The notes under the pieces: generated by a model
What the model saw: the letters and a program-made list of their open reading frames with translations, nothing else
What the model was told of the DNA's origin: nothing
Database searches by the model: none
Made by a program: the position numbers and the translations under genes
In this document: positions 1 to 26,041 of the stretch, piece after piece
How the letters are laid out: every line of letters begins with the position of its first letter
Numbering within the stretch: position 1 is the stretch's first letter
IMG/VR virus record: IMGVR_UViG_3300025132_000251
Coordinates: 1-26,041 of that record
Reading direction: 5' to 3' (one strand)
From: a virus
Length of the DNA stretch: 26,041 nt

Positions 1-1466
1 GGCTCATCCTCTTCATCGGAGTGCAGACTCAGGAATCCTCCCTGTCTGAAACGAAGCAGTGCTTGCGTGGAAGAGTCTACCAAATCATCATGTTCGCCTG
101 CTGGGAACGCAGCAAACTCATTCATGACTTCTTCGGCAAACCGTGTTTCAGGACACCAGACTGTGCCTGATGCGAATAGATCCGCAACTGCATTCACTCT
201 GGCTATCTTGTCATTACCACGGGACGGTGTGTATTCCTGCACCGGGATACCCATCGCTCTTAACTCGAATATTAAAGGCATTCCTGCCGCTTTCCCTTCC
301 ACAATAAATGCATCAGGTTGCATCTCCTTGTACATTTCAAAAGCGGTTTTCTTGAGTTCTGGGAACTCTAGCCGCTCTTTATATGCATCAAGCAAGATGA
401 TCTGGGGTTTAGTGACCCCCTCGTCATCGGGGTGGTAAAATACCCCCCATGTTGTGCAAGCAGAGTAGTCTGCCCGTTGTGTCTTGAGAAACGCTGTATC
501 CCAGGACTGTATGACAAAATCACATGGCGGAGGGCTGTCATATTCCCATATCTTCCACCACTCTTTCTTTACTAGTGCGCCTCCCTCGGAGGTCGGATTT
601 TGCTGATACTGTGCATTCCATTTGGAAGCAGGCAGTTCAGATTGAAGCGCAGATAACTCTGCGAGGCTCCAGAACTCAGGCCATAAAGGTTTCCCTGAAG
701 GCATGATTGCCGGAAATTCGATCACTTCCCACTCATCAGTTCCCTGTCTCTGGGCGGAAGCTTTAATAATCTTGCCCGTAAGGTCACGCATGTGCCATCG
801 GGTCATTACAATAACAATTGCCCCACCGGGCTGTAATCTCTGCCTGGGGCCAGATGTATACCAGTCATAGGTGCGGTCAAATACAGCCGGGTCTATGCTC
901 TGTCCTTCCTGTTCACTATGAGGGTCATCAATAATCAACAGGTCAGCACCTTTACCAGTCACTGCCCCGCCCACCCCGATAGCGAAGTATTCTCCTCCTG
1001 AACTTGTACTCCAGCGTCCTGCGGCCTTTGAATCAGCCCTTAACGCCAGACCGGGGAAAACCTTCTTGAAATCATCACTATCGACTAGGTTACGAACCTT
1101 TCTGCCAAAACCAACCGATAACTCAGCGGTGTGTGCCGTCTGTATGATCTTTTTATCTGGATATTGCCCAAGAAACCATGCCGGAAGTAAAAAGGAAGCA
1201 AATTCAGACTTGGTATGACGAGGCGGCATATTCACTATTAACCGCTTCAGTTCGCCTCTTGCTATCTTTTCAAAGGCTTCTGCCATAATCTTGTGATGTC
1301 TGCCCTCTATAAAGGCAGGCCACATATACTTGGCAAAATCAATAAATCCTGCCTGCGCTGCTTCCTTTCTCTGAGCTTCTTCTAATTGTCCAAGAAGCTT
1401 TAGAATCTCTTCCTGCTCATTAACAGGAAGGTCTTTAACATTTTCCAGAGTCAGACCATCAAGCAT
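1..1466 (-). CDS. terL: Terminase large subunit (TerL), C-terminus cut by window edge
   Basis: This is the packaging motor: an ATPase that pumps DNA into the prohead plus a nuclease that cuts concatemers. The reading frame is open for 488 codons from the chosen start to the window edge with no stop. Seen: a Walker A-like loop MPPRHTKS at about residues 80-87, Walker B LLIIDDP at 176-182, a coupling motif MTRWH at 221-225, then an RNase H-like nuclease with acidic residues in SWDTA (D323), VEGKAAG (E390) and GEHDDLVD (D460/D461). The ATG at 1466 has a GGAA about 7 nt upstream. An in-frame ATG at 1481 would add MWNIF but has no good ribosome-binding site, and a stop lies just before it. The array of palindromes begins 35 bp upstream. 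TerS lies upstream on the same strand after a long non-coding gap. The family call is very secure; the packaging type is not determined. Confidence 0.96.
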   Translation of the reverse strand, partial: MLDGLTLENVKDLPVNEQEEILKLLGQLEEAQRKEAAQAGFIDFAKYMWPAFIEGRHHKIMAEAFEKIARGELKRLIVNMPPRHTKSEFASFLLPAWFLGQYPDKKIIQTAHTAELSVGFGRKVRNLVDSDDFKKVFPGLALRADSKAAGRWSTSSGGEYFAIGVGGAVTGKGADLLIIDDPHSEQEGQSIDPAVFDRTYDWYTSGPRQRLQPGGAIVIVMTRWHMRDLTGKIIKASAQRQGTDEWEVIEFPAIMPSGKPLWPEFWSLAELSALQSELPASKWNAQYQQNPTSEGGALVKKEWWKIWEYDSPPPCDFVIQSWDTAFLKTQRADYSACTTWGVFYHPDDEGVTKPQIILLDAYKERLEFPELKKTAFEMYKEMQPDAFIVEGKAAGMPLIFELRAMGIPVQEYTPSRGNDKIARVNAVADLFASGTVWCPETRFAEEVMNEFAAFPAGEHDDLVDSSTQALLRFRQGGFLSLHSDEEDE

Positions 1467-1500
1467 AAATATGTTCCACATGAAACATTAAGCGCATCCC

Positions 1501-1563
1501 TTAAATAGTATTTAAGTTAAATATTATTTAGTTTAAATAGTATTTAGTCTAAATAATATTTAA
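1501..1563. repeat. Four tandem 15-bp palindromes in 16-bp register (iteron/operator array)
   Basis: Seen directly: units at 1501-1515, 1517-1531, 1533-1547 and 1549-1563, consensus YTAAATA-N-TATTTAR, each separated by one base, so the centres at 1508, 1524, 1540 and 1556 are exactly 16 bp apart. The first unit is a perfect dyad apart from its centre base; the others have one arm mismatch each. The array ends 34 bp from the TerL start codon. Regular spacing of dyads is typical of cooperative binding of a dimeric protein, either as origin iterons or as a repressor/activator operator. Which of these applies cannot be told from sequence. Confidence 0.85.
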
Positions 1564-1627
1564 ACCCCCTTTTCTCAAAAAGGCAAATACCTATCTAGAT
1601 AAAATCTATCTACCAAAACATATCTAG

Positions 1628-1642
1628 CTAAATATTATTTAA
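1628..1642. repeat. Fifth, detached copy of the AT palindrome
   Basis: CTAAATATTATTTAA matches the consensus of the four-unit array with one arm mismatch. Its centre at 1635 is 79 bp from the last array unit, one base short of five 16-bp periods. It is followed by GGAGAAG on the plus strand, but no gene starts there. Confidence 0.7.
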
Positions 1643-1687
1643 GGAGAAGTAATAACTTACAGCATGAGTTTAGCATTTAAGGGGGGG

Positions 1688-1716
1688 TTGACATAAAAGT
1701 CAATACTAATTTTGAT
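1688..1716 (+). promoter_or_regulatory. Candidate sigma70-type promoter with dyad over the -35 box
   Basis: TTGACA at 1688-1693, a 17-bp spacer, then TTTGAT at 1711-1716 (4 of 6 matches to TATAAT). The -35 box is the left arm of the inverted repeat TTGAC-ATAAAA-GTCAA, so a bound dimer could block it. Transcription would run rightwards across the non-coding region and antisense to terS, with no obvious plus-strand gene to express. It could make a non-coding transcript, or it could be a chance match. Confidence 0.3.
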
Positions 1717-1721
1717 TTTTT

Positions 1722-1758
1722 TTCATTGCAATTGCAACGCTAATTCATTGCAACTGCA
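1722..1758. repeat. 22-bp-phase direct repeat TTCATTGCAAYTGCA
   Basis: Two copies at 1722-1736 and 1744-1758 differ at one base. The first contains the perfect 12-bp palindrome TTGCAATTGCAA (1726-1737). A 22-bp repeat distance, about two helical turns, puts both sites on the same DNA face, as expected for adjacent protein dimers. The binding partner is unknown. Confidence 0.65.
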
Positions 1759-1762
1759 CTGG

Positions 1763-1782
1763 TTTTTTTAAAAAAATTTTTT
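1763..1782. other. T7A7T6 tract, probable bent/easily melted DNA
   Basis: Seven T, seven A and six T follow one another directly. Runs of this kind curve DNA and melt easily, and such elements often accompany iterons in replication origins. The tract lacks a GC stem, so it is not read as an intrinsic terminator. Confidence 0.5.
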
Positions 1783-1933
1783 AGGGGCTGGGACTCCACT
1801 AACTATTCTGAAATTTATTTGGGTGTTGGCAAGTTTACTTTGTTGTTTAGTTAATTTAAGGGTGTACCCCTATTTTTTGGTAATTATATGAGTGGATTAC
1901 TATGTATATATAACAGGTAACGTATGCGAGCTG

Positions 1934-1988
1934 CGGGGGGGTACGCCTGGCGGAAGGGGAGGGGAGAGGAGGGGAGAACAGGGTAGGG
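1934..1988. other. G-run tract downstream of terS
   Basis: The plus strand carries a run of seven G near 1935 and then at least four further runs of three or four G within about 50 bases, giving a strongly purine-biased stretch. Four or more G-runs with short loops could form a G-quadruplex on the plus strand. It sits just past the terS stop codon, the general area where pac/cos sites often lie. A role in packaging is inference. Confidence 0.5.
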
Positions 1989-2011
1989 GTACTTGCCCTC
2001 CTCTACTTTAG

Positions 2012-2485
2012 TTAATGCAATTTGCCTGGTTCGTGCTGTATGTTGTTGATCTTGTTGATTTTATTTGTGAGCTCTTCAATGATTTCTTTAGAGCTTTTGC
2101 TATCATCTCTCTGCACTACTACGTTTTTATACAATGCCATTGTGTCACCAAGTAGTTTGGCGCTAGTTAACTGGGATTGCGTTAACTCTATCTCACCATC
2201 TATGCATTTTCTTAGCTTCTGGATGATTGCTTCTTTATGGCTTAGTAGAGCTATGCTATCTAGCCTACTAGTCTCTTCTTTTAACTTTTCAATTGTGGTT
2301 TTGATGTGGTCGTTATCCATCAACCGGCAAGCTTCTCTTCTGATTGTTGAATCTTTCATATTGTCGCAATTGTAGACTTCTAAATATGCATCGGTGAGAG
2401 TTTTCCCATGTCTCCCGACCAGTTCGCTAAATTTCAATTGCTTTGCTGTTAGGTTAACTTTGTTTTTTGTCATGTTCTTATCCAT
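2012..2485 (-). CDS. terS: Terminase small subunit (TerS)
   Basis: This is the DNA-recognition subunit that loads TerL at the packaging site. The 157-residue protein begins with the family pattern: LTAKQLKFSELV at about residues 12-23, then a DAYLEVYN segment, then RREACRLMDN and helices. This matches the helix-turn-helix N-terminus of small terminases (usual form: T-K-Q-x-x-F, AY, SA..LL.N..V). The middle and C-terminal parts are helical and charged, fitting oligomerisation. The start ATG has AGGA about 10 nt upstream; a second ATG five codons in is possible. It is divergent from the Gp88-like gene with a 162-bp shared upstream region. Length and position next to TerL agree with the call. 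Confidence 0.85.
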   Translation of the reverse strand: MDKNMTKNKVNLTAKQLKFSELVGRHGKTLTDAYLEVYNCDNMKDSTIRREACRLMDNDHIKTTIEKLKEETSRLDSIALLSHKEAIIQKLRKCIDGEIELTQSQLTSAKLLGDTMALYKNVVVQRDDSKSSKEIIEELTNKINKINNIQHEPGKLH

Positions 2486-2571
2486 TACTTTCTAATCCTT
2501 ACAAGATAGCGCTATTTTCGGTGCTGTAAACTATTGTTTTATCTACTGCTTATTTTTATTTACTAAAGTAG

Positions 2572-2600
2572 TTGACTATCTTGTTGTTTTCTGTTCATAT
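2572..2600 (+). promoter_or_regulatory. Weak candidate promoter for the plus-strand early block
   Basis: In the 162-bp divergent gap between terS and the Gp88-like gene there is TTGACT (2572-2577), followed 16-18 bp later by TTCATAT. The -10 match is poor. Some promoter is needed here because the long plus-strand block starts at 2648, but this particular placement is uncertain. Confidence 0.3.
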
Positions 2601-2630
2601 CGGTTTTGTGTTTCACGTTTCAAAAATTTT

Positions 2631-2650
2631 TTATAGGAGTCTAGAAAATG
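2631..2650 (+). promoter_or_regulatory. Ribosome-binding leader shared with the gene at 3867
   Basis: The 20 bases ending in the ATG of the Gp88-like gene match those ending in the ATG at 3867 at 18 of 20 positions (TTATAGGAGT core). The conservation extends through the spacer, beyond the Shine-Dalgarno core. A shorter TTATAGGAG recurs before the GTG start at 14867. Confidence 0.6.
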
Positions 2651-3493
2651 AATTTTACTAATTTGTCTATTGAAGAGATCCAGACCAGCACACTAATTAC
2701 CCAACATGCTAAAAACTGGGCTATCTCTAATATTGAATACTTGAACAAAGATATGCGGATTTTCGGTACATCCACCAAAATAGAAAAAGGGAGTGATAAA
2801 TTTGACACATATATCCTCTATCTAGCACCACATGATTTAATTTCTGTGTTGACTCTATGCTCTGGTGCAGAGTCTGCCGGTTGTGCTCCAGAGTGCTTAT
2901 ATAAAACGGGTCAATTAGGAATGAAGACCGGACGTAATGCCATGTACAAAAGAACTGTTCTAATGCTATTAAGACCGGAATGGTTTGAATCTACATTGTT
3001 ATCTGAAATAGACAAAGCAGAAGCAAAAGCAAACAAGACCGGGATTCCGGCATTATTCCGATTAAATGGCACTTCAGACTTGGGTTGGACTCATATATTC
3101 CAAGCTAAAAAAGATTCTAGTTTTTACGATTACACGAAAGTTTTATCTCGAATTCGTAAGAACAATCTGCCTAATTATGATTTGACCTTTAGCGCTTCAA
3201 TGTATTCCAAGCAATCCAGAACAGCATTTAAAAAAGCAATAGAACGTCAACATCGGATTGCTGTTGCTTTTAACACTAAGGAATCAAAACTAGATGAATT
3301 CAAAATTCCTAGTGGTTTTAAAAGCTTTGACGATACCGACCTAAGACACTTAGACGGGCAAGTAATAGGAGTATTAAAACGTAAGGGCTCGAACATTGCA
3401 GAGCGCTTAATGGAAAATAAAAAGACTGCAAGCTTTTTTGTCACCGAGTCCAATCTGGACGAATTCAACAATATTATAGCGAGGTCAGCATAA
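2648..3493 (+). CDS. Gp88-like phage protein
   Basis: A 281-residue protein resembling the phage/plasmid 'gene product 88' family. The recognisable part is LTLCSGAESAGCAPECLYKTGQLGM at residues 69-93, with C71, C79 and C83, followed by the basic R/K-rich helix NAMYKRTVLMLLRPEWF. The C-terminal half has FSASMYSKQS near residue 180. The family's biochemical role is not established; the clustered cysteines could bind metal or an Fe-S cluster (inference). Start: ATG at 2648 with TAGGAG 8 nt upstream. It is the first gene of the plus-strand block, and the next gene overlaps its stop (TAATG), indicating translational coupling. I did not notice frameshifts or damage. Confidence 0.6.
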   Translation: MNFTNLSIEEIQTSTLITQHAKNWAISNIEYLNKDMRIFGTSTKIEKGSDKFDTYILYLAPHDLISVLTLCSGAESAGCAPECLYKTGQLGMKTGRNAMYKRTVLMLLRPEWFESTLLSEIDKAEAKANKTGIPALFRLNGTSDLGWTHIFQAKKDSSFYDYTKVLSRIRKNNLPNYDLTFSASMYSKQSRTAFKKAIERQHRIAVAFNTKESKLDEFKIPSGFKSFDDTDLRHLDGQVIGVLKRKGSNIAERLMENKKTASFFVTESNLDEFNNIIARSA

Positions 3494-3855
3494 TGAAAAC
3501 TTGGGATAACAATCCTTACTCGAATGAGTACTACTCTGATTTGAGTATTCCAGAAAACTGGGTATGTACCTCATACCATAATGATGCATTGCCAAGCTTT
3601 CAGTCTTCAGACAATGATGTCGAAGCTTATACGATATGGGTCGATTCTTGGGATAAAAGTATTCGAGGTCGGACTATCTATGCCGGTGTAGGTGAAGCGC
3701 TCGACCCTTTACCGTTTAGATTTACTGTCACAATGTGTTACGGATTTGATGGATCTGACTTGTTTCACTCGGATGATTTTGATTCCGTTGTTCAGTGGAT
3801 TGAAGATAATCCGAAAAATAAAAACCAAATTAAACTTACTAAATCTTATTTATAG
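3493..3855 (+). CDS. Hypothetical early protein, 120 aa
   Basis: Not recognised. The product is acidic and aromatic-rich (many D, W, Y and F), with no transmembrane segment, signal peptide or obvious catalytic motif. It ends in a basic K-rich tail after residue 108. Its ATG overlaps the preceding stop as TAATG, so it is probably translated by re-initiation after the Gp88-like gene. A small acidic soluble protein in an early block could be a host-interaction factor, but nothing in the sequence shows that. Confidence 0.75.
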   Translation: MKTWDNNPYSNEYYSDLSIPENWVCTSYHNDALPSFQSSDNDVEAYTIWVDSWDKSIRGRTIYAGVGEALDPLPFRFTVTMCYGFDGSDLFHSDDFDSVVQWIEDNPKNKNQIKLTKSYL

Positions 3856-3866
3856 GAGTGTAGATA

Positions 3867-4082
3867 ATGAAAATAGGTAATTGGTTTGCGTCTCTTCATG
3901 AGGCGCTTATATCTGAGAATCTCTTAGAAGTAATGGGGGATCACTTAATAACTGGCGGTATTAACTACGGACAAACTCATAGTTTCACTGTGGATGATGG
4001 CTCGAAGTATGGGTATTTTATATCGATATATCGAGACGAACGCGGTCTATATGAGAGACCAATTCATTACCCCAGAGGGTAA
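3867..4082 (+). CDS. Hypothetical small protein, 71 aa
   Basis: Not recognised. It begins MKIGNWFASLHEAL and ends in an RDERGLYERPIHYPRG tail. Mixed alpha/beta composition, no membrane segment. The start is well supported: TAGGAG sits in a leader almost identical to that of the gene at 2648. A longer frame overlaps its 3' part (from 3994), but that frame's real start is the ATG at 4120, which has its own ribosome-binding site, so the two genes do not overlap. Confidence 0.7.
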   Translation: MKIGNWFASLHEALISENLLEVMGDHLITGGINYGQTHSFTVDDGSKYGYFISIYRDERGLYERPIHYPRG

Positions 4083-4119
4083 TACGACCTACCAGGAAAA
4101 TTTTTTAGGAGAGTACAAA

Positions 4120-4419
4120 ATGAATGCAAAAATCGGTGACTGTTATTTGGTGCAGAGCGGTGCGAATGGATCTAGCACTGTAGGCAAGCAGTTGGCTATT
4201 GTGGTGAAGCGCACAAAGAAAAATGCTTACTGCTACAAGTTGTCTATTCGGCAAGGTTTAAAACTGGTAGCTAACAACTACAAACTAACACCCAGTCGAA
4301 TCATTAAAAAGGTAGCGCTCGATTCTGTTGATGGTGTCGATGCAGAGACCAGAAAATGGATCAGAGATTTAAAAATGCTACACAGTAAGCTTATGAGTGA
4401 TCCGAGAGTAATCGAATGA
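4120..4419 (+). CDS. Hypothetical basic protein, 99 aa
   Basis: Not recognised. The start at 4120 is chosen because TTTTTTAGGAGAG lies just upstream, although the frame is open back to 3994. The protein (MNAKIGDCYLVQSGANGS...) is lysine/arginine-rich, with a predicted beta-rich first half (GDCYLVQ, KQLAIVVKRT, YCYKLSI) and a helical C-terminus. The basic character contrasts with its mostly acidic neighbours and could suit nucleic-acid binding (inference only). Its TGA overlaps the ATG of the next, tiny gene. Confidence 0.75.
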   Translation: MNAKIGDCYLVQSGANGSSTVGKQLAIVVKRTKKNAYCYKLSIRQGLKLVANNYKLTPSRIIKKVALDSVDGVDAETRKWIRDLKMLHSKLMSDPRVIE

Positions 4420-4505
4420 CTACTCGTGAGCTTGCAATGTGGTTAATTATTGGGGTCTGCTGCACATATGGGATCGGTTTAATAATTGCTATTTCTTCAA
4501 TGTAA
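4416..4505 (+). CDS. 29-aa single-span membrane microprotein (putative)
   Basis: The frame starts at the ATG inside the ATGA overlap with the preceding gene, so it would be translated by coupling. It encodes MTTRELAMWLIIGVCCTYGI followed by GLIIAISSM. Residues 7-27 form one hydrophobic segment flanked by a charged N-terminus (R4, E5), as in a small inner-membrane protein. Possible roles for such phage products include membrane-protein inhibitors, exclusion factors or holin-like pinholin peptides; the sequence does not discriminate. It is short, so chance cannot be excluded, but start context and composition support it. Confidence 0.5.
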   Translation: MTTRELAMWLIIGVCCTYGIGLIIAISSM

Positions 4506-4583
4506 TTCGGTGCTTGCCGAACACTAAGCAACAGAGTAAACTTAAAATCCTGGTGAACAGGTAAACATGAAGGAGACAAAAAA

Positions 4584-4886
4584 ATGGTGAAGCTACATCA
4601 ACAGCGTGAGAACAATCTGAGCCTAACTGACTTAGATCCGCCCAAGGTAGATGAGGACGGATATTTTAAAGAGAAGTATATGGACAGGGTTGTTCGACTA
4701 CTTGGCCTTGGGTTCGATCCATCTGATGTTTTTAGAGATATCTATAAGCATTATGTCAGATGGCATGAGCACGATCTTAGCTCCAGAGAGATCACAAAAA
4801 GCCGTCAGGATTTAGCTGACTACATTGCCAGTGTTGATCAAATCAATGTCATGGCAACTGGTGAAGTTCCGGCAGAGTTTAAATAA
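4584..4886 (+). CDS. Hypothetical protein, 100 aa
   Basis: Not recognised. The ATG has AAGGAGAC about 6 nt upstream, a strong site. The protein is mainly helical and charged: an N-terminal linker with LSLTDLDPPKVDEDGYF, then helices VVRLLGLGFDPSDVFRDIY and SREITKSRQDLADYIASV. No cysteines and no membrane segment. A 78-bp gap precedes it and a GC-rich hairpin follows it, so it may form the end of a first translational unit. Confidence 0.75.
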   Translation: MVKLHQQRENNLSLTDLDPPKVDEDGYFKEKYMDRVVRLLGLGFDPSDVFRDIYKHYVRWHEHDLSSREITKSRQDLADYIASVDQINVMATGEVPAEFK

Positions 4887-4891
4887 TAACT

Positions 4892-4914
4892 GGGGGCTTT
4901 GCCCCCCAAAGGGG
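4892..4914 (+). promoter_or_regulatory. GC hairpin with alternative pairing into the next ribosome-binding site
   Basis: GGGGGC-TTT-GCCCCC (4892-4906) forms a six-pair stem just after the stop of the preceding gene. The same C-run can instead pair with the GGGG at 4911-4914 across AAA, which is the Shine-Dalgarno region of the gene at 4921. The two pairings exclude each other: the first leaves the ribosome-binding site free, the second masks it. There is no U-tract, so it is not a classical terminator. Confidence 0.55.
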
Positions 4915-4920
4915 AGAGAG

Positions 4921-5196
4921 ATGGATAAGTATATAGTAGTAGTGGTTCGCAAAAATGTAGATGGTAAAAGAGACTATCTGCAAGTGGACTCATGGTCTTG
5001 TGGTTCACCAATAATTGTCGATCAGGAGACTGCAAACAAAGCCATAGCTGAACTTAATGATAAAGCATCTGGGTCTAGAGGTTTTGAAGAAATCAAAAAT
5101 GCATTCGCAATTTATGTGGGCAATCTTTCATTTGCAGAAACCACTACCCTGACTCGATCAATTCAATCCGCACAACTTCAAAAAAGGACTGCGTAA
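4921..5196 (+). CDS. Hypothetical protein, 91 aa
   Basis: Not recognised. The frame is open upstream, but the start at 4921 is taken because GGGGAGAG sits 2-9 nt before it and the first residues (MDKYIVVVVRKNVDGKRDYL) look like a normal beta-strand start. The protein is a small alpha/beta domain without motifs. Its stop overlaps the ArdC start as TAATG, so both are probably co-translated. That coupling hints at a shared role with antirestriction, but this is context only. Confidence 0.75.
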   Translation: MDKYIVVVVRKNVDGKRDYLQVDSWSCGSPIIVDQETANKAIAELNDKASGSRGFEEIKNAFAIYVGNLSFAETTTLTRSIQSAQLQKRTA

Positions 5197-6017
5197 TGGA
5201 ACTCAAAACTCAGATTGTCGAAGAGATTAAGTCACTCATTCAAACGCATGGAACTGACTGGAAATGCGGATTTAATCGCTTAAACGGAATGCCCAGTAAC
5301 CCTATTACTGGAGCAACCTATACTGGCTTCAATGCCCTATGGCTTGGTCTGATGGGCATACAATATGCCGCCACGTTTAATCAATGGAAGAAGGCAGGAT
5401 ATAAGATCAGGAAGGGCAGTAAGTCTATAAAGATATCTCGACCAAGTGTCTCTAAAAAAATTGGAGAGGACGGTAAAGAAGAAACAAAAACCTGGTTCCG
5501 ACCTTACTCTGTTTTTTCTTCAGAATGCATTATCAACTTCGATACTCCCCCAGCATTTCAAAATGAAACCCAAGCTTGTCAGGAGCTAGATGACCTACTT
5601 TTAGTGGGTGGAACTGAGATCAGAACATCCCAAGATGGTAGAGCTTTTTATGATATTAAAGGTGACTACATTTCTCTGCCTCCAGTAGAGGCATATACCG
5701 CTACACAATTCTCGACTGCTACCCAAGTCAGATATGGAACTGAAATGCATGAAAAAGGGCATGAGATGGGCAAGTATTTCGATGCATTCAAAAAGAAATT
5801 TGATCGGGCAAAAGAGGAACTGGTCGCAGAGATTTTTGCTTCAATGGCTTGTATCGGCAAAGTGCAGAATCGAATGCAACCTGAGAACGCACAGTATCTT
5901 GGAGGTTGGCTCAAAGGTATAAAGGACGATGAAACGTATTTGGTTGATGCGGTTGATCAAGCATTTGATCGACTAAATCTTTTAACTGAAATGGCTGCTT
6001 CCAGAAAAGCAGCGTAA
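5196..6017 (+). CDS. ardC: ArdC-type antirestriction protein (ssDNA-binding domain + zincin)
   Basis: The ArdC family protects incoming DNA from restriction. Members combine an N-terminal ssDNA-binding domain with a C-terminal zinc metallopeptidase-like domain, as in conjugative-plasmid ArdC and TraC-type proteins. Seen here: NPITGATYTGFNALWL at residues 35-50 and a KKAGYKIRKGSKSIKI stretch at 65-80, typical of the first domain. HEKGH (185-189) is the HExxH zinc site, followed by EELVAEI (207-213) supplying the usual third ligand, and then the characteristic YLGGWLKGIKDDETYLVDAV end. At 273 residues it is near the expected length. Overlapped TAATG start after the 91-aa gene. A methyltransferase lies 3 kb downstream in the same block. 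The actual substrate of the zincin is unknown. Confidence 0.85.
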   Translation: MELKTQIVEEIKSLIQTHGTDWKCGFNRLNGMPSNPITGATYTGFNALWLGLMGIQYAATFNQWKKAGYKIRKGSKSIKISRPSVSKKIGEDGKEETKTWFRPYSVFSSECIINFDTPPAFQNETQACQELDDLLLVGGTEIRTSQDGRAFYDIKGDYISLPPVEAYTATQFSTATQVRYGTEMHEKGHEMGKYFDAFKKKFDRAKEELVAEIFASMACIGKVQNRMQPENAQYLGGWLKGIKDDETYLVDAVDQAFDRLNLLTEMAASRKAA

Positions 6018-6028
6018 GGGAGAGAGAC

Positions 6029-6421
6029 ATGCAAAGCATGAATGTAAACGAACTTGATCAGTTGTTGTGTGATTCAGCTAGACAACTGATGTATATCAAG
6101 GCGATCACTCCGATCACTTTGATCGAGTGTCAGGAGGTTGTGCAAGATGAGGTCAACTCATCAATCAGCCGAAAGATTCCAACAATAGAAGTAGAAGCGC
6201 TTGCAAAGCTTTTATTTATTATTTTTGAGGCTCTGTCTAAGGGCATGACAATGGAACAGATTGCAAAAAGTTTTTGCATTCTAAAAAAGGAATTGAAAAG
6301 AAAGGACGCTATCAAGCGCACTTTTGAAAGTGCTGCGGAGGAGCTAGACATGCCTGAGATGTTGGATTGGATGCCAGCATCACTGGTTTGTTTAGAGGGA
6401 GGGAAGTCAAATGAAATCTGA
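6029..6421 (+). CDS. Hypothetical helical protein, 130 aa
   Basis: Not recognised. Start at 6029 with AAGGGAGAGAG just upstream; an ATG three codons later is the alternative. The product is almost entirely alpha-helical, with a hydrophobic patch EALAKLLFIIFEALSKGM (residues about 55-72) that is too interrupted and charged to be a clear membrane span. A cysteine lies near each end. It overlaps the next gene by 11 nt. Nothing shows its role beyond membership of the early block next to ArdC. Confidence 0.75.
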   Translation: MQSMNVNELDQLLCDSARQLMYIKAITPITLIECQEVVQDEVNSSISRKIPTIEVEALAKLLFIIFEALSKGMTMEQIAKSFCILKKELKRKDAIKRTFESAAEELDMPEMLDWMPASLVCLEGGKSNEI

Positions 6422-6695
6422 TTTAGCAATTGCAGTGGGCGAGAGAACTGGAATGTTTCTCGAAGAAAAGAATGTTAAGGAACTTGGAAACTGGGTGTTT
6501 GTAAAAGATCCAGAATATCCTGGGGAGATCGAGTGCTATGCAAATGAGAACTCGATCATTTGGGAGTGCTGGACTGCCATCGATGAGTCCGTCAGTCCAT
6601 TTGGTACTCGAAACAAATCCGTCCTGAAGAAAACTCTGGAGACATTGGATCGGGATTATGCAAATTATTTAAGGGAGATTGGTTGCGATGAATAA
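6411..6695 (+). CDS. Hypothetical acidic protein, 94 aa
   Basis: Not recognised. Start ATG at 6411 overlaps the end of the previous gene, with GGAGGGAAG just upstream. The protein is acidic (many E/D) with tryptophans in VKELGNWVFVKDPEYP and NSIIWECWTAIDE, suggesting a compact alpha/beta fold. The centre (FGTRNKSVLKKTLETLDRDYANYL) is a charged helix. The 3' end overlaps the next gene by 8 nt. It could be one of several acidic host-interaction proteins, but no motif supports a specific target. Confidence 0.7.
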   Translation: MKSDLAIAVGERTGMFLEEKNVKELGNWVFVKDPEYPGEIECYANENSIIWECWTAIDESVSPFGTRNKSVLKKTLETLDRDYANYLREIGCDE

Positions 6696-6867
6696 CCGAT
6701 TGGTGATCGACTTTGCTAAATTCTGTCGAGACAATCCTGAGAGATCCTTAGTGGATCTAAAGCAAATGTTTATCTGGAGAGCAATGGCACAGAAGATAAG
6801 ACCATTGGACTCTGAGTTTCAGATGGCTATCAAGCTTGCTAGGCAAGCTCTCAGGGCAAACAAATGA
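6688..6867 (+). CDS. Hypothetical small basic protein, 59 aa
   Basis: Not recognised. The ATG at 6688 is preferred over an upstream TTG (6679) because AAGGGAG at 6671-6677 is 10 nt away, a normal spacing. The protein (MNNRLVIDFAKFCRDNPERS...) is helical and arginine/lysine-rich at its C-terminus. It starts within the stop region of the preceding gene and ends in an ATGA overlap with the next, so it is translationally coupled on both sides. Confidence 0.65.
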   Translation: MNNRLVIDFAKFCRDNPERSLVDLKQMFIWRAMAQKIRPLDSEFQMAIKLARQALRANK

Positions 6868-7112
6868 GTATGGCAGCAATTGAGTTTTGTGCTGAACGTC
6901 AATGCAGGTGGGAAGTGATATCTGTTCTGAAGTCGAAGGACAATCTCATCTACGTTGCTTGTCGAAGGAAGTACTTTCCGTATGAAGGCAGAGACTGCCT
7001 GACCGCCTTTTTCAAGGACGGTTTATTTTCCAATACCCATTATGATATGACTGAAGAAAAGGCGCTTGAAGACTTGGTGAGGCGCTCTCAGGATGCGTTG
7101 ACGTATGGATGA
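6864..7112 (+). CDS. Hypothetical small protein, 82 aa
   Basis: Not recognised. ATGA overlap with the preceding gene; no independent strong ribosome-binding site is evident. Four cysteines (CAERQC near residue 9, one near residue 33 and one near 45) are not arranged as a clear zinc finger. A beta-rich centre is followed by a C-terminal helix EEKALEDLVRRSQDAL. Overlaps the next start by 8 nt. Reported because frame, coupling and spacing agree with its neighbours. Confidence 0.65.
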   Translation: MSMAAIEFCAERQCRWEVISVLKSKDNLIYVACRRKYFPYEGRDCLTAFFKDGLFSNTHYDMTEEKALEDLVRRSQDALTYG

Positions 7113-7419
7113 TGAACACAATAATTGGATGCGGATTAATCACTCAATGCGACTTGGACTTGGGTCACTTCTGTTCACCAGGACAGCGCCAGAAGCAATG
7201 GGAGCGAGTGAATTGTCACTACTTTCATCAGGAATTCAAGAACATAGTTTGAATCTTGAGCTAACTGAAAATTGTGACGGATCAATTACTCTTGAGCATG
7301 AAGATTCACAAACTTTCTTAGCTGAAAGACCGTTTCACCCAGTTGACGATTTCAGATTTTCTGAGAATTGGTGGGATTCTGTAAGGTGGGATGAAATCCC
7401 AAAAAAACGATATAGATAA
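7105..7419 (+). CDS. Hypothetical acidic protein, 104 aa
   Basis: Not recognised. Its ATG overlaps the 3' end of the previous gene. The product is acidic with a C-terminal tryptophan/arginine-rich tail (ENWWDSVRWDEIPKKRYR). No signal peptide, membrane span or catalytic motif. A longer frame of the next gene overlaps its end, but that gene's real start is at 7436, so the two are separate with a 16-bp gap holding a ribosome-binding site. Confidence 0.65.
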   Translation: MDDEHNNWMRINHSMRLGLGSLLFTRTAPEAMGASELSLLSSGIQEHSLNLELTENCDGSITLEHEDSQTFLAERPFHPVDDFRFSENWWDSVRWDEIPKKRYR

Positions 7420-7435
7420 TTTAGAGGAGAGAGAG

Positions 7436-7693
7436 ATGAAACCAACGAAAATTTTCATTGGCATTGATGTGCCTGAGACTATGTTGGATTGGAGCAAGAC
7501 AAGAATCGAATACGAGGACGGCAAGGCTATTGACTATGACTTTGACGTTAGCTTTGTTTGTGGCAATGACGTTTTCAAATTGGATATAGATTTTTTGTCG
7601 GACGAAGCAATTGATTACATTGTTCAAAAACGAATTGAAGAGGATGATGATCGATCAGATGAGTGCTGGGAGGGAGGTGTGTGTTATGACTAA
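7436..7693 (+). CDS. Hypothetical very acidic protein, 85 aa
   Basis: Not recognised. Start at 7436 is chosen over the open upstream frame because GAGGAGAGAGAG lies directly before it. The protein is strikingly acidic: YEDGKAIDYDFDVSF in the middle and RIEEDDDRSDECWEGG near the end. Such dense acid surfaces occur in DNA-mimic and anti-defence proteins, but also in ordinary small phage proteins, so this is only suggestive. Its stop lies inside the start of the next gene (8-nt overlap). Confidence 0.65.
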   Translation: MKPTKIFIGIDVPETMLDWSKTRIEYEDGKAIDYDFDVSFVCGNDVFKLDIDFLSDEAIDYIVQKRIEEDDDRSDECWEGGVCYD

Positions 7694-7928
7694 TGAAGAG
7701 GCAGACATCATGCGCTCAGACTTCGCTGAATTTATTAAGATCAGTGGAGCGGAGCATTGGAAGGAAGAGCTTGCAGCAGTGATCCATATCGATGACTTGA
7801 ATCGATTTTCGAGGGCAGTCTCATTTGTTACTGGGAGCATGTTGGAGGAAGGGGATTGGCATGACTCCGATAAAAAACTTGTAGAGGTTTATGCCTCTGG
7901 GTACTGGAATTCTGGAATGGAAGGTTAA
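7686..7928 (+). CDS. Hypothetical acidic helical protein, 80 aa
   Basis: Not recognised. ATG at 7686 with GGGAGGGAGG about 10 nt upstream; the frame is open earlier but without a site. The protein (MTNEEADIMRSDFAEFIKIS...) is helical and acidic with two tryptophans toward its C-terminus. No cysteine and no membrane span. The next gene follows after 11 bp carrying TAAGGGAGAG. Confidence 0.65.
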   Translation: MTNEEADIMRSDFAEFIKISGAEHWKEELAAVIHIDDLNRFSRAVSFVTGSMLEEGDWHDSDKKLVEVYASGYWNSGMEG

Positions 7929-7939
7929 GGGAGAGCAAT

Positions 7940-8176
7940 ATGACTAAGCAGGAAAAGGTTGAGATTTTTGGTAGGTTGCATGGGCTGATTGATTCTTATC
8001 AGGAGGTTGGTGTAGGTGAGATGATTAATCAGATAAAGGGATGGGCTGAAGAGATCGAGGTCGAGATCCGCAGGGAAGATAACACAACCGTGGGTGAAAA
8101 CCTGGTTCGTAACTCTTATGCTCACGCAGGACTTATTTTCAATGATGATGTTTTAAAAACTTTGGGAGAGAGATAA
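7940..8176 (+). CDS. Hypothetical helical protein, 78 aa
   Basis: Not recognised. Good start: AAGGGAGAG seven nt before the ATG. The first 55 residues are amphipathic helices with heptad-like spacing (EKVEIFGRLHGLIDSYQEV, MINQIKGWAEEIEVEI), compatible with a short coiled coil. Ends in a TAATG overlap with the next gene. Confidence 0.65.
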   Translation: MTKQEKVEIFGRLHGLIDSYQEVGVGEMINQIKGWAEEIEVEIRREDNTTVGENLVRNSYAHAGLIFNDDVLKTLGER

Positions 8177-8382
8177 TGAAAATTCAAAACATTAACAACA
8201 GTGGTTGGTCAGTCATTTTGACTGTTGATGACGATGGGCACATGACCTTTTTCGCTAGACATGAAGATGGAAGTCAGCCAATAGAGTGCGACTACGAATG
8301 CGACTTCGATGATGAATTTGGGGTGCGCCTTTCGACTGAAAAAATCGAAGCTGATTATCGGTCTTCTTTGGAGGTGAAGTAA
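8176..8382 (+). CDS. Hypothetical acidic protein, 68 aa
   Basis: Not recognised. Overlaps both neighbours by TAATG junctions; GGGAGAGAG precedes its start inside the upstream gene. A beta-rich N-terminus (GWSVILTVDDDGHMTFFAR) leads into a dense acid patch ECDYECDFDDEFG. The acid patch resembles that of the 85-aa protein at 7436, though the sequences are not otherwise alike by eye. Confidence 0.65.
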   Translation: MKIQNINNSGWSVILTVDDDGHMTFFARHEDGSQPIECDYECDFDDEFGVRLSTEKIEADYRSSLEVK

Positions 8383-8888
8383 TGAAAATTGAAATCAAGA
8401 ACGTGAAGTATCTTAATGAGCTTTCGCATGAAACATTGTGTTTTTTTGCAACGCTACATATCGATGGTAAGAAGGTCGGGACTGTTATCAACCGTGGTTG
8501 CGGTGGATGTCACGAATATGATGTGTCCCATGTGTTACACGAAGAAGCTAATGAGTGGTGTAAACAGAATCTGCCCAAGTGGAGTTTTGGGGATGGTGAA
8601 CACGATACGGATTTGGAGATGCATATCTCTTGTCTGGTTCAGAGATTTCTTCAGCGAAAAGAATTACAAGTACTTTTCAGAAACCACGTTATTTTCAAAG
8701 ACGATGGGTGTAGTGATAACGAATACTATAAATTCCGTTTTGACAGAAAACTAAAACTTACTGTTGGAAATATGGAAACAGTTTATAAGATGTATAAAGA
8801 TCGTATGGACGCATCCAAAAATCCAGTTTGTTTGAATTCACTACCAATTGAAAAAGCGACTGATGTATTTATGGGAGAGACAGCATGA
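8382..8888 (+). CDS. Conserved-type hypothetical phage protein, 168 aa
   Basis: Function not known. The N-terminal half has a beta strand pattern followed by VINRGCGGCHEYDVS (residues 36-50). Its NxGxGG-type loop recalls small uncharacterised phage proteins that share an 'NDGxGG' turn. Seven cysteines are scattered, with two in GCGGC, and a metal site is possible but not shown. The C-terminal part is helical and basic. TAATG overlap with the previous gene and ATGA overlap with the next. It is the largest of the unassigned proteins in this block. Confidence 0.7.
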   Translation: MKIEIKNVKYLNELSHETLCFFATLHIDGKKVGTVINRGCGGCHEYDVSHVLHEEANEWCKQNLPKWSFGDGEHDTDLEMHISCLVQRFLQRKELQVLFRNHVIFKDDGCSDNEYYKFRFDRKLKLTVGNMETVYKMYKDRMDASKNPVCLNSLPIEKATDVFMGETA

Positions 8889-9115
8889 CTTATATACTAT
8901 GTAGTTTTGGAGAAGGATATCCTGAGAGCGATCCTCAAGTTCACAAGCTTGAGGATTTAATTGTTTCTGAGGACTACAATTTAGATCCACATCAGGTTGT
9001 CGAGCTTTGTAGGCTAGAGGTGGGAGAGACATACACTGTGCATGAAATAACCTACATCAATTACTTCAAGCGGATAGAGGATGGTGAAGCGAATGAACGT
9101 GTTGTCTCTGTTTGA
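8885..9115 (+). CDS. Hypothetical acidic protein, 76 aa
   Basis: Not recognised. ATGA start after GGGAGAGACAGC in the preceding gene. An acidic alpha/beta protein (MTYILCSFGEGYPESDP...) with no motif. Its 3' end overlaps the methyltransferase start by 23 nt in another frame, so expression of the two is probably coupled; it could be a small partner of the methyltransferase, but only position suggests that. Confidence 0.65.
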   Translation: MTYILCSFGEGYPESDPQVHKLEDLIVSEDYNLDPHQVVELCRLEVGETYTVHEITYINYFKRIEDGEANERVVSV

Positions 9116-10178
9116 CGGAATGTCTTGCACACAGTTAGCACTAAAAAAAGCAGACATACCAGTCACCAGGTACTTTGCAAGCGAAGTAGACAAATATGCA
9201 ATCAAGGTAACTCAAGCTAATTTTCCTGAGACAATTCAATTAGGTGATGTACGGCAAGTTACTGCGGATCAAGTCGGTGACATTGATTTGTTGGTGGGTG
9301 GTTCACCATGCCAAGGTTTTAGTTTTGCCGGAAAACGACTTGCTTTTGATGATCCCAGAAGTGCGTTGTTTTTTGAATTTGTCAGATGTCTTAAAGAAAT
9401 AAACCCCAGATATTTTTTGTTAGAGAATGTAAGGATGAAACAAGAACATTTAAATGTAATATCTGATTGCTTGGAGGTAGAGCCTATCTGCATAAACTCA
9501 GCATTAGTCAGCGCCCAGAATAGGGTCAGGTATTATTGGACTAACATCTCTGGAATAGAGAAGCTTGAAGATAAAGGTATTGTTTTGAGAGACATATTAG
9601 AAACGCATCCAGATAATTATACTTTGATGTCTGATAAATTTACCAAAAGGCAAGAGGGTAGAAAATGTCTTGTTGATATGAATAAACAAAAATCCGCAAG
9701 TTTGTCTGCTATGGAATATGTAAAAAATGGAAGACAGGGCGATTATCTTGCTTGCGAATCTACAGGCATACCAAAAGATTTATCAGACTCAATGGGTGGT
9801 GGACACCAAGAGCCTAAAGTTCTAGCAGGAGCATTTAGAGGAAGGTATGAAGATGATGGAACTGTCAAACAACATTTAGAACTTAGACAAGGTGGCAAGA
9901 CGAATTCCTTAACTACAGTGCAAAAAGACAATGTTGTTACCAGAGACGAAGTTTACTGGAGAAAACTAACACCAGTTGAATGTGAGAGATTACAAACAGT
10001 TCCAGACAACTACACGAATCATGTAAGCAATAGTCAGCGTTATCGAATGTTGGGCAATGGGATGACGGTAGATGTTATTGCATCAATTTTAGAAAAAATA
10101 AAAACGAATAATTTATCGCAGGACGTTATGCCATCTCATTTTCGAGAAGAACAATTGGTTTTGCCTATTGTCGATTAG
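9093..10178 (+). CDS. DNA (cytosine-5) methyltransferase
   Basis: Transfers a methyl group from S-adenosylmethionine to C5 of cytosine. Residues count from the ATG at 9093. Motif I LSLFDGMSCTQLAL is at 4-17, and motif IV GGSPCQGFSFAG (69-80) carries the catalytic C73. Motif VI LLENVRM is at 109-115, motif VIII QNRVRYYW at 142-149, a target-recognition region lies at about 180-285, and motifs IX/X follow: RLQTVPDNYT (299-308) and RYRMLGNGM (316-324). All key residues are intact in a 361-residue single-domain enzyme. An in-frame ATG at 9081 is possible, but its GAGG abuts the codon, whereas 9093 has better spacing. No restriction enzyme gene is adjacent, so it looks like a solitary phage methyltransferase that could mask restriction sites. 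Target sequence unknown. Confidence 0.95.
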   Translation: MNVLSLFDGMSCTQLALKKADIPVTRYFASEVDKYAIKVTQANFPETIQLGDVRQVTADQVGDIDLLVGGSPCQGFSFAGKRLAFDDPRSALFFEFVRCLKEINPRYFLLENVRMKQEHLNVISDCLEVEPICINSALVSAQNRVRYYWTNISGIEKLEDKGIVLRDILETHPDNYTLMSDKFTKRQEGRKCLVDMNKQKSASLSAMEYVKNGRQGDYLACESTGIPKDLSDSMGGGHQEPKVLAGAFRGRYEDDGTVKQHLELRQGGKTNSLTTVQKDNVVTRDEVYWRKLTPVECERLQTVPDNYTNHVSNSQRYRMLGNGMTVDVIASILEKIKTNNLSQDVMPSHFREEQLVLPIVD

Positions 10179-10224
10179 CGAGCAAAATGTCATCAAAATT
10201 TACTATCATCAAAAGGAGAATGTA

Positions 10225-10512
10225 ATGCAGAGAATTGATAAACCTTTTCGTATAAACCTTCATGTTGTCCCTTCGACCTCTTTTCTTGAGGTTCCATTAG
10301 AGCTCTTCCCGGTCTTGGGTCTTGACGCAAAAGACTTCTCCACAATCCCATTGTGGGAGTCCATAAAGAATAATGATGCATGTTTTCTGGAAGAAACCGT
10401 TGAGATGCCTAAATTTTTAAATCGGTATCGTGAATATATGGAAGAGTCTCCCACAATTCATAAGACAATCCAGTACTTCAAGCTAGACAATACTTATTAT
10501 CCTCTTACTTAA
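10225..10512 (+). CDS. Hypothetical protein, 95 aa
   Basis: Not recognised. Start at 10225 with AAAGGAGAA six nt upstream; the frame is open back to 10168 but without a site. The protein (MQRIDKPFRINLHVVPSTSF...) has alternating strands and helices and no motif. It is the last gene of the plus-strand block and overlaps the convergent minus-strand gene tail-to-tail by 8 bp. No clear intrinsic terminator is visible between the two blocks. Confidence 0.7.
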   Translation: MQRIDKPFRINLHVVPSTSFLEVPLELFPVLGLDAKDFSTIPLWESIKNNDACFLEETVEMPKFLNRYREYMEESPTIHKTIQYFKLDNTYYPLT

Positions 10513-10972
10513 ATCGCTTCATCGGGTTTTTTCTGGGGGCATAAATATGCTGGGTGATGGCATCTAGTCCTTCACCTAGCAGTTTCATTTTACCCTCACT
10601 TTCTGATACATCTGTATTTTTGCAAACCACTTCCTCTACAAGTGAAGAATGTAATGCGGAGGTATTTTTTTCTATTACTTTCAAAAGATTTCCAAGTGCA
10701 AATATGCCCGTGGGAATTCTCTCTGGTATGCCACCGAATGTCTGATTATCCCAGTTCTGGGTCTTGGCATATATGCCTGATCCACTAGCATTCGCCATGA
10801 TAACCTCTGCGCTCTGGTGTTGGGATAGCGTTATCACTCCTTGGATAAGGTAGCGATCAATAATGGCTTGATCCATTACCTTGCTGCGAGAAACCTTGTT
10901 GTCTATCGTTTCAACAAGAATGGAATGCCGTTTATGGATCTCGTCAGTGCCTAAATCCGAATACTTTTCCAT
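10505..10972 (-). CDS. Unknown protein coupled to primase-helicase, 155 aa
   Basis: No family assigned. Its ATG directly follows the TAG of the primase-helicase, so both are in one transcript and probably co-translated. The helical segment DQAIIDRYLIQGVITLSQHQSAEVIM (residues 34-59) has the 'RY..G.IT..Q..A' pattern seen in some uncharacterised phage and alphaproteobacterial helical proteins. The C-terminal third (LLKVIEKNTSALHSSLVEEV and LLGEGLDAITQHIY) is helical and the very end is basic (PRKNPMKRFK). Possibilities are a transcription regulator or a replication accessory factor; both are inference from position. Confidence 0.75.
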   Translation of the reverse strand: MEKYSDLGTDEIHKRHSILVETIDNKVSRSKVMDQAIIDRYLIQGVITLSQHQSAEVIMANASGSGIYAKTQNWDNQTFGGIPERIPTGIFALGNLLKVIEKNTSALHSSLVEEVVCKNTDVSESEGKMKLLGEGLDAITQHIYAPRKNPMKRFK

Positions 10973-12727
10973 CTAGAAATCCTCATCAAAGTCATCGAGA
11001 TAATGCTTTCTTCCCTTATATCTGGAGCTAAATGATTCACCAGACTTCTCAAAATAACAACCTGTTCTCAGGTCGTACTCTAATTCAACCGTACCTTGCT
11101 GCCCTATGTGTTTGAATCTGCTTTTCCAGCAATGAATCTCCACAATATCATCATGCTTTCTATGCACAGTTAATCCTATTGCAGGCTTACTAAACCAGGA
11201 CATAGATCCACTGATCGAGGTTCCTTTGGGGACAGGATATGTGCCATCTTCTTTTAATGGCATCTTCGATGGGTGCGCTACAAACCAGACATGGATGTCA
11301 TTTGCAGAAGCAAAAGCCGTGATCTGGGTTAGCATCTTGGAGATGCTTTGATGCTCATTAGTTAGGTCATGGTCGATAAAATTGTAGGGGTCTATGATAA
11401 GACCTCTTATACCCATCCTGAGTATGGCATCTCTGGTTCTGGATAGAATAGATTCCATTGTGCTAAGTTCTCCAGACTTATTCTCTAGGAAAACAAAATG
11501 AGAATTTATAAAGGTCATTGCCTCATGTAATTCTTCTCTGTTCATCCTTGAATCAGGAGTGCCAAAAAAAGATTTTCCAATTATCTTCTCTGCGATTTTA
11601 CTGATATGCATGTGTGGTGGGTTTTCAAACGAGCAGATAGCAAACTTCATCGCATGTAACTGGGCAAGCCTGAGACAATAGAAGTCTAGCCATTCACTCT
11701 TTCCGCTATTCGGCATACCCGTGACAACAGTTAATTGTCCTGGTGCTGTAGTAAACAGGTTATCAACACACTCTATATCTATACCGAAACCTCTACCAGT
11801 GCCATGAACATAGATGTTTTCAACGTCATCCATGTATTCCATCGCACTATAGACCCCGGACAGGGGCATCGGAGATGCATTATCGATGATTTCTTTAAGA
11901 GTATCCGAACCATGCTCTGCAATAACGTCAGTTATGTCTTTTGTACCCTCTGGGAAGGCGATTTTCCAACACTTAGCCCTCCCAATTCGTCTTGCAAGCT
12001 CTTCCTGTAGGGCAACCCCTGCCTCATCGTTATCTGTCGCTAAGATGATTTTCTCTGCACTTTCTAACAAGTTCTTAGCCTCAAACACGTAAGAGAACTT
12101 AACATCCTCCTCTGGACTCATTTTCCTGTTAGATATCTTTGCTGGAGCGCCATTAGGGACACTTAATGCCTGTATTCCTACTGAAGCCAGTGCTACACAG
12201 TCTGCTTCACCCTCTACTATGTAAATAGTTTCTGGGGCTTCTGAGAGCTTCTCAAGCCCATAAAAGGTTCTGGCTGACCCATCCTGTGTAAAGTTCTTTG
12301 TATCCACTGCCCTCCACTTGATAGCCTCATCCTGGTAAACAAAACCAACAGCATCAACATTGCCCACACCATGAAAATACTTCTGACCTGTAACCATCGA
12401 TGGAAGATTGCCAATAGAATCAATCTTTATGCCACGATTAGAAAAGAATCTCTGAATTAATTCAGTATCCATGTTTAGTTTGGTGGGGATCTGTACAACC
12501 GGGGTTTGTTCAACAGGAGGAAAATCTTCAATATAATCCTCATAAAAAGGTTTTGATTCTATTGCTCCTTGAATCTCACAATGATGGCAGTAATAAAGTT
12601 TTACATCAGACTCTACGGTTATTGATAAGGTTTTTTGTCCCTTCTTCTTTCTGGTTTTGCCGCAATTAGGACACTCAACACGGCACGACTGGTTCTTTCT
12701 CGACACAAGTTCTTGTGCTTCATCCAT
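10973..12727 (-). CDS. Primase-helicase (T7 gp4/Twinkle-like)
   Basis: A bifunctional replication enzyme: RNA primer synthesis plus DnaB-type helicase. The zinc ribbon is C19/C22 (CPNC) with C47/C50 (CHHC). The TOPRIM domain has IYIVEGEADCVAL (E172, E174) and ILATDNDEAG (D232, D234). The RecA-like helicase shows Walker A GMPNSGKS at 337-344, the FAICSFENP strand at 362-370, Walker B LIIDPYNFID at 443-452, and a sensor strand HVWFVAHPSKM at 479-489. At 584 residues it is close to the T7 gp4 length. The start has AAAGGAGAGGGAG upstream. The intergenic region ahead of it carries the same AT palindromes found ahead of TerL. No phage DNA polymerase is seen nearby, which is unusual for a gp4-type enzyme unless the polymerase lies outside the window. 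Confidence 0.92.
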   Translation of the reverse strand: MDEAQELVSRKNQSCRVECPNCGKTRKKKGQKTLSITVESDVKLYYCHHCEIQGAIESKPFYEDYIEDFPPVEQTPVVQIPTKLNMDTELIQRFFSNRGIKIDSIGNLPSMVTGQKYFHGVGNVDAVGFVYQDEAIKWRAVDTKNFTQDGSARTFYGLEKLSEAPETIYIVEGEADCVALASVGIQALSVPNGAPAKISNRKMSPEEDVKFSYVFEAKNLLESAEKIILATDNDEAGVALQEELARRIGRAKCWKIAFPEGTKDITDVIAEHGSDTLKEIIDNASPMPLSGVYSAMEYMDDVENIYVHGTGRGFGIDIECVDNLFTTAPGQLTVVTGMPNSGKSEWLDFYCLRLAQLHAMKFAICSFENPPHMHISKIAEKIIGKSFFGTPDSRMNREELHEAMTFINSHFVFLENKSGELSTMESILSRTRDAILRMGIRGLIIDPYNFIDHDLTNEHQSISKMLTQITAFASANDIHVWFVAHPSKMPLKEDGTYPVPKGTSISGSMSWFSKPAIGLTVHRKHDDIVEIHCWKSRFKHIGQQGTVELEYDLRTGCYFEKSGESFSSRYKGRKHYLDDFDEDF

Positions 12728-12781
12728 CTCCCTCTCCTTTACTTAGCGCAATTTATATGTTATTTATTTAGGTTTTTACCC

Positions 12782-12868
12782 TTAAATAAGTATTTAAATT
12801 GTTAAATTATTTATATTAATTACCTCTTTTTATTCATCTAAATACTATTTAGTTTAATAAGTATTTAA
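12782..12868. repeat. Second locus of AT palindromes
   Basis: TTAAATAAGTATTTAA (12782-12797, 7-bp arms with a two-base centre), CTAAATACTATTTAG (12838-12852, perfect arms), and TTTAATAAGTATTTAA (12853-12868, 15 of 16 identical to the first). The last two are centred about 16 bp apart, the same phase as at 1501-1563. A weaker match lies at about 12802-12814. On the minus strand both loci end in TATTTAAGGG on the side facing the gene they precede. Confidence 0.75.
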
Positions 12869-12910
12869 AAAACAAATACTTATATGCGTCTAGAGAAGTC
12901 TTGTGGAGTC

Positions 12911-12958
12911 TATTACAATCTGTAATAATCCGTCTTGATGGGTACATGACTCATCAAG
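12911..12958. repeat. Two perfect inverted repeats
   Basis: TATTACA-ATC-TGTAATA (12911-12927) has 7-bp arms with a three-base centre, a typical operator layout. CTTGATG (12934-12940) and CATCAAG (12952-12958) are 7-bp arms around an 11-base loop. They lie between the AT palindromes and the end of the 96-aa gene. Confidence 0.6.
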
Positions 12959-12970
12959 GATGTACTCCCT

Positions 12971-13261
12971 CTAGCGCCCCTCTCCTTCAACTCTCCCGAA
13001 GGAGGGGGTTTTTAAAGAATCAAGATGATTAATTATTTCTTTAGCCATCCTTTTCTGTTGAACATGTGATAATAGCATCAAGTCGAAAAGACTGTCACGC
13101 AACTCAGACGGATAATTTGCTCTGGCACAATGCTCGATAAATAAATCTCCATTGAAGTATGCAATAGCAAGTTGTTTTCTTTTTTCATGGCGATTAACAA
13201 GGTCTCTTATCGATCTTTTTATCATTGCCTGGTGCATATTTATTTCAATTTCATTATTCAT
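12971..13261 (-). CDS. Hypothetical helical basic protein, 96 aa
   Basis: Not recognised. Starts in an 8-nt overlap (ATGAATAA) with the end of rusA, so it is coupled to it. The product is helical and basic, with HEKRKQLAIAYFNGDLFIEHC (residues 25-45) and a helix DLMLLSHVQQKRMAKEIINHL. It ends in a short SFGRVEGEGR tail encoded by the hairpin region. A DNA-associated role would fit its company (RusA, primase-helicase), but no motif proves it. Confidence 0.7.
   Translation of the reverse strand: MNNEIEINMHQAMIKRSIRDLVNRHEKRKQLAIAYFNGDLFIEHCARANYPSELRDSLFDLMLLSHVQQKRMAKEIINHLDSLKTPSFGRVEGEGR
12982..13013 (+). terminator. Terminator-like hairpin on the plus strand
   Basis: CTCCTTC (12982-12988) pairs with GAAGGAG (12998-13004), extended by CCC/GGG through a T-G pair, and is followed by TTTTT (13009-13013). 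In the plus direction this is a good intrinsic terminator shape, but it lies inside the 3' end of a minus-strand gene and no plus-strand gene precedes it closely. It would end only a transcript started in the 12728-12970 region. Confidence 0.45.
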
Positions 13262-13631
13262 TAGCTAATAATCTTATTTCTATATCTGATCTAGGGTTCT
13301 CTTTGTCAAGTGCGTGAAATATGTGCTTTTCCTTCACTTGACGATCATTTTTATATATGAAGTCTTCACCCTGCATTGCATCCAGAATAACAGACTCATC
13401 CAGATCAGGTCTTCTGGACGCATAATAAATAGTTATAGTCACAGAAACATCTTCAGTAAGTAAAGGATCTAACCGTGGGCATTGATCTTGAAATGACTTC
13501 ACATAATCTCTGGCTTTCTTTGATTTAATAACGGCAGGGCGCTTACCAATCATAACAATCTGTCTTGAATTAGCCTTTGATGCAGGCTCACCATAAACTG
13601 TAAAACTAATAATAGGATCATTTGTTGACAT
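13254..13631 (-). CDS. rusA: RusA-family Holliday junction resolvase
   Basis: Cleaves four-way DNA junctions so that branched recombination or replication intermediates can be packaged. Seen: ISFTVYGEPASKANSR at residues 8-23, the catalytic acid cluster RRPDLDESVILDAM (D76, D78, D84), IYKNDRQVKEK with D96 (92-102), and the ending PRSDIEIRL. The 125-residue length matches RusA (about 120). The ATG at 13631 is chosen because CGGA lies 6 nt upstream; the frame is open to 13673, but that extension is hydrophobic and lies in the divergent promoter region. It is divergent from the recombination operon, whose putative -35 box overlaps its start codon. Confidence 0.9.
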   Translation of the reverse strand: MSTNDPIISFTVYGEPASKANSRQIVMIGKRPAVIKSKKARDYVKSFQDQCPRLDPLLTEDVSVTITIYYASRRPDLDESVILDAMQGEDFIYKNDRQVKEKHIFHALDKENPRSDIEIRLLANE

Positions 13632-13653
13632 AATCATTCCGATAAACGACAAT
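13625..13653 (+). promoter_or_regulatory. Candidate promoter of the recombination operon
   Basis: A perfect TTGACA at 13625-13630, a 17-bp spacer, and GACAAT at 13648-13653 (4 of 6 matches to TATAAT). It lies in the 65-bp divergent gap and faces the plus-strand recombination genes, giving a leader of roughly 35-40 nt before the first start. The -35 box overlaps the rusA start codon, so divergent expression could interfere. Confidence 0.5.
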
Positions 13654-13696
13654 ACGAAAACAAAGAATAACACAAAAAATTTTGGAGTACAGAACT

Positions 13697-13996
13697 ATGA
13701 GCAAGATGTCCCAGTTTTTTCTTGCTTGCCAAGAAGAAGCAATCATTCCAAATGAACCGGAGGAATATAATGAGTATTTCAATAGAAACGGATGTACCGT
13801 TGCCTACCAAGAACTTTTTACCAAAAATCCCATTCGAGGACATGAAAATAGGTCACAGTTGTGTAGTTCCTACACCAGACCGCAAAGCTTACCTCAACGT
13901 AGCTCAAGCCGTTCAGAGATTCCAGAAAAAGAACCCACCAAGACGATTTGCCCTACGGAAGGAAGACAAGGATTCGGTGAGGGTGTTCAGAGTTGA
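13697..13996 (+). CDS. Overlapping-frame ORF, 99 aa (uncertain)
   Basis: The first possible gene after the divergent promoter. The ATG at 13697 has TTTTGGAG 9 nt upstream. The first 25 residues (MSKMSQFFLACQEEAIIPNE...) look like a normal helical start, whereas the later part, rich in S, R, P and Q, looks like a shadow of the gene at 13770. Its TGA overlaps the TTG start of the exonuclease gene (TTGA). Either a real dual-coded protein, or a leader peptide whose translation delivers ribosomes to 13770 and 13993. Confidence 0.4.
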   Translation: MSKMSQFFLACQEEAIIPNEPEEYNEYFNRNGCTVAYQELFTKNPIRGHENRSQLCSSYTRPQSLPQRSSSRSEIPEKEPTKTICPTEGRQGFGEGVQS

Positions 13997-14099
13997 AGAT
14001 AACGAATCTGACGAACCTTCCAGACCCGGTGGTAAAAGCCCTGTCGAAGGACAATTACAGTCGAGGAGACTCACAGATATCAGTAACAACGCTGATTGA
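13770..14099 (+). CDS. Small phage protein of IPFxxM type, 109 aa
   Basis: Function unknown. Start at 13770 is supported by GGAGGAA about 7 nt upstream; the frame is open back to 13722 but without a site. The core KIPFEDMKIGHSCVVP, then a basic stretch AVQRFQKKNPPRRFALRKE and RVFRVED, recalls a small phage protein pattern (IPF-x-x-M-K-V-G-x-S ... FxxR ... RV.R). The pattern is seen in uncharacterised phage proteins, possibly nucleic-acid binding given the basic middle. The last 36 codons overlap the start of the exonuclease gene in another frame. Confidence 0.7.
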   Translation: MSISIETDVPLPTKNFLPKIPFEDMKIGHSCVVPTPDRKAYLNVAQAVQRFQKKNPPRRFALRKEDKDSVRVFRVEDNESDEPSRPGGKSPVEGQLQSRRLTDISNNAD

Positions 14100-14874
14100 T
14101 GCTCCAAGAGTAAGGCTGTTACGCGATGAGCATAATGATAAATTATCAGAGGATGTTAGTGAAAAACTCTGGAGTGTTCTTGGCACGGCTGTTCACAATA
14201 TATTTGAGGATTGTGCCGAAGGAGAATATATCTCTGAGGAGCGTATCTTCTTTGATGTAAATGGATGGACTGTCTCTGGCGCTATCGACATACAGAAAAT
14301 TGAAGCTGATGGTTCGATTACTATTATGGATTACAAATGCACCTCCGTATGGAGTGTAATCTTCGGCAAAGAAGAATGGGCAGAGCAGTTAAACGCTTAC
14401 GCTTATCTGGTCAGGAAGGCTAAAAAAGTATCCGTTGGAAAACTCCAGATCGTGGCAATTCTCAGGGATTGGAAGAAAAGAGATTCTCAAACAAAGCCGG
14501 ATTACCCGCAGTCTCCCATAGTTATTGTAGATGTTCCTATGTGGAGTGAGGAGCAGCAGAACAGTTACTTCGAGGGCAGGGTAGAACTTCATCAAGAAGC
14601 AGACTTTGTTTCTCTGGTAGGAGAAGAGCTACCTTTATGTACCAACAAGGAAAGGTGGATGCGAGATGCAAAGTACGCTGTTAAGAAAAGGACTGTAAAA
14701 AGAGCCATCCGCATATTTGACACCAAGGAGCAAGCTGAAGACTTTTTTAATAAAGAAGCATTCGGTGACGCATACATTATTGAAGAGCGCATTAGTGAAG
14801 CAATCCGATGTAGTCAGAATTATTGCCGTGTTGCGGATTATTGCGATCAATTTATAGGAGAGGCAAGTGGATAA
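13993..14874 (+). CDS. RecB/Cas4-like PD-(D/E)XK exonuclease
   Basis: A nuclease that would resect double-stranded ends for the annealing protein. Seen: N-terminus KITNLTNLPDPVVKAL with SVTTLIDAPR (30-39), common in phage members. The RecB-type nuclease motifs follow: GTAVHNIFE (64-72), GAIDI with D99, MDYK (D113, K115), and EQLNAYAYLV (131-140). Cysteines C216 (PLCTNKERW), C273, C278 and C284 (RCSQNYCRVADYC) resemble the Fe-S cysteine set of Cas4/AddB nucleases. The start is TTG at 13993: an in-frame stop lies just upstream, and the conserved N-terminus needs this codon. The overlap with the previous gene is 107 nt. Together with the Erf-like and SSB-like proteins it forms a Red-like recombination module. 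Confidence 0.85.
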   Translation: MKITNLTNLPDPVVKALSKDNYSRGDSQISVTTLIDAPRVRLLRDEHNDKLSEDVSEKLWSVLGTAVHNIFEDCAEGEYISEERIFFDVNGWTVSGAIDIQKIEADGSITIMDYKCTSVWSVIFGKEEWAEQLNAYAYLVRKAKKVSVGKLQIVAILRDWKKRDSQTKPDYPQSPIVIVDVPMWSEEQQNSYFEGRVELHQEADFVSLVGEELPLCTNKERWMRDAKYAVKKRTVKRAIRIFDTKEQAEDFFNKEAFGDAYIIEERISEAIRCSQNYCRVADYCDQFIGEASG

Positions 14875-15112
14875 ACATTATTTCGACTACGATAAATCTA
14901 TTATGTCAAAAGTGCTGGGCATAGTGCAGCAAAACAAAACTTTAGCGTTGAAATTTACAATATCCAATGGTGATGTACATATTTTTAGGGACAGCAAACT
15001 TATTATTACTTTAAACCAGCGTGTTTTTAACATGCTAGAAGCAAATGAAATTTTACAATTGATCCATAACGAAGAGGGAGACATTAATGGAAAAGCAACT
15101 AGAGAGAGATGA
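14867..15112 (+). CDS. Hypothetical small protein, 81 aa
   Basis: Not recognised. Starts at GTG 14867 with TTATAGGAGAG 5-15 nt upstream, overlapping the end of the exonuclease gene by 8 nt; the 3' end overlaps the annealing-protein gene by 26 nt. A small alpha/beta protein with strands ALKFTISNGDVHIFRDSKLIITL and a C-terminal helix. Its position between exonuclease and annealing protein suggests a recombination accessory role, by context only. Confidence 0.65.
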   Translation: MDKHYFDYDKSIMSKVLGIVQQNKTLALKFTISNGDVHIFRDSKLIITLNQRVFNMLEANEILQLIHNEEGDINGKATRER

Positions 15113-15824
15113 AAGATTGCAACACGCAATAGACAGGATCAAGAATCTTGATGATTCTATGAAGGTTAACTTGAAAGGCAAGAAGTACACAATGGTTGCT
15201 CAACGTGTGCAGGCTTTCAGAGAAGCATTTGGTTGTGGTGCAAGTATAGAAACAGAGATTGTGGTGTGCGATGACACTAAGGTTATTGTACAGGCCACAA
15301 TCAATGTACAGCGAGATGGAGACTGGGTCTGCCTGGCAACAGAGTTTGCAGAAGAGTACAGAGGTGTTGGGATGGTAAACAAGTCTAGCGCATTAGAGAA
15401 CTGCTGTACGAGTTCTATCGGAAGAGCGTTAGCCGCATGTGGACTGAGCGGTGGTGAGTATGCAAGCTCATTCGAGGTTGACAATGCAATTAACAACAAG
15501 GCTGAAGCCCCAGCAGCACCAAAGCAAATAGCTGAACCAATCAATAAGGTTGAAGAACCGAAGGAGGAGGCTGTAGAACCAGAGAGCGAGATTACCATAG
15601 GGAATTCTCCCGAAGATGCAAAGCAGGCATTGTTAGCCCTAAAAGCAATCTTGAAAATGCATTCCAAAACAAGAGAGGAAGCCAGAGCATTTATGACTCT
15701 TCCTACCCAGATCCAATTTAAGAATGATCTTAAAGAGCATTACAAGGACACTTTATTTAAGGAGTTGCTTGAAACTATGGCAGAACTAAACAAGAAGTTT
15801 GAAAAGGAGACACAAAATGGCTAA
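15087..15824 (+). CDS. Erf-like single-strand annealing protein
   Basis: Anneals complementary single strands during phage recombination. The N-terminal domain (about 1-145) ends in the recognisable block NKSSALENCCTSSIGRALAACGLSGGEYASSFEV, which matches the 'ENCETSAIGRALA.LG' signature of Erf-superfamily proteins. Residues about 145-175 form an A/P/E-rich linker, and 180-245 a helical C-terminal domain, the usual Erf layout. At 245 residues it is of normal length. The start ATG has GAGGGAGAC nearby. Its stop overlaps the SSB-like gene (ATGGCTAA). Rad52/Sak-type proteins are the main alternative, but the signature favours Erf. Confidence 0.75.
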   Translation: MEKQLERDERLQHAIDRIKNLDDSMKVNLKGKKYTMVAQRVQAFREAFGCGASIETEIVVCDDTKVIVQATINVQRDGDWVCLATEFAEEYRGVGMVNKSSALENCCTSSIGRALAACGLSGGEYASSFEVDNAINNKAEAPAAPKQIAEPINKVEEPKEEAVEPESEITIGNSPEDAKQALLALKAILKMHSKTREEARAFMTLPTQIQFKNDLKEHYKDTLFKELLETMAELNKKFEKETQNG

Positions 15825-16185
15825 ACCATTATCTGGTATGGAATCGGGGCAGAATATGTTCCGAAATAAATTTAAGCAGGGAAATCAGCCTGACTGGTCT
15901 AACTGCGTAGTTAATATAAAAGATGAGCAGTTAAAGGAACTGGTTCGTCAGCGCAAGGCAGGGCTGCAACCAGCACTAGCTATTGCTTTTTGGGAAAGAC
16001 AGACCAAAGAGTCTAATGAGCAGTTTTTTTACATCAAGCTTGAAGTAGAGAGCGAGGAGTACAAGGCTAAAAGGATTGAAAAGGCTGAAAGCAGAGAGAG
16101 GGGGCAGTCTTTTCCCCCGACTAGCCCTGCTCCTGCCCCAGCGCCTGCGGAAACTACAATTGTTGATGATGATATCCCTTTTTAG
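15817..16185 (+). CDS. SSB-like protein with acidic DDDIPF tip
   Basis: Probable single-stranded DNA-binding protein. Start at 15817 (MAKPLSGMES...) has AAGGAGAC upstream; the frame is open to 15799. The 122-residue product has a basic, aromatic N-terminal domain (NMFRNKFKQGNQPDW, AIAFWERQ, EQFFYIKLEVE), a proline/alanine linker (PPTSPAPAPAPAE) and ends in VDDDIPF. That C-terminus is the hallmark protein-docking tip of bacterial SSB. The N-terminal domain is short, and I cannot confirm an OB fold by eye. Overlap with the Erf-like gene indicates coordinated production. Confidence 0.75.
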   Translation: MAKPLSGMESGQNMFRNKFKQGNQPDWSNCVVNIKDEQLKELVRQRKAGLQPALAIAFWERQTKESNEQFFYIKLEVESEEYKAKRIEKAESRERGQSFPPTSPAPAPAPAETTIVDDDIPF

Positions 16186-16187
16186 AT

Positions 16188-16559
16188 ATGCCTATTCGAT
16201 CTAAAAAGCTTTTACGAGGAGCTAAAGACCAGTCTTGTGTCAACTGCGGTGCTAGAGATGGCACTGTAGTTGCGGCACACTACACTGGATTAAGAGGGTA
16301 TTCATTCGGCAAGGGCAGAGGAATAAAACCCCATGATCTGTGTATTGCTGATTTATGTGCAAGCTGCCATAACAAGTTCGATACCAATCATTCTTCATTG
16401 AGCGACATGAAGGGGGAGTTCCCCAAGCGAGTTGATCGAAGTGAGCAGTTTCTTTTCTGCGTAATCCAGACACTCATCAGACGGATTGACCAGGGAATTT
16501 TAAAAGTTGATGACTTGCGTGATTTTAGTAAGACGATAACAGGCACATTAAAATATTAA
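16188..16559 (+). CDS. YbcO/HNH-like treble-clef nuclease
   Basis: Resembles the phage recombination nucleases of the YbcO/DUF1364 type (nin-region relatives). Zinc ligands and catalytic-type residues are CVNC (C17, C20), AHYTG (H31), and CASCHNKFD (C57, C60, H61, D65), the Cys4 plus His arrangement of a treble-clef HNH fold. The remaining 50 residues are helical. It starts 2 bp after the SSB-like stop with no clear ribosome-binding site, so it probably relies on coupling. It is 123 residues, slightly longer than YbcO. The role in recombination or repair is inferred from family and context. Confidence 0.65.
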   Translation: MPIRSKKLLRGAKDQSCVNCGARDGTVVAAHYTGLRGYSFGKGRGIKPHDLCIADLCASCHNKFDTNHSSLSDMKGEFPKRVDRSEQFLFCVIQTLIRRIDQGILKVDDLRDFSKTITGTLKY

Positions 16560-16570
16560 GGAGGGAGAGC

Positions 16571-17005
16571 ATGGAAATAAAAATTCCAAAGCAAGACTTA
16601 AAAAATATTTTTGATGTTATGACTTTTCTTACTTCCACATTTCCTTCTTGCTCTGAGTCTATATTAAAAACTGCTGAGACTGCATATAACGGTCTCTCTC
16701 TTGAAGTTAAACCGCTAGAGTTTAAAAGGACAAGACAACAGGAAGGTTATTATCGTAAATGGTGTAGAGAGTTTGGCAATTATTGCGGTCTTACCCCGGA
16801 TGAAATGCATGAGGAATTGCTTTGTGCAGCTTACGGTAGTGTTGAAATAGAGACTAAGTTTGGAATTAAAAGAAGACCTGTAAAACGCAGCGGAGACACT
16901 AGAAGGCAGTCTTACAGCACATTAATCGACACGTTAATTAGAGTTGCTGCGGAGATGGACTTTGTAGTTCCGCCTGCCGAAAGGAATGATGATGAGTGTC
17001 ATTGA
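16571..17005 (+). CDS. ninB: NinB-like recombination protein
   Basis: NinB (lambda Orf) family proteins help annealing proteins and SSB-coated DNA in phage recombination. Seen: KRTRQQEGYYRKWCREFGNYCGLTPDEMHEELL (residues about 53-85), the typical 'R...Q...Y..W..........T....H..L' core, then a basic loop (IKRRPVKRSGDTRRQSYSTLIDTL) and the ending AAEMDFVVPP, close to NinB's 'A...G..LP'. The 144 residues match NinB length. GGAGGGAGAG precedes the ATG. It sits directly after the SSB-like and YbcO-like genes, as in nin regions. Confidence 0.65.
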   Translation: MEIKIPKQDLKNIFDVMTFLTSTFPSCSESILKTAETAYNGLSLEVKPLEFKRTRQQEGYYRKWCREFGNYCGLTPDEMHEELLCAAYGSVEIETKFGIKRRPVKRSGDTRRQSYSTLIDTLIRVAAEMDFVVPPAERNDDECH

Positions 17006-17351
17006 TGCAGAAGAGTTTGCTGAAAGAAAGAGGCAAAAAAAAATTGATAAAGAACAGACCGAAGACGAAATATACCGGGAGAAAATAGCGGATTTAGTGG
17101 AAAATATGCTGACTGATGCTGCTTACATTATGAAGGAAAAAAACATTCATTTAGACCATTTTTTAATGGAAGTCTGGATGCAAAGCAGTTTGCTTGCATT
17201 AAGATTCTTTATGGTAGAAGCCTCTGATAATCAAGTTGCGGATACTGACTCCAAGTGCATTGAGCTTTCAACCGTTGCTGTAGATAAGCTACAAGAGCTT
17301 TGCCGTCAGGCGGCTATTGAAGCAATGGAAAATCTATACAAGGATCAATAG
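16989..17351 (+). CDS. Hypothetical helical protein, 120 aa
   Basis: Not recognised. Two adjacent ATGs (16986, 16989) overlap the end of the NinB-like gene; 16989 has the better distance to AAGGA. The product is helical throughout, with a charged N-terminus (EEFAERKRQKKIDKEQTEDE), a central hydrophobic helix pair (MEVWMQSSLLALRFFMVEA) and a helical end. No membrane segment of full length. Coupling places it in the recombination operon. Confidence 0.7.
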   Translation: MMSVIDAEEFAERKRQKKIDKEQTEDEIYREKIADLVENMLTDAAYIMKEKNIHLDHFLMEVWMQSSLLALRFFMVEASDNQVADTDSKCIELSTVAVDKLQELCRQAAIEAMENLYKDQ

Positions 17352-17428
17352 TTAAGTTTATGGCTAATAATTATGATTTTATTGGATAGAAAAACTTAGA
17401 AGATGATAGTAGAGGAAAGGTAATTAAA

Positions 17429-17536
17429 ATGAAAATAAGCGTAGAGCTGGATGATGAAGACTCATTACATTTTATCGAAATTATTAAAAGACTTCTTGCT
17501 CTGCTTGAAAGGATGGAGGCTAAAAATGACGAATGA
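17429..17536 (+). CDS. Small acidic peptide, 35 aa (putative)
   Basis: The ATG at 17429 has AGAGGAAAGG nine nt upstream. It encodes MKISVELDDEDSLHFIEIIK followed by RLLALLERMEAKNDE, an acidic strand followed by an amphipathic leucine-rich helix. Its stop lies 8 bp inside the next gene, whose ribosome-binding site (GGATGGAGG) is within this frame. Could be a genuine microprotein or a leader for coupled translation. Confidence 0.5.
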   Translation: MKISVELDDEDSLHFIEIIKRLLALLERMEAKNDE

Positions 17537-17960
17537 CATTACTGAACAGGAGAACCGTTTAGCAATGGCAATCGGTGCAAAGTATGCAGAAGAATTTTCT
17601 TCTGATATTCAAACTAGCCGTGTCGCAGACAGCTTTCCTTTGCCCTTTTGTTACACAAGTAGTGGATCTGCCATTTGCTTTGCAAAAATAATAATTGAAA
17701 ATGTGGCCTTGGCAGAAAACTTAAACATAGAAATTACTCTGTCTGAGCTAAAGGATATCAGGATGCTTGGATTATCTACTGGCTTACCCTGTCTTCTTCT
17801 TATTAAATGGGGATGTGGATCTGTAGGGTCACTAGATGTTTCCACCCCTCTAAGTAATCTTTATGTGCGTAACGCTTTTGAAGGAGAGAAGGGGAGTATG
17901 TCGATAATGGAGCCTGTTGCTTCCTGGGAGCCTAGTCAGTTTCAACTAATACATAAGTAG
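17526..17960 (+). CDS. Hypothetical protein, 144 aa
   Basis: Not recognised. The start at 17526 is chosen because GGATGGAGG precedes it at normal distance; the frame is open to 17451 only as a shadow of the small peptide. The protein is alpha/beta with a helical N-terminus and a loop LSTGLPCLLLIKWGCGSVGSL (about residues 79-99). No signal peptide or motif. Followed 4 bp later by the next gene. Confidence 0.65.
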   Translation: MTNDITEQENRLAMAIGAKYAEEFSSDIQTSRVADSFPLPFCYTSSGSAICFAKIIIENVALAENLNIEITLSELKDIRMLGLSTGLPCLLLIKWGCGSVGSLDVSTPLSNLYVRNAFEGEKGSMSIMEPVASWEPSQFQLIHK

Positions 17961-17964
17961 CATT

Positions 17965-18219
17965 ATGAAACAAGACAAAGAAGATACAAGACAGAAGATA
18001 GAAGAACAAACTAAAGCGTTTTTAGAGAAAGGTGGAAAAATTGATTACGTTGAAGGATCAGAAAGAAACGCTGCCTACAATGTGACCTTTAAGCTTGGTG
18101 TAAAAAATGTTCCTGTTTATTCCAGAACCATATCCCCCCAAAGTGAATATTTAAAAAGGAGGTGGGCTAAAAAACAAGCTGAGTTAGAAAAAGCGAGGAG
18201 AGATTTTTCTGATGATTGA
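17965..18219 (+). CDS. Hypothetical small basic protein, 84 aa
   Basis: Not recognised with certainty. The segment KAFLEKGGKIDYVEGSER (residues 17-34) is of a type seen in small phage and bacterial proteins in which a helix is followed by 'F...GG.I..v'. The C-terminus is a basic helix (YLKRRWAKKQAELEKARR). The ribosome-binding site is weak; it starts 4 bp after the previous stop. A nucleic-acid or RNA-polymerase-associated role is possible but unproven. The last 8 nt overlap the next gene. Confidence 0.65.
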   Translation: MKQDKEDTRQKIEEQTKAFLEKGGKIDYVEGSERNAAYNVTFKLGVKNVPVYSRTISPQSEYLKRRWAKKQAELEKARRDFSDD

Positions 18220-18553
18220 GAACAGAAAAGAAGAAGTTCGTCAGCAAGTAAAAGCTTATCACAAGAAATATCCCGAAGTGTGGGAGCTTTTTGTGCAGTT
18301 TACTTTTGACATGATTGACAAGGGATTTAAAAATTACGCTGTAAGCGGCATATTTGAAAGGATAAGGTGGGAAAAGGACATGGGTGGAGATGGATTGACC
18401 ATGTTTAAAATTAATAATAATTACAAGCCTTTTTATGCAAGGCGATTCATGGCTTGTTACCCACAACATGAAGGGTTTTTTAGAACCAGGAAACAAACAT
18501 CAGAAGACAAAGACGCAACTAATATGCCAGAAATAACACCAGAGTATGTATAA
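18212..18553 (+). CDS. Conserved-type hypothetical protein, 113 aa
   Basis: No function known. The centre FERIRWEKDMGGDGLTMFKINNNYKPFYARRFM (residues 48-80) has the 'kINNNY.pfYAR.fm' pattern of a small uncharacterised phage protein often found near replication genes. It is followed by YPQHEGFFRTR. The fold appears helical with a C-terminal disordered tail. Overlapped ATG/TGA junction with the preceding gene; AGGAGAG lies 10-16 nt upstream. Its stop directly abuts the ATG of the next small frame. Confidence 0.7.
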   Translation: MIENRKEEVRQQVKAYHKKYPEVWELFVQFTFDMIDKGFKNYAVSGIFERIRWEKDMGGDGLTMFKINNNYKPFYARRFMACYPQHEGFFRTRKQTSEDKDATNMPEITPEYV

Positions 18554-18676
18554 ATGAAAACATTATGGAAAGCAGTGAAAAGAGAATTCGATTTGTGGAA
18601 AAAGAGAAGGGCGTACTTTAAGCGCCTGGAGAAAGAGTTTGAGGAGGGAAAGAAAGCAACTAAGCCCAGACTTTAG
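18554..18676 (+). CDS. Small very basic helical protein, 40 aa (putative)
   Basis: The ATG follows the previous stop with no gap (TAA-ATG). Encodes MKTLWKAVKREFDLWKKRRA and then a K/R/E-rich helix. It reads as a single long amphipathic basic helix. The 3' 17 nt overlap the convergent nuclease gene. It is the last frame of the plus-strand block. Very short; kept because it abuts exactly and has a consistent composition. Confidence 0.45.
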   Translation: MKTLWKAVKREFDLWKKRRAYFKRLEKEFEEGKKATKPRL

Positions 18677-19034
18677 TCTTCTTGCCTCCATCGTAGTAAA
18701 CAGCCAGACCTGAGTCCACTAAGAGCTGGCATATGTCCTGACCATCCGCTGTATAAGGTGTGCCAAGTATCCTGCCATACTTGCCTCTGGATTTTCCCTC
18801 GCCAAGAGAGGAGATGAGGAACTTCTCCCCCAGCAGGTCAGTCAGTAATTGCTTGGCTTTGAGACCCAAGGCTTTCTCCGCTAGATTCCTGGTTCTACTC
18901 TCTGGGGTGTCTATGTTGTAAAGACGAACACGTTGTTTATGCATCCAGACATTGAATCCCAAATCTATGTCACAGTCGAAAGTGTCTCCATCGATGATCT
19001 TAACCAAGGTAGCTTTGTATATGTATGGGTTCAT
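18660..19034 (-). CDS. Staphylococcal nuclease-like (SNase/TNase) protein
   Basis: A calcium-dependent nuclease fold (OB-fold SNase family). Seen: KIIDGDTFDCDIDLGF (12-27) with D15/D17, RVRLYNIDTPESR (35-47) with R37, D42 and E45, and GKYGR (84-88) supplying the second catalytic arginine. These correspond to the D-R-D-E-R active-site set. At 124 residues it is a minimal domain. No signal peptide is visible, so it would act in the cell or be packaged, not secreted by the usual route. It overlaps the giant gene in an ATGA junction, so it is made together with a virion-type protein. Possible roles: degrading host DNA or acting on DNA at entry; both inferred. Confidence 0.88.
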   Translation of the reverse strand: MNPYIYKATLVKIIDGDTFDCDIDLGFNVWMHKQRVRLYNIDTPESRTRNLAEKALGLKAKQLLTDLLGEKFLISSLGEGKSRGKYGRILGTPYTADGQDICQLLVDSGLAVYYDGGKKTKVWA

Positions 19035-22000
19035 TTGTCTATACCAATCTTTTCATCATACAGGTCATTGAAGTCTGACATCAATATGTTGATTTGCTCT
19101 TCAAGCTGCTCTTCCCTTTCTGGGGCAATAGTCATGGCGTAATTTACATTTTCTTTTGCTTTTGCTCTTACATTTCTAAGTTCTTTTCTTAATATTGAAA
19201 TACGTTTATCAATTGCTTTTCTTCTTTGATTTAATCTCAAATATTGCTCATTTTCATCATAATATTTTTTTCTTTCTGAATAAGGTTTTGTGTTAACTTC
19301 TGTTCTATAAAATGAATCTGTATTAATCAGCTTCTGTCTTCTTTCAAAATAGATGTTTCTATCGTTAAAATCATCTCCTTCAGCCAAATATTTTCTTAGA
19401 AATGGCGTTTGGTTAATATCAATCTCTCCTTCAGCAGCCCTTTCTACAGTGCCTACCGTTCTCATTGCAGTTGCTCCTGCTGCACCTGTAGTAAAATCAA
19501 CCATGTGATTTAATACATCTGGAGAAACATCAAGCGTAAAAAATCCCTTGTTTCCTTTTTCATCTCCTCCAGTAAACTCATATAAGGTTTCAGTAAACCG
19601 TCTTAATGCTTCTGGGGTGCTATTTAATTTAAGACTGCTTTGGGGTAGTTTAGGAGCATTATAAGAAGGAAAGTTCGTTGCTCTAATTGGCGCTCCAAAA
19701 AAGTTTTCATTAGACAAATAGTCTACCACTGGTGTGCCAACTGTAGGGGTAAATGTCTTGGCAAAAGCAGTTATTCCATCGTCTGATTCTGATGTTCCTA
19801 TTGGAGAGAAAGAACCCATAAATGTTTTTGTTACCAGAGCGGCTGCTTTAGGCTCAGATATATATCCTTTTTGCATGTCGTAAATAGCCATGCCTATAAC
19901 ATGAAATACGTTATATCCGTAAGGCAAAGGAATCATTACAAACTGGTCTCCTTCTGCCTTGTCTCCAAATATTAATGACTTGGGAATAAGCATATTCCTT
20001 GTCTTCTGAAAGTCTTTGAGTCCCTCACGGTACTCATCTTCATCCGACATCTCATCTGCAAGCATACTGGTCAGGTATCCCATGCCAATCATCGCAGACA
20101 TTAGTTTCTTTTTAGATCCAATACCTCTCATCAGGTTAGCTGTACCCTGTACAGAGGCATTGTAAAACAGATAAAGCGCATTCATGGTGTCTCCATTCAT
20201 GCCTTTTCTGTTAAAGTTGACTGTCAGGTTTTTTGCTAATGATGCAGCTCTGGCTATAGCTTCTGGCCTGTTAACCCCTTCCTGTATAAACCTGTCTCTT
20301 GCCTCAACAAACGTAGCAAACCTTACTCCATTCTCAACAGCAGAGTTCACATCATCAACAAAGTTAATTGTAGATTTAAATCGTCTTTTTACTGACCCCG
20401 TAAAGGAACCATTGTTCATTGAGATAAGATTTTTTATATCGGCAATCTGTTCTTCTGGGTTTCTTGAATGAAACCAGTCTGTCTTTGCACCTGATCTAAT
20501 GTATTCATCAAAGTTGCTTTGATCTTCTTTGGAAAGAGTGCTTCCTCGAATACCTCGATAAAACTTTCTGACAGACCCAGGGGTATTTTTTACAATTCGT
20601 GTTATTGATGCCTTAACAGGAGCCGCGCCACCCTCCATCTTTTTCTCTGCATGAAGGTTTGCCAGTGCTGTTTGCAAGTCTCTTGGAAAGTTACCCAACA
20701 TAAATTCAGGGTTAAGACTGGTATTCATAAATGAAAGATATCGGTTAAAGCTTCCTAGCATCTGTATTATTCTGGTTGAGCTTCCTGCATCAAGATTAAG
20801 CAACGCTCTTTCAAGATCCTTATCTTTAAACTCTATAAAAAATTGTTCTCCATCCACCTTGGCTCCAAACAAGCTGCCCCTGCTTTGCTGCGGAACCTGC
20901 TTTTGACTGATCCTTTTTACCCAATTCTTTTTGTCTATCTTGTCGGAGATATCTGTAGCCCTTTCTCCATACTTGCCATCGATAGGGTCATCTCCAATGT
21001 AGGTATAAAACGAATCAAAATATGCCTGGTACTTGGGATTTTTAGGATCAATAAGCTCCCATGTATCTTCTGCTGGATGCTTTTTAATTAAATTAACTAA
21101 ATTAATCCCCACTTCTTTATTCTTAACTCCCCTGACAATCATCATTTCTCTGTCATGGAATATAGAACCAAGGGGCGGAAGTGCTTGGTGTCCCATTCCT
21201 TTTGCTCTTTCAACAAGCCTTCCTGCTTCACTTCTTGTGCCGCCCGATCCGGCAGCTCCAAACTTTTGCAGGTCACTAGAGAACTCATCCTCTATTGCGT
21301 GACCTTTTAAAGGAACGTAGTACTTATAAAAAGTTTTAAATATTTTGGCATCTATTTCTGAAAACAAACCATTTTCTCTTCCCTCATCAATGGTTTTCTT
21401 GGTTATGGCATCTACTTTGGAAGAAAGTCCTAATAATACCTTGGCTCTGTCGTTGCCACCCTTCCATTCTCCTGTACGCCTATTCCATTCCATGTCATAG
21501 TTTTTCTTCATAAAGCCTCTGACAAAGTTGTCCGTCATGGCTATGCCTTTACGAATTTCTCCTGCTCCTGCGTCTTGCTTTTCTGGATTAACTCTTCGTA
21601 TCTGCTCATTTCTTTCCATAGCATGTCTGAGCATCAGGAACTCATTAAATTCTTTTTCACTAACACCTTTTTCAATCATTTCCCTGATTAAGGGCATTTT
21701 TTCGTTATCTTCAAGATCCTTGATTTTTCCAGAAACAATACCGGGTATGCGCTCATCACCCTTGTATGGCGATTCTAGGGCTGTTAGAGGTTCCAGTCCC
21801 ATACTACGTCTAGTTCTGTTAATCGCCTCCTCGACCTGTTTAAGCCCCAGAAGCTTGTCTTGTACCTGATATATAAACCTGTCCCACTTCTGCTGGTATC
21901 CATTACGACTAGGAGACTCAAATGAGGCCGCAGGTGTTGATGGTGTGTTTACTTCTGTTCTGTTGATGGCAGGATCAGCGATGGTTTCCTGCCTAACAGC

Positions 22001-25000
22001 AGTTTCTATCTGGCTTGTTTCATCTTTTTGTATGGCGCTTTCTACTGCTTGTGTCTGGAGGGACACGTTGTTTTCTGCTTTTTCCCTGTCACTTTCGAGC
22101 GCAGCCATAGCCATAGGCTGTTCAAGCTTCCTTCCCTCCATTCTTGCCTGAACTGCTTCTACATGTCTGTAAGTGGGGATATCAATGTAAGCTTCTGTGA
22201 TCCTTGATACTTCATTAAGAACCGTATCCATATCAGCCGGAAGACCAAGCAGCTTTCTAATAGATTCTATAAATTCTGACCAGGCTGTTCCTTTCTTATA
22301 CTGAACGCTTTCCATAAATCTTTGCGTTGCAGGATTGGTCATTCCCATAGTAATTAATTCATGTGGTGAACTTAGTGCATACTCAATGTTAAAAATATCT
22401 GTTGATGAGTAATCTTTAAATTCTCCAGCATCTCTTCTCTTTCTGTACTCACTAACTAAATGATTATTTACTTGAGCTAAATCCTTAGTAAGAATATTAA
22501 ATTCTGTTCCCTCTGAAAGCTTGCCCCGACTGCCAAAGTCCAGAGAGCGTGATGTAACTGCGTGAACAAATTCATGTAATATTGTATCTTCAAGATCGTC
22601 TTTTAAATATGTCCTTGGTAAATCTGCCCCTGCTACATGAATTTCAGAATACCTAAATAGCTCTTCAGAGGTTTTTACTTTTCCAGTAGTGAGAAGCGAT
22701 TCCGCAGCAGCCACATCTTCAGGTATTTTTCTTGAAAATGGGTAATAAGTATAAAACCCTCCAGTGTCAGTTCTTTCTACCAACCTAGATGAGCTGCCGG
22801 GATGAACTACTTGAAAATCAAAAACAAAGCCGTTCTCTTCTAACTCTTTTATTTTTGCTGCTACTTTATTTGCAATTATACGTCTTGGTTTGTTTTTACC
22901 ATTTTTAGCAATATATTCTATCGCCTCAAGTGCTGTTTTTCCTTCAACTGCTTTTTCAATATCTGTTATTTCCCTAGTAAGTCCTTTTGTTGCTTGTTTA
23001 GTTATTTTTGCATTTGGATTTTGACTAAACAAATAAGACTTGTATGAATCAGCGGTTTTAGCATCCTTTACAAGAACTAATCCGCCAACCTGTATTGCCT
23101 CGCTGCCACTAACAACAGGCCGCATTGTATTTCTGTCATAGAAATAACTGTGCCTAAACGGATCCATTCCTACCTGCGTCCAGTTGCCCCCTTCTTTTCC
23201 AGAAAGAATGTTTTTTACTCTCTGACCAAGGGCTTTTGCGTCATAATTTGAGTCATACTTGCCTCGCATGGTAGCTATCGTTGCTTTATTTATTACGCCA
23301 GAAGCAATTTGTGCTGCCGCTTTTCTGTCCATACCAAAACGAGGATCTTTTACGGCTACCGCAGATTCGTAGGCTACAGGTGTTCCTGCTTTATAAGCTA
23401 AATCTGTGCCTTTGTTAATCTTGTGGGCTGGAGGAGGTCTGTGAATTGAAACAACCCACTGATCAAATGATGTATAAGCAGGAATATCTAGCCTAAATTG
23501 ATAATCATCTATTGAAATTCCTTCATTATCCAACCCATCTTGGCGGATAATTTCATCAGCTAGACCATACTTTTCTGCTTTTGGATTAGGTTTTTCTCTT
23601 ACTTGACCAGGTTGAGTGTGAGCGTGTGCAAGCGCATTTTTTGCTCTAGTAGGATCCGCAGGCATTGGAGCTGTTTCTGTTGTGTAAGGAACCACTGGTC
23701 TGTAGATGTCTACTATTTCATTATATTCTTCTATCGTTATTTCATTTTTAATGCGTTGTTTTACCGCATCTAATAATTCTGTTGTTCGACCCATTTGGGC
23801 TTGATCCGAAAGCTCTACTCCAGACTCTTTTAAGCTGTTACGAATTGACATATATTCATCAATTGTTATTTCCCCGTCTAAAAATGCATAAGCAGCTCTC
23901 TCAGCTTCTCGATTTCTTCTTATAGGTTCAATTCTTTTCTTTTTTGCTTTAGCATCTTTTCTCTTTGCTCTTGACGGAAGAACCTTGTCTCCCCCTTCCA
24001 GACCAACTACAGAAGGCGTGTCTTCAATTGCATTTATTTCCGCCATTCTTGTGTTAATGTCATCTTTAATAGTGTCATCATCAACTGTTTGTCTTGATTC
24101 AAGAGTTACAGGAGCAACCTCTCCTCTTATTTCAGCAAGCGCCTGTCTTTTTGCTTCTTGCTCTTCTTGTATCTGTTCTGGTGTTTTAGCTGCCTGTATC
24201 TCTGCATTAATCTCATCTATAACTCTTGTATGCTCAGACAGCTCTCCGCCTAACTTGCGTATTTCCTTGTCATCTCCATCTTGTATAGCTTCTTTCAGTT
24301 TTGATCTTTTTATTGCTTCTTGTTTTGCATGAAACTTGAGTTCATCTTCTCTTTCAGATGAAAGAATAGTTGGCCCATACTCATCATCGTCAGGCGTTTT
24401 CCCTTCTTCTTCATCTCTGGTTTTTTCAGCTTCACGATCAGCTTCCAATGCCCCACGCAGATTTATTTGCGCTTCGAGCGCATCAAAATCATTCGTTGCT
24501 TTAACAATATCTTGAGTGGGTTTTGTGTAGCGGAAAAGATCCTCATCAACAACCTGATAAGTTCTTATGGATTCGCCAGTGGAGGGGTCAGTTTCTCTAT
24601 TAACAAGAATAGTTAATTTTTTGGGGGTTCTTCCTTCAAGGGAAGGTTCTTTTGCTTCTGTTTGTTCAAGCCTGCCTTTTGCTTTTTTAACTTTTTGTTT
24701 TGTTCTTTCAGCTTTTGTAATTGCATCAAAGGCTACTGTTTCTTCTGCAAAGCCAATTTCTTCTGGATCTGCCTCTGCTAATGTCTCACCAAGTCCTTCA
24801 AACTCACCAGGATCAATAGCATCTTCTTCTTTGACAATGTCTCTGGTTTTAGGCTGACCTGTTAAGGCATCGTAGCCGCCTCTTGCTGTGCCACCAACAA
24901 GTCCTGCTGCAATGGCTACATCTCGATAACCTTTAATTGCTTCTTCGTCATCAATAGCAAGACCTGCTTGGTATCGATCTATAATCTCCTGTCCTACTTC

Positions 25001-25735
25001 AGTAGGAACCTCAGTGATTACACCTTTGGCAGCGCCTTTAACTCCTCTGGTAAGCAACGTGCCAGCCACCTGCGCTCCTGCTGCTCCACCAAAAGGCAAT
25101 AACAATCTGTCAACTATGAAGTCTAAGGAGGCAGAAGGAATTGCAGACAAGAGTGCCGTCCCTTCATCTATCTCTGTTCTAAGACCTCTGTCAATTGCTT
25201 CTTTTTGAGATTCTCTATGCTGCCCATAGAATACTGGAAGATAACCGATAGCAGCCCCAGCAACAGCTCCTAAAGGCCCAGCAAGAGCGCCACCTGCTGT
25301 AGCTACACCAAGACTTCCTGCAAGCTGTGGAACCTGTTGACCAAGCTGCTCTTTATAAAACTTCCATGCCTCTCCAAAAGAGGGATCTTCAGCAAGCTCA
25401 TCAAAAGATGTCATTCCTGCTGAGTTTTCAGCTATCTCTTTTTCGTTGTTTTCTACAACCTCTCGTCCATATTCTGTAAGAGAGTCAATTCCTGTTGCTT
25501 CTCCTATACCCTCTACAGCAGAACCTAACTGTTGCTGAAGGACATCAACACCTAAACCGATAGCATCAAAGAATCCGCCTTCTTCGTCTTCATCTTCTAA
25601 TGTTTCTTCTCTTGCAAATAGTTCTCGCTGGTACTCTGAGAAGGCAAAATCAATAATATCTGATTCTAAAGCTCCATCTGCATGAGAAACGTCTACAACT
25701 GATCCATCAGGACGGGAAACACTTGTTATGGGCAT
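19031..25735 (-). CDS. Giant internal virion / polyvalent protein, 2234 aa
   Basis: Probably packaged and ejected with the genome, as proposed for large phage polyvalent proteins. An acidic N-terminus (1-55) is followed by glycine/alanine-zipper segments at 138-168 and about 214-240, which could insert in or span a membrane. A long charged, coiled-coil-rich region lies at about 300-720, including two short copies of EITI(D/E)EY. HEFVH at 1054-1058, with SSPHELITMGMTNPATQRFM roughly 60 residues later, forms a zincin-like peptidase domain. A large C-terminal region around 1675 has NPEFMLGNFPRD, typical of the LPD38 polyvalent-associated domain. The end is a coiled coil. No frameshifts in 6.7 kb. 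The exact virion location and the domain names are from memory of the families. Confidence 0.8.
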   Translation of the reverse strand: MPITSVSRPDGSVVDVSHADGALESDIIDFAFSEYQRELFAREETLEDEDEEGGFFDAIGLGVDVLQQQLGSAVEGIGEATGIDSLTEYGREVVENNEKEIAENSAGMTSFDELAEDPSFGEAWKFYKEQLGQQVPQLAGSLGVATAGGALAGPLGAVAGAAIGYLPVFYGQHRESQKEAIDRGLRTEIDEGTALLSAIPSASLDFIVDRLLLPFGGAAGAQVAGTLLTRGVKGAAKGVITEVPTEVGQEIIDRYQAGLAIDDEEAIKGYRDVAIAAGLVGGTARGGYDALTGQPKTRDIVKEEDAIDPGEFEGLGETLAEADPEEIGFAEETVAFDAITKAERTKQKVKKAKGRLEQTEAKEPSLEGRTPKKLTILVNRETDPSTGESIRTYQVVDEDLFRYTKPTQDIVKATNDFDALEAQINLRGALEADREAEKTRDEEEGKTPDDDEYGPTILSSEREDELKFHAKQEAIKRSKLKEAIQDGDDKEIRKLGGELSEHTRVIDEINAEIQAAKTPEQIQEEQEAKRQALAEIRGEVAPVTLESRQTVDDDTIKDDINTRMAEINAIEDTPSVVGLEGGDKVLPSRAKRKDAKAKKKRIEPIRRNREAERAAYAFLDGEITIDEYMSIRNSLKESGVELSDQAQMGRTTELLDAVKQRIKNEITIEEYNEIVDIYRPVVPYTTETAPMPADPTRAKNALAHAHTQPGQVREKPNPKAEKYGLADEIIRQDGLDNEGISIDDYQFRLDIPAYTSFDQWVVSIHRPPPAHKINKGTDLAYKAGTPVAYESAVAVKDPRFGMDRKAAAQIASGVINKATIATMRGKYDSNYDAKALGQRVKNILSGKEGGNWTQVGMDPFRHSYFYDRNTMRPVVSGSEAIQVGGLVLVKDAKTADSYKSYLFSQNPNAKITKQATKGLTREITDIEKAVEGKTALEAIEYIAKNGKNKPRRIIANKVAAKIKELEENGFVFDFQVVHPGSSSRLVERTDTGGFYTYYPFSRKIPEDVAAAESLLTTGKVKTSEELFRYSEIHVAGADLPRTYLKDDLEDTILHEFVHAVTSRSLDFGSRGKLSEGTEFNILTKDLAQVNNHLVSEYRKRRDAGEFKDYSSTDIFNIEYALSSPHELITMGMTNPATQRFMESVQYKKGTAWSEFIESIRKLLGLPADMDTVLNEVSRITEAYIDIPTYRHVEAVQARMEGRKLEQPMAMAALESDREKAENNVSLQTQAVESAIQKDETSQIETAVRQETIADPAINRTEVNTPSTPAASFESPSRNGYQQKWDRFIYQVQDKLLGLKQVEEAINRTRRSMGLEPLTALESPYKGDERIPGIVSGKIKDLEDNEKMPLIREMIEKGVSEKEFNEFLMLRHAMERNEQIRRVNPEKQDAGAGEIRKGIAMTDNFVRGFMKKNYDMEWNRRTGEWKGGNDRAKVLLGLSSKVDAITKKTIDEGRENGLFSEIDAKIFKTFYKYYVPLKGHAIEDEFSSDLQKFGAAGSGGTRSEAGRLVERAKGMGHQALPPLGSIFHDREMMIVRGVKNKEVGINLVNLIKKHPAEDTWELIDPKNPKYQAYFDSFYTYIGDDPIDGKYGERATDISDKIDKKNWVKRISQKQVPQQSRGSLFGAKVDGEQFFIEFKDKDLERALLNLDAGSSTRIIQMLGSFNRYLSFMNTSLNPEFMLGNFPRDLQTALANLHAEKKMEGGAAPVKASITRIVKNTPGSVRKFYRGIRGSTLSKEDQSNFDEYIRSGAKTDWFHSRNPEEQIADIKNLISMNNGSFTGSVKRRFKSTINFVDDVNSAVENGVRFATFVEARDRFIQEGVNRPEAIARAASLAKNLTVNFNRKGMNGDTMNALYLFYNASVQGTANLMRGIGSKKKLMSAMIGMGYLTSMLADEMSDEDEYREGLKDFQKTRNMLIPKSLIFGDKAEGDQFVMIPLPYGYNVFHVIGMAIYDMQKGYISEPKAAALVTKTFMGSFSPIGTSESDDGITAFAKTFTPTVGTPVVDYLSNENFFGAPIRATNFPSYNAPKLPQSSLKLNSTPEALRRFTETLYEFTGGDEKGNKGFFTLDVSPDVLNHMVDFTTGAAGATAMRTVGTVERAAEGEIDINQTPFLRKYLAEGDDFNDRNIYFERRQKLINTDSFYRTEVNTKPYSERKKYYDENEQYLRLNQRRKAIDKRISILRKELRNVRAKAKENVNYAMTIAPEREEQLEEQINILMSDFNDLYDEKIGIDK

Positions 25736-25744
25736 TTTGTTTTA

Positions 25745-26041
25745 TTATCCTGGTCTAGTGCCAACTATTGACATCTTTTCTTTTCCTGACTGCGCTTGAG
25801 GAAGAAGATTCCTAGCATATTCTTCTAATTGCATTGCAAGATCAGGGCTAACAATTCCAGACGATAACATGTACTGGAAGAATCTTTGCTCCGCTCTGGT
25901 TGCTGTTCCTTCCTCTACTTTTTTCTTTAAATTAAGCAGCGCATTTTGCTGTCTGTTTTTGCTTAACGCTGAGAATGCCTTCAATTGTCTTTCTACTTGG
26001 GTATCTCTAGCCTGAGATGCCGCCTGAGATGCAGCTCCTAA
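25745..26041 (-). CDS. Probable structural/internal virion protein, 5' end beyond window
   Basis: The frame is open to the window edge (start not visible), so this is the C-terminal 98 codons of a longer gene; the TTG at 25984 is an internal leucine codon, not a start. The edge residues read LGAASQAASQARDTQVERQL, continuing into a helical, charged region with KKKVEEGTATRAEQRFFQYML. The A/Q-rich repeat and helical content are common in phage virion proteins. It lies 9 bp upstream of the giant gene in the same direction, so it belongs to the structural operon. No specific family assigned. Confidence 0.65.
   Translation of the reverse strand, partial: LGAASQAASQARDTQVERQLKAFSALSKNRQQNALLNLKKKVEEGTATRAEQRFFQYMLSSGIVSPDLAMQLEEYARNLLPQAQSGKEKMSIVGTRPG

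Follow-up and report, generated by a model that had tools for sequence, protein, structure and literature searches.

The operator sets oR and oL of phage lambda each comprise three 17-bp operators that overlap the early promoters and are bound by a dimeric repressor. Other phage proteins, such as Ogr of P2 and Q of lambda and 21, act at a late promoter or its leader and time the late genes in this way; we know of no long arrays of sites for regulators of this type. The iterons of plasmid and phage origins are mostly direct repeats with a pitch of about two helical turns (20-22 bp). In L5-type mycobacteriophages, the stoperators are asymmetric 13-bp sites for which binding by a monomer is predicted, and more than 20 of them are spread over the genome; the sites of the repressor occur at promoters and within short stretches between genes and have been proposed to stop initiation as well as elongation (PMC9283540).

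The stretch analyzed here, referred to as the window, comprises the 26,041 bases of the IMG/VR virus record IMGVR_UViG_3300025132_000251 and contains arrays of palindromes in front of two leftward genes, terL and a primase-helicase gene. We presume, with a probability of roughly 70%, that these arrays are sets of adjacent operators for a dimeric DNA-binding protein encoded by the phage, and that they serve two operons, one for replication and one for late functions. By analogy, the system appears to work as operator sets for phage regulators do, in a variant in which the same word stands at two operons. With lambda oR/oL it shares adjacent, odd-length palindromic operators with a free center at two transcription units under one (here putative) protein; unlike lambda, it has up to about six units, lies in late and replication leaders and keeps a fixed pitch of 15-17 bp, and no HTH_3 (CI/Cro-like) match above the cut-off is found in the window and nine relatives. 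The proposed timing of late genes recalls P2 Ogr and Q, whereas the fold resemblance of our candidate protein to Q21 is non-significant (E 5.5). As in iterons, putative protein-binding sites are repeated regularly in AT-rich DNA near replication genes, but here they are palindromic, lie in gene leaders and have a pitch of 1.5 turns. The likeness to the L5 operators and stoperators consists in the location of the sites at promoter or leader regions; the sites described here differ in being 15-bp palindromes, in their tandem arrangement and in their restriction to two operons. An identification as L5-type stoperators was rejected, since the units are symmetric palindromes of 13-15 bp and not asymmetric 13-bp sites. 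In the literature on pelagiphages, on late promoters of marine phages and on 1.5-turn operators, we found no description of such an element.

The palindromic array in the terL leader

At positions 1501-1563, four perfect 13-bp palindromes with the word TAAATANTATTTA follow each other in steps of exactly 16 bp. The units, all listed on the minus strand, are TTAAATAGTATTTAA (unit 1, 1501-1515, closest to terL), TTAAATATTATTTAG (unit 2, 1517-1531, 16 bp from unit 1), TTAAATAGTATTTAG (unit 3, 1533-1547) and CTAAATAATATTTAA (unit 4, 1549-1563); together they form the distal cluster of the leader. A preliminary description of this DNA had reported four near-perfect 15-bp dyads in 16-bp register, and the centers it gave, 1508, 1524, 1540 and 1556, are confirmed. 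Its label is fair, because the inner 13 bp (TAAATA-N-TATTTA) are a perfect palindrome in all four units, while the outermost Y..R pair is complementary in unit 1 only, a perfect odd palindrome over its whole length. The array could in principle be an artefact of composition or of repeat slippage in AT-rich DNA, as the array of the window consists almost entirely of A+T and close relatives differ in their number of units (4 to about 6). However, dinucleotide shuffles never reproduced it: in 5,000 shuffles of the region between terS and terL (1482-2011) and 20,000 of 1496-1575, no run of equally spaced palindromes was longer than 2, versus 4 observed. Furthermore, GC-containing arrays at an unchanged pitch and place are present in relatives, so that an artefact is extremely improbable. 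The earlier claim that such precision exceeds chance, for which shuffles of equal composition had been named as the deciding comparison, is thus borne out.

The gene adjoining the array, previously called terL, is matched as such by phrog_38 (3-1481, minus strand; E 2.8e-107). The array lies between it and a terS-like gene (2012-2485, minus strand; phrog_51, E 9.5e-9), both of which are read leftward. The reported distance of 34 bp to the terL start applies to the ATG at 1466 and falls to 19 bp for the start of the longest open reading frame at 1481; because homologues align from about residue 5, the start at 1466 is favored.

Toward terL, the leader presents a dyad (1703-1688), a -10-like element (1676-1667), a proximal unit, a hairpin, the four-unit array, a parS-like palindrome and the likely start at 1466, all on the minus strand. 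The dyad (TTGACTTTTATGTCAA) has the form TTGAC-N-GTCAA, and 33 of 80 loci have TTGAC/T-N5..10-GTCAA upstream of terL. The extended -10-like element (ATGCTAAACT) has TGnTATAAT-like counterparts at the same position in relatives, and a promoter-like core precedes the array in nearly all lineages inspected. From this conservation of position and form we infer a terL promoter, which is absent from the output of a consensus promoter scan of the window. Directly downstream of the core, at 1628-1642, lies the fifth unit (CTAAATATTATTTAA on the plus strand), a perfect 13-bp palindrome that forms the proximal cluster and is retained in the close relatives L001-L004. The array at 1501-1563 makes up just the distal part of a larger element in a leader that is presumably transcribed.

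Between the two clusters, the sequence CCTTTT-TGAG-AAAAGG is predicted to form a small hairpin (1568-1583), and the counterparts at the same place in relatives have changed stems and TTGAT-like loops. This raises the question of whether the element is functional as RNA, with a fold of both clusters and the central hairpin in the leaders of terL and primase-helicase that controls translation or termination. In the terL leaders of the B group, the hairpin stem is kept via paired changes (CCC/GGG, TCC/GGA, CTC/GAG) around a TTGAT-like loop, and in both the window and L006 there is partial complementarity between the proximal cluster and the distal one. Yet the units are short palindromes with free centers, for which only weak RNA hairpins are expected; the units on both sides of the primase leaders of L138 and L148 are direct copies and not inverted ones; an Rfam search returned no credible match; and the central hairpin may be a separate component. 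On balance, a function as RNA is unlikely.

Three lineages have a parS-like palindrome close upstream of the terL start: the window (TGTTTCATGTGGAACA, 1472-1487, minus strand), L006 and L007 (TGTTCCACGTGGAACA, at 4985), and L009 (at 2856). The copy of the window is one base off what we take to be the parS consensus, and a link to host ParB is speculative. Upstream of the leader, at 1761-1797, the minus strand reads GGAGTCCCAGCCCC followed by an A/T tract. A similar combination of GTCCC and A-tract occurs upstream of terL in the distant, array-less HTVC027P, 023Pt_psg01 and DSL-LC04, and the element is possibly part of the packaging site. An element resembling ATATACATAGTAATCC (1893-1909, minus strand), also upstream of the terL leader, is conserved in many relatives.

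The second site, in front of the primase-helicase gene

Outside the terL leader, the word of the window recurs only at 12782-12797 (TTAAATAAGTATTTAA, with a 2-bp center) and at 12838-12852 (CTAAATACTATTTAG, a perfect 15-bp palindrome), accompanied by a degenerate unit at 12854-12868 (TTAATAAGTATTTAA) that lies 16 bp from the preceding one. All three are on the minus strand, in the leader of the primase-helicase gene (10973-12727, minus strand; phrog_239, E 7.7e-70). When the 9-mers of the late leader were counted over whole records, by far the strongest cluster elsewhere was the primase leader in the window as well as in G028 and G031; in the latter two, CTAG-N7-CTAG 15-mers are confined to the leader downstream of terS and to the primase leader. 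G036 has the array in its terL leader, and in the same whole-record count a second cluster is absent. The control of late genes proposed in the preliminary description holds as far as the link to terL is concerned; because the same word fronts the primase-helicase gene, it is too narrow on its own. For the same reason, the marking of two operons by one word, the finding is more interesting than first stated.

A profile search with the primase-helicase provided 80 loci. At an identity of at least 70%, nearly all primase leaders contain arrays of CTAGGACTGTCCTAG-like words, and so do many at 50-55%; the leaders of a set with 54-60% identity (L153, L154, L159, L161) have no array. Averaged over the primase leaders of 34 distinct relatives, the z-score of the self-lag peaks at 16, with 17 as the next value. 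No promoter was identified in the primase leader. In L112, L117, L132 and L136, a strong G+C hairpin after an A run is located just upstream of the primase-leader arrays; upstream of many such arrays, this combination is terminator-like on the opposite strand.

The presence of one array beside a primase-helicase gene makes it necessary to consider iterons, with an initiator that binds two origins, one by this gene and the other between terS and terL. The regular palindromic arrays in AT-rich DNA, the A-tract DNA upstream of the terL leader and the minimum of the window's cumulative GC skew at 1624 are consistent with such a function. The preliminary description had considered the position before terL an unusual site for a replication origin; given the second cluster, the role of an initiator is less easily dismissed. 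However, the terL array has a conserved promoter-like core upstream of it and is immediately followed by a late gene. In the full-size relatives G028, G031 and G036, the extremes of GC skew are away from the arrays and the skew follows the gene strand, by which GC skew is confounded as an origin test. We regard two origins as unlikely.

Conserved place and pitch, changing words

Searches for relatives of terL yielded 80 loci. In L001-L004 (terL identity 98-99%), word and place are kept and the distal array consists of 4 to about 6 units, the count that had been proposed as a check on the array. Nearly every unit of the five close genomes is an odd palindrome with invariant 6-bp arms and a free center. 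Relatives at about 83-87% identity possess other words at the same place: CCTGATCAGGTAATTA-type words are found in L006, L009, L010 and L012, and ACGT-type palindromes in the B group. The self-lag of the leader is strongest at 16 in the window, L001-L004, L006, L009, L010, L012, L014, L027, L029, L033 and L043, and at 15 in L028, L036, L037, L045, L065, L074 and L078, with unrelated words. At 10.5 bp per turn, 1.5 turns correspond to 15.75 bp, to which both values are close. The terL leaders of some others, e.g. L005, L015, L018 and L024, display no clear self-lag of 15-16. Among cultured or named relatives, inspection by eye revealed no such array before terL in HTVC027P, HTVC023P, 023Pt_psg01, DSL-LC04 and MinM2, nor before the primase of MinM2. 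According to these comparisons, the place of the array and its pitch (15-17 bp, a lag found in many relatives) are conserved while the recognized word changes. The preliminary description had held that a loss of the 16-bp phase in related phages would point to a compositional signal; position and pitch persist even where the words have changed completely.

The word also changes in concert at the two sites. A genome's own word is common to both leaders in 14 of the 16 relatives with sequence covering both, the exceptions being G036, where a second site is missing, and L186, whose two leaders have few 8-mers in common. The primase and terL leaders of the window share 21 8-mers, compared with at most 9 between its leader and that of any other genome. 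Over 17 genomes, own-genome sharing amounts to 260 8-mers versus a permuted mean of 91 (reached in 0 of 20,000 permutations); when each lineage is represented by a single genome, sharing as high as that observed arises in 2 of 20,000 permutations. We relied on this comparison of own versus other leaders because random control windows sometimes gave high counts in an earlier test of word sharing. In the loci that extend 9-11.6 kb downstream of the primase gene (L114, L136, L137, L140, L144, L174-L176, L188-L191, L194), the late leader usually contains the word of the primase leader. L194 (PBMQ01000020.1) is a 61-kb phage contig of this group that is filed in a Euryarchaeota MAG; it was probably misbinned and is not taken as evidence of the host.

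Since the same word occurs twice in a genome and differs between genomes, we infer a single trans-acting specificity. The small terminase subunit comes to mind as its bearer, with the array as the TerS recognition site for packaging: the array sits between terS and terL, and the terS-like proteins have an N-terminal region of the kind that forms a helix-turn-helix in known TerS proteins. However, the same word also fronts the primase-helicase gene, away from the packaging locus, and its specificity does not follow TerS. L006 and L012 share words yet differ in their TerS N-termini, and the same applies to L036 and the B group, while distant relatives retain the A-tract/GTCCC element near terL without any array. 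Because the TerS sequence groups mismatch the word groups, TerS was rejected as the array-binding protein, and a packaging site at the array is very unlikely.

Proposed regulation and candidate binding protein

The odd length of the palindromes, their fixed arms and their free center point to a symmetric DNA-binding dimer. In the operator system that we favor, each 15-bp palindrome would bind one dimer, and the pitch of 15-17 bp (about 1.5 helical turns) would place neighboring dimers on opposite faces of the DNA, with several packed together. Each genome would possess two operator sets, one in the late-gene leader of terL and one in the primase-helicase leader; in the terL set, the small hairpin would separate a single unit near the promoter from the array farther away. 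One regulator could thus time the replication genes together with the late and packaging genes. Both sets lie in leaders, that of terL behind the -10-like core, where control of the downstream genes is plausible. Because the sites are downstream of the putative terL promoter, the likeliest action is a block of promoter escape or early elongation that would be lifted later in infection; activation or antitermination might take the place of repression. Of the dimeric regulator or initiator suggested in the preliminary description, the sites of a symmetric protein and the 1.5-turn pitch, which is kept in relatives with changed words, have stood up, and an initiator is the less likely choice. A constant pitch and position with a changing word is what would be expected if regulator and sites evolve together. 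With this reading, an odd repeat becomes a testable two-operon regulon in a group of uncultured marine phages.

The best candidate for the array-binding regulator is the product of the next gene after primase-helicase (10505-10972, minus strand; 155 aa), a tentative choice that we consider rather more likely to be wrong than right. The gene was found in all 10 genomes searched. Its model, with a mean pLDDT of only 77, has a fold like that of DUF6456 phage proteins: in BFVD it matches predicted phage proteins at E 4.7e-7 to 8.3e-4, including one named DUF6456 (E 8.3e-4, probability 1.00, TM 0.55/0.43). The model also resembles sigma-factor-like proteins, without significance. The Pfam profile of DUF6456 matched none of 25 members of the candidate protein, and nothing significant was obtained in the PDB, where the best relevant structure was Q21. 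Pfam assigned no credible family to either gene flanking primase-helicase, nor did PHROGs to the downstream one. It is conceivable, though doubtful, that one fast-evolving regulator with the DUF6456 fold recognizes the lineage-specific palindromes in both leaders and acts on the transcribing polymerase together with the central hairpin. The short list of candidates for a switch between replication and late genes, led by one gene, could yield a first function for a DUF6456-like phage protein.

As general regulator families, HTH_3, HTH_17 and RHH_1 were rejected, with matches above the cut-off in 0, 1 and 0 of 10 genomes, respectively. The gene before the primase leader (12971-13261) encodes, according to its model, a small helical protein of 96 aa, for which no fold matches and nothing significant in the PDB were found. 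Elsewhere in the window, a small protein encoded on the plus strand (17965-18219) carries a SutA RNA-polymerase-binding domain (Pfam PF20661, E 2.6e-10, above the cut-off) and is a possible phage transcription factor. A single open reading frame of 2,234 aa on the minus strand (19031-25735) occupies a quarter of the record.

Follow-up and report, generated by a model that had tools for sequence, protein, structure and literature searches.

Introduction

What connects two distant minus-strand loci of a phage genome that carry the same palindromic element, one in front of the primase-helicase gene and the other in front of terL? The window, that is, the whole stretch of DNA analysed here, is the complete linear IMG/VR virus record IMGVR_UViG_3300025132_000251 (26,041 bases). 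According to the original prediction, the shared element reflects a phage-encoded regulon linking replication and packaging. The features needed for the argument are as follows, with the strand given where one was assigned.

3..1481, minus strand: terL (phrog_38, E 2.8e-107), open at the window end
1501..1564: late (terL) array, in which four dyad units of 16 bp abut one another
1629..1641: single dyad copy, close to the late promoter-like element
1667..1704, minus strand: promoter-like block with TTGAC, TGTCAA (1688-1693) and the -10-like TAAACT (1667-1672), conserved across 18 late loci in an alignment
2012..2485, minus strand: terS (phrog_51, E 9.5e-9; Terminase_2, E 0.0013, below the cut-off)
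10505..10972, minus strand: p155, a 155-aa protein, gene directly 3' of the primase gene, candidate reader of the arrays
10973..12727, minus strand: primase-helicase (phrog_239, E 7.7e-70)
12782..12797: dyad site 1 before the primase gene, TTAAATAAGTATTTAA
12838..12852: dyad site 2, CTAAATACTATTTAG, a perfect 15-bp dyad
12853..12868: dyad site 3, TTAAATAAGTATTTAA with one mismatch, abutting site 2
12971..13261, minus strand: s96, a 96-aa small helical protein whose gene lies immediately upstream of the primase array; a weaker candidate for the reader

Dyad arrays in the window

The two copies of TTAAATAAGTATTTAA with one difference between them were found as predicted, and so was the perfect dyad CTAAATACTATTTAG about 16 bp from the second copy (centres at 12845 and 12860.5). 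Sites 2 and 3 follow the 16-bp phase of the terL array with its four units. Both loci were also said to end in TATTTAAGGG on the minus strand, 53 bp before the helicase gene and 34 bp before terL. The common ending holds, but the distances differ when counted by eye. At the primase locus, CCC (12779-12781) stands 51 bp before the primase ATG. At the terL locus, CCC (1498-1500) is 16 bp upstream of the ATG at 1481; counted to the in-frame ATG at 1466, the distance is 31 bp.

The exact dyad TAAATA-N(1-2)-TATTTA occurs seven times in the window, at 1502, 1518, 1534, 1550, 1629, 12783 and 12839. All seven are intergenic, five in the terS-terL gap and two before the primase gene, whereas dinucleotide shuffles of the whole window gave a mean of 0.01 (200 shuffles). 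The observed five and two dyads were each reached by none of 1000 intergenic shuffles. Many equally good matches in coding regions had been named as an argument against the prediction, and for the exact dyad there are none. A loose search allowing up to two mismatches also gave weaker matches in coding DNA (22457 and 22654), and thus the loose matches carry no information.

The dyad centres, 0-2 nt long, give the inner pairs no room for a hairpin loop, so that duplex DNA is a better fit than RNA. Judged from the sequence, binding of a dimer to DNA is therefore more likely than RNA hairpins. No Rfam family matched the window at the gathering score. Beside the primase array, a promoter-like TAGAGA-17-TACAAT followed by a terminator-like hairpin was observed on the plus strand (12891-13010). 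It is possible that a short RNA is made there, opposite the end of s96.

Arrays and words in related phages

The period seen in the window is also present in its relatives. Autocorrelation of 25 primase arrays gave z 9.4 at lag 16, and that of 16 late arrays gave peaks at lag 16 (z 3.9) and lag 17 (z 4.6). The word of the dyad varies by lineage (CTAGTAAnTTACTAG, CTAGnACnGTnCTAG, AGGAATATTCCT, CGTATATATACG and AGTAGACTACTT), and about six distinct words were counted by eye among the records that have arrays at both loci. Several words contain G+C. The closest relatives, contigs L003-L006 (TerL 98-99% identical to that of the window), keep the word but differ in copy number: L003 has seven sites, and L004, L005 and L006 have five each. 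In a scan of all viral contigs, the exact tandem pair was found only in these four. At some of 80 terL loci with a non-coding leader, more distant relatives have other palindromes at the corresponding place, for example GGTAATTACC with TGATCAGG; about L037-L047 were left out of this reading. In record G035, CTAGTAAnTTACTAG-type units stand before the primase gene and before the late operon and both end in TTACTAGGGG, and in G036 CTAGnACnGTnCTAG is present at both loci.

The primase search yielded 80 loci, from which L180-L182, lacking a start, were set aside. Tandem palindromes were seen by eye in 66 of the 77 loci kept, many lineages having a word of their own, and no array was seen in the other 11. 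Arrays are absent at terL of the named relatives HTVC027P, HTVC023P, 023Pt_psg01 and DSL-LC04, and at both loci in MinM2. In the main text of a paper on the temporal expression of HTVC027P, the word 'promoter' does not appear (PMC12753301). A possible hairpin between the array and the primase start was noticed by eye in several primase leaders (e.g. L112, L116 and L143); its arms seem to co-vary, with CTACC/GGTAG in some and CCATC/GATGG in others.

Match between the two loci

The correspondence between the primase and late loci was measured in 18 records by comparing 12-mers on both strands, with no motif model and with a primase region of 170 bp. In 12 of the 18, the two loci are reciprocally the best windows of the whole record, sharing a lineage-specific word. 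When 720 other low-coding windows of the same records were used as controls, the best match was the primase locus in 7 and the late locus in 11. The other six records (G001, G056, G057, G059, G061 and G063) have neither a reciprocal match nor a primase array. The 12 x 12 cross matrix gave a permutation p of 5e-5 for records that are not independent (TerL is 97% identical between G066 and G067, and 95% between G035 and G049). The own late locus ranked first in 8 of 12 rows and in 7 of the 12 columns, and the misses are mostly between records with similar words. In four records the scores are not clearly above those of their own controls, of which 3/25 (G058), 8/25 (G068), 7/25 (G048) and 2/25 (G075) reached the observed score; there, the evidence is the position of the match and not its height. 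No third locus was seen, the other top windows scoring far lower in most records.

These results support the predicted link between replication and packaging loci. The word changes between phages whose TerL proteins are about 80-87% identical, and this speaks for a reader encoded by the phage and not by the host.

Promoter-like block of the late locus

Late loci were read from 19 records, in segments set by hand from ORF maps, and 16 of them have the TGTCAA block (G076, G078 and G079 do not). As primase arrays are also missing from some records, neither of the two sites is universal. In the alignment of the 18 late loci, which is anchored on TGTCAA itself, TAnnnT lies at +20 from TGTCAA in 17 records; the exception is the window, where it lies at +21. 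When the window was scanned with a simple consensus, no promoter was called at its late block. According to inspection by eye, the first dyad lies roughly 20 bp beyond TAnnnT in many records. Thus, the late array is located in the presumed leader.

Proposed two-locus regulon and alternatives

We consider that the dyads are probably the operator arrays of a two-locus regulon, which would be controlled by a phage-encoded dimeric DNA-binding protein. From the observations above we infer the protein reader, its phage origin and the coupling of replication to late genes. In the proposed mechanism, dimers would bind side by side on palindromic units of about 16 bp. One array would lie in the leader of the terS/terL late region, just downstream of the conserved promoter-like element, and the other in front of the primase gene and p155. 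The regulator would then couple the start of the replication genes to the start of the late genes. Its DNA specificity would shift between phage lineages, and both arrays would shift along with it. As the late array is wholly downstream of the promoter-like element, the sign of control is most likely repression or a road-block of elongation, as far as the layout of the sequence can tell. A close alternative is that a factor of the Q or GafA kind acts there, by activation or antitermination.

Four other explanations of the arrays were weighed. An AT-rich spacer divides the arrays at both loci by eye, and the units that flank it could be iterons of a replication origin, two loci being needed as in P4, which requires both ori and crr for replication. 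The position of one array before the primase-helicase gene fits such an origin. However, the GC skew, corrected for strand, reaches its minimum close to the primase gene in just 3 of 11 records (G036, G068 and G075), and six of the 18 records have no primase array, so that we regard iterons as unlikely.

Another possibility is that TerS binds the arrays. They would then be a packaging signal of the cosB or pac type next to terS, repeated in front of the primase gene. The late array does stand in the gap between the two terminase genes, and TerS is far more divergent (median identity 36%) than TerL (79%), but we judge this possibility to be quite unlikely. The contig L005 keeps the TAAATAnTATTTA array of the close relatives of the window, whereas its TerS is only 58% identical to that of the window, and between G035 and G049, whose words are similar, the identity of TerS is 43%. 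Both comparisons disfavour TerS as the reader. The correlation of TerS with the word is among the lowest (0.23, and 0.36 after adding sequences), and a packaging role leaves the primase array unexplained. As a separate observation, the TerS allele of L005 is about 53-58% identical to those of its relatives although TerL is 98-99% identical; judged from these sequences, TerS seems to be exchanged or fast-evolving.

In the case of a host transcription factor, the words would differ because the hosts differ between lineages. The late promoter-like block resembles the host sigma-70 type, and the phage reader so far exists only as candidates. Nevertheless, words that differ at about 80-87% TerL identity would demand very different host specificities in near relatives, and only two loci per phage respond, which makes a host reader very unlikely. 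Functionless selfish or slippage repeats of AT-rich DNA would suit the different copy numbers of close relatives but are hardly credible, since dyad symmetry, a 16-bp phase and a match between the two loci are seen repeatedly in words that are unrelated to each other and of which several contain G+C.

Candidate readers of the arrays

For the two-locus regulon, p155 is put forward tentatively as the reader. It belongs to the conserved non-structural families, its gene was present in all 19 records compared, and as the reader it would control the operon of its own gene. The AlphaFold model of p155 has a pLDDT of 72.7. Its best aligned solved structures are Q21 and sigma-4 domains (Z up to 5.6). 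Against Q21 (6jny and 6p1a) the alignments have Z 5.4-5.6 and rmsd 4.4-4.8 over 89-95 residues, a level of Z (about 5.5) that is common among helical folds. In a Foldseek search of a viral library with the model (pLDDT 73), DUF6456 proteins were matched with prob 1.00 and E 4e-3 in one case and prob 0.89 and E 0.49 in another. According to the model, the predicted fold of p155 weakly resembles Q21/sigma-4 and DUF6456, the GafA domain. At the sequence level, no DUF6456 match was obtained by a Pfam scan of 19 p155 members or by NCBIfam, PF20057 was found in none of 15 records at E 1, and the p155 profile against one DUF6456 protein was not significant (probability 0.5 of 100). Sequence matches of p155 in the PDB (spike proteins and an acetyltransferase) were taken as chance.

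The protein s96 was rejected as the reader, being a generic helical bundle for which pairs at least 75% identical can have unlike words. A RusA-like resolvase gene lies, like s96, upstream of the primase gene on the minus strand. When protein identity was compared with word similarity, no family stood out, and all were confounded by relatedness; one such comparison covered 64 of 78 entries and then 32 representatives. A Pfam search of 30 of the 88 listed window ORFs gave no evident regulator. Among 67 ORFs of G035 and G036, HTH families were found, each matched by one member.

Comparison with known systems

Q21 is the late antiterminator of phage 21. It is encoded after the replication genes and acts at the late promoter, and p155 is likewise encoded after a replication gene. 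The p155 model aligns with Q21 at Z 5.6 over 90 residues, in the chance range for helical folds. The elements bound by Q proteins are direct repeats, whereas the elements described here are palindromes.

GafA is a DUF6456-type regulator of the RcGTA gene transfer agent. According to the available part of the report on it (PMC9638019), homologous proteins carry the annotation DUF6456 or helix-turn-helix, and the C-terminal part of GafA forms a dimer that binds two promoters, that of GafA itself and the one upstream of terS in RcGTA. One dimeric regulator thus acts on its own promoter and on one upstream of terS, and the parallel is appealing because p155 lies in the operon behind one array. Unlike GafA, p155 has no DUF6456 sequence match, and the resemblance of the folds is weak. 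Tandem palindromic arrays are not mentioned for GafA or RcGTA in that part of the report.

In Cluster A mycobacteriophages, which are temperate and have a known repressor, up to about 30 stoperator sites of 13 bp are present, mostly in one orientation, and some block elongation, as described in the accessible portion of PMC6550527. The resemblance to the arrays, on that portion, is that lineage-specific operator words occur at several places in the genome and diverge with the phages. The arrays here differ in being confined to two loci, in their palindromic tandem units and in having a reader that is a candidate only. Also unlike those temperate phages, no integrase (PF00589) was found in 15 records here, several of which are fragments. 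Literature searches for such arrays or operators gave no description.

Other features of the window

A further palindrome, TGTTYCAYRTGGAACA, is present at 1472-1487. Sites of this type were also observed at G001:46968, G035:49791, G036:33862, G004:6416, G009:7045, G010:15076, G015:5976, G049:18924, G058:939, G068:7832, G075:45119 and G055:6182. Within two mismatches, it occurs in 14 of 28 records, usually once in each (the site in G071 is weak, and G075 has a second, weak site). We take TGTTYCAYRTGGAACA to be parS-like by its consensus. A ParB domain (PF02195) was found in none of 15 records, several of them fragments. As the central bases vary, the palindrome may be an RNA hairpin instead of parS.

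The plus-strand operon of the window contains genes for an anti-restriction-like protein (5196-6017; phrog_7245) and a DNA methyltransferase-like protein (9081-10178). Also on the plus strand, an 84-aa protein (17965-18219) matches the SutA RNAP-binding domain (PF20661, E 2.6e-10). Such domains are known from gammaproteobacteria, and the match may be a hint at the host.

Implications

A broader reading is possible but speculative: a GafA/Q21-like dimeric regulator encoded behind the primase gene would recognise the tandem palindromes of two places, the late promoter and the replication operon to which its gene belongs. This would amount to an operator code of two loci, specific to each lineage, in phages that are apparently non-temperate. 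A fast change of specificity would insulate the timing switches of co-infecting relatives from one another.

If the two-locus regulon is true, these phages would be a natural collection of operator pairs that co-vary, the specificity of the regulator changing in step with that of its own operon and of the late operon. The switch from replication to packaging in an uncultured phage family would become directly testable. If specificity changes fast in phages that have no known lysogeny genes, the question would arise of what selects for the change.
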